Of a stretch of DNA of 64,000 bases, positions 1 to 64,000 are shown piece by piece (the stretch's first letter is position 1; every line of letters begins with the position of its first letter). The stretch comes from Desulfobulbus oligotrophicus (GTDB taxonomy: Bacteria > Desulfobacterota > Desulfobulbia > Desulfobulbales > Desulfobulbaceae): the NCBI RefSeq assembly GCF_016446285.1, contig NZ_CP054140.1, positions 62,001-126,000 of the forward strand. The letters run 5' to 3'. The translations under genes and the position numbers were made by a program. The notes below the pieces were generated by a model that was not told where the DNA came from, ran no database searches, and saw only the letters and a program-made list of their open reading frames with translations.

Positions 1-2
1 TG

Positions 3-740
3 CTTGCCGAAGCCTACAGTACACAGCAGATAAGCAGGAAAGAGTTGATTCTGGCCAACCTGTTCAACAGTCTGCCCAGCAACTTCCTCCATCTTCCAAC
101 CACATTCTTCATTGCCATGCCAATAATCAAGGGCGCGGCCTTCATCTACATAGGTCTCACGGTCTTGGCCGCCCTTTGCCGCACCTTGCTGGTCGCCCTG
201 ATCGCCAGACTGCTGCTGCCTGCCGGCAATATCGAACCTGCACCGGTTCAGCCGAAACCGTCGACCACGGAACACCCGTTTCGCGTTGCTCTGCGTAACG
301 GCCTGCACCGGTTTAAACGACGTATCCGTAAGATCATCGCCTTTACCGCACCGATCTACATCTTGTTCTATGCTCTGACAGAGGCGGGTTTTTTCACGGC
401 GGCAGAGCACTTCATCGGCCGGCACCTCTCCTGGTTATCCTGGCTCTCACCGCAGGCACTGTCGATTTTAACCTTCCAGATGGCGGCTGAATTTACCGCC
501 GGCCTGGTTGCAGCCGGGGCGCTCCTTGCCAGTGGCTCGATGCGCATGGAAGAGGTTGTTCTGGTGCTCCTGATCGGCAACATCCTGTCCTCTCCCATCC
601 GCGCCATCCGTCACCAGTACCCCTATTACGCCGGCATCTTTAAACCGGTTCTTGCCGCTCAACTCCTGGTGTTCAGTCAGGGATTCCGGGCCTTGAGCAT
701 AGCCGCGATGGCTGTGGCGTATTATTTTATCTGCATGTGA
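3..740 (+). CDS. Nucleoside-recognition (Gate) domain membrane protein, 5' partial
   Basis: The reading frame is already open at base 3 and has no stop upstream, so the gene begins before the window; the first ATG/TTG inside is probably internal. About 245 residues are visible. The protein is strongly hydrophobic with about five membrane segments, a basic loop in the middle (near 260-330) and short polar turns, the pattern of nucleoside-recognition (Gate) membrane proteins, which are thought to take part in transport or spore-type membrane functions. The family call rests on overall pattern and the glycine/proline-containing helices; no catalytic motif is visible. Substrate unknown. It could be another small integral membrane permease. 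Confidence 0.55.
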   Translation, partial: LAEAYSTQQISRKELILANLFNSLPSNFLHLPTTFFIAMPIIKGAAFIYIGLTVLAALCRTLLVALIARLLLPAGNIEPAPVQPKPSTTEHPFRVALRNGLHRFKRRIRKIIAFTAPIYILFYALTEAGFFTAAEHFIGRHLSWLSWLSPQALSILTFQMAAEFTAGLVAAGALLASGSMRMEEVVLVLLIGNILSSPIRAIRHQYPYYAGIFKPVLAAQLLVFSQGFRALSIAAMAVAYYFICM

Positions 741-795
741 TCTGTCAGAAATCCGTTATCTGTGCAGAGCATGCTCCTGCAACACCAAGGAGGCA

Positions 796-1722
796 ATGAT
801 GGAAAAAAACATACTGGTGGCTGTAGACGGCTCAACTTCCACGGGAAGCAGTCTTGACTATCTGGCCCAGCTCTTTGCGCACGATAGTGAACTCACCATA
901 CATCTGCTCAGCGTCATACCAAGTGGCGGGGGCGGTAAAGACTGGATGCTTGAGGTTGATCCCCTGCGCGCCGAGTCCGCGGGTTCGGACAAACGAACCG
1001 TGGCGGCACGCAAGCACCTTAAAGACGCGGAAGAACGGTTGCTTCGTTCAGGCTTTGCAAAAAAACAGATTCAAGTAAAGACCAAAACAGCAACCAGTAT
1101 CAGCAATGCCATTCGTGAAGAGGCGGAGCGTGGTCATTTTGACAGCGTCCTTATCGGTCGCCGGGGACTGGGTTCAGTCGGCAGTATGTTCTTCGGCAGC
1201 ACATCCGGTGATCTGGTCGAAAAATGCCACCGAGTGCCGCTCTGGATCGTCGACGGCAAGGTCAGGGCATTACGATTCCTGCTTGCCGTACAAAGCCATC
1301 CCGCCTCACTGATGGCGGCTGATCACCTTGCCTTTATGCTGAAAAACCACACAACCGCAGACATCTGTCTCTACCATTCCAATGCGGTGTTCGGCTCTCA
1401 ACAGGTTGCCCGCCCTGAAGATTTTCACGCTCAATGGGGCAAAAGCTGGTGCGATAAATACCTCGACATCGACAACTTTCTCTTCTATGCCCACGCCCAG
1501 CTGCTGGTCGACAACGGTATTTCCCGTCATCGTATCTCTCAGCTGCCCGCGCAGATGCACCTCGATGTGGGCACGGATCTGCTCAGGCAGGCCAAACAGC
1601 ACCAGTGCGGAACCATTGTCATCGGTCGCCGTCGCCGAAGTCTGACCGGAGGACACCTTAAAGGTGTTTCCGACAAGACCCTCAGGCAGGCCCAAAACAT
1701 CGCCATCTGGTTGGCCGGCTGA
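796..1722 (+). CDS. Tandem universal stress protein (two UspA domains)
   Basis: Two UspA folds in one 308-residue chain. The first begins ILVAVDGS (residues 6-13) and ends with the ATP-loop pattern GRRGLGSVGSMFFGSTS followed by PLWIVDG; the second is more degenerate and ends VIGRRRRSLTGG...AIWLAG. Universal stress proteins are cytoplasmic nucleotide-binding proteins induced by starvation and other stress. The first domain keeps the G-X2-G-X9-G-S/T nucleotide signature; the second has lost the clean pattern, so only domain one is likely to bind ATP. Start ATG 796 follows AAGGAGG closely (a second ATG sits directly after it at 799). It stands alone, facing a convergent protease gene. Confidence 0.88.
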   Translation: MMEKNILVAVDGSTSTGSSLDYLAQLFAHDSELTIHLLSVIPSGGGGKDWMLEVDPLRAESAGSDKRTVAARKHLKDAEERLLRSGFAKKQIQVKTKTATSISNAIREEAERGHFDSVLIGRRGLGSVGSMFFGSTSGDLVEKCHRVPLWIVDGKVRALRFLLAVQSHPASLMAADHLAFMLKNHTTADICLYHSNAVFGSQQVARPEDFHAQWGKSWCDKYLDIDNFLFYAHAQLLVDNGISRHRISQLPAQMHLDVGTDLLRQAKQHQCGTIVIGRRRRSLTGGHLKGVSDKTLRQAQNIAIWLAG

Positions 1723-1742
1723 AATCCGGCGGCGCAGGAGTT

Positions 1743-1763
1743 ATCTTCTCTTCTTGAGAAGAT
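1743..1763. terminator. Hairpin between convergent genes
   Basis: Perfect inverted repeat ATCTTCTC / GAGAAGAT with a 5-base loop, placed in the 42-base gap between the stress protein gene and the convergent protease gene. There is no T-run on either side, so it may be a weak bidirectional terminator or 3' stabilising hairpin. Confidence 0.45.
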
Positions 1764-1764
1764 G

Positions 1765-4653
1765 TTACTGAGCAGAAGATTTCGGGCTGACAATCACTGT
1801 TGCCGCCTGTTCTGCAGTCAGATATTCTCGGGCCAGAGCTGTCAGCTCATCTGCCTGAATGGCGGCAAAATCTTCGGAAATAGTCAATGGCCACTGCAGC
1901 TGCTGCGGATGACGTCCGGAAAGATTTAAGACCGACTCCAACCAGTATCGATTGTTGCGCTTGATGTCTTTAATTGAGGTCAGAGCAGGTTCCAGGGCCC
2001 GATGCAGTTCATCACTGCTGACCCCTTTATCGCCAAGACTTGCCGCAGTATCTTGTATAACCTTGGCAAGGGCACTTGCCTGCTGCGGTGCTACAATCAT
2101 ACTGCTTTTCATCACACCAAAACCCATGTAGGCACGGCTGGGCAGACTGACCACCTGCGGCGCATAGGTTGCCCCCAGGTTCTCCCGAATCTGTTCACGC
2201 AACCGATCATCCAGTACGGCCGCCAGCAGGTTGAGTCGTCGTGTACGCCCTATATCCCAGAAATCAGTGCTTCTCCAGGCCACACTGAGCATTGCCTTGT
2301 CGGTTGAGCTCGCAACAGACAGGATCTGTTGCTTACCGGCCGGAAACACCGGTTCCGGAACCGATGCCATCTTATTGACCGTCCGTTGATCGTCACTGAA
2401 AATCAGTGCCACCTGCCGGATCACCTCCTGCGGATCAACATCGCCGACAACGTTTATCTCCAACGCCTCCCGGCTCAATGCCGGTTCCAGCCACTGCCTG
2501 ATCTGCGCCAGACGTATCTTCTCAACCTGTTCCCAGGTCGGTAATCCATACTCCTTGCCTGTACCATAGAAAAATCGCTCGGCCTGAACTTGAAAAACAC
2601 CTTCCACCGAGCTGTTCAACTGATCGTACATACGTCGCAGACTCTCGTGGCTGCGCCGAAAAGATTCAGGAGAAAAAACCGGATCTTGCAGACGATGACG
2701 GAGCAACTGCAGCACAGTGGTCAGTTCGTCGCGCAGACCAGAACCGTTAAAGGAAAAACTTTCCGGCCCCACTTTAAATTCCAGCGCGATGTTGGTCCCG
2801 GCCAAAGCCTCGGTCAACTGTTCCCTGGTCAGTTTGCCGACCCCGCTCTCACGCATGAATGACTCGGTGACCAGGGCAAGTCCATCCACAGGTTCAGCCA
2901 ACTTTCCCTTGCCAAACTGAGCCGAAAGCAACAGTTGCTTGGCCTGGAAATTTGTGGATTTAATATTGAGACTGATCCCGTTATTCAACGTCACCTGCTC
3001 CACACCGATGGCTGTGTTGTGATGATGACTGATGATTTTTGCGGGTGTGCCAGGCATTTTGAGATAAGGAAAGGGGGCTGGTTGCGAGACCACCCAGGCA
3101 GGTACCGGTTTGACCTCATTGGCCTGATAGAGTTCTTCCAACTGCTGTTTGGCCTGGGCAGACGACAAGCCCGGCTCAACCACACCGACCAGCTCCACCA
3201 GCCGGCGGGGATGCTTCCACAGTTGCCGGACGGTCTCGTTTACCTCGCTCAAGGTCATTTTCTGCAACGCCGGGCCGTACAGTGCCAACTCCTGAGCCGG
3301 GCTGAGAACAACCTCGTCATTGTTGATTTTACGGATAATATCCTCAGCCAGCTGCCTGCTGTCACGGGATGGTGCCGTTTGCACAGCTTTATCCAGAAGA
3401 GCTGCGACCTCTTTTTTCCCTCTGACTAATTCGGTTTCGGAAAACCCCTCTTTAAGCACCTGCCGCAGTGCTGTTTGCACCATCGTCACCCCTTCCCTCC
3501 ACTTATTCTGTTCAACACGGGCTGTCAGGGTGGCATAGCCGTAGCGACGCAGAAAAAATCCGCCATAGGCCCTGGACTGAGCCAAAGGGCTGCCGAGCTG
3601 TTGCTCAAGTTGCTGGAGTCGATTGGTCAACAGACTCACCGCAACATACTGGCGCAACTGCTCAAGCTCCCACGCCAGGGTATCCGGGCGCGGTGAATGG
3701 TTGAAGACTGTGGTCAATGCCAGGGCGGTGTATCCTAATTCCGGCTCCATAAGAACAAGGGTATCTGTTCCCTCCTCCTTCACCGTCCCCATTTCCGGAC
3801 AGGGTCCTGTTTCTCCACCAGCTCGTAAACCAGCCATGGCCTGCGTCAACAGGTGGACGGTCTGCTGGGGGTCTATCGCACCGACAACGACCACAATCAT
3901 GTTCTCAGGCCGGTACCAGCGATCGTAAAAAGCCCGGAGCAGATGGCTATCAGCACTTTGCAGTACCTCTTCCGTGCCGATGGGGTCACGCTGGGCAGCA
4001 AGGGTGCCGGCAAAATCAAACCGCAGCTGCTCCTTTGACACCCGCGAGGCCGCTGAGTCACGTGTCCGTTTTTCGGCAAGAATGACTCCGCGCTCCCGTT
4101 CAACTTCCTGTTCCAGCAGCAGAGCTCCCCTCGCATAATCTGCCAGCACCTTAAAACCTTCGGCCAACACCTTCGTATCACCCGTCGGTAACAGCAGATT
4201 GTAGACAGTTTCACCAAACCCTGTGCGGGCATTGGTATCGCCACCAAACCCCATTCCCTGTGACTGAAAATACTTCACCAGCGTGCCTGGAGGATAATGG
4301 GTGGTACCATTGAAAAGCATGTGCTCAAGAAAGTGGGCAACACCCCGCTGCTGTTCAGTTTCATGAAGCGATCCGGCCTGCACATTGAGATACAGCGCCA
4401 CCCGGTCTCTTGGTTCTCTGTTTGCCATCAGGACATACCGTAAACCATTGGGCAACTGCCCAAAAAGAAGAGCGGGATCAGGCTGCAAATCGCTGTTGTC
4501 CTGCGGCCATCCGGAAGAGCCACAGGATCGGGGTGCAGGTGGTGTCACAGCGGCATCTCCGGCCTGCAGCGGCCCCGGCGCATGGACGGCCAGAACACCC
4601 CAAAAAATCACCGAAACAAGCGCCAAAACAGTCAGAAAACGTGGAAGCTTCAT
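1765..4653 (-). CDS. Secreted M16 (pitrilysin/insulinase) zinc peptidase
   Basis: 962 residues with an N-terminal signal peptide (hydrophobic segment 6-24, probable cleavage near 30-32), so it acts in the periplasm or outer membrane. The inverted zinc motif HFLEH lies at 107-111, and the downstream glutamate-bearing stretch ERERGVILAE follows at 185-194, as in active M16 peptidases. The chain is long enough for the usual four-lobed, two-half architecture; the C-terminal half (about 540-960) carries the inactive M16 domains. Similar single-chain enzymes include the PqqL type. The gene is monocistronic; it is divergent from the SDR gene, with 75 bases between start codons. Substrate not predictable. 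Confidence 0.92.
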   Translation of the reverse strand: MKLPRFLTVLALVSVIFWGVLAVHAPGPLQAGDAAVTPPAPRSCGSSGWPQDNSDLQPDPALLFGQLPNGLRYVLMANREPRDRVALYLNVQAGSLHETEQQRGVAHFLEHMLFNGTTHYPPGTLVKYFQSQGMGFGGDTNARTGFGETVYNLLLPTGDTKVLAEGFKVLADYARGALLLEQEVERERGVILAEKRTRDSAASRVSKEQLRFDFAGTLAAQRDPIGTEEVLQSADSHLLRAFYDRWYRPENMIVVVVGAIDPQQTVHLLTQAMAGLRAGGETGPCPEMGTVKEEGTDTLVLMEPELGYTALALTTVFNHSPRPDTLAWELEQLRQYVAVSLLTNRLQQLEQQLGSPLAQSRAYGGFFLRRYGYATLTARVEQNKWREGVTMVQTALRQVLKEGFSETELVRGKKEVAALLDKAVQTAPSRDSRQLAEDIIRKINNDEVVLSPAQELALYGPALQKMTLSEVNETVRQLWKHPRRLVELVGVVEPGLSSAQAKQQLEELYQANEVKPVPAWVVSQPAPFPYLKMPGTPAKIISHHHNTAIGVEQVTLNNGISLNIKSTNFQAKQLLLSAQFGKGKLAEPVDGLALVTESFMRESGVGKLTREQLTEALAGTNIALEFKVGPESFSFNGSGLRDELTTVLQLLRHRLQDPVFSPESFRRSHESLRRMYDQLNSSVEGVFQVQAERFFYGTGKEYGLPTWEQVEKIRLAQIRQWLEPALSREALEINVVGDVDPQEVIRQVALIFSDDQRTVNKMASVPEPVFPAGKQQILSVASSTDKAMLSVAWRSTDFWDIGRTRRLNLLAAVLDDRLREQIRENLGATYAPQVVSLPSRAYMGFGVMKSSMIVAPQQASALAKVIQDTAASLGDKGVSSDELHRALEPALTSIKDIKRNNRYWLESVLNLSGRHPQQLQWPLTISEDFAAIQADELTALAREYLTAEQAATVIVSPKSSAQ

Positions 4654-4728
4654 TGTCGAACCTAAAACATTGGTGTAGAAAATAAAAAAAGTTCTTCAAC
4701 TATAGTGTGGGATCGGAGGAACAACAAG

Positions 4729-5556
4729 ATGATAATCACCGGAAAACGAGCCCTGGTTCTGGGGGCTTCCCGCAGTATTGGCCGCGCCATAGCCCGCAAG
4801 CTTGCCGAGCAGGGAGCGCTTCTGATTCTGCCATGGCTTGACTGGCCCGATTCAGTCGCCACGCTTGAGCAGGAATTTGGCGGGAAGGGTTCGGATAACC
4901 TCCTCATGCGTGTCGACGTTCGCAAACCAGAGGAAGTCGCCGGTCTGGCAGCTGCCATTGACAGGCAATACGGAGGGTTGGAGATCCTGATCAACAATAT
5001 TGAACGTGGTGGTATGCCGATCCTCCATGGTGGGTATCACCGTGAGATCAACCATGAACAGTGGCAGCTGGAAATGGACACCACGCTGCATGCCAAATGG
5101 CTCTTATTTGAACATGCCCTGCCCCTGCTCCGCCGCCGTGGCGAAGGCACTGTGGTTAACATCACCTCAATAGCCGGTATTATCGGTCGATCCGGCCCGG
5201 CCGGCCTTCTCTTCAACGACGCTTATGCCGCAGCAAACCGTGGTGCAACCCTGCTGACGGAAACCTGGGCACAGCAGGCCGCTCCAACAGTACGAGTCAA
5301 TGAACTCATGCTGGGACTCATTGACTCCAGACACGGTCCGGGCACCAGGGGATGGGATCTGTTAAGCAGGCAACAGCAGCAGGACCTGCTGACACACACC
5401 CTGTTACGGCGAACTGGAACTCCAGAGGAGGTAGCGCAGGCTGTAGTATTCCTGATCCGCGATGCCGACTTTCTGACGGGAGCGGTTATACGAATGGATG
5501 GAGGGTATATTTTAGGAGGAGAGTATCCGGCGGCAATGCCTGAAGGATATCTGTAA
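4729..5556 (+). CDS. SDR-family oxidoreductase lacking the catalytic lysine
   Basis: 275-residue Rossmann-fold short-chain dehydrogenase. The start ATG 4729 is chosen because GGAGGA lies 8 bases upstream; an ATG at 4705 has no ribosome site. The cofactor loop reads LGASRSIGRAIA, the strand-4 motif is NNIERG instead of NNAG, and the catalytic serine region ITSIAG is present. The active-site tyrosine is kept (TAT at 5224) but the expected YxxxK is YAAAN: AAC encodes Asn where Lys should be. The C-terminus has the usual GAVIRMDGGY. The family normally reduces carbonyls with NAD(P)H; here activity is doubtful and the protein may be a binding or scaffold homologue. Substrate unknown. Confidence 0.85.
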   Translation: MIITGKRALVLGASRSIGRAIARKLAEQGALLILPWLDWPDSVATLEQEFGGKGSDNLLMRVDVRKPEEVAGLAAAIDRQYGGLEILINNIERGGMPILHGGYHREINHEQWQLEMDTTLHAKWLLFEHALPLLRRRGEGTVVNITSIAGIIGRSGPAGLLFNDAYAAANRGATLLTETWAQQAAPTVRVNELMLGLIDSRHGPGTRGWDLLSRQQQQDLLTHTLLRRTGTPEEVAQAVVFLIRDADFLTGAVIRMDGGYILGGEYPAAMPEGYL

Positions 5557-5568
5557 AAAGATGCCGGC

Positions 5569-5826
5569 TCAGCTTTCAAGCACCCAGCCCGGAATATGCC
5601 GCAAAACGTATTCCGTCACCTTTTCTTTTGCAGCCGCGTCGGCTTCATTCACGCCGACAGCACGCATAACCTCATCAAAATCAAACCAGCACAGTTCTTT
5701 ATCCTGTACACTGTACACCGTCAGAATTCGATGATCAGGTTCGTCTATATCCTCTTCCTCTTGGATAGCCGCAACTAAACCTACAGCTTCATCGTAAGGC
5801 AAAAAGCGGAGTTTATCGTCACTCAT
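5569..5826 (-). CDS. Conserved-looking small acidic protein, unknown
   Basis: 85 residues, acidic, with no membrane segment or signal peptide. It has a central acidic run (EEEDIDEPD near 23-31) followed by a predicted beta-hairpin (HRILTVYSVQDKELCWFDFDEV) and a helical tail. It ends 12 bases from the stop of the convergent SDR gene and lies upstream of rpmB on the same strand with about 100 bases between. I do not recognise the family. Composition and codon use look like the neighbours, so it is probably a real gene. Confidence 0.6.
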   Translation of the reverse strand: MSDDKLRFLPYDEAVGLVAAIQEEEDIDEPDHRILTVYSVQDKELCWFDFDEVMRAVGVNEADAAAKEKVTEYVLRHIPGWVLES

Positions 5827-5924
5827 CGTCTAATCGGGCCGTGGTGTTGAACGTGATATCTGACATAAAAAACGGTGACCTGCTGTTGCAACAAGCTCAC
5901 CGTTTTCAGCACAAACAGCTGCGA

Positions 5925-6119
5925 TCAGCTGGGCTTGACCACAGCACCGGAACGGATGCAACGGGTACAGACTTTGACACGAACACTACTGCCGCTGCGC
6001 GTCAGCATCCGCACTCTTTGCAGATTCGGCAACCATCGACGACGGGTTTTATTGTTGGCGTGGCTGACATTATTTCCAGTGGCAGGTCCTTTGCCACAGA
6101 TTTCACAAATACGGGCCAT
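5925..6119 (-). CDS. rpmB: 50S ribosomal protein L28
   Basis: 64 residues, strongly basic, beginning [12 protein letters not shown] and containing the [19 protein letters not shown] block typical of L28, then [12 protein letters not shown]. The paired cysteines (C5, C8 and C52, C55) form a zinc-ribbon version of L28. It is a structural protein of the large ribosomal subunit. The gene stands alone here, as rpmB often does outside the rpmB-rpmG pair. Length is normal for the short L28 type. Confidence 0.95.
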
Positions 6120-6490
6120 GATTCTATCTCCTCAAAAATAGTCGTTTGGAAGTAACAGCGAATAATAGCCGTCGATCAGCAAAAAGCAAGTTTTTTCCAT
6201 GAAAAAAACAGTGACCCGGGTTTCCTGCCGCTGTCCTCCACCAGCACTCTCTGCTGTCTCCTGTCAACTAAGCTCAGACAGCAGTCGCTCTCCCCATCCT
6301 CTTATCCGGCAGCAGGGCAACATCTGCACATTCTTGTAAAAAATTACTCGCCCATTGACTGGTTTTTGCTATAGTTAACCTTACTGTTGTTTGTTGTCAT
6401 CGTTTCCACTTCCAAAACAGGCCGCTGATGTCTGTTTACATCGACAAACAGTCATCAGCATCCATACCATCACCCCGCAAGGAAGAACAT
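6120..6490. other. Gene-free region between divergent rpmB and cdaA
   Basis: About 370 bases between divergent starts. It must hold both promoters, but I find no convincing -35/-10 pair. A second possible start for the downstream gene (ATG 6428) lies inside it and has no ribosome site. No repeat or RNA element recognised. Confidence 0.5.
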
Positions 6491-7921
6491 ATGGGCCCAG
6501 CCGAATCGTTGACATACGAACTCCTTACCTGGCGGTCAGGCCTTGACATACTTCTGATAAGCTTCGGGCTCTTCTTTCTCTACAGAACCCTTCTCCGTCT
6601 GGGCACCTGGAAGATCCTGGCGGGCATCCTGTTGGCGCTTATGGTTTTTATTCTCGCCAATGCGATGAATCTCAAAGGTATTGAGTGGATCTACCACAAC
6701 GTCAGCAACGTTGCCGTGCTTGGTCTCATTATTATCTTTCAACCGGAACTGCGTAAAATCCTTGAAAAGGCTGTTTCAGTCTCTCCGGGACGGCTCAAGG
6801 ATCAGGGGACTGACCTCTATGAGATGACCGGCGAAGCACTGGTCAAACTTGCCCAGAAGCATTGCGGTGCAATTCTCGTTTTCCCGGGCAGGGAGCCCAT
6901 CAGAGACAAGATATCCGGGGGATACGACCTCAACGCCACACCCAGCATCCCCCTGATTTTCAGTATTTTTGACACTAACTCTCCGGGCCATGACGGAGCT
7001 GTTATCATAAAAAACGGTAAACTCACGCAGTTCGGAGTTCGCCTCCCCATGTCCCAGTCGACCCGGCTGTCAAACGAACTTGGTACCCGCCATCACGCTG
7101 CCATGGGTCTGGCGGAACAGACCGACTCTCTGGTTATGGTGGTTTCCGAAGAGCGGGGCAAGGTCTCCCTCTTTGTCAACGGAGAGATGCGGCCGATGCG
7201 CACTGCCAACGAAATCACCGAGGCTCTTATCCAGTATCAGCGGGGAAAGGGTTTTCTCGAACGGAACAGCGTGTTCAAGATTCGCAAAAGAACCATCTTT
7301 CAAGCTGTTGTCAGCCTGGTTATCGCTGTCATCTTCTGGTCGAGCCTGACCGTTGCAAAACGTGAAATTGTTGAACGAGTCCTGCCGGTCAGCATCGATT
7401 ACACCACACCGCCGGAGGATTTAGCGTTGGTGGGAGAAAAACCCAACGAGGTTAAAGTCTATCTATCCGGGCCGAAGTCGGATATTGATAACCTGGCCAA
7501 CAACCCCCCCAGTATCAAAATCGACCTCTCTAAAATGATCAAGGGTGTGCAAACAATTATCATCACCAGTGAAAATCTGCGACTACCCAAAGGAGTCACC
7601 CTGCTGGACACCTCACCCCAGCAGCTCAAACTCTCCCTTGCTGCTGTCGTGGAAAAAAACCTGCCCATCGCACCGCAGATCATCGGAAAATTACCAGGTA
7701 CACTGAAAATCAAAAAGATTACCGTTACCCCGAACAGCGTCCTGGTCGCTGTCCCGGTCTCAAAAGAAGAAAAAATTCCCACAGAGATACTGACGACTCC
7801 TATCTATCTGGAATCCATTTCCACAGACAGCAAACTCTTCTGTAAAATCATTGCCCGGCCGTCCATCCAGCCGGTTAGTAAACGCTGGCCCGACGTGGAA
7901 GTCTTCATTGAAGTGAAATAA
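6491..7921 (+). CDS. CdaA-type diadenylate cyclase fused to YbbR (CdaR-like) domains
   Basis: 476 residues. Makes cyclic di-AMP from two ATP at the inner face of the membrane. Order: membrane helices (about 15-80), diadenylate cyclase domain (about 95-255) with the DGA motif at 168-170 and the RHR-equivalent at 200-202, which here reads RHH; a further membrane helix near 275-300; then YbbR repeats to the end, predicted outside the membrane. In Firmicutes the cyclase CdaA and its YbbR regulator CdaR are separate neighbouring genes; here they are one chain. Start ATG 6491 is preferred over ATG 6428 because AAGGAAG precedes it by 5 bases. Function of the cyclase is confident; the effect of the RHH change is not known. 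Confidence 0.9.
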   Translation: MGPAESLTYELLTWRSGLDILLISFGLFFLYRTLLRLGTWKILAGILLALMVFILANAMNLKGIEWIYHNVSNVAVLGLIIIFQPELRKILEKAVSVSPGRLKDQGTDLYEMTGEALVKLAQKHCGAILVFPGREPIRDKISGGYDLNATPSIPLIFSIFDTNSPGHDGAVIIKNGKLTQFGVRLPMSQSTRLSNELGTRHHAAMGLAEQTDSLVMVVSEERGKVSLFVNGEMRPMRTANEITEALIQYQRGKGFLERNSVFKIRKRTIFQAVVSLVIAVIFWSSLTVAKREIVERVLPVSIDYTTPPEDLALVGEKPNEVKVYLSGPKSDIDNLANNPPSIKIDLSKMIKGVQTIIITSENLRLPKGVTLLDTSPQQLKLSLAAVVEKNLPIAPQIIGKLPGTLKIKKITVTPNSVLVAVPVSKEEKIPTEILTTPIYLESISTDSKLFCKIIARPSIQPVSKRWPDVEVFIEVK

Positions 7922-8109
7922 AGATCCTTGTTTTTTGCATTGCCGCTGTTTTCCCCTGCCCTGTGGCCGACTTTAAACCAAGGCGGAGTGGAAGGACCTA
8001 CACTGGTTGTGGTGATATCCATGACCGCTCAGTCCGGCAAGGTCCGGTAAAAACGGTCACAAGACTGGAAGCCCCTGTACTTCCGGTCAACAGGGTCGAG
8101 AAGATCTTT

Positions 8110-9246
8110 TCACTTTCGCTTGAACTCCATCACCAATGTGAGTGTCGTGTCAGGGCTGCAGTTTGGCATGGTTTTCCCCACCTTCCGTTTAAGCTCAATC
8201 TTTGAGCGACGAAACCATTGCGTGAATTCTTTCCGGCTTATCGTTTCACGGTAGGTCTGACTGCAACCGGATCGATAACTCTCGATGTTGGCCGAACTCC
8301 CGAACTCCACAACCGGAACATCAACTCTCAACATCACCCCCCGGGCATCGCTGGTCAGGCTGACTACGCCGGCAGCCCTGCCCGGCGGTATCTCGCTGTC
8401 CGGGACCTGCCAGAGGTCGATCTTCTGCCACTGGGTACACTTGGGTGGGGAACCTGCATATTTGGAGCAAACCTGACCACCGAATTTCTCAACATTGATT
8501 TCTGTGGACAGGGTCCGAAGGGTATACTCTTCCTGACCCGGAGGGCCGGAGACAATGAGGTTACCAACAAAAGTTTCAAGAATCGTATACGTGAGCTCCT
8601 GCCGGACCTTACCGTAAAAGGTCGATGTATTACCGCCTGCCAACAGGAGGTGCCCGGTGACCGGTATCGTCTTTGCTCCTGCTGGTTGTTTCAGCATCCG
8701 CAGACTGCTCTCATCATTGACAGCCTGAACCTGCTGATCAATGATCTGAGGCCGCTGAATGACCTTTTTCCCCGGCACACTTTTCTTTCGGCTGGATCCG
8801 GCAGGTGCCGCGGCCACCCGGCCACCACTGCTCTCCACTGCTAAACGTGGAGCTTTTTGCTGTTGTGACCTGGTTACCTTTCCAGCTTTTTGCTGTTGCG
8901 GTTTAGTTGTCCGGCCGGCTTTTTGCTGCTGTGGTTTGGCTACCTTCCCAGTCTTTTGTTGCTGCAGCTTGACCGACGGTTGTTTTTTACACAGCCTGGC
9001 CTGATCTTTACTGAGTTTATTCAGTTCAGTCTGAATGCGAGCGGCAGCTTTTTTGTTGGTTGTTTTTTTCAGCGTTTCCTTGAGTATGCGCACACGGGAC
9101 TGAACAGCCTCACAGGCGTTCGGGGCGGCATAAACAGGTACAATCGTCCCCTCCCAGAAAAAGATTGACAGCATAAAACAGAACACCCACAAGCCGAATC
9201 GGACAACACCCGCTTGCGTCGATGACAGAGTTTTTTTCAAAAACAT
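8110..9246 (-). CDS. Secreted protein with QQQK repeats, unknown
   Basis: About 378 residues. A signal peptide or N-terminal anchor (hydrophobic 13-31, followed by VPVYAA) is followed by a small helical, basic segment with two cysteines, then four 11-residue repeats of the form K-P-QQQK-A-G-K-V-T (about 93-133), a low-complexity linker, and a C-terminal beta-rich domain (about 190-378) with conserved-looking cysteines (GGQVCSKYAG, PPKCTQW, RSGCSQ, MPNCSP). The repeats look like a peptidoglycan- or polymer-binding spacer. I do not recognise the C-terminal domain. Start is uncertain: ATG 9246 is chosen because AGG lies just upstream; ATG 9273 has no site. Confidence 0.65.
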   Translation of the reverse strand: MFLKKTLSSTQAGVVRFGLWVFCFMLSIFFWEGTIVPVYAAPNACEAVQSRVRILKETLKKTTNKKAAARIQTELNKLSKDQARLCKKQPSVKLQQQKTGKVAKPQQQKAGRTTKPQQQKAGKVTRSQQQKAPRLAVESSGGRVAAAPAGSSRKKSVPGKKVIQRPQIIDQQVQAVNDESSLRMLKQPAGAKTIPVTGHLLLAGGNTSTFYGKVRQELTYTILETFVGNLIVSGPPGQEEYTLRTLSTEINVEKFGGQVCSKYAGSPPKCTQWQKIDLWQVPDSEIPPGRAAGVVSLTSDARGVMLRVDVPVVEFGSSANIESYRSGCSQTYRETISRKEFTQWFRRSKIELKRKVGKTMPNCSPDTTLTLVMEFKRK

Positions 9247-9289
9247 TGTACCTGGTAGCAATAAAGACATCATAGTGGAAGTTCAGGAT

Positions 9290-10522
9290 CTATTCATGTC
9301 GAGGAGGTGACGGCAAGAAATCAACAATACCCGCTGTTGTCAGTTCATCCATTTCTTCGACAGTAAGTCTGATCAGAGAAAGCAGATCTCCACCTCCCTG
9401 TCCGACCGACGGGGGCTGGATGCGGAGGGGAAATGAGTGTCCCTGAAGTCGGAGAGGTAACTTTGGCAAGCGGACAACATCGCCGGTCATGGTCGTGGTG
9501 CTGACCAGACCGTGGGACTGGTTCAGGTGAGGATCATCCCAAAGATCAATCGGCTGATTAACCGGTGCAAAGGGAATCTGTGCCTGTTCCGCCATGGTGA
9601 TGAGCTCGTTTTTAGTCAACTGCAGTAATCTGCGTTTCAATTCGGTAAAAAACCAAAGGCCAGCCGCAACCCTTCCCTCATTGGTGGCCAACCTCGGATC
9701 TTCCGCCCAATCGGAGAAGCCGAACACTTTGCAAAAGCGCTGCCAATGACGATCTGAAGTGATACCGATAAACACCTGGTGACCATCGCTGGTGCCAAAC
9801 AACTCATAGACTGCCCAGGTTTTCTCTCGCTCAGGCATTGGCGGTGGAGCATCACCGGTGACACCGGCTCCGGCCATGTGCTGTGCCATAAGAAAGGCAA
9901 CAGATTCAAAGAGCGTTGCCTGCACCTCCTGCCCCCGGCCGGTTCTCCGGCGTTCAAGCAGGGCGGTGAGAATGCCGATCACTCCGAAACTGCCGCTTAA
10001 GATATCAGTGACCGAAGCCCCCGCCCGCATCGGTCTTCCACTGGGACCGGTCATATACGCCAAACCGCCCATCATCTGTACCACCTCATCCAGGGCGAGC
10101 CGATGCGCATACGGTCCCGGCATAAATCCTTTCAGCGAACAGAAAATCAGTTGCGGGTTGCGGAGTCGGCAAACCTCCGACCCTATACCGAGGCGCTCAA
10201 CAGTGCCGGGAGCGAAATTTTCAATAAGTACATCAACCTGTTCAACCAAACGAAGCAGCAGCTCTTTCCCGCGCTCCTGTTTGAGGTCAATGCCAAGACT
10301 TTTCTTATTGCGGTTGAAACAGGTAAAAAAACCGGCGCCAAAGCCCTCTAACCAGCGCGTATCGTCTCCTTTTCCCGGCCGTTCGATCTTGTACACCTCA
10401 GCGCCCAGATCAGCCAGGATCAAACCACAGGCCGGACCCATGATATTGTGCCCCAATTCAAGCACCCGGATACCGCTCAGCGGTAAACTCTGCACAACTG
10501 CATCGGAGTTGTGATCAGACAT
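9290..10522 (-). CDS. Class III (CaiB/BaiF) CoA-transferase
   Basis: 410 residues. Family III transferases move CoA from an acyl-CoA donor to a free acid through an aspartyl-CoA thioester. Visible marks: IRVLELGHNIMGPACG at the N-terminus, the VYKIERPGKGDDTR loop, the DVLIENFAPG segment, and the candidate catalytic Asp173 in SVTDILSG, then ALLERRRTGRGQEV. Start ATG 10522 has GGGAGAG five bases upstream; the longer ATG 10546 lacks one. Substrate is not predictable from sequence (formyl, carnitine and aromatic acid versions exist). It ends 43 bases from the secreted repeat-protein gene on the same strand. Confidence 0.9.
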   Translation of the reverse strand: MSDHNSDAVVQSLPLSGIRVLELGHNIMGPACGLILADLGAEVYKIERPGKGDDTRWLEGFGAGFFTCFNRNKKSLGIDLKQERGKELLLRLVEQVDVLIENFAPGTVERLGIGSEVCRLRNPQLIFCSLKGFMPGPYAHRLALDEVVQMMGGLAYMTGPSGRPMRAGASVTDILSGSFGVIGILTALLERRRTGRGQEVQATLFESVAFLMAQHMAGAGVTGDAPPPMPEREKTWAVYELFGTSDGHQVFIGITSDRHWQRFCKVFGFSDWAEDPRLATNEGRVAAGLWFFTELKRRLLQLTKNELITMAEQAQIPFAPVNQPIDLWDDPHLNQSHGLVSTTTMTGDVVRLPKLPLRLQGHSFPLRIQPPSVGQGGGDLLSLIRLTVEEMDELTTAGIVDFLPSPPRHE

Positions 10523-10538
10523 GATTCTCTCCCGATTG

Positions 10539-10886
10539 TTAGCCACTGCGGATCACGCTGTCATTGTACCGACTATTCTCCATCAATACCGTGTTGACAA
10601 CTGCAAACTCACCGGGCCCCAGCCGACATGATTGTTCAGTGGCGGTTTTACCACCACCCTGCTCCACTTTGATCACAGTCGACCAGAGGGTGTCGTGTAA
10701 AAACACCGGCTTATACGTACCGTACATGCAGCCGCCGGTCCCCCAATCTGCTGTTGCGCACAACAAATTGCCCCCCGCGAACGCAAAAATCATCCGCCCT
10801 GATCCCAACAGAAGACATCCTCTTAATACACATCCTGACCCTTTACCATTCTTCCACGTCAACGAGCTGCTTTTCTTCTGCTGCAT
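10539..10886 (-). CDS. Possible small protein upstream of the CoA-transferase
   Basis: A 115-residue reading frame (an internal ATG at the MIFAFAGG residues, preceded by AGGGCGG, is a more likely start) that stops 16 bases before the CoA-transferase start. Its C-terminal half (KPVFLHDTLWSTVIKVEQ) looks like real coding sequence, glycine- and threonine-rich, with four cysteines. No family recognised. The overlapping frame on the other strand looks less protein-like. It may be a small gene, or the decayed end of one. Confidence 0.35.
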   Translation of the reverse strand: MQQKKSSSLTWKNGKGSGCVLRGCLLLGSGRMIFAFAGGNLLCATADWGTGGCMYGTYKPVFLHDTLWSTVIKVEQGGGKTATEQSCRLGPGEFAVVNTVLMENSRYNDSVIRSG

Positions 10887-10975
10887 ACCATCTGACCATG
10901 CTCGGCACCAAAGGAATAAAAACAGTGTTCTTCAATAGTTAACACTATAGAGTGGGTACAGATATGTTTAAAAAC

Positions 10976-11005
10976 TTGACAAAAACATTTACCCTTGCTT
11001 AGTAT
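10976..11005 (+). promoter_or_regulatory. Candidate sigma-70 promoter
   Basis: TTGACA (10976-10981), an 18-base spacer and TAGTAT (11000-11005). It points to the right into an 830-base stretch with no gene before the activase gene at 11840, so it would give a very long leader or a separate non-coding transcript. Confidence 0.5.
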
Positions 11006-11131
11006 CTGAAAAAATCAGGTGAATGTATGCAGTTTTTCAGCAATTTCTTATATAAGAATCAGAAAAGCTATGCGGCCCGGCAGGCTGCATGGCAGAGATC
11101 TGTTCTTTTCTTCCGGCGTCAAATTCACGAT

Positions 11132-11207
11132 GCCGGTAAAACTTGAGTACGCAGTAATGTGGGGCAGGTTGTCTCGCATAATTTCTCAGCAGAAGGCACT
11201 GCGTACT
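11132..11207 (+). repeat. Structured element, copy A
   Basis: Contains a perfect 10-bp stem AGTACGCAGT (11146-11155) / ACTGCGTACT (11198-11207) closing a 42-base loop that carries GGGGCAGGTTGTCTCGCA. A related sequence (copy B, 11590-11657) lies 455 bases downstream. It could be an RNA regulatory element of the double-cubane reductase operon or a mobile repeat. Not matched to any riboswitch class I know. Confidence 0.45.
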
Positions 11208-11589
11208 GATCTTTACTTTAAGTTCTCTCCAGCAAGTCTCAGCCTTCCAGCTGAGATTTTTTGTTTCCACCTCACAATTGTAGTTTTACAGCAAGCCAGG
11301 CTCCTTTTTAAGAAAGCACGTTTGCTTATGCTTTTGTTGCTTTTTTCAATGATCCGTCTGTGCTCGCTCATGGGATGTTGCAGCAAGAGCAGGCACCAGC
11401 AGCGATTATATCTGCATAAGGTGTATCGCCGGCACTGCACAAGGCAGATAATTGTGGCGGGAAACCCTTTACAATTTTTTATAAAAAATGAGAATTAACC
11501 TCTCCTTAACCCCTTTCCAACAGAATCTGGTGGTGAATGCATCCCCCCCTGTCTGTTCTGTTGCCCTGTTTAGATGCTTTGCTTTTACT

Positions 11590-11657
11590 GGCGGCATAAC
11601 TTGAATAAACGGGTGCTGCGGGCAGGTTGCCACGCACTATCTCCTGAGCTAAGCCGC
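11590..11657 (+). repeat. Structured element, copy B
   Basis: Resembles copy A in order and spacing: AACTTGA near the start, then GGGCAGGTTGCCACGCACTA and a pyrimidine-rich end. It is closed by GGCGGC (11590-11595) and GCCGC (11653-11657) instead of the A-copy stem, so the closing pairs differ in sequence but keep pairing potential, which favours a conserved RNA shape. Located 183 bases before the activase start. Confidence 0.4.
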
Positions 11658-11839
11658 TCCCTTCATTTTGTATGGGCCCCGCTTTGCTCCATCGGGGTTG
11701 CTCTAATACACCTCCACACAGCGGCACCACAAATTATTTCTATTTTTAGCATGTCAATTGAGATGATTAAAAATAGCTCAAGCTGTCTATTTTTATCCTT
11801 TGGGCAGCAATGCCCTCAGAAACACGAAATGAGGCTTCT

Positions 11840-12628
11840 ATGGTTGTAGCAGGAGTTGATGTTGGGTCAGTTGCCGCAAAAAGCGTTGTTTTTGATACCG
11901 CACAAAACAAAGTGCTTGCTGGAACGGCTATCCCCACAGGCTGGAACAGCGCAGAGGCTGGAAAACAGGCCCTTTCAATAGTTTGTCAAACAGCACAAAT
12001 TCCAATGGAATCATTGGCAGCTGTGGTCGGCACTGGTTATGGCAGGGTCTCGCTGCCTTTTGTGACAAAGTCTGTCACCGAAATTACCTGCCACGCTCGC
12101 GGCGCTACTTGGCTTTTCCCTGAAACCGGCATCGTGATGGATATCGGAGGGCAAGACAGCAAGGTGATCAGTCTTGGCCCGCAAGGCGAAGTCCAAGATT
12201 TTATCATGAATGACAAATGCGCCGCCGGAACCGGCAGATTCTTACAAGTGCTGTCCGGCATTCTTGATATGCCTTTGGAGGAATTAGGAAAGGCTGCCAT
12301 GGACGGAAAGCCCGTCTCTATTTCCAGCATGTGCGCTGTTTTTGCCGAAACTGAGATTGTCGGTTTGCTGGCCACAGGTACATCACCACAAGATATCGCT
12401 GCCGGAGTCTACCTTTCCATTGTTAAGCGCACGTGCGCCCTGGCAAAGCGCATAGCCCCACACGGTGAATGGACTTTTTCCGGCGGGCTGGCCATGAGCC
12501 CTGCATTTTGCCATTTGCTTTCTCAAGAGCTGGGGGCGCCTGTTAACGTTGCCCCGGAACCACAGCTCATGGGGGCATTGGGGGCTGCTCTTGTGGCCTC
12601 CACCCTGATTAAAAAACAAAGAAGATAA
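11840..12628 (+). CDS. Acyl-CoA dehydratase-type activase (ATP-dependent reductase activator)
   Basis: 262 residues of the ASKHA ATPase fold. These activators carry a [4Fe-4S] cluster at a homodimer interface and use ATP hydrolysis to push electrons into a partner enzyme. Visible: phosphate-1 loop GVDVGSVAAKSVV near the N-terminus, phosphate-2 region VMDIGGQDSKVI, the cluster cysteines in NDKCAAGTGRF and SSMCAVFAETE, and the adenosine motif FSGGLAMSP. Start ATG 11840 is chosen because GAGG lies 5 bases upstream; ATG 11810 would add ten residues ahead of the fold. The partner is the next gene, 39 bases downstream. Base composition is more AT-rich than the flanking core genes, suggesting acquisition. 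Confidence 0.92.
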   Translation: MVVAGVDVGSVAAKSVVFDTAQNKVLAGTAIPTGWNSAEAGKQALSIVCQTAQIPMESLAAVVGTGYGRVSLPFVTKSVTEITCHARGATWLFPETGIVMDIGGQDSKVISLGPQGEVQDFIMNDKCAAGTGRFLQVLSGILDMPLEELGKAAMDGKPVSISSMCAVFAETEIVGLLATGTSPQDIAAGVYLSIVKRTCALAKRIAPHGEWTFSGGLAMSPAFCHLLSQELGAPVNVAPEPQLMGALGAALVASTLIKKQRR

Positions 12629-12667
12629 TTAAATAACGTTTACCATTTACACTCAAGGAGAAACTCA

Positions 12668-13801
12668 ATGAAATGTGCAAGCTACGAGGCCATAGGCACG
12701 GCCTTTGAACAAAATGTTCTACGCCTTAACGAGGCCAAAGCTGCCGGTAAAAAGGTAGTCGGCCAATTTTGCCTCTATACACCTTCAGAAATATCCCTTG
12801 CGGCAGGCGCCATTCCTGTTTCACTGTGCGGCACAAAAAATGATTCTATCCCGGCTGCCGAAGAATTTCTGCCTCGCGCTTTGTGCCCGTTGATAAAAAG
12901 CAGCTTTGGCTTTGGAGTAAAAGACAGTTGCGCTTACCTTGCCGCCTCAGACCTGGTTGTGGCGGACACAACGTGTGACGGCAAGAAAAAGATGTATGAA
13001 CTATTCGATTTTAAGCCACTTTTCATGCTGCAACTACCGCAAATTCAAGATGATGATGCGCTGGCTTATTGGCGCAAGCAGTTTCAAAAGCTTGTAGAGC
13101 ACTTAGAAAAAACGTTTAACGTAACCATCACTGAAGAAAAATTGAAACAAGCCATCAGGCTTATGAACCGTGAAAGGCTGGCCCTAAAAGCAGTGATGGA
13201 TTTAGCACAGCGCAAACCTTCGCCCATAACTGGGCAAGAAATGGTAGAAATTTATTTTAAAACATCTTTCTTCCCCGATAAGGAAGTGGGCATTAAAATG
13301 CTGCAAAACCTCGCCGACGAACTTGGCGCCATGGATATAGAAACCGAGACGGGAAAAGAAAGTGCACCGCGCATTCTCATCACCGGGGTGCCGATAGGGG
13401 TAGGTTCACATAAGGTTGTTAAACTGGTAGAAGAATGTGGCGGGGCGGTTGTGTGCCTTGATAACTGCTCTGGCTACAAAAAAACTCGAATGCTGGTTGA
13501 TGAAAATGCCGAGCCTCTATCCGCCCTTGCCGAACGTTACCTGCAAGTGCCGTGCGCTGTAATGTCGCCAAATCCCTTCCGCTATGATGCCATAACAGAA
13601 ATGGTGAAGGACTTTTCTGTAGATGCTGTGCTGGATTTAACTTGGCAAGGGTGCCAAACGTATACGGTTGAGTCTTCATCACTAAAAAAATATGTGCAAA
13701 ACTCCCTTAAACTTCCATTTTTGCAAATTGAAACCGATTATTCTGAAACAGACACTGAGCAGCTGAAAGTGCGTATCGAAGCCTTTCTCGAAATGCTCTA
13801 A
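12668..13801 (+). CDS. Double-cubane-cluster anaerobic reductase (HgdB/FldB-like)
   Basis: 377 residues of the 2-hydroxyacyl-CoA dehydratase D-subunit fold. Single-subunit members with a genetically linked activase are known as double-cubane cluster proteins, shown in Carboxydothermus to carry an [8Fe-9S] cluster and reduce small molecules such as acetylene with ATP. Cysteines available as ligands: QFCLYTPSEI, VSLCGTK, RALCPLIKSS, DTTCDGKKK and DNCSGYK. The absence of a second dehydratase subunit supports this reading over an amino-acid fermentation dehydratase. Ribosome site AAGGAG sits 7 bases before ATG 12668. The physiological substrate is unknown. A 46-base piece of this gene recurs inverted at 14419-14464. 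Confidence 0.88.
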   Translation: MKCASYEAIGTAFEQNVLRLNEAKAAGKKVVGQFCLYTPSEISLAAGAIPVSLCGTKNDSIPAAEEFLPRALCPLIKSSFGFGVKDSCAYLAASDLVVADTTCDGKKKMYELFDFKPLFMLQLPQIQDDDALAYWRKQFQKLVEHLEKTFNVTITEEKLKQAIRLMNRERLALKAVMDLAQRKPSPITGQEMVEIYFKTSFFPDKEVGIKMLQNLADELGAMDIETETGKESAPRILITGVPIGVGSHKVVKLVEECGGAVVCLDNCSGYKKTRMLVDENAEPLSALAERYLQVPCAVMSPNPFRYDAITEMVKDFSVDAVLDLTWQGCQTYTVESSSLKKYVQNSLKLPFLQIETDYSETDTEQLKVRIEAFLEML

Positions 13802-13860
13802 AAAGAAGGCCTCACGGCGAGAGTTCTACATTATAAAAAAAACACTCGCTCATATCTTGC

Positions 13861-14003
13861 CTGGTGTCCTGTTTGGTTCATGTCATCTTTTAATTTTCAA
13901 GGGACTTCTGAAGCTATATGCCAGAATTGCGAGGCCAGAAGAAGGAAGACCGCGCCTGAAATCCCTGAAATTGCATGACTGAATGAACCGTACGAGACAC
14001 CAG
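13861..14003 (+). mobile_element. MITE-like 143-bp repeat, copy 1
   Basis: Bounded by inverted ends CTGGTGTC...GACACCAG, with a second inner pair GGTTCAT/ATGAACC. No coding capacity. Copy 2 follows directly (period 190 bp), and two reverse-orientation copies lie at 20267-20370 and 21257-21398. Confidence 0.7.
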
Positions 14004-14024
14004 GGTCATACTGTGGCACCATCG

Positions 14025-14050
14025 TCATTCCGCGCGTAGTCGCGGAATGA
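14025..14050. repeat. 26-base palindrome (REP-like)
   Basis: Perfect 10-bp arms TCATTCCGCG / CGCGGAATGA with loop CGTAGT. The same unit recurs near 14216-14238, 20503-20528, 20923-20948 and in reverse form at 21210-21235, always beside GIY-YIG remnants or the MITE-like unit. Confidence 0.8.
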
Positions 14051-14193
14051 CTGGTATCCTGTTTGGTTCATATCGTCCTTTAATTTTCAAGGAACTTCTG
14101 AAGCTATATGCCAGAATTGCGAGGCCAGAAGAGGGAAGACCGCCCCTAAAACCCTTGAAATTGTATGACTGAACGAGCCGTACGAGACACCAG
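14051..14193 (+). mobile_element. MITE-like 143-bp repeat, copy 2
   Basis: Second direct copy of the unit at 13861-14003, about 90% identical by eye, again followed by the palindrome (14216-14238). The left end has CTGGTATC instead of CTGGTGTC, so one terminal base is mutated. Confidence 0.7.
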
Positions 14194-14229
14194 GGTCATA
14201 CTGTGGCACCATCGTCATTCCGCGCGTAG

Positions 14230-14418
14230 TCGCGGAATCCATACAATCCAGACTCAAATCTTTCCGATCCGGATTATTTTTCTCACAAAGCAATTTTCCA
14301 GGCTCTCTTTCTGTTTCTGATTTTTTTCTCCGACTCAATAACAGCATGGATATCTTCTTCAGATTCGTGCCAAACCAGCCGATTACCAGTATATTCGCGC
14401 TGAAGCTTTCAGTGTGCG
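14230..14418 (-). pseudogene. GIY-YIG nuclease remnant (3' part)
   Basis: Reading right to left, the sequence encodes pieces such as ESFSANILVIGWFGTNLKKIS-type shifted frames and, in another frame, EPGKLLCEKNNPDRKDLS and then TTRGMT, the usual C-terminal half of short GIY-YIG nucleases of the type found next to genomic palindromes. The end of the reading frame runs into the palindrome. It lacks the GIY and YIG motifs and is frameshifted. The same gene family appears twice at 20577-21206. At its 5' side it is fused to a fragment of the double-cubane reductase gene. Confidence 0.65.
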
Positions 14419-14494
14419 CTTTCTTTTCCCGTCTCGGTTTCTATATCCATGGCGCCAAGTTCGTTGATGAGGCTGTGCAGCATATTAAAACCCG
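14415..14494 (-). pseudogene. Inverted fragment of the double-cubane reductase gene
   Basis: The reverse complement of 14419-14464 is identical over 46 bases to 13317-13362 inside the reductase gene (the codons for ELGAMDIETETGKE), and similarity continues more weakly to 14494. It joins the GIY-YIG remnant at a shared GCAC. It has no start or function of its own. Confidence 0.75.
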
Positions 14495-14510
14495 CAGACC
14501 GACTCAACCT

Positions 14511-14606
14511 CTCTGGCCTGGCCCCAAAAAATCTTTAAATCTTCCCCCGATAGACAGGGAAACAAATGCCTGTCACTAACGTATAAAGTGATATAATCAA
14601 ATGGAG
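14511..14606 (+). repeat. Leader repeat, copy 1 of 3
   Basis: Shared block: GGCCTGGCCCC, AAAAAATCTTTAA, then GACAGGGAAACAAATGCCTGTC (6-bp inverted arms), CACTAACGTATAAAGTGA and an AAATGG end. Copies 2 (19159-19266) and 3 (25161-25220) have the same order and orientation. Each lies 46 to 190 bases upstream of a rightward gene. It may be a mobile-element end or a shared regulatory leader. Confidence 0.65.
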
Positions 14607-14794
14607 CTGGTCAATTGCATGACCTGATCATATCGCAACCCCGGAAGGTAACCAAAAACGATATGTAAAGCCTTCTGATTTTCACAGCGATATTGCTTGC
14701 TAATAACAGACCAACAGGTAATTTTACCGGGATTGCTTTCTTGGTTTGTATACGACCGACATTTAAAAACGACCAATTACCAGGGGAGCCCCAC

Positions 14795-15559
14795 ATGCGC
14801 TGTTTCCGCCTCACCTTTCTCTTTTTACTCCTCGCCCTACCGTCTACCTGTTTTTCCTGGCCTGCCAAAGTCGTTGCCGTTACTGATGGTGATACCATCA
14901 TTGTTCTTCACAATGGTCGGCACAAAGAAATCCGACTGTACGGGATTGATTGCCCTGAAAAAGAGCAAAGATACGGCCGGCAGGCAAGGGCTCTAACCGC
15001 TGCTCTGGTTGCCGGCAGGAATGTCGATATCAAGCAGAAGGATACTGATCAGTACAAGCGGATTGTGGGCTTAGTGAAGGTCGATGGCCAAAATCTCAGC
15101 GAGCTGATTGTACAGAACGGCTATGCATGGGTGTACACGAAACACTGCAAAGAGAAGTTCTGCTCTGATTGGAAGAAGTCTGAAAGAGTTGCCAGGCGGC
15201 AGAAGAAAGGGATGTGGTCTGATTCGGTTGTTGTGCCACCTTGGGAATGGCGAGCAGCACAGAGAGAAGGAAGGCAAGAGCAGGAAGCGGCGCCGGTGAT
15301 TATTATTGGTGGCAACAAACCTGTCAGTGCCGGTTCATCGGGTAAACCAACCCTCATTGATGCCGTAATCAGCTTCTGCCAGGGCAACAAATCTGTCAGT
15401 GCCGGTTCATCGGGTAAACAGTACCGGTGTGACGGCAGAACGTACTGCTCGCAGATGACATCATGTGATGAGGCGAAGTTCTTCTTAAAAAATTGTCCGG
15501 GTACCAAGATGGACGGGGATAATGATGGGGTACCCTGTGAGAGACAATGGTGTAGGTGA
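14795..15559 (+). CDS. Secreted thermonuclease (SNase) with excalibur domain
   Basis: 254 residues. Signal peptide 1-21 (basic start, hydrophobic core, CFSWPA). The SNase fold (about 24-150) has the metal/catalytic set: D31 in TDGDTI, R47 and D52-E55 in RLYGIDCPE, and R89 in YKRIVG. The C-terminal 45 residues are an excalibur calcium-binding domain (DGDNDGVPCE, with four further cysteines). Between them a linker is duplicated: NKPVSAGSSGK and NKSVSAGSSGK. SNases cut DNA and RNA in a calcium-dependent way; this one would act outside the cytoplasm. Start ATG 14795 has GGGGAG upstream; a longer frame from 14693 would bury the signal peptide. It sits between repeat fields, so it is probably an acquired gene. 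Confidence 0.88.
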   Translation: MRCFRLTFLFLLLALPSTCFSWPAKVVAVTDGDTIIVLHNGRHKEIRLYGIDCPEKEQRYGRQARALTAALVAGRNVDIKQKDTDQYKRIVGLVKVDGQNLSELIVQNGYAWVYTKHCKEKFCSDWKKSERVARRQKKGMWSDSVVVPPWEWRAAQREGRQEQEAAPVIIIGGNKPVSAGSSGKPTLIDAVISFCQGNKSVSAGSSGKQYRCDGRTYCSQMTSCDEAKFFLKNCPGTKMDGDNDGVPCERQWCR

Positions 15560-15718
15560 TGGTTGGATGATCGAGTTGAATGGTCAACGCTTGTTGAAAA
15601 AGTGTTGACCGATTTCAGCTACCCATTTGTAGTGAAGTGCAATCCGACCTCTATTCAATTATATTTAGACGTTGTGGCCTCAGAATGCCCAACAATATTA
15701 TTTGCGGAAGATTAACTG

Positions 15719-18700
15719 ATGGATTTCGAAGAATATGAGCGCGCAGGACGAGCGGAGTACGCGGATTTTGCAGCAACGGTTGCCGCAATCCTCACAGCTG
15801 CAATCAACGCTGAAGAAGGTTATCGGTTGCAGCAAGTTAAAGGCCGTGCAAAGCAACCTGATTCTTTAAACAAGAAACTCCTGCTGCGTGACATTGATAC
15901 TAGCACGACGCTTGAAGATAACATCAAGGATCTCGCCGGATGCCGAGTCATCTTCTACACCAACAGCGACGTCACGCGGTTCATTAACTCAGAAATCATC
16001 GATCAGAATTTTGAGGTGTCGGAGGTGAAACTCCACCACCCGCGGCAAGAAACTGAAGATGCTACCGAACTCTACATTTCCAATCATTACATTGTGAAGC
16101 TTCGTCCCGACCGGGCGGCTTTGCCGGAGTATGCTCGCTTTATTGGAATGCGCTGCGAGATTCAGATCCAGACGATTCTGAATCATGCCTGGGCGGAAAT
16201 GGCACACGACACTATCTACAAAACCCCAGAACTTGGCGATTTCGGCGGCAAGGCCTTCGAGGGCATCAAGAGTCGGCTGCAAAAGGTCGCGCGCAAGTAT
16301 CTTCTGCCCGCAGGCTACGAATTCCAAAAAATCGCCAGCGATTTTCAGCGACTCGTCGAAGGCAAGGCCCTGTTTGATGGAGACGCCCTTGAAGCCATTG
16401 TCGAGGCAGCGGACAACAACGTGCGTGCCGACGCGCTTGAGACATTTGCTGAAAACGTCCTGCCGCTGTATGACGATCCGCATGCGATTTACCATGACGT
16501 CGTCGACCGATTGCTCGTTGCGGCCAATCGTGCCCGCGTGACGCCACCCGTCACGATAGAAACACCCTACGGTGCGTTGCCGGCCAAGACTTATGGTGAC
16601 ATTCTCAATGCCGTTGCGGACATCCTGATGCGTTATCGCTATCTCGATTTCGATATCACGTTTGACGCACTCTGCAAACTCTTCAGTTGGTCCGAAAATG
16701 AGGATGATCGGAAGCGGCTGACCAAACTGGGCAAGGCTCTTGCCAAGCACGAATTGCAAATTTGGCGTGAACAGGGTCCGATTGCTCAGGCACTCGTGGT
16801 CGAGCGGATCGAAAAGTTTAGTGCTGATGAGCGCCGCGAGTTGGAAAAATTGCTTACCGAGATGCTGCGAGAAGTGCTCGAAACTGAAGTCAGCGGCTCC
16901 ACCAGCAGTTCCAACGCAGTGACATTGCATCGCGGGGTTGTGGTGGCTTCCGACGCGCTTCGTACCGTACGAACAAGAGCGATTGATCTGTTGAAAAATC
17001 AGTTTGCCCTTGCCGAAAGCGACAAGTCCTATCGAGCGATCCTTCAAGCGCTTCAAGCCGCGACACAGCCACCCTTTAGTGCCGAGTACAGCAAAGAATT
17101 GGCGCTGCAGGTTATGGAGAACACGCACACTATCATGGAATTCCAGACCCAGATCGTTCCAAGGCTGAGTTATAAGCTCCTGCAATCTACCGAGCATTGG
17201 GTCAATCTATGTTACTGGCGTCACATGACATTGCCGGAATCGATGTGCAGCGATCCAAAACTTGCCGCTGCTCGGGATCAGATAGAGGCAGCTGCACTCG
17301 CATTCCGTGATAGGGCGAACTCCAACCCTGACTTCGTGATCTACAAGATACTCGTCGGTTACAACTCCGTGTTTCCGCCTGCCTGGCAGGACAAGGAATT
17401 CCGTTACAACCAGATGAAAATTTACCGCAACGAACAGGTCGATCTTCTTCTGGCGTCGGTCAATGAGGATAGCGCTGACGCTTGGTTCGAGAGGATCAGC
17501 CATTACGCACAGACCGAATCCGACGATGCAGCGACCTTTCCGACCTTCGGCAATTTTTTTGAACGGCTCGCTGAGGCGCAGCCTGCCATCGTGTTTAGCT
17601 ATGTTGACCGGATGGAAGCACCGCTTGCAAATTTTCTGCCTGGCATGCTGCTAGGGTTGATGCGAAGTGGCATGCGAGACCAAGCACGCCAGCTGATTGA
17701 TGCTTGGCTCGATTCCGGACAGCATGTGGGGCGGATTGCATGGTATCTTAGTTTTGCCAATCCATTTGACGAAGCGATGCTACGCCATGCCCTCGACAGC
17801 GCCATCAAGCAGGATGACCGGTTTGCCTTGCGAAATGTACTGGTCGCCGCCGTCAGCCAATTCGAAAAACATCCTGGGATACTCATAGACGAGGTGTTCA
17901 TTCCCGCGCTTCGTCACCTCAAGGCTGCAGGGGATGACAGCTGGGTTCGGATGCCCTGGTTTTCATGGCTTGACAGCCCAATCATCCGAGCACTTGACGA
18001 AGAAGCAGCATCAGTTGTGCTTGACGCACTGGTTTCCTATCCCCAACTTGAAGATAGCGCCGAGCATATTGTAGCCGCCATTGCAGAAAGATGGCCGGCA
18101 AGCGTCGTTACTTTCATCGGTAATCGTCTAGCCTTTGCTCAAACAGAAAACGCGCCAACGCGCTACAATGCTGTGCCGTTTGCGGTACATGAACTTCAGG
18201 CACCGCTTGCAGCAATTCCTGATCTCCTGCTGGAAGGCGCGCGCAAGTGGTATGACGCATACCCGGATTCTTTCATCTATGACGGGGGAAAACTGCTTGC
18301 GTCGGTTTTCCCTGATCTGTCGAATGGCCTAGAAGAACGCCTTTCTGCTATCGCTGTCGATGGCGACCAAGACGATTATGTATTCGTGTTCAGCGTGCTG
18401 TCTGCCTTCGAAGGTAAGCCATGCGTGTATGGGCTCGTACGGGCGGTCGTTGCGGAACTCGACTCCGAGAACGTTCTGCTGGCTGAGGCGCGATCGGTGT
18501 TACGGGAGATGGGCGTTGTGTGTGGTCAGTTCGGCTTAGTGGCACTATACACCAAGCGTAAAAAATTGATCGAGGCGTGGCTTGATGATCCTAACGAGAA
18601 TGTTCGGTGCTTCGCAGCTGATTATATTCGCGAGCTCGAGAGCAGGATAGCGGAAGAGAATCGATCGGCTGAGGCATCGTTAGCGCTGCGCAAGCTTGAA

Positions 18701-18736
18701 TACGGTGAAGAATTGGATGGTAAAGAGCAGGGTTAA
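15719..18736 (+). CDS. Large RelA/SpoT-domain protein with a long helical C-terminus
   Basis: 1005 residues. The N-terminal 190 residues are a RelA/SpoT nucleotide-synthetase fold: RAKQPDSLNKKL near 43-54, the DLAGCRVIFY strand, SNHYIVKLR (H123), and the catalytic segment CEIQIQTILNHAWAE with E147, Q149 and T152, then IYKTP. No HD hydrolase domain, TGS or ACT is visible. The remaining 800 residues are predominantly alpha-helical, rich in Ala/Leu/Glu, with no motif I recognise; they may form HEAT-like repeats. Synthetases of this fold make (p)ppGpp or, in toxin and phage-defence versions, pyrophosphorylate other nucleotides or tRNA. GGAAG lies 8 bases before ATG 15719. It stands alone in an island flanked by repeats. 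Defence or stress role is inference. Confidence 0.8.
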   Translation: MDFEEYERAGRAEYADFAATVAAILTAAINAEEGYRLQQVKGRAKQPDSLNKKLLLRDIDTSTTLEDNIKDLAGCRVIFYTNSDVTRFINSEIIDQNFEVSEVKLHHPRQETEDATELYISNHYIVKLRPDRAALPEYARFIGMRCEIQIQTILNHAWAEMAHDTIYKTPELGDFGGKAFEGIKSRLQKVARKYLLPAGYEFQKIASDFQRLVEGKALFDGDALEAIVEAADNNVRADALETFAENVLPLYDDPHAIYHDVVDRLLVAANRARVTPPVTIETPYGALPAKTYGDILNAVADILMRYRYLDFDITFDALCKLFSWSENEDDRKRLTKLGKALAKHELQIWREQGPIAQALVVERIEKFSADERRELEKLLTEMLREVLETEVSGSTSSSNAVTLHRGVVVASDALRTVRTRAIDLLKNQFALAESDKSYRAILQALQAATQPPFSAEYSKELALQVMENTHTIMEFQTQIVPRLSYKLLQSTEHWVNLCYWRHMTLPESMCSDPKLAAARDQIEAAALAFRDRANSNPDFVIYKILVGYNSVFPPAWQDKEFRYNQMKIYRNEQVDLLLASVNEDSADAWFERISHYAQTESDDAATFPTFGNFFERLAEAQPAIVFSYVDRMEAPLANFLPGMLLGLMRSGMRDQARQLIDAWLDSGQHVGRIAWYLSFANPFDEAMLRHALDSAIKQDDRFALRNVLVAAVSQFEKHPGILIDEVFIPALRHLKAAGDDSWVRMPWFSWLDSPIIRALDEEAASVVLDALVSYPQLEDSAEHIVAAIAERWPASVVTFIGNRLAFAQTENAPTRYNAVPFAVHELQAPLAAIPDLLLEGARKWYDAYPDSFIYDGGKLLASVFPDLSNGLEERLSAIAVDGDQDDYVFVFSVLSAFEGKPCVYGLVRAVVAELDSENVLLAEARSVLREMGVVCGQFGLVALYTKRKKLIEAWLDDPNENVRCFAADYIRELESRIAEENRSAEASLALRKLEYGEELDGKEQG

Positions 18737-18856
18737 GTCATTTTTCATGACGAGTCTGTAGCGCTGGTAAGCTCTACGTTAAAAGTCACGATACCTCCTG
18801 TATATCTTGATGAACAACATACTGCCCCAGGGCAATTTATTTTTGAAGAGGAAGAA

Positions 18857-19060
18857 ATGAAAACAAAGCTGCATATCTACCTTGTCCTTTTTTTTATATC
18901 GGCAGGTGTCATCATAGTTTATGCTAATATCTCTGGAGAGTTTGGAATTTTTTCAGAATGGAGGAATTTTATTGTAAATGCATACATTGCTGCAAGTGCA
19001 CTCTATTTTTCTTTTACATTCGAAACCCTCAGAAGAAACCTTCACAAAACGAACCCCTGA
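18857..19060 (+). CDS. Small membrane protein, unknown
   Basis: 67 residues with two hydrophobic segments (6-24 and 38-54) and a basic tail (RRNLHKTNP). GAGGAA precedes ATG 18857 at a good distance. AT-rich compared with neighbours. It follows the RelA/SpoT gene by 120 bases on the same strand. No family recognised; it could be a partner of that gene or an unrelated island gene. Confidence 0.5.
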   Translation: MKTKLHIYLVLFFISAGVIIVYANISGEFGIFSEWRNFIVNAYIAASALYFSFTFETLRRNLHKTNP

Positions 19061-19158
19061 TAACGCCACAGTTCATTATCATTCCTCCTTGCGTTGGTTG
19101 TAATGGTTCTCTCACTGGTATATTGATACCGAGTAAAACAACGAAGGACGCTTTTGGC

Positions 19159-19266
19159 CTCACTGGCCTGGCCCCCAAAAAATCTTTAACAGCCCCCGGA
19201 TAGACAGGGAAACAAATTTCTGTCACTAACCTATAAAGTGGTTAGAGTGACATAACTAAATGGGGC
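19159..19266 (+). repeat. Leader repeat, copy 2 of 3
   Basis: Same block order as copy 1, including GGCCTGGCCCCC, AAAAAATCTTTAA, GACAGGGAAACAAAT and CACTAACCTATAAAGTG. One arm of the small palindrome is mutated (TTCTGTC). It ends 46 bases before the pirin start. Confidence 0.65.
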
Positions 19267-19311
19267 AGGTAGTTGGTACACTACTACTATAAATCTTCTC
19301 AGGAGGGTCTG

Positions 19312-20157
19312 ATGAAAGAGCGCAGTGTTCATAAAACTGTAAGAGGTAAACGCGCCATTGACGGTGCTGGCGTGCATCTGGTCCGGGTTATCGGTTACCG
19401 CACTGTAAAAGATTTTGACCCTTTCCTCATGCTGGATGCCTTTGATTCAACAAACCCGGATGATTATATCGCAGGCTTTCCTTTTCACCCGCACCGCGGC
19501 ATAGAAACTGTTACCTACCTGGTAAAAGGTAGTATGGAACACCAGGATAGCCTGGGCAATAAAGGTGTTATTGTTGATGGTTCCTGCCAGTGGATGACCG
19601 CCGGAAGCGGCATTATGCACCAGGAAATGCCACAGGCTTCCGAGCACATGCTGGGTCTGCAACTTTGGATTAACCTGCCGGCTAAAAACAAAATGGCTAC
19701 GCCAAAATATCGCGACCTGACCAGTGAAAATATTCCGGCCGTGCAAGAAAACGGCGCGGTGGTGCGGGTACTGTCCGGCACTTATAAAGATACGCCCGGC
19801 GCCATGCAGGCCGACTATGTACAGGCTTCGTACTTTGATATTGAGCTTGAGCCAAACGCCGGCCTAAGCGTAAACACCAGGGCCGGCGAAACAGTGTTTT
19901 TTTATATTATGACCGGCTCAACATCGGTAGCCGGCGCTGAGCAGCTTGCAGCCAAGCAGGCCGTACTGCTTGACGATGGTGACGTGGTTCATTTTAAAGC
20001 CGGGGCAGAAGGCGCCCGCCTGATGCTGCTCATGGGCGCGCCGCTAAAAGAGCCTGTGGCCTGGGGCGGCCCCATTGTGATGAACACTGATGATGAATTG
20101 CGCACAGCCTCTTTTGAACTGGAGAATAATACCTTTATTAAAGAAAGAGGTGCGTGA
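19312..20157 (+). CDS. Pirin-family cupin protein
   Basis: 281 residues, bicupin fold. The iron-binding set is complete: H59 and H61 in FHPHRGIET, then H103 and E105 in IMHQEMP. Pirins are cytoplasmic iron proteins, some with quercetinase activity, others regulators; the role here is open. The RBS AGGAGG lies 6 bases before ATG 19312, so the longer frame from 19273 is rejected. The gene sits between a leader repeat and a large repeat field, and its codon choice differs slightly from the core genes, which fits acquisition. Confidence 0.93.
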   Translation: MKERSVHKTVRGKRAIDGAGVHLVRVIGYRTVKDFDPFLMLDAFDSTNPDDYIAGFPFHPHRGIETVTYLVKGSMEHQDSLGNKGVIVDGSCQWMTAGSGIMHQEMPQASEHMLGLQLWINLPAKNKMATPKYRDLTSENIPAVQENGAVVRVLSGTYKDTPGAMQADYVQASYFDIELEPNAGLSVNTRAGETVFFYIMTGSTSVAGAEQLAAKQAVLLDDGDVVHFKAGAEGARLMLLMGAPLKEPVAWGGPIVMNTDDELRTASFELENNTFIKERGA

Positions 20158-20266
20158 ACCGAAGGCTGCTGATCTTGTAAATCTTGTCTGATGCAGCTGC
20201 AATTTGCAGTGCTGGTTGGACTGGCTTTTACTCTAGAAAATCCGCAACCTTGCTCGTCGTTTATTG

Positions 20267-20370
20267 CTGGTGTCCTGTATGGTTAGTGCAGTCAGGCAAC
20301 TTCAAGGGTTGCAGGCGCAGTCTTCCTTCTTCTGACCTCGCAATTCTGCCATATGGCTTCAGAAGTTCCT
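20267..20370 (-). mobile_element. MITE-like repeat, copy 3 (truncated)
   Basis: Reverse-orientation copy of the 143-bp unit starting CTGGTGTCCTG; it stops at AGAAGTTCCTGG and runs into a half palindrome (ATTCCGCGACT), so one inverted end is missing. Confidence 0.65.
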
Positions 20371-20382
20371 GGTTATTCCGCG

Positions 20383-20802
20383 ACTGTCATGGAGTCCATG
20401 TTGGCCTATCAAGGATGATAGATTCTGCGACTACGGCCGCTGCGCGTCCTTGCGCAGAATGACCGTTGCAGGGTGACAGGGTGATGTTTGAGTCAGATTG
20501 GGGTCATTCCGCGCGTAGTCGCGGAATCCAGTTGAATGCAGGAACGCCATATGGAAGCTGAACACGCTCCCCACATCTAGCCAGCAAACGAAATGGAATG
20601 CTCTACACCACCGGGAGTGACCAGTAATCTGGAACGCCGTATGCATGAACATAAAAACCAAGGCACACACTGAAAGCTTCAGCGCAAAATATACTGTTCA
20701 TATGCCGGCTTGGTACAAATCTGGAGAAGATATCCATGCTGCCATTGAGTTGGAGAAAAAATTAAAAACAGAAAGAGAACCTGGATTGTATGGATTCCGC
20801 GA
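20383..20802 (+). repeat. 420-bp tandem duplication, unit 1
   Basis: Period 420 bp: GGCCTATCAAGGATGAT occurs at 20403 and again at 20823. Each unit holds one palindrome (20503-20528 in this one) and one GIY-YIG remnant (20577-20790). Confidence 0.75.
20577..20790 (+). pseudogene. GIY-YIG nuclease remnant, frameshifted
   Basis: Encodes LASKRNGMLY, then after a shift GVTSNLERRMHEHKNQGTH, then after another shift TESFSAKYTVHMPAWYKSG and EDIHAAIELEKKLKTE, in the order found in short GIY-YIG nucleases (YVYLLAS...GVT.dL.rR..EHK...). At least two frameshifts and loss of the C-terminus make it non-functional. Confidence 0.75.
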
Positions 20803-21213
20803 CTATCATGGAGTCCACATTTGGCCTATCAAGGATGATGGATTCTGCGACTACGGCCGCTGCGCGTCCTTGCGCAGAATGACCGTTGCAGGGTGACAGG
20901 GTGATGTTTGAGTCAGATTGGGGTCATTCCGCGCGTAGTCGCGGAATCCAGTTGAATACAGAGGAACACCATATGGAAGATAAACACACCTCCACATCTA
21001 GCCAGCAAACGAAATGGAACGCTTTACACCGGGGTGACCAATAATCTGGAACGCCGTATGTATGAACATAAAAATCAAGGCACACACTGAAAGCTTCAGC
21101 GCAAAATATACTGTTCATATGCCGGCTTGGTACAAATCTGGAGAAGATATCCATGCTGCCATTGAGTTGGAGAAAAAATTAAAAACAGAAGGAGAGCTTG
21201 GATTGTATGGATT
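20803..21213 (+). repeat. 420-bp tandem duplication, unit 2
   Basis: Second copy of the unit at 20383-20802, about 95% identical by eye, ending in a reverse-form palindrome at 21210-21235. Small deletions distinguish it from unit 1. Confidence 0.75.
20998..21206 (+). pseudogene. GIY-YIG nuclease remnant, second copy
   Basis: Encodes LASKRNGTLYTGVTNNLERR and MYEHKNQGTH in one frame, then a stop and a shift into TESFSAKYTVHMPAWYKSGE. It has one fewer frameshift than copy 1, so it is nearer to the ancestral gene and shows that copy 1 decayed after the duplication. Confidence 0.75.
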
Positions 21214-21256
21214 CCGCGACTATCGCGCGGAATGACGATGGAGCCACAGTATGATC

Positions 21257-21398
21257 CTGGTGTCCTGTGTGGTTCGTTCAATCAGGCAATTTCAAGGGTT
21301 GCAGGCGCAGCCTTCCTTCTTCTGACCTTGTAATTCTGACATATGGCTTCAGAAGTTCCTTGAAATTAAAGGACAACATGAACCAAGCAGGACACCAG
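21257..21398 (-). mobile_element. MITE-like repeat, copy 4 (complete)
   Basis: Perfect 11-bp terminal inverted repeats CTGGTGTCCTG (21257-21267) and CAGGACACCAG (21388-21398). The best preserved copy of the family. Confidence 0.75.
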
Positions 21399-21653
21399 CT
21401 GCTTGAGTACAGCTTGCAAATGCGGGTTGACGGTCAGTGTAGCTCGTATTTGTACGTTCTGAACTTCTTTTTGCGTGAATATCCTTTACAAATAAGCACA
21501 TGGCAAGCGCCAATCCTCCAGGGGCTGGTGCTTGCTTTTTTATTTGTCCTTAAATTTTGTAAAAGCACTGCCCCAGACAAAATACTGCCCGACTAAAAAA
21601 GGAAAGCCGTCACACCGATCAGACCACCTTCCTTTTTGATAGAGCAGTGAAGC

Positions 21654-22010
21654 TTAACGGGCAAATCCTCCGATCGGCGTCATATACGTGCCGCCAAAGC
21701 CCTTCAATGCCTCTTTAAGACTGCTTGCTGGATTGCCATAGACAACAAATGCGGTGGCATTACCAAGAGCCATCAGCCTGGCGGCAAACTTTTCATTGAA
21801 TGTTTTCAGATGGGTTAAAGCAGAATCAGAGTCTGTATACCTTTCATAAATGTGGCAGATCGTTTGATTCTCATTCAGAGTCCATTCATACGCCAAAGTA
21901 CCGGACTCGTTTGCTGTTGATTCAACCAGCTCGGGCATCAATGCCTTCAAATCATCAGAGCTACCCTTTGTCAGGGTTAATTCAAATATCCATGATACGT
22001 TGTTACTCAT
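21654..22010 (-). CDS. Antibiotic biosynthesis monooxygenase-fold (ABM) protein
   Basis: 118 residues of the ferredoxin-like ABM dimer fold: WIFELTLTKGSSDDLKAL, then SGTLAYEWTLNENQT, ICHIYERYTDSDSALTHL and FNEKFAARLM. Members are cofactor-free monooxygenases on quinol-type substrates, haem-degrading enzymes, or have no known activity. Last gene of the ArsR-controlled operon; 47 bases downstream of the VOC gene. An oxygen-using enzyme would be odd in a strict anaerobe, so a binding or detoxification role is possible. Confidence 0.8.
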   Translation of the reverse strand: MSNNVSWIFELTLTKGSSDDLKALMPELVESTANESGTLAYEWTLNENQTICHIYERYTDSDSALTHLKTFNEKFAARLMALGNATAFVVYGNPASSLKEALKGFGGTYMTPIGGFAR

Positions 22011-22057
22011 TGCTCAGTTCCTCCTGCAAATAAGTTAGTATTCATCGAACCTATCAA

Positions 22058-22453
22058 TCAAAGTTCATTAAAAAATTCAATAATCTCTCCGGCAACTCCA
22101 ATCACAAAGGCAAAACATACAGGATATGGCTTTTCCGAAGGAATAAACACCGGCCCCGACTCCTGCAGCACTGCAAGCCCCTGCTTACGGCAAGCTGCTA
22201 CACAGGCATCGACATCATCTGTGGCTAGTGCAATATGATCAACCTGCCCGGGCCTGCGCCCTGGTTCAGCATCAGCAAAGAGTTCCAGCAACCCACTGCC
22301 GGTATCAATCATACACACAGCATACCGCCCGTTTCCCCAGCTCCTGACCCGGCGCATACCCAATATATCGCAGTAAAACGATGCGGTACGGTTCATTTCG
22401 TCTTCACCCACACAGCGCAGCGCTGTATGATGAATCCCCTTAATCAGGCTCAT
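22058..22453 (-). CDS. VOC (glyoxalase/dioxygenase) family protein
   Basis: 131 residues with two beta-alpha-beta-beta-beta modules. Candidate metal ligands: H10 in IKGIHHTAL, E (LLELFAD), H73 in VDHIALATDD and E near the end (GEIIEFFN). This set matches glyoxalase I-like and fosfomycin-resistance-like VOC proteins. It lies 15 bases after the second radical SAM gene and is the fourth gene of the ArsR operon. Substrate unknown; a role with thiol or toxic small molecules is plausible from the ArsR context. Confidence 0.85.
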   Translation of the reverse strand: MSLIKGIHHTALRCVGEDEMNRTASFYCDILGMRRVRSWGNGRYAVCMIDTGSGLLELFADAEPGRRPGQVDHIALATDDVDACVAACRKQGLAVLQESGPVFIPSEKPYPVCFAFVIGVAGEIIEFFNEL

Positions 22454-22468
22454 GTAGTTCCTCCTGCC

Positions 22469-23359
22469 TTAAAGATGATCGCGGCGGAACGTTTGGCGAA
22501 AGGCTTCATCATCCATGGTATCAATGCTGTGCTGCAAGCGTTTGAGCATGGTTTCTTTCTCATCCCGCAGCAGACCGGCAATCTTTGTCGAATCAAGGGA
22601 ATGCGCCGCCCATAAATAGGTGTCCGGAAGATCCAACAGTTCGATAAAGTGTTTTTGGGCCATTAATACTTCCGATTCCGGTGCCGCTTCAAAGATGCCG
22701 TTCTTTACATCCTGCTCCAGTTTTGTTCCGGGGAATACCGCCATTGTGGTGAGTATCACCATATCCGGCTTTATGGCATTCTCCAGCTCTGCGGTCTCCT
22801 CTGCTTCCTGCAAAAGCTTTCCCTTGCCTGCTGCTCCGGGCATGAGCATATCACGATGACGGATGCCGGCTGCATTGAGCCTTAGGCACTGCGTTTTCGC
22901 CTCTTCTGCGGTATTGCCCTTGTTCAGAAAGGCAAGAGCTTCTTCTGAACCGGTTTCAATGCCCACATAGAGATCATTAACCCCCAGATCAGCCAATTGT
23001 TTCAGGTACTCATCCGTCTTACTTGTGATGTTCCGCACGGCGGCATACATCGTAATCACCCGGACGTTTGGACAATACGTACGAATCAGATTGATTATGG
23101 GTTCCAACTTGCCTGCGGACAGTGCAAAGGGATCCGCCCCCACAAGATAAACGCGTTCCAAATGGTCCATAAATCGTTTGTTGTATTTTTGGGCCTTGCT
23201 GAGAAATTCCTCGATGTCGGCGAGCGGCAGCGTCCGAAAACGTACACCCTCGTACATATTACAAAAACGACAACTGTTGTGCGTGCATCCTTCTGTCACC
23301 GGAATCAGAAAAGTCTCTGCTTCCATCGGTGGCCGGTACACGGTGCCATTGTATTCCAT
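22469..23359 (-). CDS. Radical SAM protein (CX4CX2C type)
   Basis: 296 residues. The cluster motif is CTHNSCRFC near 29-37, spaced CX4CX2C rather than the usual CX3CX2C, followed by MYEGVRFRTLP. SAM-binding features follow: VYLVGADPFAL, VRVITMYAAVRN and LYVGIETGSEEAL. The C-terminus is helical without extra cysteine clusters. It is a paralogue of the neighbouring gene at 23423-24301 (same motif spacing and ordering, roughly 30% identity by eye). The pair resembles COG1032-like proteins of unknown substrate. Operon neighbours are ArsR, VOC and ABM proteins. Confidence 0.9.
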   Translation of the reverse strand: MEYNGTVYRPPMEAETFLIPVTEGCTHNSCRFCNMYEGVRFRTLPLADIEEFLSKAQKYNKRFMDHLERVYLVGADPFALSAGKLEPIINLIRTYCPNVRVITMYAAVRNITSKTDEYLKQLADLGVNDLYVGIETGSEEALAFLNKGNTAEEAKTQCLRLNAAGIRHRDMLMPGAAGKGKLLQEAEETAELENAIKPDMVILTTMAVFPGTKLEQDVKNGIFEAAPESEVLMAQKHFIELLDLPDTYLWAAHSLDSTKIAGLLRDEKETMLKRLQHSIDTMDDEAFRQTFRRDHL

Positions 23360-23422
23360 ATCAGTTCTCCTGTTCTATCGCTGTGACTGCAACTCTTTGC
23401 GCACGCGTTTTTTGTGTTGTCT

Positions 23423-24301
23423 TTATAGACTCATGACCCGCTTGCGGAACCCATCCAACCCCCCTTCTTTGGCAATGTCGATTTGCTCCTGCAGGAGTTC
23501 AAGCATATTTTGCTTGTCCTCCGGCAGCTTTCCTCTGATCGGCACAGGGATGGTCACATGCTCGGCCTTGAATACGGTGTCGATATCCAGGCAGCGGATA
23601 AACTCATACATTTCTTCCAAACGTTCCACCTCGGTCGCTTCCGCAAAGAGTCCTTTTTGTTTGTCTTTGGAAAGCGGTGTGTCAGGGAACAGGGTCAGTT
23701 CAGAGGCGTAGACCAGCGTTGGATGAAGCTGATTGATGACCTTTGCGGATTCTCTCGCATGGCTCAGGCCGTAATTGTAACCGCCAAGCCCGCCTAAAAA
23801 ATTGACAATGTATTTCATGCCGGCTTCATCCAGCTTGGAGAGCTGTTCCACAACAACCTCTGCTTTATAGCCTTTGTTCATTCTTTCCAAGAGCTTGTCG
23901 TCACCGGATTCATTGCCGAAGTAAAAATTGCTATAACCAACCTCGGCTAATCGGCGCAGCTGCTCCACGGTCTTGTTTCTGACGTTATCAACACGCGCAT
24001 ACCCACCGATGCTCTCTACGGACGGCAGGTATTGATGAATCAGCTCGGCAACCTGCATTAACTTGTTGTACGGCAGAATAAAGGGATCCGCTCCCTGCAG
24101 AAAAATTCTTTGAAATTTCCACCCCCTGTCTCTGATCTCCTTGATGTCCTCTTCGATTTCTTCCATTGGCGAGACTGCAAAAGGCGCATCCTTATAGAAG
24201 GTGCAGAACTTGCACGAAGCATGGGAACACCCCGAAGTCACCTGTAAAAACCCATCCATTGCTTCATACGGCGGACGATTGATGCCACTTGAAAAATGCA
24301 T
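23423..24301 (-). CDS. Radical SAM protein (CX4CX2C type), first of the pair
   Basis: 292 residues. Motif CSHASCKFC followed by TFYKDAPF, again CX4CX2C; then FLQGADPFILPYN and SNFYFGNESGDDKLLERMN. A glycine-rich stretch FLGGLGGYNYG (about 205-215) is unusual. The start is ATG 24301, with AAGGAG 8 bases upstream; GTG 24310 would overlap that site. The gene begins directly downstream of a perfect operator (24322-24349), so it has its own regulated promoter apart from that of arsR. It is paralogous to the next gene, suggesting either a two-enzyme step or two related substrates. Confidence 0.9.
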   Translation of the reverse strand: MHFSSGINRPPYEAMDGFLQVTSGCSHASCKFCTFYKDAPFAVSPMEEIEEDIKEIRDRGWKFQRIFLQGADPFILPYNKLMQVAELIHQYLPSVESIGGYARVDNVRNKTVEQLRRLAEVGYSNFYFGNESGDDKLLERMNKGYKAEVVVEQLSKLDEAGMKYIVNFLGGLGGYNYGLSHARESAKVINQLHPTLVYASELTLFPDTPLSKDKQKGLFAEATEVERLEEMYEFIRCLDIDTVFKAEHVTIPVPIRGKLPEDKQNMLELLQEQIDIAKEGGLDGFRKRVMSL

Positions 24302-24321
24302 GTGATACACTCCTTACATAT

Positions 24322-24349
24322 TGACATATCGATATTTGTAGATATGTCA
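24322..24349. promoter_or_regulatory. ArsR operator, site 1 (upstream of radical SAM genes)
   Basis: Perfect inverted repeat TGACATATC (24322-24330), 10-base spacer, GATATGTCA (24341-24349). On the minus strand it also offers ATGACA-16-TATGTC as promoter elements. It lies 20 bases before the radical SAM start. The same half-sites with the same 10-base spacer occur upstream of arsR (site 2). Confidence 0.75.
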
Positions 24350-24423
24350 TGTCTAAAAAAAGAACAGGTTGCCCTGTCCATCTCCTGGAATAACTGTTCA
24401 GATAGTTCTACCGCGTTGTCGTC

Positions 24424-24750
24424 CTATACCTCCATTTTAATGTGCTCGATCAGCGCCTGTATCGTTTCTTCATTGCGACGGTAATAGGTCCATTTCCCGT
24501 GCCGTTCAGCCGTTACCAGCCGTGCCCTGAGCATGATATCCAGATAATGCGAAACCGTGGATTGAGAGACCCCCGCCTTTTCCTGTATGCTGCCGACACA
24601 AACGCCTCCTTTGAGTTCGACTGTGTCTGCCAGATGCTCCCCTTGCGGCGGAAAGCACTCATCCGGTGTTTTGAGCCATTTCAGGATACTCAGTCTCGTT
24701 TCGTTGGACAGTGCTTTGAAAATTTCGATTAACTGTTTTTCGTTGATCAT
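24424..24750 (-). CDS. ArsR/SmtB-family transcriptional regulator
   Basis: 108-residue winged helix protein. LIEIFKALSNETRLSILKWL opens the fold; the recognition helix is SQSTVSHYLDIML, and the wing is RHGKWTYYRR. Cysteines lie at PDECFPP (near 30) and GGVCVGSI (near 51), in the region where ArsR members bind metals or sense thiols; the classical ELCVCDL motif is absent. Two operators with identical half-sites in front of it and of the radical SAM genes argue for autoregulation and control of the operon. The start ATG 24750 has no ribosome site and lies where transcription should begin, so the mRNA is probably leaderless. Inducer unknown. Confidence 0.93.
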   Translation of the reverse strand: MINEKQLIEIFKALSNETRLSILKWLKTPDECFPPQGEHLADTVELKGGVCVGSIQEKAGVSQSTVSHYLDIMLRARLVTAERHGKWTYYRRNEETIQALIEHIKMEV

Positions 24751-24755
24751 GGCTT

Positions 24756-24784
24756 TATCATATCTATAATTACCGATATGTCAA
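24756..24784 (-). promoter_or_regulatory. ArsR operator site 2 with overlapping arsR promoter
   Basis: Half-sites TATCATATC (24756-24764; 7 of 9 match to site 1) and GATATGTCA (24775-24783) with the same 10-base spacer. On the minus strand TTGACA (24784-24779), 16 bases, TATGAT (24762-24757) form a strong promoter whose start would fall at about 24750, the A of the arsR ATG. Confidence 0.7.
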
Positions 24785-25160
24785 TATGTCTTTTAAATTT
24801 ATTTTTTGCACAGCGCTACACCCAAAAAATAGGATCCAGTGGTCATGCTGAATAATCTGGTGAAATAAACGCCTTCAAATAAAGAACCACGTGGTTTCTA
24901 TGTCATGAAGCAGCTTTTGATAAATAAAAAGATCCTCTTCCTTGAATACGCCCCTGATGGTGACTGTCGGTTTCTTTTTGATATTCCCTGACCGTCTTTA
25001 CCGCAATTGCCGCTGCTCTTTGATTCGGAAAACGAAGTTCATCCGTGCTGATACAGCACAAGGCGATTGTATTCAACCGCTTTCTGGCCTGCCGGTTCCA
25101 GACAGGGACGATAACAGGCTGCCGGTAGCCTGCAAGCCTGTCCCTGAACCTTTCCCTATT
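24785..25160. other. Gene-poor region
   Basis: Between the arsR promoter and leader repeat copy 3. A minus-strand open frame (24903-25193) starts inside the repeat and encodes a basic peptide with RFPNQRAAAIAVKT; it has no family I recognise and is probably a remnant. No intact gene supported. Confidence 0.5.
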
Positions 25161-25220
25161 CCCCGGACAGACAGGGAAACAAATTCCTGCCACTAACGTA
25201 TAAAGATAACAAAATGGGGA
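25161..25220 (+). repeat. Leader repeat, copy 3 of 3
   Basis: Shorter copy, keeping CCCCGGACAGACAGGGAAAC, the small palindrome (CCTGCC on one side) and CACTAACGTATAAAG, ending AAAATGGGG. It lies 120 bases upstream of the ATP-grasp gene. Confidence 0.6.
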
Positions 25221-25339
25221 TGGTCACACATTGCTCTGTCGCCGGTTCCGTTGTACTATAAAAAGAAACTTTGTATCGATTCATCTGCCAACAGGATTCC
25301 AGCTACAACCCGACGAAATTTGCTGATAGGTTACCCTGT

Positions 25340-26524
25340 ATGAACTGTGTTTTTCTCTCACCGCATTTTCCATCCCAATACTATCATTTCTGCCGCCAGC
25401 TCAAGTTGGCCGGTGCCAATGTCCTGGGTATCGGTGACGCCCCGTATGACAACCTGCTCCCTGAGGTTCGCGAATCGCTCACCGAGTATTACCGGGTGGA
25501 AAGGATGGACAACTACGACGAACTGCTCCGGGCCTGCGGTCATTTCACCCATCGCTTCGGTAAGATCGACCGGATCGACAGTCTTAACGAATACTGGTTG
25601 TCCACCGAAGCACGACTGCGAGACGACTTTAACATCTTTGGGGTGCGGTCGGCAGACATCGGCATGATCCGGCACAAATCGCAGATGAAGGAAAAATTCC
25701 GGGAGGCCGGGATACCGGTGGCTGCAGGTCGAGTGGTTCAAGACCTGGAAGACGCCCGGCGTCTCCTTGCTGAAACAGGTTATCCGGTGGTGGCCAAACC
25801 GGATGCCGGAGTCGGTGCACTCAATACGTTCCGTCTTGATACAGACAGTGATCTCGTTCACTTTTTTACCGTCAAACCGCCGGACGAGTACATCATCGAA
25901 TCCTTTGTCAAGGGGACGATCGTCTCCTTTGACGGACTCTGCGACACTGCCGGTAAACCCATCTTTTCAACGTCCCACGTGTTCAGCCAGGGTATCATGG
26001 AGACCGTCAACGAGGCTCGCCATATCGCCTACTACTCGTTGCGTGAAATACCACCCGCTCTTGAAGATGCCGGGTTGCGCTGCCTGCAGGCCTTTCAGGT
26101 GCGGGAACGTTTCTTTCACATCGAATTCTTTCAAACCGGTGGCGATGAGTTCACCGCCCTGGAGGTCAACATGCGCCCCCCGGGCGGCTTTACCACCGAT
26201 ATGTTCAACTACGCCTGTGATATCGACATCTACCGTATCTGGGCCGAACTCCTTGTCCACAACCGGACCGACATCACGTTTGCAAGGAAATATCACTGCT
26301 GTTACGCCAGCCGAAAGCATGGCCTGCCCTATCTGTACAGCCATGAGCAGATTGTAGATCGGTACAACGACGCCATCTGCAGGATTGATCAGGTTCCCGG
26401 TGTTTTTGCCAGCGCCCTGGGCGATATAGGCTATATTTTCCGTACACCGGACTTTGCTCAGTTACAGGAAATCATCACCTTCATCCATCAGACCACGAAC
26501 GAGGAGACATCCCATGCATATTGA
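25340..26524 (+). CDS. ATP-grasp ligase of unknown substrate
   Basis: 394 residues. ATP-grasp enzymes activate a carboxylate as acyl-phosphate and join it to an amine or thiol. Visible: the N-terminal Rossmann-like part with IGDAPYDNLLP, the central YPVVAKPDAGVGALNTF (nucleotide-binding lysine region), EYIIESFVKGTIVSFDGL, and the metal-binding FTALEVNMRPPGGF. Resembles carbamoyl-phosphate synthase-like ligases. Start ATG 25340 (MNCVFLSP) is preferred by fold over GTG/ATG further upstream. Its 3' end overlaps the next gene by 11 bases, so the two are translationally coupled, suggesting that esterase and ligase act on the same molecule. Confidence 0.88.
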   Translation: MNCVFLSPHFPSQYYHFCRQLKLAGANVLGIGDAPYDNLLPEVRESLTEYYRVERMDNYDELLRACGHFTHRFGKIDRIDSLNEYWLSTEARLRDDFNIFGVRSADIGMIRHKSQMKEKFREAGIPVAAGRVVQDLEDARRLLAETGYPVVAKPDAGVGALNTFRLDTDSDLVHFFTVKPPDEYIIESFVKGTIVSFDGLCDTAGKPIFSTSHVFSQGIMETVNEARHIAYYSLREIPPALEDAGLRCLQAFQVRERFFHIEFFQTGGDEFTALEVNMRPPGGFTTDMFNYACDIDIYRIWAELLVHNRTDITFARKYHCCYASRKHGLPYLYSHEQIVDRYNDAICRIDQVPGVFASALGDIGYIFRTPDFAQLQEIITFIHQTTNEETSHAY

Positions 26525-27272
26525 AGAGCACCGTTGGTTCAGCACCAATCTCCAGCGGGACATGGCTTTTAAAGTCTATGGCCATTGGGGGATGCCGATT
26601 CTGGTCTTTCCCTGTTCGCTTGGTCGTTATTACGATTATGAAGGCATGGGCATGATCGATGCCATTGCTGATTTTATCTACGAAGGCAAGATAAAGCTCT
26701 TCTGTGTCGACAGTGTTGATGCCGAATCCTGGTACAATTTCTCTGCACCTCCAGCCGATCGCAATGCCCGTCATGAAGCCTATGACGCTTACATTGTTAA
26801 GGAGATGGTTCCCTACATCCGCCAACACTGCAGCCAGAAAGATATCCGGGTGATGGCCAACGGTTGCAGTATGGGTGCCTACCATGCGGTCAACACCTTC
26901 CTCAAACATCCGGATCTCTTTGCCGGCACCATTGCCCTCAGCGGTCTGTATCGGCTGGACCACACAGAATTCGGCCTCCACAGCGGCAACATTGCGGATA
27001 TTTACTTCAACTCTCCGCTCCACTATCTCTCTGACCTGAATGACTCCTGGTATCTCAACTGGTACCGACGCAGTGATATTATTGTCTGTGTCGGCCAGGG
27101 AGCCTGGGAAGCCGAAGCACTCGATGATACCCGTCAGCTCGCACAGATACTGCGTGACAAGCGTATTCCCGCCTGGGTGGATTTTTGGGGAGAGGATGTC
27201 AGTCATGACTGGCCATGGTGGTACCAGCAGATGCAGTACTTTTTAGACCATCTCTACAATAAAGAGGCATAA
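26514..27272 (+). CDS. Esterase D-like alpha/beta hydrolase
   Basis: 252 residues. The nucleophile elbow is GCSMG with Ser119; an oxyanion region PCSLGRYYDYEG precedes it, and a late histidine in EDVSHDWPWWYQQ is the likely catalytic base. Fold and length match S-formylglutathione-hydrolase/antigen 85-type esterases. GAGGAG lies 7 bases before ATG 26514. Coupled to the ATP-grasp gene. Substrate unknown. Confidence 0.88.
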   Translation: MHIEEHRWFSTNLQRDMAFKVYGHWGMPILVFPCSLGRYYDYEGMGMIDAIADFIYEGKIKLFCVDSVDAESWYNFSAPPADRNARHEAYDAYIVKEMVPYIRQHCSQKDIRVMANGCSMGAYHAVNTFLKHPDLFAGTIALSGLYRLDHTEFGLHSGNIADIYFNSPLHYLSDLNDSWYLNWYRRSDIIVCVGQGAWEAEALDDTRQLAQILRDKRIPAWVDFWGEDVSHDWPWWYQQMQYFLDHLYNKEA

Positions 27273-27457
27273 CTCCATTCCGGCAACAAACAGGCGCAAC
27301 TATCTGAAAACACAAGGTATCATAAATTTTTACCGACCCGGACAGAACAGGCGTTGTGTACCACACCATCTGAAACAGCCGAACCGGCATCACGGCAGTC
27401 AGGTTGCATCGCTCCGACACGACGATATTCCCACCGTGCGTGTTTTTTCCTGTCACC

Positions 27458-28300
27458 ATGAAAGGCCTACCGTTTCGATCGATCCTTAAACGTCATCTTG
27501 TCGATATCGATCCCACCCTTCTGCCCACCGGTTTTGATCGGACAGGAGATATCGTGGTGGTGGTAATCCGGCCGGAATTATTCCCGTACGAACATGCAAT
27601 CGGTGTGGTGCTTCTCGACCTCCACCCATCCATCCGAGTGGTGGCAAAACGCAGCGGCCGATACCGTGGTGAATACCGTCTCTCACCGTTCCAGGTGATC
27701 GCGGGTGAAAATCGACTCACCACTGTTCATCGGGAAAACGGCATCCTCATGCATCTTGACCTTGCTCAAGTCTACTTTTCCACACGACTGGCTCATGAAC
27801 GGGCTCGAATTGCCGCTCTTGCCTGTTGTGGTGAACGAATAGCTGTCCTTGGTTCCGGGGCAGGTCCATTCACGTTGATCATCGGTTGTCACAGCAGGGC
27901 AGCTGAAGTTATCGGGATCGAGAAGAATCCGATTGCCCACAACTATGCCGTATGGAACCAGCAGAGTAACCGATGTGCGTCTCGTGTTCGTTTTCTGGAA
28001 GGCGACGCTGCTGCAGTCCTGCCGGCTTTGCCGCCGGGCTTTGATCGGATTCTCATTGCTCTGCCTCAGGGCGGAGAAGCTTTACTTGCCGCCGCTGCAT
28101 ATGCCCTGCGCCCCGGCGGTACCCTCCATTTTTACACCATGCAGCCCAAAGACGGCCTTGATGCTGTCCGCGCAAACATTGCAACTGTCTTTCACAATCA
28201 GGGGCGCAGTCCCCGATTTATGAACACAGCCATCTGCGGCCACTGCAGCCCGACAATATACCGTTTTTGCCTGGATGTGCTGATGGACCAGGCGGTTTGA
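27458..28300 (+). CDS. Trm5/Met-10-like SAM methyltransferase
   Basis: 280 residues. An N-terminal D1-type segment (PTGFDRTGDIVVVVIRPEL) is followed by the family's central block: LSPFQVIAGENRLTTVHREN, then LDLAQVYFSTRLAHERARI, and a Rossmann SAM site VLGSGAGPFTLI with acidic IGIEKN. The motif normally reading MNLP is IALP. In archaea and eukaryotes the family makes 1-methylguanosine at tRNA position 37 (Trm5) or wybutosine intermediates; bacteria normally use TrmD. Start ATG 27458 fits the fold; ATG 27404 would add 18 unlikely residues. tRNA substrate is inference. Confidence 0.75.
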   Translation: MKGLPFRSILKRHLVDIDPTLLPTGFDRTGDIVVVVIRPELFPYEHAIGVVLLDLHPSIRVVAKRSGRYRGEYRLSPFQVIAGENRLTTVHRENGILMHLDLAQVYFSTRLAHERARIAALACCGERIAVLGSGAGPFTLIIGCHSRAAEVIGIEKNPIAHNYAVWNQQSNRCASRVRFLEGDAAAVLPALPPGFDRILIALPQGGEALLAAAAYALRPGGTLHFYTMQPKDGLDAVRANIATVFHNQGRSPRFMNTAICGHCSPTIYRFCLDVLMDQAV

Positions 28301-28411
28301 TCGACCTTTTTTATCATCCTCCTTTCATTGCGGTTCCCGGCCGCTTGTGCTATCCTCGCGCCACCTTGCTGTCGTTGAATAACGCGAAAAAAACTGATCC
28401 CAGGAGCACAG

Positions 28412-28996
28412 ATGGATACCAGCGGCTACGTTAAAAAACAGACATTATATCTCGCCGTGATCGGCGCAATAATCCTCGGCTTTATCGGGGGAGTGATGTA
28501 CTCAATCTACCGGATGCCCTCATTGAACGGAGCTGCCGAGCAAGCCGTACATCAGCATGAAATTGCCGAGACCATTGCCTCTCTCGAACAAGCCACAAAA
28601 GACAACCCTGACAACAATCAGGCCTGGGTGGAACTGGGACATGCCTACTTTGATACCGGTCAGGCACAAAAAGCCATTGCCGCCTATACACAGGCACTGA
28701 CCCTGATGCCCGGCGACCTCAATGTCATGACTGACCTTGGTGTCATGTATCACCAGAATAAACAGCACCAGAAAGCCATTGAACTTTTTGACCAGGTTCT
28801 CAAGACCGACCCGCAGCATGAACAGGCCCGATTTAACAAGGGGGTGGTACTGCTCACAGGGATCAACGACCACAATGCAGCACTGGCCGAGTGGAAAACC
28901 CTGCTCAAGTATCATCCAATGGCTGCGGCACCTTCCGGTAAACTGGTTGGTGAGCTGGTTGATCACCTTGAAAAGGAAATTGCCAAAAAGCCATAA
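28412..28996 (+). CDS. Membrane-anchored TPR protein
   Basis: 194 residues. N-terminal membrane helix (about 12-32, in-out), then tetratricopeptide repeats: PDNNQAWVELGHAYFDTGQ, ALTLMPGDLNVMTDLGVMYHQ and KTDPQHEQARFNKGVVLL. Probably in the periplasm, serving as an interaction scaffold, similar in layout to CcmH/NrfG-type TPR proteins. Ribosome site CAGGAG precedes ATG 28412. It stands upstream of the ilv promoter and is a separate transcription unit. Confidence 0.85.
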   Translation: MDTSGYVKKQTLYLAVIGAIILGFIGGVMYSIYRMPSLNGAAEQAVHQHEIAETIASLEQATKDNPDNNQAWVELGHAYFDTGQAQKAIAAYTQALTLMPGDLNVMTDLGVMYHQNKQHQKAIELFDQVLKTDPQHEQARFNKGVVLLTGINDHNAALAEWKTLLKYHPMAAAPSGKLVGELVDHLEKEIAKKP

Positions 28997-29079
28997 TCAG
29001 CACACATCACCTTACCGGTATTGACCAGTGTTGCCGGCGGGTACTGTAGCATATGAACCAAAGATGCCCGGGTTCCGTC

Positions 29080-29108
29080 TTGACAGCTCCCGACGCTCCT
29101 CTTATATT
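29080..29108 (+). promoter_or_regulatory. Sigma-70 promoter of the ilvBN operon
   Basis: TTGACA (29080-29085), a 17-base spacer and TATATT (29103-29108), close to consensus. The transcript would start near 29115 and have a leader of about 90 bases before ilvB. I see no attenuator peptide or T-box. Confidence 0.75.
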
Positions 29109-29203
29109 TTTTGTTTCTTTTCTTTACTGTATCAAATACAGACAACAGAACAGGTACTGCAGACAAACGGACGTAAACCGACTACCAACACAGGGAAGAC
29201 AGC

Positions 29204-30904
29204 ATGAGCAAGATCAAGGGTACACAAGCTATCATCAAATGCCTTCAGGAAGAGGGTGTTGAGCTAATTTTCGGGTATCCGGGCGGCGCGGTTATTGAAC
29301 TGTACGATGAGCTGTGCAAAAGCGATATTCGCCACATCCTTGTGCGCCATGAACAGGGAGCGGTTCACGCTGCCGATGGTTTTGCCAGGGCCACCGGCAA
29401 GGTCGGAGTCGCTCTCTTGACCTCCGGCCCTGGAGCCACCAATGGCGTCACCGCCATTGCCACTGCCTACTGTGACTCCATTCCTCTGGTGGTGTTGACC
29501 GGCCAGGTACCGCGGGCTCTTATTGGCAACGATGCCTTTCAGGAAGTCGATATCGTTGGGATAACACGGCCGTGCACAAAGCATAACTACCTGGTGTACG
29601 ATCCTGAAGAGCTGGTCTCCACAATACGGGAAGCCTTTTATCTCGCTGCTTCAGGAAGACCGGGACCGGTGCTGATCGACCTGCCCAAGGATGTCATGGC
29701 CTCCATGGTCACCTACCCTGCAAAAAAACCGATCAAGATGCAGACCTATCAGCCCAATGTCAAACCACATGCCAACCAGGTGGCCAAGGCCTGTCACGCC
29801 TGTATCAGGGCGAAACGCCCGGTGCTCTATGTCGGCGGCGGTGTCATTCTTTCCGGTGCACACGAGGAGTTGAAACGGTTTGCCACCCGTCTCAACATTC
29901 CGGTCACCATGACCCTGATGGGTCTGGGAGGGTTTCCAGGTACCGATCCACTCTCACTGGGTATGCTTGGTATGCACGGCAGCTATGCTGCCAACATGGC
30001 GGTGGCGAAAAGTGATCTGCTGATTGCCATAGGCTCCCGTTTCGATGATCGGGTCACAGGGCGACTTGATGCCTTTGCACCCCAGGCCAAGATCATCCAC
30101 ATTGATATTGATCCATCCTCAATCAGTAAAAACGTCGGCGTTGATATCCCGCTTGTTGCCGACTGCAAACTGGCCCTGCAGGCGATAAACGGATGGCTGG
30201 ACAAGTCAACCGACTTTAACCAGGAAGAGACGATCGCCCTCCACCAACCCTGGGTGGAACAGGTTATGGAATGGGATGCAAAGCATCCGATTACCTATGT
30301 GGACGATGGTGATGTGATCAAACCCCAGTATGTCGTTGAAACCCTGCACAGACTGACCGGAGGCAATGCCATCATCACCACCGAAGTCGGCCAGAATCAG
30401 ATGTGGGCAGCACAGTTTTATAAGTTCAATCACCCCAGACACCTGTTGACCTCCGGAGGACTCGGTACCATGGGATACGGGCTGCCGGCCGCAATCGGTG
30501 CCCAGCTGGCTTTCCCTGATACAACGGTCATTGACATTGCCGGTGACGGCTCGATCCAGATGAACATTCAGGAACTGGCCACTGCCCGTGAATGCGGCGC
30601 CCCGGTGAAAATAGCCATTCTCAACAACAACTATCTTGGTATGGTGCGACAGTGGCAGGAACTTTTCTATAATCGCCATTATGCCTCAACAGTGATGGAG
30701 TTCACGCCGGATTTTGTCGCCCTGGCTCAGGCCTACGGTGCTGTCGGCTTACGCGCGACGACCAGGGCTGAGGTGGAACCGGTCATCAGGGAGGCTCTGG
30801 CGACCAACAATGTGGTTATCATGGACTTTTCCATTGCCCGTGAAGAAGGGGTGTTTCCAATGGTGCCGGCAGGTAAAGCCACCACAGAAATGCTCTTGGT
30901 CTGA
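29204..30904 (+). CDS. ilvB: Acetolactate synthase large subunit
   Basis: 566 residues. Condenses two pyruvates to acetolactate, or pyruvate with 2-ketobutyrate, the first step of branched-chain amino acid synthesis. Thiamine-diphosphate enzyme: N-terminal PYR domain (GYPGGAVIELYDEL, catalytic Glu in VRHEQGAVHAADGFAR), central FAD-type domain, and C-terminal PP domain with GDGSIQMNIQEL and NNNYLGMVRQWQ (the GDG-N metal motif). Biosynthetic rather than catabolic, because it is followed by the regulatory subunit gene and has the FAD-domain residues. GGGAAG lies before ATG 29204. It makes acetolactate together with ilvN. Confidence 0.96.
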   Translation: MSKIKGTQAIIKCLQEEGVELIFGYPGGAVIELYDELCKSDIRHILVRHEQGAVHAADGFARATGKVGVALLTSGPGATNGVTAIATAYCDSIPLVVLTGQVPRALIGNDAFQEVDIVGITRPCTKHNYLVYDPEELVSTIREAFYLAASGRPGPVLIDLPKDVMASMVTYPAKKPIKMQTYQPNVKPHANQVAKACHACIRAKRPVLYVGGGVILSGAHEELKRFATRLNIPVTMTLMGLGGFPGTDPLSLGMLGMHGSYAANMAVAKSDLLIAIGSRFDDRVTGRLDAFAPQAKIIHIDIDPSSISKNVGVDIPLVADCKLALQAINGWLDKSTDFNQEETIALHQPWVEQVMEWDAKHPITYVDDGDVIKPQYVVETLHRLTGGNAIITTEVGQNQMWAAQFYKFNHPRHLLTSGGLGTMGYGLPAAIGAQLAFPDTTVIDIAGDGSIQMNIQELATARECGAPVKIAILNNNYLGMVRQWQELFYNRHYASTVMEFTPDFVALAQAYGAVGLRATTRAEVEPVIREALATNNVVIMDFSIAREEGVFPMVPAGKATTEMLLV

Positions 30905-30968
30905 AATCTGTCCGGCCATGAGCTCCGACCGGCTTCCCAACCAACCCCGTTGAACAGGACAATACATT

Positions 30969-31451
30969 ATGAAACATACGCTGACTGTTTTGCTACGTAA
31001 CCGGCCCGGCGCGCTGTCCCGGGTAACCGGCCTCTTCAGTGGCCGCGGTTTTAACATTGAAAGTCTCTGTGTCGCTGAAACCTTTGACCCGCAAATTTCG
31101 TGTCTGACCGTGGTCACGACCGGTGATGCCGCCATTATCGAGCAGATTACAAAGCAACTGCACAAGCTGATCGATGTTGTTACGGTGCTGGATGTCGGGG
31201 AGGGAGAGTTTGTTGAGCGTGAAATGGCTCTTATCCGAGTTCGGGCCGAGGCCGACACCCGGGCCGAGGTGTTACGCATTATCGACATCTTTCGGGGCAA
31301 GGTGGTTGACGTCAGTCCCAACTCGTATGCCCTGGAGATCACCGGCTCCGACTCCAAGATCAGGGCGGTGATCGATATTCTGCGCCCTCTCGGCATAAAA
31401 GAGATTGTTCGCACCGGCAAGGTCGCCATGGCGCGGGCTCCAAAAAAATAA
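30969..31451 (+). CDS. ilvN: Acetolactate synthase small (regulatory) subunit
   Basis: 160 residues: N-terminal ACT domain (HTLTVLLRNRPGALSRVTGL, FSGRGFNIESL) that binds valine for feedback control, and the C-terminal ALS_ss domain ending with LGIKEIVRTGKVAMAR. It activates IlvB and makes it valine-sensitive. 64 bases separate it from ilvB, with AGGA before ATG 30969. Length is the longer IlvH/IlvN form. Confidence 0.95.
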   Translation: MKHTLTVLLRNRPGALSRVTGLFSGRGFNIESLCVAETFDPQISCLTVVTTGDAAIIEQITKQLHKLIDVVTVLDVGEGEFVEREMALIRVRAEADTRAEVLRIIDIFRGKVVDVSPNSYALEITGSDSKIRAVIDILRPLGIKEIVRTGKVAMARAPKK

Positions 31452-31500
31452 TCATAAAAACAGACTGTTTACCCAATCATGCGCTTCCTCCAGACTCCTT

Positions 31501-32181
31501 ATGCAAAAAACTGAACTTCCCCTGGCTGTTGAGGGCTATCCCTTTATTGTGCTGAGTGGCTTTGCTACTTTGATTTTCGCCATTCTTGACCTGATGCCGC
31601 TGGCCCTCTTGGGATTAGTGCTCACTGTCTTTGTTACGTATTTTTTTCGTGATCCGGTCAGAGTTCTCCCTGCGGATCCGCATGCCGTGCTTTGCCCTGC
31701 AGACGGTAAGGTGATCGTTGTCGAAGAGGTTGAAGACAACCGTTTTCTCCAGAAGCGTGTGCAGAAAATCTCCATCTTTATGAATGTGTTCAATGTTCAT
31801 GTCAACCGTATTCCTCTTGCCGGAACAGTGGAAGAGGTCATCCTGTCACCAGGAAAATTTTACGCCGCTGACAAGGACAAGGCTGTGCTCCACAACGAAT
31901 TCTGTGCACTTACCCTAGCCACTCCCACCGGTCACCGGTATACAGTGGTCCAGATCGCAGGCCTGATCGCCCGCCGCATTGTCTGCCGTGCCGAAGAAGG
32001 GGATCAGGTCACCGCAGGTGAACGCTTCGGTCTGATTCGCTTTGGATCCAGGGTTGATCTCTACCTGCCGCTGCCAACCAGAGTACAGGTCAAAGTGGGT
32101 GAAACAGTGCGGGCCGGTGAATCAATACTCGGCCACCTTGCTCCACCGGCTCAGATAAACCAGGAAGAATCTGTTGCCTAA
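31501..32181 (+). CDS. psd: Phosphatidylserine decarboxylase
   Basis: 226 residues. Converts phosphatidylserine to phosphatidylethanolamine at the membrane. Two hydrophobic helices (about 14-50), then DPVRVLPADPHAVLCPADGK, FMNVFNVHVNRIP, and the self-cleavage site RFGSRVD, where Gly-Ser generates the pyruvoyl group. This is the short, archaeal-type Psd family with the GS site rather than LGST. Start ATG 31501 is preferred over 31405, which would lie in the ilvN end. It is followed by pssA, so the two-step pathway is contiguous. Confidence 0.92.
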   Translation: MQKTELPLAVEGYPFIVLSGFATLIFAILDLMPLALLGLVLTVFVTYFFRDPVRVLPADPHAVLCPADGKVIVVEEVEDNRFLQKRVQKISIFMNVFNVHVNRIPLAGTVEEVILSPGKFYAADKDKAVLHNEFCALTLATPTGHRYTVVQIAGLIARRIVCRAEEGDQVTAGERFGLIRFGSRVDLYLPLPTRVQVKVGETVRAGESILGHLAPPAQINQEESVA

Positions 32182-32312
32182 CTGACCGATATATCGTATT
32201 CTGGTAGACCTTAACGCCTTGCCCTCAGAGTGTCATCCTCGACGCGCAGACACTGGGGGTACAGCAACCACGCTTTTTTAACACCGGATCGACTCCCTTT
32301 ACAGAAACCTTC

Positions 32313-33083
32313 ATGGAACAGCCATTACCCGTGGAACAACACGCAAATCGTTTTTCAGTCCTCCCCTGCATGCTCACCATCTGTAGCCTGTTCAGCGGTT
32401 TTTACTCTATTATCGCTTCGTTTAACGGACATTTTTTCGCTGCTGCTGTGGCCATACTGGTGGCAGGAGTCTTTGACGGCCTCGACGGTCGAGTTGCCCG
32501 AATGACCCGGTCGACTTCGACCTTTGGCATGGAACTTGATTCTCTGTGTGACATGGTTTCTTTCGGTGTTGCTCCAGGTGTACTTGCCTATCTCTGGGCT
32601 CTGACGCCCTATGGCCGTTACGGTTGGCTGGCCGCGTTCCTCTATGTTGCTGCCACCGCCCTCCGCCTGGCCCGCTTCAACTCACAAACCGTGGCCAGTC
32701 CAAGCCATGATTTTACCGGTCTTCCCTGTCCGGCAGCCGCCGGGATGATTGCCACCTCGGTCATGTTCAGTACACACGTCTTTAAGACCACCGACACGGT
32801 GCAACATATCACCCTGCTCGCCATGGTCTATGTACTTTCGTATCTGATGGTGTCCACCCACAGATATTTGAGCTTCAAACATCTGGAAATTTCCAGAGAA
32901 AAACGTTTTCAACTTATTGTCGGTCTGCTCCTGCTTCTGATCCTGCTGGCCAGCGAACCACCTATCACTCTGTTTGGAGCCTCTTTCCTGTATATGATCT
33001 CCGGTCCGATTCTGGCAGTAAGGGCAAGAGCGGGCAGAAAGAAACAACCTGCCGCCGCCGAGACGAACAAATCCCAACTCTAA
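32313..33083 (+). CDS. pssA: CDP-diacylglycerol-serine O-phosphatidyltransferase
   Basis: 256 residues, polytopic membrane enzyme that makes phosphatidylserine from CDP-diacylglycerol and serine. The CDP-alcohol phosphatidyltransferase signature is present: DGLDGRVARMTRSTSTFGMELDSLCDMVSFG region, i.e. D-X2-DG-X2-AR-X8-G-X3-D-X3-D, with four acidic ligands. Eight or so membrane segments. Follows psd by 130 bases. Confidence 0.95.
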   Translation: MEQPLPVEQHANRFSVLPCMLTICSLFSGFYSIIASFNGHFFAAAVAILVAGVFDGLDGRVARMTRSTSTFGMELDSLCDMVSFGVAPGVLAYLWALTPYGRYGWLAAFLYVAATALRLARFNSQTVASPSHDFTGLPCPAAAGMIATSVMFSTHVFKTTDTVQHITLLAMVYVLSYLMVSTHRYLSFKHLEISREKRFQLIVGLLLLLILLASEPPITLFGASFLYMISGPILAVRARAGRKKQPAAAETNKSQL

Positions 33084-33108
33084 CGCCAACAACCACCCGT
33101 GGAAAGCC

Positions 33109-33699
33109 ATGCGTATTACCGGTGGCAGTGCCAAAGGCCGTAAACTACACTCCCCCCGCTCCAACCTGATTCGACCGACCAGTGATCAGGTGCGCGAGGC
33201 CATGTTCAGCCTCATCGGTGAACGGGTTGTCAACAGCAGAGTGCTTGATCTTTTTGCCGGTACTGGTGCCCTGGGTATTGAGGCATTGAGCCGTGGTGCA
33301 GCTGCAGCTGTCTTCGTCGACAAGTCAATTGAGACAGGTCGCCTGATAGAGACCAACCTGAGGATATCCATTACCCATCCCCAGGCTGCCTTTGTCATGC
33401 TGAACCTGGCAACAACCCCTCACCTCGGCACGCTGCATTCCTATGGAGCCTCCCCGGGCTTCAACCTGGTCTTCATGGATCCGCCTTACCAGAAACAGCT
33501 GGCAGAACGGGTTTTGGTTCTGATTGAGAAGGCCGGTATCCTGGCCGAAGAAGCGCTGATCGTTGTCGAGGAGGATCGACGGGTTAACATACCTGCCGCA
33601 GGCTTAACAAGCTTACACCCCATTGATCAACGTCAATATGGAGCAACCGGGCTGTGGTTCTATGAATTCCGCTCGACAGCAAAACACTGCCATGCATGA
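33109..33699 (+). CDS. rsmD: 16S rRNA (guanine(966)-N2)-methyltransferase
   Basis: 196 residues. Starts MRITGGSAKGRKL, a hallmark of RsmD; has RPTSDQVREAMFS, the SAM-binding VLDLFAGTGALGIEALSRGA and the catalytic FMDPPYQK motif. It modifies 16S rRNA before 30S completion. The last eight bases overlap the start of coaD, a pairing seen in many bacteria. Confidence 0.95.
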   Translation: MRITGGSAKGRKLHSPRSNLIRPTSDQVREAMFSLIGERVVNSRVLDLFAGTGALGIEALSRGAAAAVFVDKSIETGRLIETNLRISITHPQAAFVMLNLATTPHLGTLHSYGASPGFNLVFMDPPYQKQLAERVLVLIEKAGILAEEALIVVEEDRRVNIPAAGLTSLHPIDQRQYGATGLWFYEFRSTAKHCHA

Positions 33700-34216
33700 T
33701 ATACCAGACACATCCATAATCGAGAGGCAGCCACCACAACCACGGGTTGCCCTGTATCCCGGCACCTTTGATCCCATCACCAACGGTCATCTTGATATCA
33801 TCGAACGGGGCCTGCAGCTCTTCGACCGTATTATAGTCACCATTGCCATCAATATACAGAAAACCCCCCTGTTTTCACTGGAAGAACGCTGTGCCATGAT
33901 TCAGGAGTGTTTTAAACACTCCGATCGGATCACTGTCGGCTACACAGAAGGTCTCATCGTGGACTATGCCAGGCAGCAGAATGCAGAGGTTATCATCAGA
34001 GGACTGCGGGCTGTCTCAGACTTTGACTATGAATTTCAGCTGGCACTGATGAACCGCCGGCTGGAGCGATCCGTGGAAACCGTCTTTTTTATGACCGGGT
34101 TTCGCTGGATCTATATCAGCTCAAGCGGTATAAAAAATGCTGCCAGATGTCAGGGCAAGATCACCGGTCTTGTTCCGAAACATGTGGAACAGGCATTGCA
34201 AAACAAATTTATCTGA
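33692..34216 (+). CDS. coaD: Phosphopantetheine adenylyltransferase
   Basis: 174 residues. Joins AMP to 4'-phosphopantetheine, the fourth step to coenzyme A. The nucleotidyltransferase signature YPGTFDPITNGHLDII and the ISSSGIKNAARCQGKITGLVP end are present. A 17-residue polar N-terminal extension precedes the fold; the start could also be further in. Overlaps rsmD by 8 bases and its stop codon shares one base with the Rieske gene start (TGATG), indicating tight coupling. Confidence 0.94.
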   Translation: MHDIPDTSIIERQPPQPRVALYPGTFDPITNGHLDIIERGLQLFDRIIVTIAINIQKTPLFSLEERCAMIQECFKHSDRITVGYTEGLIVDYARQQNAEVIIRGLRAVSDFDYEFQLALMNRRLERSVETVFFMTGFRWIYISSSGIKNAARCQGKITGLVPKHVEQALQNKFI

Positions 34217-34671
34217 TGCACGATTCAACTGTTCGGCCGAACAAAAAGACACCTCAACAGCAGAGCAGACGGACTTTTTTAACACGTTGGCTCCAGTGGG
34301 GAACAGCACTGGCTGCCACTGTTTTCCTCTACCCCCTCCTTCGCTTCGTCGGCCACCGGATACCGCCCAAACCTCGTTTGGTGGAGGTGCCGACACCGTT
34401 ACCCTTAAGCGGAGCCCATGCCGGTCAAGACTTCTTCCTCTTTGCCGGCACTGATCGTCTCTCCGCGGTCTCTCGTGTCTGTACCCATCTTGGCTGCCGA
34501 CTCAACTTTCAGGAGGACAAACAGATCATCGAGTGCCCCTGTCACCAGAGTCGTTTCACCCCTGACGGCATGCGCATTTCCGGTCCGGCACAAAAAAACC
34601 TGCCGCAGTATGAGGTCACTGTCAAAGAAGACGGGGAAGGAAAGGTGACCGCCTATGTGGTCCATCTCTGA
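34216..34671 (+). CDS. Rieske [2Fe-2S] subunit of a bc-type quinol complex
   Basis: 151 residues. A basic N-terminus with a twin-arginine-like SRRTFLTRW followed by one membrane helix (about 26-45), then the Rieske cluster: CTHLGC at 89-94 and CPCHQSRF at 107-114. It takes electrons from a quinol oxidised by cytochrome b and works in the membrane's periplasmic side. Neighbours: coaD upstream and cytochrome b immediately downstream (TGATG overlap). Confidence 0.94.
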   Translation: MHDSTVRPNKKTPQQQSRRTFLTRWLQWGTALAATVFLYPLLRFVGHRIPPKPRLVEVPTPLPLSGAHAGQDFFLFAGTDRLSAVSRVCTHLGCRLNFQEDKQIIECPCHQSRFTPDGMRISGPAQKNLPQYEVTVKEDGEGKVTAYVVHL

Positions 34672-35540
34672 TGCAGCGGCCAAAGATGCAATGGTCCGCC
34701 GTGCCGCCTCTGCGCCGGCTGCTTGCCTATCGCTGGGGAGGGGGCTCTCTGATCAGCCTCTTTCTTTCCATCCTTTCAGGCATCGTTATTGCCCTGCAAT
34801 ACGATGTCGCCGCCCCGTTTCATACAACCAGCTCCATTGAACTCCTTGCCCCCTACGGCTCGTTCTGGCGAGGCCTGCACTACTATTCCAGCCAGGCATT
34901 TTTCCTGATTCTGCTGGGGCATGTGGTTGTTGAACTCCGCAACCAGGACATGGTGTTGCAAAGAGGCGCCTGGATACGTCTTTGCACCACTGTTCCCGCT
35001 GCTGTCCTGCTGCTGTTCACCGGGTATGTGCTCCGGGGGGATGCCACCGGCGAGGCGGCAGGGGCGATAGCTGAACATATCTGTCTGGCAGTACCCCTGA
35101 TCGGTGCACACCTGAACAACTTCTTTTTTGATCTGGCCAACAGTGGCTTACGTAAAGTTTATGCCCACCACGTCATTGGCCTGGTAGTTCTCGGCGGGGT
35201 CGCAGCCTGGCCTCACCTCCGACGCTATACCGCACGCTGGCGCAATCATCTCCTGCTGATAACAATGACCCTGCTCATATCCGTTACGATCCCGGCTCCC
35301 ATGGAACCCTATCGTCACGGCCTCCTGTTCATTGCCGGCCCCTGGTTCTTTCTGGGACTGCAGGAACTTCTTCGCTTCCTTGACCCTTTTGTTGCCGGTG
35401 TGCTGGTGCCGATGCTGCCGATTGTGCTTCTATTCTGGCTTCCATCGGCTCCACGCCCTCGCTCTGTTGTGCTCTGGGCCATAGGCCTCTGGCTGCTGCT
35501 CTACGCTGTGTTGACTGTTCTCTGTCTCTTTCGGATCTGA
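34671..35540 (+). CDS. Cytochrome b (N-terminal, b6-like) subunit
   Basis: 289 residues with about eight hydrophobic segments. The four haem ligands are recognisable: H-X13-H in helix B (LHYYSSQAFF...GHVV) and H-X14-H in helix D (HVIGLVVLGG...WPH). It has no complete C-terminal domain of a bc1 cytochrome b, so it resembles a split or short cytochrome b. With the Rieske protein it forms the core of a quinol oxidoreductase. No cytochrome c1/f gene follows, so the electron acceptor is encoded elsewhere or is a soluble multihaem protein. Confidence 0.9.
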   Translation: MQRPKMQWSAVPPLRRLLAYRWGGGSLISLFLSILSGIVIALQYDVAAPFHTTSSIELLAPYGSFWRGLHYYSSQAFFLILLGHVVVELRNQDMVLQRGAWIRLCTTVPAAVLLLFTGYVLRGDATGEAAGAIAEHICLAVPLIGAHLNNFFFDLANSGLRKVYAHHVIGLVVLGGVAAWPHLRRYTARWRNHLLLITMTLLISVTIPAPMEPYRHGLLFIAGPWFFLGLQELLRFLDPFVAGVLVPMLPIVLLFWLPSAPRPRSVVLWAIGLWLLLYAVLTVLCLFRI

Positions 35541-35616
35541 TCGACCTGCACCGAAAAAAGGACTTTCTTCAGGCCTGCCGGGTTGCCGCACCTGAAAAAA
35601 TGGTGAGATGACAGGA

Positions 35617-37314
35617 CTATCGCCGTCCGTGCCGGATGATGGAAAGCAGCAGAAAAAACCCTATGAGAGCGGCCACCAACAGTCCTATCAGGCCGATGAC
35701 CGGGATGTTCCGCCAGTGTGGAGGGATATCGGAGAGGATAAGCAGAGCACTGCCGACAATCAAAGCAGCGAGCACAACGGCACAGGCAAGGCGGCTGGCC
35801 GCCCTGTCCAGAACCTTATTGAGAGACCGCACATCCCTCTGCTCCAGTGACAGGCTCAGTTGACCGCTGCGCAACCGGGTAAGGATCGTGTCCAGTTCTC
35901 CGGGCAGGTTACGTAACAGCTGCAGATAACTTAAACCGGTGAGTGAAAGTTCTGTGGCAAGGCGATCGGGCTGCAACCGGCCTAAACGGATTTTCCGCAT
36001 AAAAGGTTGAGCCAAGCGGATCAGTTCCAGCCTTGGATTCAGCATCAAACCAAGTCCCTCCACAGTGCTCAAGGCCTTCATCATCTGGTAAAGACTGGGC
36101 TTAAAAGAGAGCTTGTGCCGTGACACCAGATCCAGCAGATCCTGTAAAATCTTCGCGGCCTCCAGCTCAGCCAATGGCCGATACAGGTACAGATCCATCA
36201 TACCCGCCAGATCTCTGGTCAGATTTTCCCGATCTATCTCGCCCAGCTGAACCGTCACCTTCAGAACGCCGTCAACGATCCGCTCTTCATTCCCGGTCAC
36301 CAGGTCCAGAACCAGATCGGTAAAGTCCTCACGATCCCTCATCGAGAGCCGTCCCATTTGTCCGAAATCAATGAAGCACACCACATTGTCCGGCAACACG
36401 AAAACATTCCCGGGATGGGGATCAGCGTGAAAGAAACCATGCACAAAGATCTGTTCCATCATCAGATTGGCGCCCCGCTCGGCGATCAGGGCTAAATCAT
36501 AGCCCTGTTCACGCAGTATCTCAATCCTGGACGATTTTATCCCGAGAATATATTCCATGACCAGCACCCGGTCGGTGCTGAGTTCCGGATAAACAAACGG
36601 AACGTGGATAGTGGGGTTATCTTCAAACTGACGGGTGAAGCGCTGGATGTTGGCCAGTTCTATCGAAAAATCGATTTCCCTGCTGAGACTGCGGGCAAAC
36701 TCATGGACAATCGCCATGGGCTGATGCCCCTGCGCCTCTTCCAGATGTTTCTCCATAAGTTCGGCAATATGCGCCAGGATCTCGAGATCAACAGCAATCA
36801 CATTCTCGATGCCCGGCCGCTGGACCTTTACCACCACTTCAGCTCCACTCTCCAGGACAGCCCGATGGACCTGACCTATGGAGGCTGCGGCAAGAGGTTC
36901 GATATCAAAATACAGAAAAATCTCTTCCGGATAGCGGCCGAGCTCTTCTCTCAGGATATCCCGCACCTCTTCCAGACTGAACGGTGGGATGTCATCCTGG
37001 AGTTTAGCCAGTTCACCGAGAAAATCAGCAGGAATCAGGTCCGGACGGGTCGACAGCAACTGGCCGAGCTTGATAAAGGTCGGCCCCAGTTCTTCGAACA
37101 CCAGCCGCAACCGCTCAGGCCGAGACAGCCGCGAGACCTGCTGCCTCGGTTTACGATTGATCATCTGTAACCCTGATTCCAGATACTGATCAATATGCAA
37201 CCGATCGATCAGGTCATTGAACCCGTATTTGAACAGTACCCGGAGAATACGATGATATCGGTTCAGGTGTCGATACGTCCGACCGACAGCCCCGAGTTTT
37301 CTGATGCTGAACAT
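35617..37314 (-). CDS. ABC1/UbiB-family atypical kinase
   Basis: 565 residues. Contains the KxGQ motif of the family in FIKLGQLLSTRPDLIPADF, the ExD pair and catalytic features HGFFHADPHPGN and VCFIDFGQMGRL, and two C-terminal membrane helices. UbiB proteins support quinone (ubiquinone or menaquinone) synthesis as ATPase partners; the exact role here is inferred. Start ATG 37314 (GTG 37317 is also possible). Its start lies 9 bases from the stop of the phasin-like gene, so both are one operon. Confidence 0.93.
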   Translation of the reverse strand: MFSIRKLGAVGRTYRHLNRYHRILRVLFKYGFNDLIDRLHIDQYLESGLQMINRKPRQQVSRLSRPERLRLVFEELGPTFIKLGQLLSTRPDLIPADFLGELAKLQDDIPPFSLEEVRDILREELGRYPEEIFLYFDIEPLAAASIGQVHRAVLESGAEVVVKVQRPGIENVIAVDLEILAHIAELMEKHLEEAQGHQPMAIVHEFARSLSREIDFSIELANIQRFTRQFEDNPTIHVPFVYPELSTDRVLVMEYILGIKSSRIEILREQGYDLALIAERGANLMMEQIFVHGFFHADPHPGNVFVLPDNVVCFIDFGQMGRLSMRDREDFTDLVLDLVTGNEERIVDGVLKVTVQLGEIDRENLTRDLAGMMDLYLYRPLAELEAAKILQDLLDLVSRHKLSFKPSLYQMMKALSTVEGLGLMLNPRLELIRLAQPFMRKIRLGRLQPDRLATELSLTGLSYLQLLRNLPGELDTILTRLRSGQLSLSLEQRDVRSLNKVLDRAASRLACAVVLAALIVGSALLILSDIPPHWRNIPVIGLIGLLVAALIGFFLLLSIIRHGRR

Positions 37315-37322
37315 CACAGGAG

Positions 37323-37643
37323 TTACTCGGCCTTGTCCTTGTTGATAGCCACCTGCAGTTCCTCGATCTTACGCTGTAACTCGGCCATCTCATCCTTGGT
37401 GACCAGATTCAATTGCTTCACCCTGTCTTCCACCCGTTTCGTGATCCAAAGATCCAACTGGTCCTTGGCCTTTTCCGATTTCCGCAGAAGATCATCGACA
37501 AACTGCCTCCCCTCTTCCTGCGACATCTTGCCCTTGGCAATCAGCTCACTCTTCAGCTCCTCGATTTTTTCCTTTGTCATAAAGGCGGCGCCGATACCGG
37601 CATACATAAAATTTTTCAGAACTTCTTTCATGGACTCCTCCAT
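37323..37643 (-). CDS. Phasin-like/coiled-coil small protein
   Basis: 106 residues, almost fully helical with heptad charge pattern (KEKIEELKSELIAKG, VEDRVKQLNLVTKDEMAELQ) and a short hydrophobic N-terminus (FMYAGIGAAFM). This matches the phasin-like family commonly paired with ABC1 kinases in deltaproteobacteria. Probably a scaffold for the kinase or polymer-surface protein. Confidence 0.75.
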   Translation of the reverse strand: MEESMKEVLKNFMYAGIGAAFMTKEKIEELKSELIAKGKMSQEEGRQFVDDLLRKSEKAKDQLDLWITKRVEDRVKQLNLVTKDEMAELQRKIEELQVAINKDKAE

Positions 37644-37704
37644 CAGTGGATTTGTAGTTTCGATGACACGTTATACTATACGTTGCGTGTACGCACTGCG
37701 CATC

Positions 37705-38073
37705 CTATTCCTTATCAATATCACGATGAAAGACCTCGGGATATCGGTCATGAGCCCGGAGAAAGGCGGAGAGATGCTCCACCACTGCCACTGAGCGGTG
37801 TTTACCACCGGTACATCCTATAGCCACTGTCAGCGCCGGCCGTTCCTGGTCAGTGTACGCATCCACCAGAAAGAGAAAAAGCGGTTCAACCAGGGCAAGA
37901 AACCGCTTCCCGGGATCGCTCTCAAGCACATAATGCGCAACGTCCGATTGCAGACCGTTGAGAGGACGAAGTACCGGATCCCAGAACGGGTTGGGAAGAA
38001 AGCGGACATCCCACACCAGGTCAGCCGCAAGGTACTGATGTTTAAATCCGAAGGAGGATAACGTAATCTTCAT
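37705..38073 (-). CDS. Stand-alone RapZ C-terminal domain protein
   Basis: 122 residues carrying only the C-terminal half of RapZ: SSFGFKHQYLAADLVWDVRF, LPNPFWDPVLRPLNG and IGCTGGKHRSVAVVEHL. In enterobacteria RapZ senses glucosamine-6-phosphate and binds GlmZ/GlmY small RNAs with this half; here the N-terminal P-loop kinase-like half is absent. ATG 38073 lies 2 bases after the ClC stop, within an operon dgt-ClC-rapZ-like. The missing half might be encoded elsewhere. Confidence 0.85.
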   Translation of the reverse strand: MKITLSSFGFKHQYLAADLVWDVRFLPNPFWDPVLRPLNGLQSDVAHYVLESDPGKRFLALVEPLFLFLVDAYTDQERPALTVAIGCTGGKHRSVAVVEHLSAFLRAHDRYPEVFHRDIDKE

Positions 38074-38074
38074 T

Positions 38075-39856
38075 CTAATCCATTGAACAGAGCATTTTGA
38101 TATTTTCAGCCCGCTCGTTGATACCACGCTTCAACATCTCATGGTTGTAGGCGGCTATGACGTCCTGACGTTTGAGCATGCCCAAAACCCAGGGCTCCTC
38201 ATGGGATTCCACCACCGGTATCTCTTCAATACCTTTGATGTCAAACAGTTGCATGGCTTCAAAGCAGGTATCATCCGGTGTCAGCATGATCACCTCTCTG
38301 GTACAGATGGCACCGACCAGATGACACACCCGCTCTTCCTCGTTATGCAGCACGGTCTTCACGTCCTGCATGGACACCACCCCAACCATAAGTCCCTTCT
38401 GATTGACCACCGGGAAGTAGAAGTTGTTACGGGCAATCCGAAACAGTTCCAGCAGATGGTTGATATTAGCATTTTCACTGATAAAATCGACATCTTCGGT
38501 GATCACTTTGCCGACCCGGATCGACTTCATGATCGCCACCTCACGGCCCTCATGAATATTGATGCCGTCTCTCGTGAAATCAACGGTATCAATGGAATCC
38601 GCATACAGCCAGGAAGAGGTCATGGTACCCAGTACAGCAGTCAGCATTACCGGAACAATGATCATGTAATTCCCTGTCATCTCAAACAGGAAAAAAATAG
38701 CAGTCAACGGCGCATGGGTGGTGGCGGCGAGAAACGCACCGATACCGACTGTGGCATAGGCTCCGGCAGGAGCTGTATGGGCCGGAAGAAGGTGATGGAC
38801 AATCCCGCCAAACGAACCGCCAAGCACCGCACCGATGAACAACGCCGGGGCGAACAGACCACCGGCACCTCCGGATCCCAACGTGACGGCAGTGGCCAGC
38901 GACTTAAGAAAGACCAGGAGCATCATCCGCCAGACCAGGGTGTCTCCGACAAGAGCCCTGGCAATGTACTCGTAACCATTTCCCATAACCTGAGGAAACA
39001 GAATACCAATGCATCCGACCAGCAGAGCACCTAAAATCGGCTTCAGCTGGGGATGTAGTTTCATCTGCCCAAAGCGGTCTCGAATCAAATAAAAAAAACG
39101 GATGTGTAAAACCGCGGTTATACCGACTATCAGAGCCATCAGCGTGTACAGCGGGATCTCAACAAAGGCGTTGACAATCGTATAATCCGGAATGGGAAAG
39201 GCTGGAACCGCCCCGTAATAGGCCCGGGAAACCACAGTGGACAAGGCTGAAGCAATGACCAGGGCAGAAAAAGAGGAGATCTCATACGTCCCGAGCAGAA
39301 CAATTTCAGCGGCAAAAAACACCCCGGCCAAGGGGGCGTTGAAGATGCCGGCAATACCACCGGCGCAACCGGCTGCAATGTAGATTTTCATCCGTTTGCC
39401 TGAAACCCGAAACCGCTGACCGACCTGAGAGCCCAACGCACCGCCGATTTGAGCAATCGGGCCTTCAACACCGGCTGAGTTCCCCGATCCGATGGTCAAG
39501 GCAGTGGCAACAATCTTGATAAAGATGTTGCGGGCACGAATGACACCATTTTCCAAATTGACCCGGCGGAGAAAATTGGTGAAACCATAGCCATTCACCT
39601 TGCCCGGAAAAGCCAAAGAAAGAGGAATCAGCAGTACCGCGCCGGTCATGGGCAGAATCGGCAGCAGCATTCGTCGCCACCCTCCTTCACCAATACGCAA
39701 AACTTCATATCCCCAGACAAAGATCACCCTGTGCACCAGATCCACAGCCTCTCGGAAGACGATGATAGCCACACCTGACATAACCCCAATAAAGGCGGCA
39801 ATCAGAATCATCCGAGCCCTTTCCCCCGGTAAAAAATGCCGTGCTCTGGTTAACAT
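38075..39856 (-). CDS. ClC-family chloride channel/antiporter with CBS pair
   Basis: 593 residues: about 18 helices (residues 15-420) and two CBS domains (about 440-580). Anion-path motifs: GSGNSAGVEGP (with the gating glutamate of the GREGP-type loop), GSGGAGGLFAP and a late tyrosine region. The first loop reads GSGNS where many have GSGIP. ClC proteins conduct or exchange Cl- and, in some bacteria, fluoride or nitrate. CBS domains may sense nucleotides. It overlaps the dgt end by 7 bases (ATGTTAA). Confidence 0.93.
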   Translation of the reverse strand: MLTRARHFLPGERARMILIAAFIGVMSGVAIIVFREAVDLVHRVIFVWGYEVLRIGEGGWRRMLLPILPMTGAVLLIPLSLAFPGKVNGYGFTNFLRRVNLENGVIRARNIFIKIVATALTIGSGNSAGVEGPIAQIGGALGSQVGQRFRVSGKRMKIYIAAGCAGGIAGIFNAPLAGVFFAAEIVLLGTYEISSFSALVIASALSTVVSRAYYGAVPAFPIPDYTIVNAFVEIPLYTLMALIVGITAVLHIRFFYLIRDRFGQMKLHPQLKPILGALLVGCIGILFPQVMGNGYEYIARALVGDTLVWRMMLLVFLKSLATAVTLGSGGAGGLFAPALFIGAVLGGSFGGIVHHLLPAHTAPAGAYATVGIGAFLAATTHAPLTAIFFLFEMTGNYMIIVPVMLTAVLGTMTSSWLYADSIDTVDFTRDGINIHEGREVAIMKSIRVGKVITEDVDFISENANINHLLELFRIARNNFYFPVVNQKGLMVGVVSMQDVKTVLHNEEERVCHLVGAICTREVIMLTPDDTCFEAMQLFDIKGIEEIPVVESHEEPWVLGMLKRQDVIAAYNHEMLKRGINERAENIKMLCSMD

Positions 39857-41055
39857 GTCCGTTCCGGGACCTCACAGCCGATGGCAGCAGCCTGGCGCAG
39901 AAAAAAGGCGTCCGTCATACCGGCCAGATAATCACGAACCATGCTTGCCGGGTTGTGCGCTGCCATATACACCGGCGACATCGAACGAAGAAAATCACGA
40001 TCAGCCCCTCCCTGTTCAGCCCTGTGCAGCTGATCAAGGTAATAATCAAACAACTGCTCATAACAACGCTGGATTTTAACAAAATCAGGTTTAAAGGCCG
40101 GATTGGTATAAATCCGCTGATAGTTGAAGGTCTTCAACTCTTTAAGGGCTGCTCCCACCTCCCGGCTGAAGCCGATGTGATCGTTATCCGTGTCTTCTTT
40201 CATGGCATCTTTCACGTGCAGGCTGTTGAGTAACAGATCAGTGGTCAATGTATAAACAATGGTGCCGTTACTCGAACCAAGAACAGATGTACAGGTTTTC
40301 GGCAAGTCGTGACGATGCACCAGACCAAGCTCAATGGCATCTTCAATATCACGGCCTATATACGCAACAGTATCGGCCAGGCGAACCATACAACCTTCTA
40401 AAGTCATTGGAACCAGGGCCAATTCCGGATGTTCCATCTTGGCGGCCAGTTCCATATCATGAGCAGCAAAATCCTTCTCCCGCAGTGGCTCAAGATGTTG
40501 ACCATGGACCTCTCCATCGTGACAGAGTATGCCATCCATGACCTGAAGGGTAAGGTTCCACCCGGCACCGTCGCGTTCAAATCGATCCAGAAATTGAACC
40601 GATTGAATATTGTGCTGAAATGAGCACAGTCCATGCTGCTGACAGAGTTTTGTAAGAATACGCTCGCCCTCGTGGCCGAACGGCGGATGACCGATATCGT
40701 GCCCAAGGGCAATGGCCTCGATCAGGTCCTCATTAAGCCCCAGAAACCGGCCAACGGTCCGGGCCACACGAGAAACCATCTGCACATGCAGTGCCCGATG
40801 GGTAATATGATCGTTGTCAACCAGGGAAAAGACCTGGGTTTTGTCGATGTACCGGGCGTAGGCCCTGGAGTGAAGGATTCGATCGGCATCCTGAGCAAAG
40901 GGTTGCCGATAATCAGCCAGTTTTTCCTGAACCCGTCGGACAGCCTGGCCACTCAAACAGGCAAGTCCACTGAAATGGCTGCTCTCGTCCTCATCAAGCT
41001 GTATTCGCAGAGCCTGCAAAATTTTTCGGTCATCTGGAGAATATCGTTCAACCAT
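39850..41055 (-). CDS. dgt: Deoxyguanosinetriphosphate triphosphohydrolase (dGTPase-like)
   Basis: 401 residues of the HD superfamily: H84 region in DNDHITHRALHVQMV, the HD motif in ALGHDIGHPPFGHEGE, and the late helix with MVRLADTVAYIGRDIEDA. It cleaves dNTPs to nucleoside and tripolyphosphate, controlling the dGTP pool. This resembles the shorter, hexameric dGTPase-like subfamily. First gene of the operon with ClC and the RapZ-like protein; start ATG 41055. Confidence 0.92.
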   Translation of the reverse strand: MVERYSPDDRKILQALRIQLDEDESSHFSGLACLSGQAVRRVQEKLADYRQPFAQDADRILHSRAYARYIDKTQVFSLVDNDHITHRALHVQMVSRVARTVGRFLGLNEDLIEAIALGHDIGHPPFGHEGERILTKLCQQHGLCSFQHNIQSVQFLDRFERDGAGWNLTLQVMDGILCHDGEVHGQHLEPLREKDFAAHDMELAAKMEHPELALVPMTLEGCMVRLADTVAYIGRDIEDAIELGLVHRHDLPKTCTSVLGSSNGTIVYTLTTDLLLNSLHVKDAMKEDTDNDHIGFSREVGAALKELKTFNYQRIYTNPAFKPDFVKIQRCYEQLFDYYLDQLHRAEQGGADRDFLRSMSPVYMAAHNPASMVRDYLAGMTDAFFLRQAAAIGCEVPERTC

Positions 41056-41280
41056 ATTGACGTCCGGGTAGATTTAAAATGCTGAAAAGAATAAGGAGCT
41101 ACTGGAAATGGAACCGTCTGCACCTCTTTAAAACCAGCTTACCTGTACCACTTTCAGCGCAAAAGAGTAAAAAAAATACCAAATATCCTTGTTTCTCAAG
41201 CATTGGTTCCTTATATAGGATGGAATAAAAACTTTTCGATTTCCTTGAAATCAGGTTGGTACGCGTACAAAAGGAGACAT

Positions 41281-41457
41281 ATGACAGAACAAAAAAAGAG
41301 ACCGGATCCAGCCAAAGTAGCCTTCCTGCGTTCGTTGCCTGCGGACATCAAGGCAAGTATCACTGGTGAAGAGGCTGAGCAGTTTATGTTCAGTACGGAA
41401 ATCCCCGAATCATTGTACGAAAAAATAAAAGATTTTCTCATCGAGACCGATGAGTAA
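41281..41457 (+). CDS. Small soluble protein, unknown
   Basis: 58 residues, acidic end and basic beginning (MTEQKKRPDPAKVAF), predicted two-helix. AAGGAG precedes ATG 41281 at optimal spacing, supporting the start. No family recognised. A weak hairpin (GGAGAC 41482-41487, GTCTCC 41499-41504) follows. Confidence 0.6.
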   Translation: MTEQKKRPDPAKVAFLRSLPADIKASITGEEAEQFMFSTEIPESLYEKIKDFLIETDE

Positions 41458-42030
41458 CAGGCTCTAAACTCCTGCTTTTACGGAGACCGAACAACAGCGT
41501 CTCCCTCCTGTTTTATCTTGTCCCGAAGCGCTGTTTCCGCCCTCTCATCTGCCGCCCCGCTGCTCAGCTGCCTTTGCACCGACAAATCACAACAACTCGC
41601 TGTCGCTGTATCGATTTTTCAACCACGCTTTAACATTGCATAATGCTGTTTTTTGGTTTATCGTGACGCTGAATCTCGATTCAGTAACACCATGAACATC
41701 TGGTTACACCTGTTGTTTTGCAAGGCGTATCATGGCATAAATTGCACCAGTCGGGTGAAATAACTATTAAATACGGGTGAGAAATACCGATCTGCCGGAG
41801 TCGTCGGCAAGTCTGCAGAGAGCCGATTATCCGCCTGGGCCTGACCGGAACCACATATGCCGCTTACCCCTTTCCCCAAAAGGTCTAAAACGCCGCAAAT
41901 CTGAACAGGATGTTTTGGGTTTGCAAAGGTTCTCCGGAACCTTTTTATTCATCGCGTTCATTGTTAACCGTTTGCCGACAGCCAGCCGCCTGTCGGCAGA
42001 TATCAACCACCGTGTAAGGAGAATGATCTT
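41458..42030. other. Upstream region of the pyruvate:ferredoxin oxidoreductase gene
   Basis: 570 bases without a gene. It contains the weak hairpin near 41482-41504 and then an AT-rich segment around 41640-41790 that probably holds the promoter, although I find no clear -35/-10 pair. A long leader of at least 200 bases before the ribosome site AAGGAG (42016-42021) is likely. No riboswitch recognised. Confidence 0.5.
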
Positions 42031-45000
42031 ATGTCGCGAAAAATGGTCACCATTGACGGAAACCAGGCGTGTACGCATGTCGCATATGCCACAAGTGAAG
42101 TCATAACAATCTATCCCATTACGCCATCTTCTCCGATGGCGGCCGAAGCCGATGCCAAGGCAAATGCCAAACAAGAAAATATCTGGGGTTCTATTCCGGT
42201 CATCTCTCAGATGCAATCTGAGGCCGGTGTGGCAGGATCCATCCACGGTTCCCTCGGTGCCGGTGCACTGTGTACCACCTTCACCGCCTCCCAGGGTCTC
42301 CTCCTCCTGATCCCCAACATGTATAAGATCGCCGGCGAACTGCTGCCCACAGTTTTCCATGTCACAGCCCGTTCCATCGCCTGTCAGGGTCTGTCCATTT
42401 TCGGCGACCATGGTGATGTCATGGCCGTTCGTCAGACCGGCTGGGCCCTGCTCGCCTCTCAGGATGTCCAGGAGGCCCAGGATATGGCCCTCATTGCAAC
42501 GGCCTCAACCCTGCAGTCCAGTATCCCTTTTCTGCACTTTTTCGACGGCTTCCGCACCTCTCACGAGGTCATGAAAATTGAGCAGCTGACCAATGATGAC
42601 ATGACCGCCATGATTGATGAGGATCTGATCATCAAACATCGGGAACGTGCTCTTACACCGGATAATCCGACCATCGGCGGAACCGCTCAAAACCCGGATG
42701 TTTATTTCATCGGCCGTGAAACTGTCAATAAATTCTACGATGCGGTACCGGGTATTGTTCAGGCAAACATGGACAAGTTCGCTGCACTGACAGGCCGTCA
42801 GTATCATCTGTTTGACTATATCGGTGCTCCGGATGCTACCGATGTCATCGTTGTCATGGGCTCTGGTGCTCTGACCGTAGCCTCCACTGTTGAGCATTTG
42901 GTTGCCGAGGGAAGCAGGGTCGGCCTTGTTATCGTTCGTCTGTATCGCCCCTTTGATCCGAAAGCAATGGTCAATGCCCTGCCGTCGACCGTTGAGCGTA
43001 TCACCGTGCTCGACCGCACCAAGGAACCAGGTGCCAACGGCGACCCGCTTTACCTTGATGTCCGTGCCGCTGTCAGCGAGGCTGCTGAAGCCAACCCGAC
43101 CATGTTCGTACCCCTGATCCTCAATGGCCGTTACGGCCTGGGTTCTGCCGAGTTCACCCCGGCAATGGTCAAGGCTGTATTTGACAACATGGCCTCCTTT
43201 GCGCCAAAGAAAAAATTCTGTGTCGGACCGAACGACGATATCACCTTTACCAGCCTCACATATGACAAGTCCTATAATATTGAAGGCAAAGACGTTTTCC
43301 GCGCTCTGTTCTACGGTTTAGGTTCTGACGGTACGGTTGGTGCCAACAAAAACACCATCAAAATTATTGGTGAAGAAACTGACAACTCAGCACAAGGCTA
43401 CTTTGTCTACGACTCCAAAAAGTCTGGTTCCATGACTGTTTCGCACCTGCGTTTCGGGAAAAACCAGATTGTTGCTCCCTATCTGATCAACAAGGCTAAC
43501 TTCGTAGCCTGTCACAACCCGGCCTTCCTCGACACTTATGACATGCTGGCCAACCTTGATTCAGGCGGTACCTTTCTGCTCACCACCAACTTCAGTAAAG
43601 ATGAGATCTGGGATCACCTGCCGGCTAATGTGCAACGACAGCTGATTGAGAAGAAGATCAAGTTCTACATCATCGATGCGGTCAAGCTGGCCATGGCGCT
43701 TGGTCTCGGTGCCCGTATCAACATGATCATGCAGACGGCCTTTTTCGTTATCTCTGATATCATCAGTAAAGATGAGGCGATCACGTCCATCAAAAATGCC
43801 ATCAAGAAAACCTATGGCATCAAGGGCGATAAGGTCGTCAACATGAACTACAGCGCAGTTGATGGTGCGATCGAAAACATCGTTGAGGTCAAAGTACCGA
43901 AGAAAATCAGCGGCCACGAGATGCCCCCGACAGTTCCCGAAGAAGCTCCGGAATTTGTTAAAACCGTGACAGCCAAGATGATGGCCGGACACGGAGAGGA
44001 TATTCCGGTTTCTCAATTCCCGAACGACGGCCGCTGGCCCACAGCCACTACGCAGTGGGAGAAACGCAACATCGCCGTGCAGGTCTCCTGCTGGGATCCT
44101 GAGTCGTGCATCCAGTGTGGTCGATGCTCCCTGGTTTGTCCACATGCCTGCATCCGTATGAAAGTTGCAACTCCGGAAGCCCTGGCTGCAGCCGGTGCTG
44201 ATGCATCTTTTAAGACTGTTGATGCCATCGGTAAAGAATTCAAAGACATGAAGTTTACCATCCAGGTGTCCACCCAAGACTGTTGCGGCTGTACCCTGTG
44301 TGTCACCGTCTGTCCCGGACGAAAGAAGGATGCTGAAGGCAAAAGGACCGAAATCCGTGCACTCCACATGGCTATGAACTCTGAAGAGGTCAAGCAGGAG
44401 TCCCAGAAAAACTGGAAGACGTTCCTTGCCCTGCCGGAAGTCGATGAAAGCCTGATCAACATCGGCACCATCAAGGGCAGTCAGTTCAAACGACCCCTGT
44501 TCGAGTTCTCCGGTGCCTGTGCAGGTTGTGGTGAAACTCCCTACATTAAACTGGTTACCCAATTAATCGGGGATCGCATGCTTGCCTCCAACGCCACGGG
44601 TTGTTCCTCTATTTACTCCGGCAACCTTCCCACCACTCCGTACTGTACACGTGCTGATGGACGTGGGCCGGCCTGGTCAAACTCCTTGTTTGAGGATAAT
44701 GCGGAACACGGCCTGGGCATGCGTCAGGCTGTCGATAAATTGGCCAGTCAGGCAACTGAACTGCTGGAAGAGGCTGTTAAGCAAGGTATGGTCGACAAGA
44801 AGCTGGCCGACGCCCTGGTCAGCGCCCCGCAAAAAACTCAGGCTGAAATTGAAGCGCAGCGTGCACGGGTAGCAGAGCTGAAAGCCGCTCTCGACGGCAA
44901 GAAGGATGTCATTGCCAAACGTCTCTACCATGTTGCCGATTACCTGGTGCAAAAATCCGTCTGGATCATCGGCGGTGATGGCTGGGCGTATGACATCGGC

Positions 45001-45606
45001 TACGGCGGTGTTGATCATGTCTTGGCCACAGGCAAAAATGTCAACATCCTGGTTCTGGATACCGAGGTCTACTCCAACACAGGTGGTCAGATGTCAAAAT
45101 CAACACCACGTGCGGCTGTAGCCCAGTTTGCTGCCGGCGGCAAGAACATGCCCAAGAAAAACATGGGGTTGATCTTCTCCACCTTCGGCACCGTGTACGT
45201 GGCCAGAATCGCCATCGGCGCTAATCCTCAGCAGGCCATTAAGGCTATCCAGGAAGCTGAGGCCTTCAACGGACCATCTCTCATCATTGCCTACTCACAC
45301 TGCATCAATCATGGTATTAATATGGCCATGGGTCTGGAGCAGCAGAAGAAGGCTGTTGAGTGCGGCCACTGGTCATTGTTCCGCTACAACCCGGAGCTCG
45401 AGGCTGAAGGCAAAAACCCGATGATCATCGATTCCAAGGAACCGACCATCAGCTTTGCCGACTACGCCCTGAACGAAAACCGCTACCGGATGCTGAAGCT
45501 GTCTAATCCGGCCATGGCGGATGAGTTGATGGAGCAGTCGCAAAAAGACGTTGATAAGGCATGGAAGCTCCTGAAGGGCTGGGCCAAGGCACTTGAGAGC
45601 GAATAA
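42031..45606 (+). CDS. Pyruvate:ferredoxin (flavodoxin) oxidoreductase, single chain
   Basis: 1191 residues. Oxidises pyruvate to acetyl-CoA and CO2 with reduction of ferredoxin; central in anaerobic carbon flow. Domains in order: PYR thiamine domain (YPITPSSPMAAEADA), core domains to 410, gamma/EKR domain, a two-cluster ferredoxin domain (CIQCGRCSLVCPHACIRMK near 691 and CCGCTLCVTVCP near 750), then the thiamine-diphosphate domain with CAGCGETPYIKL, GDGWAYDIGYGG and TEVYSNTGGQMSKS. A full-length, one-gene enzyme (the NifJ/PFOR type) rather than a split porABCD. Very strong terminator follows. Expression is likely high; codon use is the cleanest in the window. Confidence 0.97.
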   Translation: MSRKMVTIDGNQACTHVAYATSEVITIYPITPSSPMAAEADAKANAKQENIWGSIPVISQMQSEAGVAGSIHGSLGAGALCTTFTASQGLLLLIPNMYKIAGELLPTVFHVTARSIACQGLSIFGDHGDVMAVRQTGWALLASQDVQEAQDMALIATASTLQSSIPFLHFFDGFRTSHEVMKIEQLTNDDMTAMIDEDLIIKHRERALTPDNPTIGGTAQNPDVYFIGRETVNKFYDAVPGIVQANMDKFAALTGRQYHLFDYIGAPDATDVIVVMGSGALTVASTVEHLVAEGSRVGLVIVRLYRPFDPKAMVNALPSTVERITVLDRTKEPGANGDPLYLDVRAAVSEAAEANPTMFVPLILNGRYGLGSAEFTPAMVKAVFDNMASFAPKKKFCVGPNDDITFTSLTYDKSYNIEGKDVFRALFYGLGSDGTVGANKNTIKIIGEETDNSAQGYFVYDSKKSGSMTVSHLRFGKNQIVAPYLINKANFVACHNPAFLDTYDMLANLDSGGTFLLTTNFSKDEIWDHLPANVQRQLIEKKIKFYIIDAVKLAMALGLGARINMIMQTAFFVISDIISKDEAITSIKNAIKKTYGIKGDKVVNMNYSAVDGAIENIVEVKVPKKISGHEMPPTVPEEAPEFVKTVTAKMMAGHGEDIPVSQFPNDGRWPTATTQWEKRNIAVQVSCWDPESCIQCGRCSLVCPHACIRMKVATPEALAAAGADASFKTVDAIGKEFKDMKFTIQVSTQDCCGCTLCVTVCPGRKKDAEGKRTEIRALHMAMNSEEVKQESQKNWKTFLALPEVDESLINIGTIKGSQFKRPLFEFSGACAGCGETPYIKLVTQLIGDRMLASNATGCSSIYSGNLPTTPYCTRADGRGPAWSNSLFEDNAEHGLGMRQAVDKLASQATELLEEAVKQGMVDKKLADALVSAPQKTQAEIEAQRARVAELKAALDGKKDVIAKRLYHVADYLVQKSVWIIGGDGWAYDIGYGGVDHVLATGKNVNILVLDTEVYSNTGGQMSKSTPRAAVAQFAAGGKNMPKKNMGLIFSTFGTVYVARIAIGANPQQAIKAIQEAEAFNGPSLIIAYSHCINHGINMAMGLEQQKKAVECGHWSLFRYNPELEAEGKNPMIIDSKEPTISFADYALNENRYRMLKLSNPAMADELMEQSQKDVDKAWKLLKGWAKALESE

Positions 45607-45640
45607 ACAGACTGTCTTCGGACATTTACCCTGAAAAAAG

Positions 45641-45674
45641 AAGCCCTGCCGGAAACCCGGCAGGGCTTTTCTTA
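45641..45674 (+). terminator. Terminator of the pyruvate:ferredoxin oxidoreductase gene
   Basis: 12-bp perfect stem AAGCCCTGCCGG / CCGGCAGGGCTT with a 4-base loop and TTTTCTT tail, 34 bases after the stop codon. Confidence 0.92.
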
Positions 45675-45696
45675 TCTTGTCTTCCACAGCTTACAC

Positions 45697-45730
45697 TTAA
45701 AAAAAAGAGAGGCTGAAGTCAGCCTCTCTT
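45697..45730 (-). terminator. Terminator of the YkgJ-type gene (minus strand)
   Basis: Stem AAGAGAGGCTGA (45705-45716) / TCAGCCTCTCTT (45719-45730) with a run of A on its left side, which is a T-run when read on the minus strand. It faces the previous terminator, closing both convergent genes. Confidence 0.88.
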
Positions 45731-45762
45731 GACACACGACAAATGGGATCGTCAGCAACGTA

Positions 45763-46716
45763 TCATGATCTGTTTTCTTCTGCTTCCCTCTCCTTAAGCA
45801 TTCGGTCGCGCTCAGCTTTAAGCTCTTCGTACTCCCGCTCTGCCTCAAGCAACGCTTCGTCCTGTCGTTTTTTGATCTCCTCAACCTTGGCTTCAATCTT
45901 CTCTTTTCTGATATTCATTCCAGGCGCACCAAACAGGGTGTTGGCCAGATATTTGAATGAAAACAGCATAAGCTCAACATCGTCCTCCTTGATCTTAGCC
46001 AGGGTATCGCTCTCTACTTCATAGGTATCAAGGAAAGAACTTTCAAAAATAAACGTACGAAACGTGTCAAGATCCGTGGAGGCCATGAAAAACATCCGTT
46101 TCGCTGCTTCACTCAAGGTTGCCTGCAAGCCAAAAGACTTACGGCGCATGACCAGCCGCAACCATTCCCTGTTCATCTCATCGCGCACATCAACACCCTG
46201 ATCAGCACGCCACTCACCAATGGTCCATTGTTTAGGTTCTTCATGGCCTTTGCAGTGGGGTTCTTTCACAAGAAAGAAGAATTTTTCCTCAAGCGCATCA
46301 TCGGTCCCGCCTTCATGAAAATCAGCCATGCCAACCGGATAATACCTGCAGGCAGAGGGTCGATCGGAATAAACGGTACACCCTTCAGGCGTCACAAAAG
46401 GACAGCCGTTTTTCTCCCCGACCAACTTAATCTGTACACCGGGCATATCCGTTTTCTCCAGGTAGGTCGGTTCTGTGTACACGGAGATAAATTCATGGGC
46501 CGTCAGGCCCAAACGCTTGCGGAGCACCAGGATGTCGTACGGTGTGAGGATAATTTTAATGTTATGGCAACAGGCGGTGAAACAGCTGACTCCAGGATGA
46601 CACTCAAACTGCAGAGACGAATCAAGGGTAAGTTTTTCAGGAAGAATATTCGTTGGGTTCTTGTCTGTACACTTGATAAAATCTGAATCGTTATCAATGT
46701 ATTTGTTAATCGCCAT
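45763..46716 (-). CDS. YkgJ-family cysteine-cluster protein
   Basis: 317 residues. The Fe-S or zinc cluster motif is CHPGVSCFTACC near 41-52, followed by TPYDILVLRKRLGL, and a second set: CPFVTPEGCTVYSDRPSACR. This family binds a zinc or iron-sulfur centre; function unknown, though some members act near flagellar or metal handling genes. The last 80 residues are a coiled coil (KIEAKVEEIKKRQDEALLEAEREYEE). ATG 46716 has GAGG 6 bases upstream; longer starts are in AT-rich, non-coding sequence. Confidence 0.88.
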   Translation of the reverse strand: MAINKYIDNDSDFIKCTDKNPTNILPEKLTLDSSLQFECHPGVSCFTACCHNIKIILTPYDILVLRKRLGLTAHEFISVYTEPTYLEKTDMPGVQIKLVGEKNGCPFVTPEGCTVYSDRPSACRYYPVGMADFHEGGTDDALEEKFFFLVKEPHCKGHEEPKQWTIGEWRADQGVDVRDEMNREWLRLVMRRKSFGLQATLSEAAKRMFFMASTDLDTFRTFIFESSFLDTYEVESDTLAKIKEDDVELMLFSFKYLANTLFGAPGMNIRKEKIEAKVEEIKKRQDEALLEAEREYEELKAERDRMLKEREAEENRS

Positions 46717-47003
46717 GGAAAACCTCATGCGGTGTTGAAAAAAAAACCGTACCTCCCTAAAACTGAGGCAAGAAGGCGATACTTTACCATGCACTCTGCC
46801 ACTGTCAAACCTTAAGACAAAACGAGATGATTTATCATTTAATCTCAACAGCAGCAGAAGACGACTTTATCACCGTTCATATGTAAAAACATCTGTGCTC
46901 AACATGGGGAAATGAGGAGGGAAGGCATAAATTTTGTATCTTTTCCCCAGTAAACCGGCTAAGTATAAAGACCGATTTTCACCTTAACTGTAAAGAGAAT
47001 TCC

Positions 47004-47201
47004 ATGAGAAAGCTTTTTTCCAATCCGATTGACTTGAGCAAAGTCAATACCCTCATCTACCACCTGCCGGACGGCCCTATCTTTTCCCTGGAAATGAACG
47101 GGGTGGATGACTTTATCGATCTCGATATGGGACTGGGCGATATCTGTGATACCTCGGATATCGATGGGGTCATCCACTTTTTCCCCCGTGGAAATGCCTG
47201 A
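47004..47201 (+). CDS. Small acidic protein, unknown
   Basis: 65 residues (MRKLFSNPIDLSKVNTLIYH...), hydrophobic and acidic mixture, ends ten bases before the PHP gene. GAGAA precedes ATG 47004. It is coding-like (D/G-rich beta-type peptide), and no family is recognised. The antisense frame 46959-47486 is longer but less convincing. Confidence 0.55.
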   Translation: MRKLFSNPIDLSKVNTLIYHLPDGPIFSLEMNGVDDFIDLDMGLGDICDTSDIDGVIHFFPRGNA

Positions 47202-47210
47202 TGCCCACTC

Positions 47211-48029
47211 ATGTCCCCTACACTCAATCATTCTGAATCGCCACTGATCAACATCCATGAAGACGGTCATGTCCACACCCGTCTGTGCAATCATGCCACC
47301 GGTGAAATGGAGGAGTATGTCGAACAAGCCGTGCAAAAAGGCTTGGCACGTATTGTTTTTCTCGAACATCTGGAAACCGGAATTGATTATTATCCGCCAA
47401 GCTGGCTGGGTGACGAAGAGTTTACCTACTACTTCCAAGAAGGAGCACGACTGCAAGAACGCTTTGCCGGACTCATTGAGATTCAACTCGGCGTGGAGTT
47501 GGGATTCAACCCGGAGGCAACAGCCGTCATCTTAGAAAAACTCACGCAATACCCCTTTGCCCGAGTCGGCATTTCCTGCCACTTCTACCGGTACAAGAAC
47601 ATCCATTTAAATCTGCTCAGCAGGCGTCGGCAAAGTCTGGATCAGCTGGCTGCCATCGGCACTGACAAGGTGATCTCCACTTACCTGCACACGTTGATCG
47701 AGGCCGTCTGTTCAGTCCCCTGTAACGTACTCTGTCATCTGGATGCTGTTCTGCGCCACCTGCCCGGTGTTCGTTTTACCGATGAGCATGTGGAACTGAT
47801 TTACCAATTGCTCGATGCCATGCACGAACATGCTGTTGCTCTGGAAATCAACACCTCCGGCTTCGATTACCGGGGAAAAGCCTTCCCTGTTCCCTGGATC
47901 ATTGCCGCCGCATTACAGCGTGGCATCAGTCTGCGCGCCGGTTCCGACGCGCATCGTCCCTCTGAAGTCGGTCGCCATTTTGATCGGCTTCCGGATCTCC
48001 TTAACACCGCACAGCACAGCCAATCCTGA
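47211..48029 (+). CDS. PHP-domain phosphoesterase (histidinol-phosphatase type)
   Basis: 272 residues with the PHP metal set: HEDGHVHTRLCNHA at the N-terminus, FLEHLETG, the GVELGFN strand, ISCHFYRYK, LCHLDAVLR and the final RAGSDAHRPSEVG. HisK-type enzymes remove phosphate from histidinol phosphate in histidine synthesis, but other substrates occur in this family. Follows the 65-residue gene by 9 bases, with a start ATG 47211. Confidence 0.88.
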   Translation: MSPTLNHSESPLINIHEDGHVHTRLCNHATGEMEEYVEQAVQKGLARIVFLEHLETGIDYYPPSWLGDEEFTYYFQEGARLQERFAGLIEIQLGVELGFNPEATAVILEKLTQYPFARVGISCHFYRYKNIHLNLLSRRRQSLDQLAAIGTDKVISTYLHTLIEAVCSVPCNVLCHLDAVLRHLPGVRFTDEHVELIYQLLDAMHEHAVALEINTSGFDYRGKAFPVPWIIAAALQRGISLRAGSDAHRPSEVGRHFDRLPDLLNTAQHSQS

Positions 48030-48317
48030 TATTCCTGTCAACAGGAACTCGATAATCCGTTCAGGACCTTCGTCGTATGGAAGCTGTTTAAACAGGCAGA
48101 AAGTCTAAAGAACAACCCACAAACCGTACAGCAGAAAGGCAGGATACTTTTCACGGGAAGCCGACAACAACAAGCCTGTTCTTTTGCCGATTGTGACAGC
48201 ATGGTAGGCAACAGGCCGTGCTACCGGCGACTCTCCCGGCCAAAGCTTGATTGCTGTTGCGTACCATAGAAAGACAGCACGTGTAGGTACCCTGCCCTGT
48301 TGTTTTTGTTTACTCCC

Positions 48318-50048
48318 TTATTTACCATCCATCCAATCCGGCTTTAACCGGCTGATGAGGTTTGTGCCGCCACAGAGCACCATGGTTGTATACGAACCAA
48401 TGTGATCAAGGAAGAGCTGTACTTCATAAGAACGGGTACCGGCATTGCAAAAAATGACGTAGGTTTTGTCTGTCGGCAATTCCTGGTAGCGTTGCCGAAC
48501 CTGCCCATACTCCAATCCAACCCAACGATGTGCACCAAATTTTTCAATACAGGGTGCTGCCTCCAGAGGATGCCGCACATCAAGCACCATCCAGTCAGGC
48601 TCAATGCTCTCATCATCCAGCCACGCCAGAAAACGGGTATGATCCACCCGGTGTAACCGGTTTTCACACATGTTTTCAGCCATGTAGGCAGCTGCATTAA
48701 TCGAATCGATCGCCGAAGAAAATGGTGGCGCATAGGCCATCTCCAGTAAACCGAAATCTTCAATGGTCCCTTCCTGGCTGATCAGGGCAGCAGCAGCATC
48801 CACCCGAGCTGAGACCGAATCGTTCATCATGCCGAAGGCCTGCAGACCAAGTACCCGCCGTGAGCGCCGGTCAAAAACCAACTGCAGAATCACCACCGCC
48901 TGACCCGGAAAAAAATGGGCCCGATCAGGAGGAGAGGTCAGCGCATAATCAGCGTCAAAACCTTCTGCCAGAGCGGCTTCCCAGGTCAACCCGGTGGAAC
49001 CGATACACCGTTCAAAAGCCTTCATGATGAACGATCCGCACACACCTTTGAATACCGACGGATACCCGGCCATATTATCGCCGACAACCCGACCTTCACG
49101 GTTGGCAAGGGATCCCAGGGGAGCAAAGGTTTCCCGACCGGTAACCAGGTGATTGACGGCAATGCAGTCGCCGGCAGCATAGATAAAAGGATCAGAGGTC
49201 TGCAACCGCTGATTGACCTTGATCCCACCCCAGGCTGCAACATCCAGCCCTGCATCTCGTGCCAACTCACTGCGTGGCCGGACCCCCACCGCCATGATCA
49301 CCAGATCAGCCTCCAGGGTACGCTGCCCGGTCTTCACCCCGCAGACGCAGCCATGACCATTATCCAGCAGCTTTACCGCAGACTCACTGGTATAGACGGC
49401 CACCTTCTGCTCAACAAGATGGTTTTTCAGCATTTCCGCAAAATGCCGGTCAACCAGTTTGGGCAGCAGTTGTGGTGCCAGTTCCAGCAGAGTCGTTTCA
49501 ACTCCCCAGAGATCGGTCAGGGCTTCAGCCATCTCAATACCGATTGCCCCGCCGCCGATGACCACAGCCCGACTCACCCTGCCTTCAGCAATCCGCTGTT
49601 TGATCTCAATGGCCTTATGCAGATCAGCAATGGCGAACACACCGTCAAGTTTCACACCTGGAATGGGGAGTTCAAAGGGTCTCGCTCCGGTAGCCAGCAT
49701 CAGATAATCATACGACAGTTGTTGTTCCACTTCGGTATCGAGATTGCGCACCGTCACTGTTTTCTTGCCCCGATCAATGGCCAGAGCCCGAGTTCTTGTC
49801 AGTACACGCACACCTTTGGAGTGGAGAAAAAAATCCGTATCACGGACCACATGAAAACTGGTCTCCCGCAGTTCGCTCTCATCGGAAACATCCCCGCTGA
49901 CGTAGTACGGGATACCACAACCGCCATAAGAAATCAGACTGTCCTGATCAATCATGGTGATGTCCCAATCAGGGCGCAACCTCTTCAATCGACACGCCGC
50001 TTTAGGACCGGCAGCAACAGCTCCGACAACAACCACTTTTTTGCTCAT
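48318..50048 (-). CDS. CoA-disulfide/polysulfide reductase-like flavoprotein with rhodanese domain
   Basis: 576 residues. FAD site VVVVGAVAAGPKAACRLKR at the start, then the redox cysteine in SYGGCGIPYYVSG (C42-region) and the NAD site VIGGGAIGIEMAEAL. The C-terminal 100 residues are a rhodanese domain with the loop CNAGTRS. Such CoADR-RHD fusions reduce CoA persulfide or polysulfide in sulfur-reducing bacteria, so a role in sulfur metabolism is likely. Start ATG 50048 (MSKKVVVVG). Convergent with the PHP gene. The 288-base gap to it shows nothing else. Confidence 0.92.
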   Translation of the reverse strand: MSKKVVVVGAVAAGPKAACRLKRLRPDWDITMIDQDSLISYGGCGIPYYVSGDVSDESELRETSFHVVRDTDFFLHSKGVRVLTRTRALAIDRGKKTVTVRNLDTEVEQQLSYDYLMLATGARPFELPIPGVKLDGVFAIADLHKAIEIKQRIAEGRVSRAVVIGGGAIGIEMAEALTDLWGVETTLLELAPQLLPKLVDRHFAEMLKNHLVEQKVAVYTSESAVKLLDNGHGCVCGVKTGQRTLEADLVIMAVGVRPRSELARDAGLDVAAWGGIKVNQRLQTSDPFIYAAGDCIAVNHLVTGRETFAPLGSLANREGRVVGDNMAGYPSVFKGVCGSFIMKAFERCIGSTGLTWEAALAEGFDADYALTSPPDRAHFFPGQAVVILQLVFDRRSRRVLGLQAFGMMNDSVSARVDAAAALISQEGTIEDFGLLEMAYAPPFSSAIDSINAAAYMAENMCENRLHRVDHTRFLAWLDDESIEPDWMVLDVRHPLEAAPCIEKFGAHRWVGLEYGQVRQRYQELPTDKTYVIFCNAGTRSYEVQLFLDHIGSYTTMVLCGGTNLISRLKPDWMDGK

Positions 50049-50153
50049 GCTAAAACCTCCGTTAAAAAATAATTCGTACAACTCTTTAATAAATATGTGT
50101 GTATATGACGAAAAAACAGATCGGTTTATTTTGTTTCTGTTGGATGAACCGTT

Positions 50154-53100
50154 TCACGGTTCGACCGGTTCGTCAGTCTGAGGCAATTTTTTATATCTAT
50201 CCGACCTTCTGCTTTTGATGAGCTGATGAGCCAGCCCTGTAACCAGGGCATGGGCATCAAACTCCGGATTCTGCCTGGCTCCATTGATCACAGCAGTGAC
50301 AAGCCGCCTGTCGTCGGAATCCGAGTCGGTATCCGAACCAATGAGCTGCGCAAGTGCCTGCCCAAGAGGAAACTGCACCGTGTACTGCAACTGTTGGTCA
50401 CTGCTGAGTTCCCCCTGCAGTGCGATCTGCTCATCATCGACTAAAAGATGTACCGGGTCGCATTGTACCCGGCCATTCTTCCCTTCACATCGAATCTCTT
50501 TTTCAACACACGAAAACCATTCCTGAACATATCCGTTCAAACTCAGCACTTCCTGCAAAGGCCCCATAGGGGTAAATTGAAGTCGGTCAACCACAAGAGA
50601 GATGCTGAAAACAGGACTCTGCCAGCCCCTTGCACTGATCGGCACTGAAAAATGGTTGATAGACAGATCCATTGTTCCGCGTACTTGAGCAAAGACCCCG
50701 AAAAGAGGGTGCAACCTGCCGAGGACCCCATCGAGCAGGGGTGGTTGAGGCGATACACCGGCCAGACAGGGTGCCCTGGCTGGTAAAGACAGAACCGGTT
50801 TTGCAGCTGCAACATCCCATAACGGTGCCAGGGAGACCTTACCGCCATCCAGCTCGCCGTCGATCCGCAGCCGCAGTTGGTTGCGATGAAAATCAAGGGG
50901 CAGATAAACGGCACCAAGATCCATGTCCCTGAAACGTAAACTGTCCATGGGTAATTCAGCTGTAACCGTGATGTCCCCTTGCTGAACAGGTGTCGTCAGG
51001 GGCATTGAGAGCTGAAATGTACCGGGCCGGTTGCCGCTCCATGCAATCCCCCGCCCGATATACGGCTGCAGCAACGGTTGCAGCTGAACATATTGCGGAG
51101 TAAACTGACCTTGCATGCTCAGATTCGGCTGCTCTTTGCGCATGATCCGACCGACTCCGGCAAGGTGGACCAGCTTGCTCCGCAGATTGAAATCAGTCAT
51201 CCTCAGCTCAGAGGGCTGGTCGGCTGTCTCCTGTAATCGGAAGCCACAGGTCACAAGCGGATCGGAAACCATCACCCGTTTACCACGGGTAACCGCCAGG
51301 GAGGCAACTTCAAAAAACATGGTCTGCTCACGTTTTTGACCATAGCCTCCCTGTAAGCTCCAGTTGCCTCGCAGCTTCCCCTTAAGGTTGAAATCAGCCG
51401 GCAGGATCTTTGCCGCTTTGAGCATATCGCCCGCAAAAGCGCCCTCGCCCTCACCCTGTGCCATCAACCAGTATCCCACGTTCATCTGCTGCCGGTCGTT
51501 GAGTGCTCCGCTCAGCTCAATGGCCGCCCGCTCAGAACTCCAGATCAGGCGACGAATGTCAACACTGCGCTGATCAATATTGAACTGCAGCAGCGGGCTG
51601 GCCTTATCAGCAAAATCCGGCCAATCTTCAACAACCAGCAACCTCTGTAAGCTGACCTGTTGCGCAACCTCTTTGGTTGTTCTACCGCCCAGGCCAAACG
51701 TGACGCGCGGTTCCCGGATTATAAACTCCTCACCGGACACCGTTAAATCAGCAATCTCGCCCTGCAGATTCTGTACAGCAACAACATCTCCACACCATGT
51801 CCCGGCTGCCTCGAACCGGACAGCTCCCTGGAGTGCCGACACATGGTTTCCCCAAACAGAACCTTGAGCAAGACCATGGAGGCGCCCCATGTCAAGCCAG
51901 CCCTGCATGGAAAAATTATCATCGCTGTGCCCTGCACACTGCTGCACATCACGGGCATGGAAAGACAGGGTTCCCGGCCAGGCGGTTGCCTCCAGAGACA
52001 GGCCATGCACTGTATGCAGATCAAGCCGGGATCGTTCTGTTGTCACAGCCGCGGTAATGACCAGAGGATGCGCCGGTATGAGTACCTGATTATCTTTTAA
52101 GAGGCTGAAATTGTTGATTGTGAGTCTGCTGTCCACATGGCGTTTGTCGCTGCCGTCATCTCGGCTGGTAGCGGCAATTTTTATCTGTCCCCTGGCCTGA
52201 AAATCCATTAAAAACAGTCTGCTGAGCTCCCGCGACATCCGTTCGAGGTCTCCCTCACCGCTCAGCACCAAACCTTTGTCACTACTGTCTCCGTGCAGTT
52301 CAAAAAACGGCATACGTAAACGAAGATTGCGCACTCCGCTCTGTTCGCCATGAACAGCTTCAAGCTCAAAATGCAGCGGCATGGTCCAGGAATAGGCCTG
52401 TTGGTCATGGACAAAGCGCAGGTGATCGGTTCGGCAGTCAGCCTGAATGGCCAAGGCGGTTGACCGGCCCTTTATGGTTAATGAAAAGTCCGTCACCCCC
52501 TCATCAATAACAGTACGTTCATGGATCCGTAACAGATGCGGCAGTTCGGTGGCCAATGCCGGTATTTTGACCTGCCCCCGGCTCTGAAACGATACGATGT
52601 CGTCATCATAGGTGCCAGTGGCATGCAGATTGACGGGGTCGGAGCGCAGGGTTAATTCGGCAAGTCGCCAGCCCTCAGCCGGCCGACGGCTTCCTTTGAA
52701 ATCAAGGGAGAGTTCGTTCAACCGCGGTTGATCTTTACCAAGCACGCCACCGGTAAGGTACAGGTCATGGAGGGTGGTCTCTCCCCGAACTTCGGCCTCC
52801 GTGAGCCCAATGGCATTGATGCGAAAAGACGCGTCCAGGCGGCCGCTGCCCTGTGGTACGGTGCTCCACGAGGCTGCTGCCAGCGTCAAAAAATCATCAA
52901 TCACAAGATTTCTGATTCTGAGCTCAGTGTTGGAAATCAATGCATCCCAGCTCTCGTCGGCACTCCTGGGAAGGTGGAATGTCCCTGATCCGAAGAGGTG
53001 ACCGTCTGCATGGGGAGAGGTAAAGGCCAGTTCATAAGAAACAGAACCCTGCACCAAGCTGCCGGTACAGTCTATCTGTCGGGCCAGCAGTTGAGGCGGC

Positions 53101-53591
53101 TTATCGCCATGCTGCAGAAAAGCCTGCCCGTTCCGGACCCGGAGGCGCAGGCCGAACTGTTGCCATCTGGGCGAATCTGCTGCTATTGCCTCTGAAGGTG
53201 GTGGGTCTTCTGCTGCGATACCGGCCGCGGGGACATCCTGAGGATGTTCTGCCTGAGGTGGATAAAACGTGCACACAGGTTGATCAACAGTAACTTCACC
53301 CAGGTAGGTTGGGGCGACAAGCAGAGCGAGCAACCCCTTGTCAACCGTGAGGTGAGGCACTGTTACCTCTACTTTTTGAACAGGATCAACATAACGGACC
53401 TGTTCGCAACGAAGCCCTTCCAACCAGCCTGCTGAGCAGGTGGCGATCTCGAGTTTTCCGGGAATGTGTTGTGTAAGATAGTGTTGCAGCAGGGCAAAAG
53501 CAGGTGCTGACGTAAGCAAGGCCGGAAGAAAGACAAGCACTGCAACTGTCAATCCTGCAGCGATGATCATGGCACGCCATTTTCTGCTCAC
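50154..53591 (-). CDS. AsmA/TamB/YdbH-like large envelope protein
   Basis: About 1145 residues. One N-terminal membrane helix (MIIAAGLTVAVLVFLPALL), the rest a long, repetitive beta-rich chain that would project into the periplasm; C-terminal LSINHFSVPISARG region resembles the YdbH/AsmA family that forms lipid-transport bridges between the two membranes. GTG 53591 (MSRKWRAM) is preferred because AGGA lies just upstream; ATG 53669 or ATG 53570 are alternatives. Single-gene unit. Exact lipid substrate unknown. Confidence 0.82.
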   Translation of the reverse strand: MSRKWRAMIIAAGLTVAVLVFLPALLTSAPAFALLQHYLTQHIPGKLEIATCSAGWLEGLRCEQVRYVDPVQKVEVTVPHLTVDKGLLALLVAPTYLGEVTVDQPVCTFYPPQAEHPQDVPAAGIAAEDPPPSEAIAADSPRWQQFGLRLRVRNGQAFLQHGDKPPQLLARQIDCTGSLVQGSVSYELAFTSPHADGHLFGSGTFHLPRSADESWDALISNTELRIRNLVIDDFLTLAAASWSTVPQGSGRLDASFRINAIGLTEAEVRGETTLHDLYLTGGVLGKDQPRLNELSLDFKGSRRPAEGWRLAELTLRSDPVNLHATGTYDDDIVSFQSRGQVKIPALATELPHLLRIHERTVIDEGVTDFSLTIKGRSTALAIQADCRTDHLRFVHDQQAYSWTMPLHFELEAVHGEQSGVRNLRLRMPFFELHGDSSDKGLVLSGEGDLERMSRELSRLFLMDFQARGQIKIAATSRDDGSDKRHVDSRLTINNFSLLKDNQVLIPAHPLVITAAVTTERSRLDLHTVHGLSLEATAWPGTLSFHARDVQQCAGHSDDNFSMQGWLDMGRLHGLAQGSVWGNHVSALQGAVRFEAAGTWCGDVVAVQNLQGEIADLTVSGEEFIIREPRVTFGLGGRTTKEVAQQVSLQRLLVVEDWPDFADKASPLLQFNIDQRSVDIRRLIWSSERAAIELSGALNDRQQMNVGYWLMAQGEGEGAFAGDMLKAAKILPADFNLKGKLRGNWSLQGGYGQKREQTMFFEVASLAVTRGKRVMVSDPLVTCGFRLQETADQPSELRMTDFNLRSKLVHLAGVGRIMRKEQPNLSMQGQFTPQYVQLQPLLQPYIGRGIAWSGNRPGTFQLSMPLTTPVQQGDITVTAELPMDSLRFRDMDLGAVYLPLDFHRNQLRLRIDGELDGGKVSLAPLWDVAAAKPVLSLPARAPCLAGVSPQPPLLDGVLGRLHPLFGVFAQVRGTMDLSINHFSVPISARGWQSPVFSISLVVDRLQFTPMGPLQEVLSLNGYVQEWFSCVEKEIRCEGKNGRVQCDPVHLLVDDEQIALQGELSSDQQLQYTVQFPLGQALAQLIGSDTDSDSDDRRLVTAVINGARQNPEFDAHALVTGLAHQLIKSRRSDRYKKLPQTDEPVEP

Positions 53592-53855
53592 AATTTTCCT
53601 GTTCCCCCACAGGTCGAAATGCACTGACAACTGCCGGATGCAGCCCCTGTACCTTGCCGCGATTACCACGGGTTGTCAACCTTGGAGTACGTAACGGCTG
53701 ACGGTTGTTCAGCAGGTAAAGGTCTGTAAAAAGACGGAAGATATTAACAACGAATCGGTCACCGATACGCTGAGCAGTCCGGGACGCTTCCGCTGCATCA
53801 GTCACAAGAATATCACGATTGCCGCAATAACCGAGAACAGTACAAAAGGAAAACA

Positions 53856-54239
53856 ATGATCTGGAAAAAAAGACCAACGCTTGAGGAACTTCAGCAGGCC
53901 TGTCATCAAACCCTGGTGGAACGGCTGGGGATAGAGTTTACCGAGGTGGGTGAAGACTATATAGAAGCCCGCATGCCAGTGGACGAACGAACCATGCAGC
54001 CCATGGGCTTACTTCACGGCGGTGCCTCGGCGGCCATGGCCGAAACCCTGGGAGGTGCCGGTGCTTATCTCTGTGTTGAAGAGGGCATGGTCTGCGTCGG
54101 TCTGGAGATCAATGCCAACCACGTCCGCCCTGCAGGCCCGGGCTGGGTGTTCGGTCGTACCATCGCACTGCGCATATTCTTGATGACATGGGTGCAGATC
54201 ATTGTCGTTTCGATCTTGGCATGTCCGAGAAACTCCTGA
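53856..54239 (+). pseudogene. PaaI-type hotdog thioesterase, 3' end replaced
   Basis: Starts as a normal hotdog thioesterase: RMPVDERTMQPMGLLHGGASAAMAETLGGAG with the HGG and E motifs, then GLEINANHVRPAGPGWVFGRT. After about 54168 the sequence no longer matches the family (normal end ...HLGRRTQVWQIEIF...) and instead is the antisense of an integrase gene, so the last 30 residues are lost. It probably makes an unstable or inactive product. The breakpoint marks the left end of the integron insert. Confidence 0.8.
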
Positions 54240-54244
54240 GTCAG
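54167..54244 (-). pseudogene. Integron integrase fragment (C-terminal box), inverted
   Basis: Read on the minus strand it encodes LTQEFLGHAKIETTMICTHV plus IKNMRS, the tyrosine-recombinase box II of integron integrases (ELLGHKDVKTTMIYTHVL), with Tyr replaced by Cys (TMICTH). It faces opposite to the upstream half of the same gene at 54285-54476. Too short to function. Confidence 0.75.
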
Positions 54245-54284
54245 GTGTTTGTGATTGACGGGCAACTTAACTGGAGGGTATAGG

Positions 54285-54476
54285 ATGGCAATGGGCAGGA
54301 CAAGGAGCTATAAAAAAATATTTCCTGATACCAAAATATTACAAGACATGCCGGCGATTCCAGGAACAAAAGAATGGAGACGATATCACCTGCATGAATC
54401 GCACGTTCAGGGCGCGTTGAAAAGAGCCGCACGGATGGCAAAACTCACTAAGCGTGTTAAACTACACACTTTTCGT
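54285..54476 (+). pseudogene. Integron integrase fragment (middle part)
   Basis: Encodes YKKIFPDTKI, KEWRRYHLHESHVQGALKRA and AKLTKRVKLHTFR, matching the IntI insert and box I (FPS..., RRHHL.ESALQ..., HTFRHSFATHLL). The match ends at HTFR, then becomes unrelated sequence. The N-terminal domain is absent. It is the other half of the inverted fragment at 54167-54244. Confidence 0.75.
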
Positions 54477-54681
54477 ACAGCTTCGCGACCCATCTTTTAT
54501 AAGCTAACGACGACATACGGACAATCCAAACGATGCCGGCCCATACCGATGTGAGAACAACGATGATGTATACCCACTGCATACCGAGCAAGACGACAAA
54601 AGAGGCAAAAAGCCCATTGGATTTTTTAAGCATCATTTCACCGTGAAATATAATAAATTTAGCATGTTTTTTGCTTTTATC

Positions 54682-54742
54682 GTTAACAACACTATTGAGT
54701 GTATTAGCTGGACGATTCCGTCCAGCTAATACCTTGTTATGC
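54682..54742 (+). other. attC-like recombination site 1
   Basis: Ends with GTTATGC (54736-54742). The arms TAACAA / TTGTTA pair and enclose a perfect 12-bp stem ATTAGCTGGACG / CGTCCAGCTAAT with a 4-base loop. Folded like an integron attC, though one side contains a small extra hairpin, so confidence is moderate. It borders the first cassette on the left. Confidence 0.6.
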
Positions 54743-54749
54743 CTCATGA

Positions 54750-55565
54750 ATGGCCGCTGCGATGACTGACCGATTTTCGAAGAGACATGGGTACCACGAG
54801 TCACACGAGAAAGAAATCTCTGTGAGGCAGGACGCGCCACACGAATTGCGTGGTGTTCTTGTTCAACTTGCTTACGAGTGCGGTTTTCGTCCGCAGAGCC
54901 TTCGAGAAGTTGTTTGTCGCCTACTCCGCAAACGTCCAGACCAAAACAACTGGTCCGAGTACCCCAACATTGACCGTGAAGTACACGAACTCGTTGATGA
55001 CTGCGACTGGTACCGCGTGTACGACATCATTGAGGGGCTCGCCGTTGCCATGTGCGAAGCACCATATTCCTATGATGCCGGGAAATTCGAGAGCGAGTTG
55101 AACGATTACTTCTTTGAAAACGGCATAGGTTGGAAGTTGTCTGCGGGTGTCATCGAAATGCGCGGCCCCGAGGTGTTCGAGGAAGTAGTTGTCACGGCTG
55201 AACATGCACTTGAAGCGCGAAAGCTCAGCACAGCGAGAAATGAATTACATGAGGCGCTTCGTGATTTGTCTCGCCGTCCCTTGCCGGATGTAACGGGGGC
55301 TATTCAACATTCGATGGCAGCTCTGGAATGCGTAGCCCGCAAAGCGTGTGGTGACGAGAAGGCCAATCTCGGCGACATCATGAAACGTTACGGAGATATT
55401 GTGCCTCGCCCTCTAGACGAGGCAATTTCAAAGGTATGGGGATACGCTTCGGAAAACGCGCGCCATATTCGTGAAGGAAGGGAGCCAACCTTTGAAGAAG
55501 CCGAGTTGGTCGTCGGTATCGTTTCCGCGCTTTCTACCTATTTGGCGAGAAAACATGAGGCATAA
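54750..55565 (+). CDS. Abortive-infection (AbiJ-like) protein, integron cassette gene
   Basis: 271 residues. The N-terminal half resembles the AbiJ N-terminal domain: FSKRHGYHESHE, then HELRGVLVQLAY, LLRKRPDQNNWSEYPNIDREVHEL and WYRVYDIIEGL. The C-terminal half resembles the Abi C-terminal/HEPN-like domain: AIQHSMAALECVARKACG, LGDIMKRYG and SENARHIREGREPTFEEAELV. AbiJ-type proteins stop phage growth by killing or halting infected cells, probably as RNases. The stop codon lies in the attC site at 55560-55628, as usual for cassettes. Start ATG 54750 or ATG 54762 (MTDRFSKR); no clear ribosome site. Function is inferred from family resemblance. Confidence 0.75.
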   Translation: MAAAMTDRFSKRHGYHESHEKEISVRQDAPHELRGVLVQLAYECGFRPQSLREVVCRLLRKRPDQNNWSEYPNIDREVHELVDDCDWYRVYDIIEGLAVAMCEAPYSYDAGKFESELNDYFFENGIGWKLSAGVIEMRGPEVFEEVVVTAEHALEARKLSTARNELHEALRDLSRRPLPDVTGAIQHSMAALECVARKACGDEKANLGDIMKRYGDIVPRPLDEAISKVWGYASENARHIREGREPTFEEAELVVGIVSALSTYLARKHEA

Positions 55566-55628
55566 CCCTACGGTCCACCGGGCGCTGCGCGATAAAGCCG
55601 CGCAGCGCCGGTGACCTCCACGTTATGT
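55560..55628 (+). other. attC recombination site 2
   Basis: GCATAAC (55560-55566) and GTTATGT (55622-55628) are complementary. Between them, GGTCCACCGGGCGCTGCGCG pairs with CGCGCAGCGCCGGTGACC except for two unpaired bases on one side, the extrahelical-base pattern that directs integron integrase. It separates two cassettes. Confidence 0.8.
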
Positions 55629-55640
55629 GTCTTAGAAACC

Positions 55641-56030
55641 ATGTCGTCCTTTGACCCGGACAAGTTCTTGAGCGAACCGATCTACGCGTTGGATTTCGGG
55701 TTCATGGTCGGAGACGTCGAGGATTTTCTTGAGTTCTCGGAATCGAACGTGGAGTGGCAGTTTCGGCGAGAGATGATCTCTGTACAGCGGCAAGCGGCTT
55801 CTGATGCTCTTGAACCTGGGTACAAGGAGCATCTTGAGACAAACGCCAAACACAGATTCAAAGTCAGCTTACCGCTGCGCGTGCGCTACGCCGCTCTTGT
55901 GGCGCTAATCACGTCGGTGGAATGGGCAATTGTTCTTGTCGTGGGCAGGCTCCGAGTGCCGCTGCCCGAGAAGCCAAAGAATGCGAACGCACCGTCTTTT
56001 TCGATGACGAGGACCGGCAGACGTATTTGA
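55641..56030 (+). pseudogene. Second cassette gene, truncated
   Basis: A cassette-type gene begins at ATG 55641 (MSSFDPDKFLSEPIY) and runs as a coherent coding frame for about 110 residues, including a hydrophobic patch (YAALVALITSVEWAIVLVVG). It then runs into transposase sequence near 55970 in the wrong frame, so its C-terminus is lost. No family recognised. No attC follows. Confidence 0.6.
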
Positions 56031-56599
56031 AGGTATTGGCAGGATATGCCCAAAAATATCATGTGAGTATCCGTGCGTAATGCCTGATGGGCAATCACAT
56101 GCATCTTCTTGTTGTGCCGGAGACAAAAACCGCTCTATCGCGAGGAATCGGCAGTACCAACCTGATGTATACCCGGTATCTCAACCACAAGCTGAATCAG
56201 TCTGGACGCATCCGGCAAAACCGCTTTTTCTCTTGCGTAGTTGAAAGTGAGCAGTATCTTTGGGCAGTGACTTGCTACATTGAGCGTAACCCATTGAAGG
56301 CCGGTTTGGCGGCGAGTGCGGAGACATATCGCGGGTCCAGCGCCAAAGCCCACGTTATCGGCATAAACGACCCCCTGCTGGATGCAACGCCGTGGCTCTC
56401 TCCTCAAAAGCGGAGCGCGTATGCAGCTTTTGTCGGAGATGAAGATAAAGAAACTGATAATGCAATCTGCCTGGCTACCCGAACCGGGCGGCCATTAGGA
56501 ACGGAGCAATGTATCGATCAACTGGAATTTCGGTTAAATCAGCCATTAAGACCGGGAAAGCCGGGGCGGCCACGCACAAAAACCGGGAAGTGTCCCTAA
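55982..56599 (+). pseudogene. REP-associated tyrosine transposase (RAYT), dead
   Basis: Encodes CERTVFFDDEDRQTYLKVLA, then CLMGNHMHLLVVPET with the HUH motif (HMH), RFFSCVVESEQYLWAVTCYI and a GRPLG...PGRP tail, the RAYT family of Y1 transposases that act on REP palindromes. An in-frame TAA at 56078-56080 stands where the conserved Tyr of AYCLM should be, and the N-terminus is missing. Complete palindromes exist at 14 kb and 20-21 kb. Confidence 0.85.
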
Positions 56600-56692
56600 T
56601 TTTCCTGGGAAGTATCCCTAAATTTCCTAATTTTCTCTAATTTTCAATTTTCCTGTAGCTGTCCGTTACCCGAAAAAGAAGGAATTTCCGCT

Positions 56693-57334
56693 TTAGCCTG
56701 CCAGGACTGGAAACAGGTGTCTCAAGCCGCTGGCAATAAATTCCACTCCCATGGCAGCCATGATCAGCCCCATCAATCGGGTGACGATGTTGATACCGGT
56801 TTTACCGAATAAACGGGTAATAGCCGGAGCCAACCGGAATAAACAGGCGATCAGACAGGCAAGCAGAACAATGGCCACCATCAGATAGATGTAATGCAGG
56901 GGTGAGGGATACCGCTGGGCATAGAGGATAACCGTGCTGATTGCCCCCGGACCCGCCAGAAGCGGTGTGCCCAGCGGAACCACCGCCACATTGTCCCGTT
57001 CTGCCGAATCCAGCTCTTCTTCTTTGGTCTGTCTGACATTACCCATCTTGGCGTTGAGCATGGAGATGGCCATGAGCAGAATAAGAATGCCTCCACCAAC
57101 CCGAAAAGAATCCACTGAGATCCCGAAAAAACGAAGGATGGCTTCGCCGCTGAACAGCACCACCAAAAGGATGATACCCATGGAAACAGCGGCCATGACG
57201 CTGTTTTTGCGGCGCACCTCGGCAGTTTGGTGAGCGGTCATGTTAATAAACACCGGCAACATGCCCATGGGATTGACAATGGCCAGCAGCGCAATAAAGA
57301 ATTTCAGATACTCATTGATCGTTCCGGTTTCCAC
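56693..57334 (-). CDS. MarC-family membrane protein
   Basis: 213 residues, six membrane helices, with NPMGMLPVFINMTAHQ and the second-half repeat LAGPGAISTVILY. The two halves are inverted repeats of each other, as in MarC/YchE/YhgN proteins. Function is unknown; the family was once linked to multidrug resistance but this was withdrawn. Start GTG 57334 is chosen because the family begins at about INEYLKFF; the longer frame to 57583 adds 83 residues unlike the family. Confidence 0.88.
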   Translation of the reverse strand: METGTINEYLKFFIALLAIVNPMGMLPVFINMTAHQTAEVRRKNSVMAAVSMGIILLVVLFSGEAILRFFGISVDSFRVGGGILILLMAISMLNAKMGNVRQTKEEELDSAERDNVAVVPLGTPLLAGPGAISTVILYAQRYPSPLHYIYLMVAIVLLACLIACLFRLAPAITRLFGKTGINIVTRLMGLIMAAMGVEFIASGLRHLFPVLAG

Positions 57335-57861
57335 AGACTCATTATCCTCGGCAGCATACCAGTTGAGGCAAACATCACAAGTTAAGCACAAAAAAGAGGG
57401 GGAGTCCGACTGCCCCGACCTCTTGACTAGCAGCACAGAAAAAAAGGTGGTGTCAGGCCCCCAACGGTGAACCTGTTGCACCCGGCGTATCGTGGCCCCT
57501 GTGTACACGACAACAACAACCCCTGTCAGTAAAAATAAAAAAAGGGGTAATTGCCCTACCCATCCCCCTGTAACAGACACCATCAGCCACAGATGCGTAT
57601 CAGTTTCTCAGTATTACCGCCGGCAGGCATTGTCACCGTCTTTGTCGTTGACTCCGGATTGCACACTGCATACTTTTTAGCATAACCGTGGAGTTTTCAT
57701 ACAGAGGTTGAGCACCGTCAGGAGATAGATTAAATTTTCAATCTGGTGGTCACAGAATGTATGCCACTCCCCCCAAGCATCAGCAAGATAACCAATCCCT
57801 CGGTTTTCTGACATTTTTGCTGATGTCAAAGTCCACCCCCAGCATAGAGGAGAAAACAGCC

Positions 57862-58152
57862 ATGTTCATCGTTCTCATTTCGTTTCCACCCATTAAAGAG
57901 GGCAAGGATGCAGAATTCCAAAAATGGTTTGTCTCTTCAGGGAAAGCGTTCAGTGGGTATCCCGGTTTTATAAGCAGGCGGCTGCTGCGCCCCATCAGCG
58001 GTGGAAACTATGCCGCCATTGTTGAATTTACAGATCAGGATGCATTCCAGGCCATGCACAGCAGCCCTCTTCATGCCGAAGTAGGGGCACAGGTGATGCC
58101 GCTCTTTGATGGCAGTCCGAAACCGACATTCTACCAGGTGGTTGAGGAGTAG
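57862..58152 (+). CDS. Antibiotic biosynthesis monooxygenase-fold protein
   Basis: 96 residues, MFIVLISFPPIKEGKDAEFQKWF then GYPGFISRRLLRP and the strand YAAIVEFTDQDAFQAMHSSP. This is the ABM fold, related to the protein at 21654-22010. ATG 57862 has GAGGAG 8 bases upstream, so the ATG at 57757 is not used. Substrate unknown. Confidence 0.85.
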   Translation: MFIVLISFPPIKEGKDAEFQKWFVSSGKAFSGYPGFISRRLLRPISGGNYAAIVEFTDQDAFQAMHSSPLHAEVGAQVMPLFDGSPKPTFYQVVEE

Positions 58153-58617
58153 TTGTGTAGATCAACCGTCTGTTGACGAATACAACAGGAGGTTTTTCAG
58201 CACAGCAAATCCAACCGGAGCCGCCCCCTTTTGTACCGGTATGCAGAATCGACCACCCTCTGCTCTTGTATATCCGGGGCGGCACCAACACCGTGCCTGC
58301 CGTCTTTCCTGAAGGTATTCGTGCTGTTTCCGGCTTCACAGCAGCAACGTGAGGAAAATCCCGGCAGCCGCGATTTCGGCATCGACCCAAGTGTAATGAA
58401 CCGGCCTCAGACGCCTTGCTTGAAAATAAACACAGCCATACTGGGCCGTAATCCCTGGGCTGTAAAAAAAGCCTCCGAACCGGATGAACAGCCGGCATAC
58501 AGCATGGTTACCAGAAACAAGAAACGCCGCAGCTCACCACTGCGCTGGTAGCGTTGTTTTGGGATATCGGGACATTGACATGTCCAGACAGGCAGGGAGC
58601 TGTCCATCGGGTCTCTA
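58153..58617. other. Gene-free stretch
   Basis: About 465 bases between the ABM gene and the tRNA terminator. Open frames on both strands are present but are composition-driven and lack ribosome sites and recognisable proteins. No repeat or RNA element seen. Confidence 0.5.
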
Positions 58618-58657
58618 AAAGAAAAAGCCTGCAGGCGTTGTTTCACCTGCAGGCTTT
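58618..58657 (-). terminator. Terminator of tRNA-fMet
   Basis: Stem AAAGCCTGCAGG (58624-58635) / CCTGCAGGCTTT (58646-58657), 12 bp, with a T-run on the minus strand just after, placed immediately 3' of the tRNA. Confidence 0.9.
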
Positions 58658-58667
58658 GATGTCTGTT

Positions 58668-58744
<77 letters not shown>

Positions 58745-58757
58745 TCACAATTTTGTT

Positions 58758-58785
58758 ATAATAGCAAATTTTCTGAAAAAGTCAA
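58758..58785 (-). promoter_or_regulatory. Promoter of tRNA-fMet
   Basis: On the minus strand TTGACT (58785-58780), 16 bases, TATTAT (58763-58758), 14 bases before the tRNA 5' end; typical strong stable-RNA promoter. Confidence 0.8.
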
Positions 58786-58802
58786 CCATTCTAACAGCCA
58801 GA

Positions 58803-59249
58803 TTATCGATTTCCCAGCATTGCCGTGAGCTTTTCCAGCACAACCGGTGGAAAAGGTGTCAGTTTACCCTGACGATTCACACAGGCATGCACGGTAAATC
58901 CTTTTGCCAGCAACGTTAAACGATCGGAATCCTGCCGTGACACAGCATAGTGTAATCGGCAACTGACCTTGCCGGCTTCAACAAGCGAAGTGGCAATGGT
59001 GAGCAGATCGTCATAGGCAGCCGGTGCCTTGAAACGAAGGTAGCTCTCGGTAACCGGCAGTACGCAGCCCAACTCCTCAATGGCCCTGTAGGGCAAGGCC
59101 CAGGCACGCATCATTTCAGTGCGGCCGATCTCAAAATACCGTAAGTAGTTGGCATTGTACACCACTCCCGCAGCATCGGTATCACCATAAATAACCCGGT
59201 AAGTGGTGGTAAAGATCGGTTCTTCAAGATTCACTGCCAGTTTACTCAT
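58803..59249 (-). CDS. YbgC/FadM-type acyl-CoA thioesterase
   Basis: 148 residues, hotdog fold. The catalytic segment VIYGDTDAAGVVYNANYLRYFE (Asp in GDTD, with YN and YFE) is complete. It hydrolyses short-chain or long-chain acyl-CoA. Start ATG 59249 has AGGAGG 6 bases upstream, inside the end of apgM, so it is translationally coupled to apgM; the two are the last genes of the hom operon. Confidence 0.9.
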   Translation of the reverse strand: MSKLAVNLEEPIFTTTYRVIYGDTDAAGVVYNANYLRYFEIGRTEMMRAWALPYRAIEELGCVLPVTESYLRFKAPAAYDDLLTIATSLVEAGKVSCRLHYAVSRQDSDRLTLLAKGFTVHACVNRQGKLTPFPPVVLEKLTAMLGNR

Positions 59250-59251
59250 CC

Positions 59252-60478
59252 TCATCCCTCCTGCTCGACGAATCGACGAAAAAAAGCCGATCCTGAGGCC
59301 AGATCCAGTCCGTTTTCCTGAACCGCGGCCAGAACATTGGCCTCAGTGTATGTCCTTCCGGACGGTACCGCAACACCGCGCGAGTCGTATAAAAACATCG
59401 GCACCGGCCAATCCTCGTGAGTCCGTCGGGCGACCGGTGTGTAATGATCCATGGTCACCACCAGCCGGAAGGGTTCGCCTCGACGTTCCATCTCCGTTAC
59501 AATCGGAGCAACGATGCGTTGATCAAAATCAGCCACTGCCTGTACCTTTTCCTGCGCCAATCCCTGGTGTCCGGTTTCGTCCGGTGCCTCAACATGCACC
59601 ACCACAAAATCGTTCTCAGCCAGCACCGCAAGGGCGGCCTCAGCCTTGCCCTGATAATTGGTATCCAGGTAACCGGTGGCACCCGGCACTTCAATAACCC
59701 GCAGCCCTCCCAGTACTCCCAGCCCCTTGAGCAGATCAACAGCGGAGATCATGCCGCCGCCAACACCAAATCGCTGTTGCAGGGTCTCCATGGCCGGCCG
59801 CTTACCTTCGCCCCATAACCAAAGAGCATTGGCGGTCCGCTTTCCCTCTTGTTCACGCTTCCGGTTCACCGGATGATCCCGCAAAATTGTCGACGCCTGT
59901 TCCAGAAGAGGCGGAAACTGTTCAATCTGCCGGTACTCCTGGAAATACGCAGACACATCCTGATCAGAATGATCGTGGGGAGGAACCGTGGCAAACCCTT
60001 CGGGCAGCTCGCCGCGATACACCAGAAGATGACGGTAACTCACCCCCGGGTACAGGCGCACTGACTCGTTGCCGCATTCCTGCTGCACAGCCTCGATCAA
60101 CTGCTGACTCTCCTCAGTGGTGATATGCCCGCTGCTGTAGTCCACCATGATCAGCCGTTCGGCATCCGGTCGATGCACATGGACCAGGTTGCACCGGAAA
60201 GCTGTTTCTTCCGGCGCCAGTTCAACACCCATGCTGGCCGCCTCCAACGGCGCCCGACCAGTGTAGTACCGCTCCGGCTCATAGCCCAGCAAAGAAAGAT
60301 TGGCCACATCACTGCCGGGAGGATACCCTTCAGGAACCGTACGCACCCGCATCATCTCAGCCAGCGGCGCCAGCCGGTCCATGGTGGGAGTTGCTGCCGC
60401 CTCCAGAGGCGTCTGGTTGTGCAAGTCGGCGATGGGCAGGTCCCCCATGCCGTCACCGATCAAAAGAATATATTTCAT
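59252..60478 (-). CDS. apgM: Cofactor-independent phosphoglycerate mutase, archaeal type
   Basis: 408 residues of the alkaline-phosphatase superfamily: ILLIGDGMGDLP, EAAATPTMDRLA, the PPGSDVANLSLLGY serine region, VEAPDETGHQG, and the TMDHYTPVARRTHEDWPVP metal region. It interconverts 3- and 2-phosphoglycerate, and in many deltaproteobacteria it lies between hom and a thioesterase, as here. AGG precedes the ATG 60478. It overlaps the thioesterase gene (59249) by a few bases. Confidence 0.93.
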   Translation of the reverse strand: MKYILLIGDGMGDLPIADLHNQTPLEAAATPTMDRLAPLAEMMRVRTVPEGYPPGSDVANLSLLGYEPERYYTGRAPLEAASMGVELAPEETAFRCNLVHVHRPDAERLIMVDYSSGHITTEESQQLIEAVQQECGNESVRLYPGVSYRHLLVYRGELPEGFATVPPHDHSDQDVSAYFQEYRQIEQFPPLLEQASTILRDHPVNRKREQEGKRTANALWLWGEGKRPAMETLQQRFGVGGGMISAVDLLKGLGVLGGLRVIEVPGATGYLDTNYQGKAEAALAVLAENDFVVVHVEAPDETGHQGLAQEKVQAVADFDQRIVAPIVTEMERRGEPFRLVVTMDHYTPVARRTHEDWPVPMFLYDSRGVAVPSGRTYTEANVLAAVQENGLDLASGSAFFRRFVEQEG

Positions 60479-60505
60479 AGTAACCTGCGTATAGGTTGAT
60501 AGGGT

Positions 60506-61810
60506 TCACTCCTCTTCCAGGATACGGATCTTAACAACCGGAGCCGTCACAGCCTCAAGACGACCGATTTCATCAAGTGCTCCGCGGATAGCCGATTCTC
60601 TGGCGCTGTGCGTCACCACGACCAGAGGAACAGCACCGGCACTTTTACGACCCTTCTGAAGAACCGACTCTATACTGATCTCATATTTTGCCAGGATCCC
60701 GGCAATGGAGGCCAGAACCCCCGGTTGATCAAGAACTGTGCAGCGAAAATAGTAGGGTCCGTACAGTTCATCCATGGGAGTGATACGACGGGATTGCATC
60801 TGATCGGGCAGATACGACAGGGCCGGTACCCGGCCGATGGAGCCGCAGGCGATGTTACGGGCAATATCAACCAGATCAGCAGCAACAGCACTGCCCGTGG
60901 GAATCATGCCGGCTCCCAGGCCGTAAAGCAGCACGTTGCCCACGGTATCCCCCTGGAAATGAATGGCGTTGTAGGCCCCATTAATCGAGGCCAGCAGATG
61001 TTGCTGCGGGACCATGGTGGGGTGAACACGTGCCTCGACATGATCACCATGATTGCGGCTGATGGCCAACAGTTTGATTCGGCAGCCGAATTCACGGGCC
61101 AGTTCAATGTCCATGGGTTCTATCTGCGAGATGCCTTCCGTGACAATCTGCTTGTGGGTGATCGGTGTTCCGTAGGCAATGGTCATCAGGATAGCGAGCT
61201 TGTGGGCGGTGTCGATACCTTCAATATCGTAGGTCGGATCAGCCTCGGCAAAACCCAATCGTTGTGCGTCCTGCAGCACTTCGGCAAAAGGAATCCCCTC
61301 ATCGGTCATACGCGTTAAGATGTAGTTGGCCGTACCGTTCATAATGCCCATGATGGAGAGAATGCGGTTGGCGACCAATCCCTCTTTGAGCGCCTTGATC
61401 ACCGGAATGCCGCCACCGACACTGGCTTCAAAGCCCACCTCCACCCCCCTGGCAGCCGCCGCGGCAAAAATCTCAGCGCCTTCCTCAGAAAGCAGCGCCT
61501 TATTGGCGGTCACCACATGCTTACCGGCGGCAATGGCCTGCATGACAAAGGTTTTAGCCGGTTCGATACCACCGATCAGTTCAACGATCACATCGATATC
61601 CGGATCAGTGATCAGATCTGCGGCGTTCTTGGTCAGGGAAACAGAACTGAAACGATCCGGCAGGGCTGCAGTGCTGTGATCGGCAACCCCGGCAAGGCGA
61701 ATGCTCATTCCCGTTCGCCTGATCAACCGCTCCTTCTGTGTTAACAGTACCTCTGCCAACCCCTTTCCCACTGTGCCGAATCCGATCAACCCAACCTTGA
61801 TTTCCCTCAT
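60506..61810 (-). CDS. hom: Homoserine dehydrogenase
   Basis: 434 residues. Reduces aspartate semialdehyde to homoserine for threonine and methionine. N-terminal NAD(P) site VGLIGFGTVGKGLAEVLL, the central ELIGGIEPAKTFV and TANKALLSEEG strand, the catalytic region FAEADPTYDIEGIDTAHKLAIL (Lys, Asp, Glu), and a C-terminal ACT domain (DQPGVLASIAGILAKY) for feedback by threonine. Start ATG 61810 (MREIKVG) with AGGTGA upstream. Confidence 0.96.
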   Translation of the reverse strand: MREIKVGLIGFGTVGKGLAEVLLTQKERLIRRTGMSIRLAGVADHSTAALPDRFSSVSLTKNAADLITDPDIDVIVELIGGIEPAKTFVMQAIAAGKHVVTANKALLSEEGAEIFAAAAARGVEVGFEASVGGGIPVIKALKEGLVANRILSIMGIMNGTANYILTRMTDEGIPFAEVLQDAQRLGFAEADPTYDIEGIDTAHKLAILMTIAYGTPITHKQIVTEGISQIEPMDIELAREFGCRIKLLAISRNHGDHVEARVHPTMVPQQHLLASINGAYNAIHFQGDTVGNVLLYGLGAGMIPTGSAVAADLVDIARNIACGSIGRVPALSYLPDQMQSRRITPMDELYGPYYFRCTVLDQPGVLASIAGILAKYEISIESVLQKGRKSAGAVPLVVVTHSARESAIRGALDEIGRLEAVTAPVVKIRILEEE

Positions 61811-62166
61811 AGCATCACCTGAAAAAATTGAAAAAGGAACCACGCATCGGCAGTTTTCTACCCTCTTTCCAGTTCCTTGTCAAAAAGTATACTCCCCAGG
61901 TTCAGGATTCCCTGCCTCCACAGCACATCCGCCAAAGCTGCAATCAGTTGCAACGCCGCCTTCTCTTAGCCCAGCCGGTGCAGTCATCCTGACCGCAGCT
62001 GATATCATTTCGCCTGATCCCTCTCATCATTTTCTCTGGCACATTCGACCAGGGTACAGTATATTCAACGAGATTATGAGAGGCTATTCATTTTGCCAGC
62101 CTGTTTTTCTGTTATCAGATCAATGTATTATCGAACAATATCCTGGAAAATCTGGAGGAACCCGGC
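61811..62166. other. Region between divergent hom and adk
   Basis: 356 bases with both promoters; AT-rich around 62040-62160, but no clear -35/-10 pair is seen. GGAGG sits 7 bases before the adk start. Nothing else recognised. Confidence 0.5.
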
Positions 62167-62841
62167 ATGAACATCCTGACTTTCGGTCCAAACGGCAGCG
62201 GTAAAGGTACCCAGGGTGCCATTATCAAAGAAAAATATGGTGTCGATCACATAGAATCAGGTGCCATTTTCCGTGAGCACATCAAGGGAGGGACCGATCT
62301 GGGCAAAAAGGCGAAAGCCTATATCGATCGTGGCGACCTGGTTCCCGACGAGATCACCATCCCGATGGTCCTTGAAACCCTGGCAAAATCGAAAGAAAAA
62401 GGCTGGCTGCTCGACGGTTTCCCACGTTCACTGGCCCAGGCCGAAGCTCTGCACAAGGCCTTGCAGGAAGCCGGCATGAAACTTGACTACGTGGTGGAGA
62501 TCGTCCTTGACCGGCAGATCGCCAAAGATCGTATCATGGGCCGCCGTCTCTGCGCCAATGACAACAATCACCCAAACCATATCGCCTTTGACGCCATTAA
62601 ACCGGTTGAAAAAGATGGACGCCTGGTCTGCCGTGTCTGTGGCGGTGAGTTGTCCACCCGCGCTGATGACCAGGATGAAGAGGCCATTAACAAACGACAC
62701 AATATCTACTACGATGAAACAACCGGCACCATGGCTGCAGTCAACTACTTTAAAAATCTGCCCGGTGCCCCGGTGATCTCTGTTGATGGTTCCAAAACCA
62801 TCAAAGAGGTCTCTGAACTTATCATGAAGGAACTGCCCTAA
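62167..62841 (+). CDS. adk: Adenylate kinase
   Basis: 224 residues, long (LID-containing) type. P-loop FGPNGSGKGTQ, then the AMP-binding VDHIESGAIFR region, LDGFPRS and the LID, which has three cysteines (LCANDN, LVCRVCGG) and STRADDQ, suggesting a zinc site. It converts ATP + AMP to 2 ADP and balances nucleotides. GGAGG lies 7 bases before ATG 62167. Confidence 0.96.
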   Translation: MNILTFGPNGSGKGTQGAIIKEKYGVDHIESGAIFREHIKGGTDLGKKAKAYIDRGDLVPDEITIPMVLETLAKSKEKGWLLDGFPRSLAQAEALHKALQEAGMKLDYVVEIVLDRQIAKDRIMGRRLCANDNNHPNHIAFDAIKPVEKDGRLVCRVCGGELSTRADDQDEEAINKRHNIYYDETTGTMAAVNYFKNLPGAPVISVDGSKTIKEVSELIMKELP

Positions 62842-62866
62842 AACGTCACGATACCTGGTTGACAAC

Positions 62867-62906
62867 AAAAACGTTCCGGTACCTGAGGTGCTGGAACGTT
62901 TTTTTG
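62867..62906 (+). terminator. Terminator between adk and the SIS gene
   Basis: Stem AAAAACGTTCC... / GGAACGTTTTT with a T-run, interrupted in the middle by GGTACC..., about 30 bases after adk. Imperfect but strong. Confidence 0.8.
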
Positions 62907-62930
62907 TTTGACAGGCACTGGTTTTCCTTT

Positions 62931-63527
62931 ATGGTTGAAGACATGAAAACACTGCTGTCAACAAATCTGATCTACTCCATCATGGCAAAGGAAGCCTTTG
63001 TCAAAGAGGCTGCCGACGATATCCTCCGTCTGACCGAATGGATTCGCGAGGTCTTTGAAGATGGCGGCAAACTGCTGATCTTCGGCAACGGCGGCAGTGC
63101 TGCAGATGCTCAGCATCTGGCTGCTGAATTTGTCAACCGCTTTCTTATCAACAGGCGCCCCCTGCCGGCCCTGGCCTTAACGACAGACACCTCGATCCTG
63201 ACCTCCATTGCCAACGACTTCTCCTATGACCTGGTTTTTGTCAAGCAGATACAGGCGCTTGGAAAACCAGAAGATTTGGCGCTCGGCATCTCCACCTCCG
63301 GCAACTCGGTCAACGTTGTTAAAGCCATGGAAACAGCCCGGGCAATCGGCATGAAAACCGTTGCCTTCACCGGCGGCACAACCCGTCCCGGAGGAGACCT
63401 GGCCGCTGTCTGCGACCTGGTCCTCAATGTGCCGTCAGACTCCACACCACATATCCAGGAGACCCACCTCTGGCTGGAACACGTCATCTGCGAGATTGTT
63501 GAAAAGCAGATGTTCGGCACCACTTAA
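62931..63527 (+). CDS. gmhA: SIS-domain protein, phosphoheptose isomerase-like
   Basis: 198 residues. The SIS fold reads FGNGGSAADAQHLAAEF, LGISTSGNSVNVVKAM, and VPSDSTPHIQETHLWLEHVI, with the last Glu/His residues of GmhA (isomerisation of sedoheptulose 7-phosphate for lipopolysaccharide core heptose). Start ATG 62931 or ATG 62943; both are before the first helix. Confidence 0.9.
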   Translation: MVEDMKTLLSTNLIYSIMAKEAFVKEAADDILRLTEWIREVFEDGGKLLIFGNGGSAADAQHLAAEFVNRFLINRRPLPALALTTDTSILTSIANDFSYDLVFVKQIQALGKPEDLALGISTSGNSVNVVKAMETARAIGMKTVAFTGGTTRPGGDLAAVCDLVLNVPSDSTPHIQETHLWLEHVICEIVEKQMFGTT

Positions 63528-63569
63528 ACTCCACCGCACCCTCAAGGCTCCCCAACTTGCGATATACCC

Positions 63570-64000
63570 ATGGCATTCTACCCAGAACCCCTTGATTTAA
63601 GTGGTTTACACACCTATTCAGTCTTCGGTCGCCACTCTAAAGTCAGTGTCAATGACTTTGCCTCGCCTGTCAGACCGGGTATGACTGTGCGCCAGTTACT
63701 CTCCAGCCTGCCTGCCCAGCTGGCCGGCGCTGATTTTCCTGATCTGGTCAACCGCATCGTCACCGCTCGCAAACATGGACGCCCGCTGCTTCTGGGTATG
63801 GGGGCACATGTGATCAAGGTCGGACTCAACCCGATCCTGATCGACCTGATGGAACGCGGTATTATTACAAGTATTGCACTCAACGGGGCCGGTATTATCC
63901 ATGATGCTGAAATTGCCATGGTGGGCCGGACATCGGAAGAGGTGGCTGATGTCCTCGGTGCCGGCGCCTTTGGAGCTGCCAAGGAAACCGGCGAAGTCCT
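63570..64000 (+). CDS. Conserved glycine-rich protein (3' partial), unrecognised
   Basis: The first 143 residues of a gene that continues beyond the window. The sequence (RPLLLGMGAHVIKVGLNPILI, then ALNGAGIIHDAEIA and FGAAKETG) looks like an enzyme with a Rossmann-like nucleotide fold and recalls deoxyhypusine-synthase-like proteins, but I cannot name it with confidence. It follows the SIS gene by 42 bases, in the same direction, so the two are probably co-transcribed. Confidence 0.6.
   Translation, partial: MAFYPEPLDLSGLHTYSVFGRHSKVSVNDFASPVRPGMTVRQLLSSLPAQLAGADFPDLVNRIVTARKHGRPLLLGMGAHVIKVGLNPILIDLMERGIITSIALNGAGIIHDAEIAMVGRTSEEVADVLGAGAFGAAKETGEV

Follow-up and report, generated by a model that had tools for sequence, protein, structure and literature searches.

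Gene content and regulatory features

The window, a 64,000-nucleotide stretch of DNA from Desulfobulbus oligotrophicus, contains a cassette of five minus-strand genes in which a small predicted repressor is followed by two radical SAM enzymes, a VOC protein and an ABM-fold protein. All five genes are intact and have good ribosome-binding sites. The features of the locus are the following.

24963 to 25088, minus strand: macrodomain (protein-ADP-ribose hydrolase) gene remnant lying upstream of arsR (tblastn, 1e-9)
24757 to 24784, minus strand: predicted sigma-70-like arsR promoter, TTGACA-N16-TATGAT (11/12 matches)
24756 to 24783: predicted operator O1, core ATATC-N10-GATAT, within the arsR promoter
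24424 to 24750, minus strand: arsR, predicted ArsR/SmtB-type repressor of 108 aa (PF01022, 1e-8)
24362 to 24379, minus strand: predicted intrinsic terminator 3' of arsR (GGACAGGGCAACCTGTTC-TTTTTTT)
24322 to 24349: predicted operator O2, a perfect 9+10+9 palindrome 5' of rSAM1
23423 to 24301, minus strand: rSAM1, ~290-aa radical SAM enzyme with a CX4CX2C motif, CSHASCKFC (PF04055, 2.8e-18)
22469 to 23359, minus strand: rSAM2, second enzyme of the rSAM1 family, CTHNSCRFC (PF04055, 1.6e-18)
22058 to 22453, minus strand: VOC (glyoxalase-fold) protein (PF00903, 4.5e-11)
21654 to 22010, minus strand: ABM-fold (antibiotic biosynthesis/quinol monooxygenase-like) protein (PF03992, 6.2e-8)

Translation of rSAM1 probably begins at the ATG at 24301 rather than at the possible GTG at 24310, as indicated by the ribosome-binding site AGGAG and by homologues that begin MHFSSG.

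Operators and conservation of the regulatory layout

The two operators flank arsR. O2 (TGACATATCGATATTTGTAGATATGTCA) matches the motif given in the original prediction perfectly, and O1 carries two mismatches to it, both in the left arm (TATCATATC); the ATATC-N10-GATAT core is perfect at both sites. Because O1 lies inside the TTGACA-N16-TATGAT promoter, part of its agreement at TGACA is the -35 box itself. Only 0.02 matches to the motif are expected by chance in the window, and no third operator with three or fewer mismatches was found in the 3,102,012-base genome. A genome-wide ArsR regulon was thus rejected. The terminator and O2 stand between arsR and rSAM1-rSAM2-VOC-ABM, and the separation of arsR from O2 by the terminator argues for two transcription units.

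An O1-type site occurs 5' of arsR in 29 of 33 related ArsR loci (0.8 in shuffles), and in 21 of the 33 an O2-type site separates arsR from the following gene (0.57 in shuffles). In 14/16 arsR-rSAM gaps, a hairpin resembling a terminator lies ahead of the second operator, compared with 0.4 in shuffled sequences. Operators with a spacer of 9 or 11 instead of N10 gave zero matches. Operator sequence, spacing and placement are kept across Desulfobacterota, Bacillota and Pseudomonadota. The proposal that arsR and the radical SAM genes share one operator design is borne out, as O1 and O2 are the only genomic matches within three mismatches and their shared core is perfect. Gene order is likewise conserved, with the gene set recurring in other phyla together with both operators, and this recurrence at relatives strongly supports the predicted two-operator ArsR regulon over the paired radical SAM genes. 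It is very likely that ArsR controls both itself and the rSAM pair through these two matching sites, where it would presumably act as a repressor.

The regulator and the encoded enzymes

ArsR matches the HTH_5 (PF01022) winged-helix profile at 35.3 bits (curated cut-off 22), which places it in the ArsR/SmtB family, and the NF033788 “metalloregulator” model at 72 bits (cut-off 55). Cys51 is conserved in 32/33 relatives, with no second conserved cysteine. In the AF2 model (pLDDT 88), a helix of residues 52-59 follows Cys51, which lies at the start of helix alpha3. No relatives of this ArsR were found in viral contigs.

Both radical SAM proteins score 67-68 bits against PF04055 (cut-off 29.5) and belong to the superfamily, with a three-cysteine CX4CX2C cluster motif in contrast to the canonical CX3CX2C. 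Neither contains a SPASM domain in Pfam scans, and all named radical SAM families of NCBIfam fall far below their cut-offs (the best, TIGR04479, at 42.9 against 600). A role in heme degradation, considered because of HutW-like matches and the ABM fold, was rejected, as HutW reaches only 20-30 bits (cut-off 400) and the surroundings hold no heme genes. Among sequences of solved structures, the radical SAM profile found only the distant Elp3, OxsB and MgmA. The AF2 model of rSAM2 (pLDDT 89) adopts the radical SAM fold, and its best match among solved structures is MgmA, the methyl-coenzyme M reductase glutamine methylase (PDB 9ccb; Z 19.0 over 254 residues, 18% identity). MgmA has a B12-binding domain (TIGR04014), which is absent from rSAM2. 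Because many radical SAM folds rank close together in the structure search, no function is drawn for rSAM2 from this match.

Relatives, origin and the link to ACGX islands

Relatives of the cassette occur in gut and rumen anaerobes. A Eubacterium MAG contains ArsR-rSAM1-rSAM2-VOC in identical order at 79-84% identity. rSAM1 is 84% identical to its counterpart at locus L040 and 69% to that at L123, and rSAM2 is 79% and 82% identical to these, respectively; VOC is 80% identical to that of L040 and 62-64% to the VOC of Selenomonas ACGX operons. ABM is 57% identical to that of L124, an ACGX/ArsR/rSAM1 island. Of 20 Negativicutes loci located through their ArsR alone, 12 have a radical SAM gene of the family directly downstream or past an insertion. 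Nearly every sampled genome of the order to which the host belongs carries the CX4CX2C radical SAM family. This ArsR was found in none of the other 296 Desulfobacterota genomes sampled, and for this reason the cassette was probably imported by horizontal transfer. The macrodomain remnant aligns at 60% over 42 aa (tblastn) to a macrodomain protein of locus L062, and L040 retains an intact macrodomain gene upstream of arsR.

The original prediction knew of no named pathway for such a gene set. This holds only in part, since homologues of rSAM1, rSAM2, VOC and ABM all lie inside or adjoin ACGX-type RiPP islands (TIGR04340), which also contain HxlR, MDR, SIR2 and macrodomain genes. In Selenomonas and elsewhere, rSAM1, VOC and, in places, rSAM2 are part of ACGX operons, and both L123 and L124 carry ArsR, rSAM1, ABM and ACGX-SPASM on one contig, with rSAM2 in L123. 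Among 200 Negativicutes genomes, rSAM1 occurs with ArsR in 11/13 (Fisher 4.5e-8) and with ACGX in 7/13 (Fisher 5.2e-7). The link is not obligatory: ArsR and rSAM1 occur without TIGR04340 in six of these genomes, and the assemblies of L040, L050 and L061 likewise contain the ArsR cassette and no TIGR04340. The window itself contains no ACGX-repeat precursor and no TIGR04340 maturase ORF. A second locus in the host encodes HxlR, an rSAM1 paralogue (64%), an ACGX-type peptide, a maturase gene and a nitroreductase; the peptide and TIGR04340 maturase lie at ~1.630-1.631 Mb of the host contig (G000:C1), where the maturase is frameshifted and read in two frames. Thus, at least in this host, the product of the cassette cannot need the maturase. 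A literature search found no paper on the ACGX RiPP system or TIGR04340, and nothing on CX4CX2C radical SAM enzymes or on an ArsR, radical SAM and RiPP system of this kind.

Proposed mechanism and alternative readings

Gene content, the operator and terminator architecture with its conservation, the ACGX linkage and the conservation of Cys51 are all evident in the sequences compared. With moderate confidence, we propose that the cassette is a horizontally acquired, inducible small-molecule module under an ArsR switch. An ArsR dimer would sit on O1, inside its own promoter, and on O2, 5' of rSAM1, and so repress two terminator-separated units, arsR and rSAM1-rSAM2-VOC-ABM. The likeliest inducer is a redox-active compound or organic electrophile of the quinone, enone or nitro type, which would modify or bind near the lone conserved Cys51 at helix alpha3 and release the DNA. 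Together with VOC and ABM, rSAM1 and rSAM2 may then convert the inducer compound or a metabolite derived from an ACGX RiPP-type peptide. This chemistry would run under strictly anaerobic conditions, and the cassette would be a mobile accessory block of the larger ACGX islands.

The original prediction had named a metal, an organoarsenical or reactive sulfur among the possible inducers. A metal, arsenic or organoarsenical sensor driving an arsenic-type radical SAM detoxification pathway would agree with the ArsR/SmtB fold and the NF033788 match, and radical SAM enzymes are indeed part of the arsenolipid, arsenosugar and arsinothricin pathways. However, the ligand sites are missing: the CxC of canonical As(III)-sensing ArsR in helix alpha3 is CVG here, with only Cys51 conserved, and the alpha5 ligands of the SmtB/CzrA type are replaced (SmtB D104 by E94 and H106 by T96; H117 and E120 fall beyond the aligned stretch). 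Moreover, no cassette gene matches an arsenic-related NCBIfam family, and none of the examined relatives adjoins arsenic or metal genes. On these missing ligands and neighbours, the arsenic pathway was rejected as an improbable reading. A persulfide sensor of the BigR/SqrR/HlyU kind might be expected in a sulfate reducer (dsrA) whose ArsR contains a thiol, but such sensors need a cysteine pair in alpha2 and alpha5 (PMC10509353), and ArsR conserves a single cysteine. It scores 30.4 bits against the BigR model (cut-off 155), and no genes for a persulfide dioxygenase, a sulfurtransferase or a YeeE-type protein were seen among the neighbours; a reactive-sulfur inducer is accordingly very improbable. 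The neighbours of this ArsR subfamily instead include old-yellow-enzyme, MDR/quinone-type and alcohol dehydrogenase, FMN/flavin reductase and LLM oxidoreductase genes, along with ABM, MFS, DMT and efflux genes. These suggest an organic electrophile or redox signal, which would seem to fit them better than metal or reactive sulfur, although, as the neighbours vary, the inducer class is an argument by association.

The cassette could alternatively make or tailor an ACGX (TIGR04340) RiPP product in trans, with rSAM1 and rSAM2 modifying the peptide or a derived metabolite. The shared genes of the Selenomonas and other ACGX operons, the joining of all parts on one contig in L123 and L124, and the second locus of the host speak for this. 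The lack of a SPASM domain in either enzyme, the genomes and assemblies that carry the cassette without TIGR04340 and the broken host maturase speak against it, and we consider it unlikely. That the cassette is an imported, partly decayed relic without current function in the host appears still less credible, at the very bottom of the range: the adjoining macrodomain remnant, the frameshifted second locus and the absence of this ArsR from other Desulfobacterota are in keeping with decay, but all five genes remain intact, as do the promoter, the terminator and the two operators.

Beyond the proposed ArsR-switched module, a broader and rather doubtful reading is that ACGX islands serve strict anaerobes as an electrophile/redox-stress system. 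A SPASM-matured, Cys-rich ACGS-repeat peptide would be further tailored or used by rSAM1, rSAM2, VOC and ABM, with induction through thiol-type regulators (HxlR for the peptide, the one-Cys ArsR for the module), alongside quinone/nitro reductases and SIR2/macrodomain genes, and the cassette would be its self-standing, transferable tailoring and sensing half. The two well-defined operators offer an inducible handle on the uncharacterised CX4CX2C radical SAM family, and the cassette ties this family to the unexplored ACGX RiPP system. Because its relatives cluster with a Cys-rich (ACGX) peptide pathway, function becomes testable for both, and the inducer, once identified, would give a direct pointer to the class of substrate.

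Comparison with known systems

The one-Cys design of this ArsR recalls CyeR of Corynebacterium glutamicum, an ArsR-type regulator with one critical cysteine in the alpha3 region that responds to a redox-type signal and controls the old yellow enzyme gene cye1 (PMC8960804). Old yellow enzyme genes also adjoin relatives of the present ArsR, but its own predicted targets are, unlike that of CyeR, radical SAM enzymes in strict anaerobes. PyeR of Pseudomonas aeruginosa (PA4354) is a non-classical ArsR that autorepresses the pyeRM-xenB detoxification operon, which encodes an MFS protein and a xenobiotic reductase (PMC7950407). Its MFS and old-yellow-enzyme-type genes again have counterparts beside relatives of the present ArsR, whereas the operon lacks the radical SAM, VOC and ABM genes of the cassette. 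The likeness to CyeR and PyeR is one of neighbouring genes and the one-Cys design only. The ACGX RiPP system, composed of a TIGR04340 radical SAM/SPASM maturase and an ACGX-repeat peptide, shares homologues of rSAM1, rSAM2, VOC and ABM in or beside its islands, but in this host its peptide and SPASM maturase are encoded elsewhere in the genome rather than at the cassette locus.

Operators and transcription units

The cassette is read from the minus strand in the order ArsR, two radical SAM enzymes (rSAM1 and rSAM2), VOC protein and ABM protein. Its putative control elements are as follows.

24756-24783, operator O1, a palindrome with mismatches confined to the outer left arm
24379-24362, minus strand, terminator closing the arsR unit, directly ahead of O2
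24322-24349, operator O2, a palindrome matching the originally described motif perfectly

The original prediction of paired palindromic sites is confirmed and strengthened, as both are present, dinucleotide shuffles yield 0.02 chance matches per window, and a motif scan of the whole 3.1-Mb genome found no third site. O1 sits between the -35 and -10 elements of a near-consensus promoter (TTGACA-N16-TATGAT), and O2 is followed by a ribosome-binding site and the rSAM1 ATG at 24301. Because a terminator separates arsR from O2, the two operators belong to separate transcription units. At the sequence level, repression of both units by ArsR at these predicted sites is well supported.

Conservation of the cassette

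One scan of 84,980 species genomes with rSAM1 returned 25 loci. The gene order, on whose conservation the original prediction depended, is kept; in a Eubacterium MAG (L040) it runs ArsR-rSAM1-rSAM2-VOC as in the window, at identities of 78.7, 83.6, 79.4 and 80.0%, respectively. ArsR also adjoins rSAM1 in loci L050, L060 and L061, and at a contig end in L042. An ArsR profile search alone found the regulator in 34 of 200 Negativicutes genomes, and a radical SAM gene of the family lies downstream of arsR in 12 of 20 fetched Negativicutes ArsR loci. In one of those 12 (L081/L111, G676:C1), a transposase pair judged by eye to be IS200/IS605-like splits arsR from rSAM1.

When up to one mismatch is allowed, ATATC-N10-GATAT occurs upstream of arsR in 29 of 33 ArsR loci (0.8 in shuffles) and downstream in 21 (0.57 in shuffles), and spacers of 9 or 11 gave no matches. 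Of 16 gaps, 14 have a terminator ahead of the second operator (0.4 in shuffles).

The radical SAM enzymes

rSAM1 shares 35% identity with rSAM2; both carry CX4CX2C, and neither reaches an NCBIfam model. Their family is uncharacterised, and a search of 56 relatives found members in 55 of them. It is represented in nearly all genomes of the host's order, and the host itself has about ten members, at 10 places, without a named function. The predicted rSAM2 model (pLDDT 89) shows a simple radical SAM barrel. MgmA is its best structural match (Z 19.0, 18% identity), and MiaB, Elp3 and HemN rank only slightly lower.

Origin of the cassette

Searches for ArsR came back empty in 193 other genomes of the host's order (E 1e-12) and in 296 other Desulfobacterota genomes (1e-20). 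dsrA (581 bits) marks the host as a sulfate reducer, and the closest relatives are Bacillota of gut and rumen. One further feature bears on origin.

24963-25088, macrodomain gene remnant just upstream of arsR

An intact homologue stands upstream of arsR in L040. Owing to this match, the lack of ArsR matches in the genomes searched and the Bacillota kinship, the cassette was probably imported as a piece of a longer island.

Beside the cassette, at 20267-21367, lies a direct-repeat block (copies of 111-194 nt, spacing ~420 and ~990, 89-99% identity), translated pieces of which resemble, by eye only, degenerate GIY-YIG endonuclease fragments.

Association with ACGX systems

Selenomonas and its relatives carry rSAM1 and VOC inside operons opening with an ACGX-repeat peptide and its TIGR04340 SPASM maturase, which also hold nitroreductase, EFR1 ferredoxin, PCC-domain, alpha/beta-hydrolase and SnoaL genes; L042 has a truncated rSAM2 in such an operon. 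Two Negativicutes contigs unite cassette parts with the ACGX system. L123 carries ABM-ArsR-rSAM1-EFR1-rSAM2 (82%) and, farther on, HxlR, ACGX, SPASM and MDR; L124 carries HxlR, ACGX, SPASM, MDR, SIR2, macrodomain, VOC and ABM (57% to the window's ABM), and behind that block rSAM1, ArsR and old yellow enzyme.

Among the 200 Negativicutes genomes, uncorrected for relatedness, rSAM1 (13 genomes) shares 11 with ArsR (34; Fisher 4.5e-8) and 7 with ACGX (12; Fisher 5.2e-7). Six hold ArsR and rSAM1 without ACGX, and the cassette can therefore stand alone. The ACGX association narrows its possible function.

A second host locus at ~1.63 Mb (L024, G000:C1:1625000-1638000) contains HxlR, an intact rSAM1 paralogue (64%), nitroreductase and cupin genes, and the following.

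L024 5158-6022, minus strand, TIGR04340 ACGX maturase, split in two reading frames with ~40 residues missing
L024 6114-6308, intact ACGX-type peptide gene, adjacent to the maturase

The maturase gene is a probable pseudogene.

HxlR is divergent from or adjoins the ACGX peptide gene in L123, L124, L126, L130, L131 and L024, and the intergenic regions share similar boxes, GTACGCAC...GTTAC, a likely operator for HxlR in ACGX systems. Genes for macrodomain proteins (ADP-ribose hydrolases), with or without SIR2-type genes, recur beside ACGX or ArsR loci (L062, L098, L124, L126, L131, L040), hinting at reversible ADP-ribosylation tied to a presumed stress system.

The regulator and its signal

The ArsR subfamily extends far past radical SAM neighbourhoods. 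Plasmids of Niallia, Rhizobium, Pseudomonas and Polaromonas carry relatives of 50-61% identity, in many cases with two operators arranged as here, beside genes for an MDR alcohol/quinone-type dehydrogenase, LLM oxidoreductase, alkene reductase, quinol monooxygenase (ABM) or DMT transporter; Bacillota relatives also adjoin old-yellow-enzyme, MFS and FMN-reductase genes. The sole conserved cysteine, Cys51 (32 of 33 relatives), is placed directly before helix alpha3 in the predicted model.

A published ArsR-family network recognises its metal/metalloid cluster by CxC and its persulfide sensors by two cysteines, in alpha2 and alpha5 (PMC10509353). Neither class suits an ArsR whose only conserved cysteine is Cys51. 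The metal, organoarsenical or reactive-sulfur inducer originally suggested is thus disfavoured, as CxC and the alpha2/alpha5 pair are absent and two of the SmtB alpha5 ligands are replaced. The system is probably a non-metal ArsR switch, here set over radical SAM enzymes, and our reasoned guess is that its signal may be an organic electrophile or redox-active molecule.

Among known regulators, CyeR depends on a single key Cys and regulates an old yellow enzyme (PMC8960804); the window's ArsR likewise has a single conserved Cys, and old-yellow-enzyme genes lie near its Bacillota relatives. PyeR is the autorepressor of an MFS and xenobiotic-reductase operon (PMC7950407), and MFS genes similarly stand beside the Bacillota relatives.
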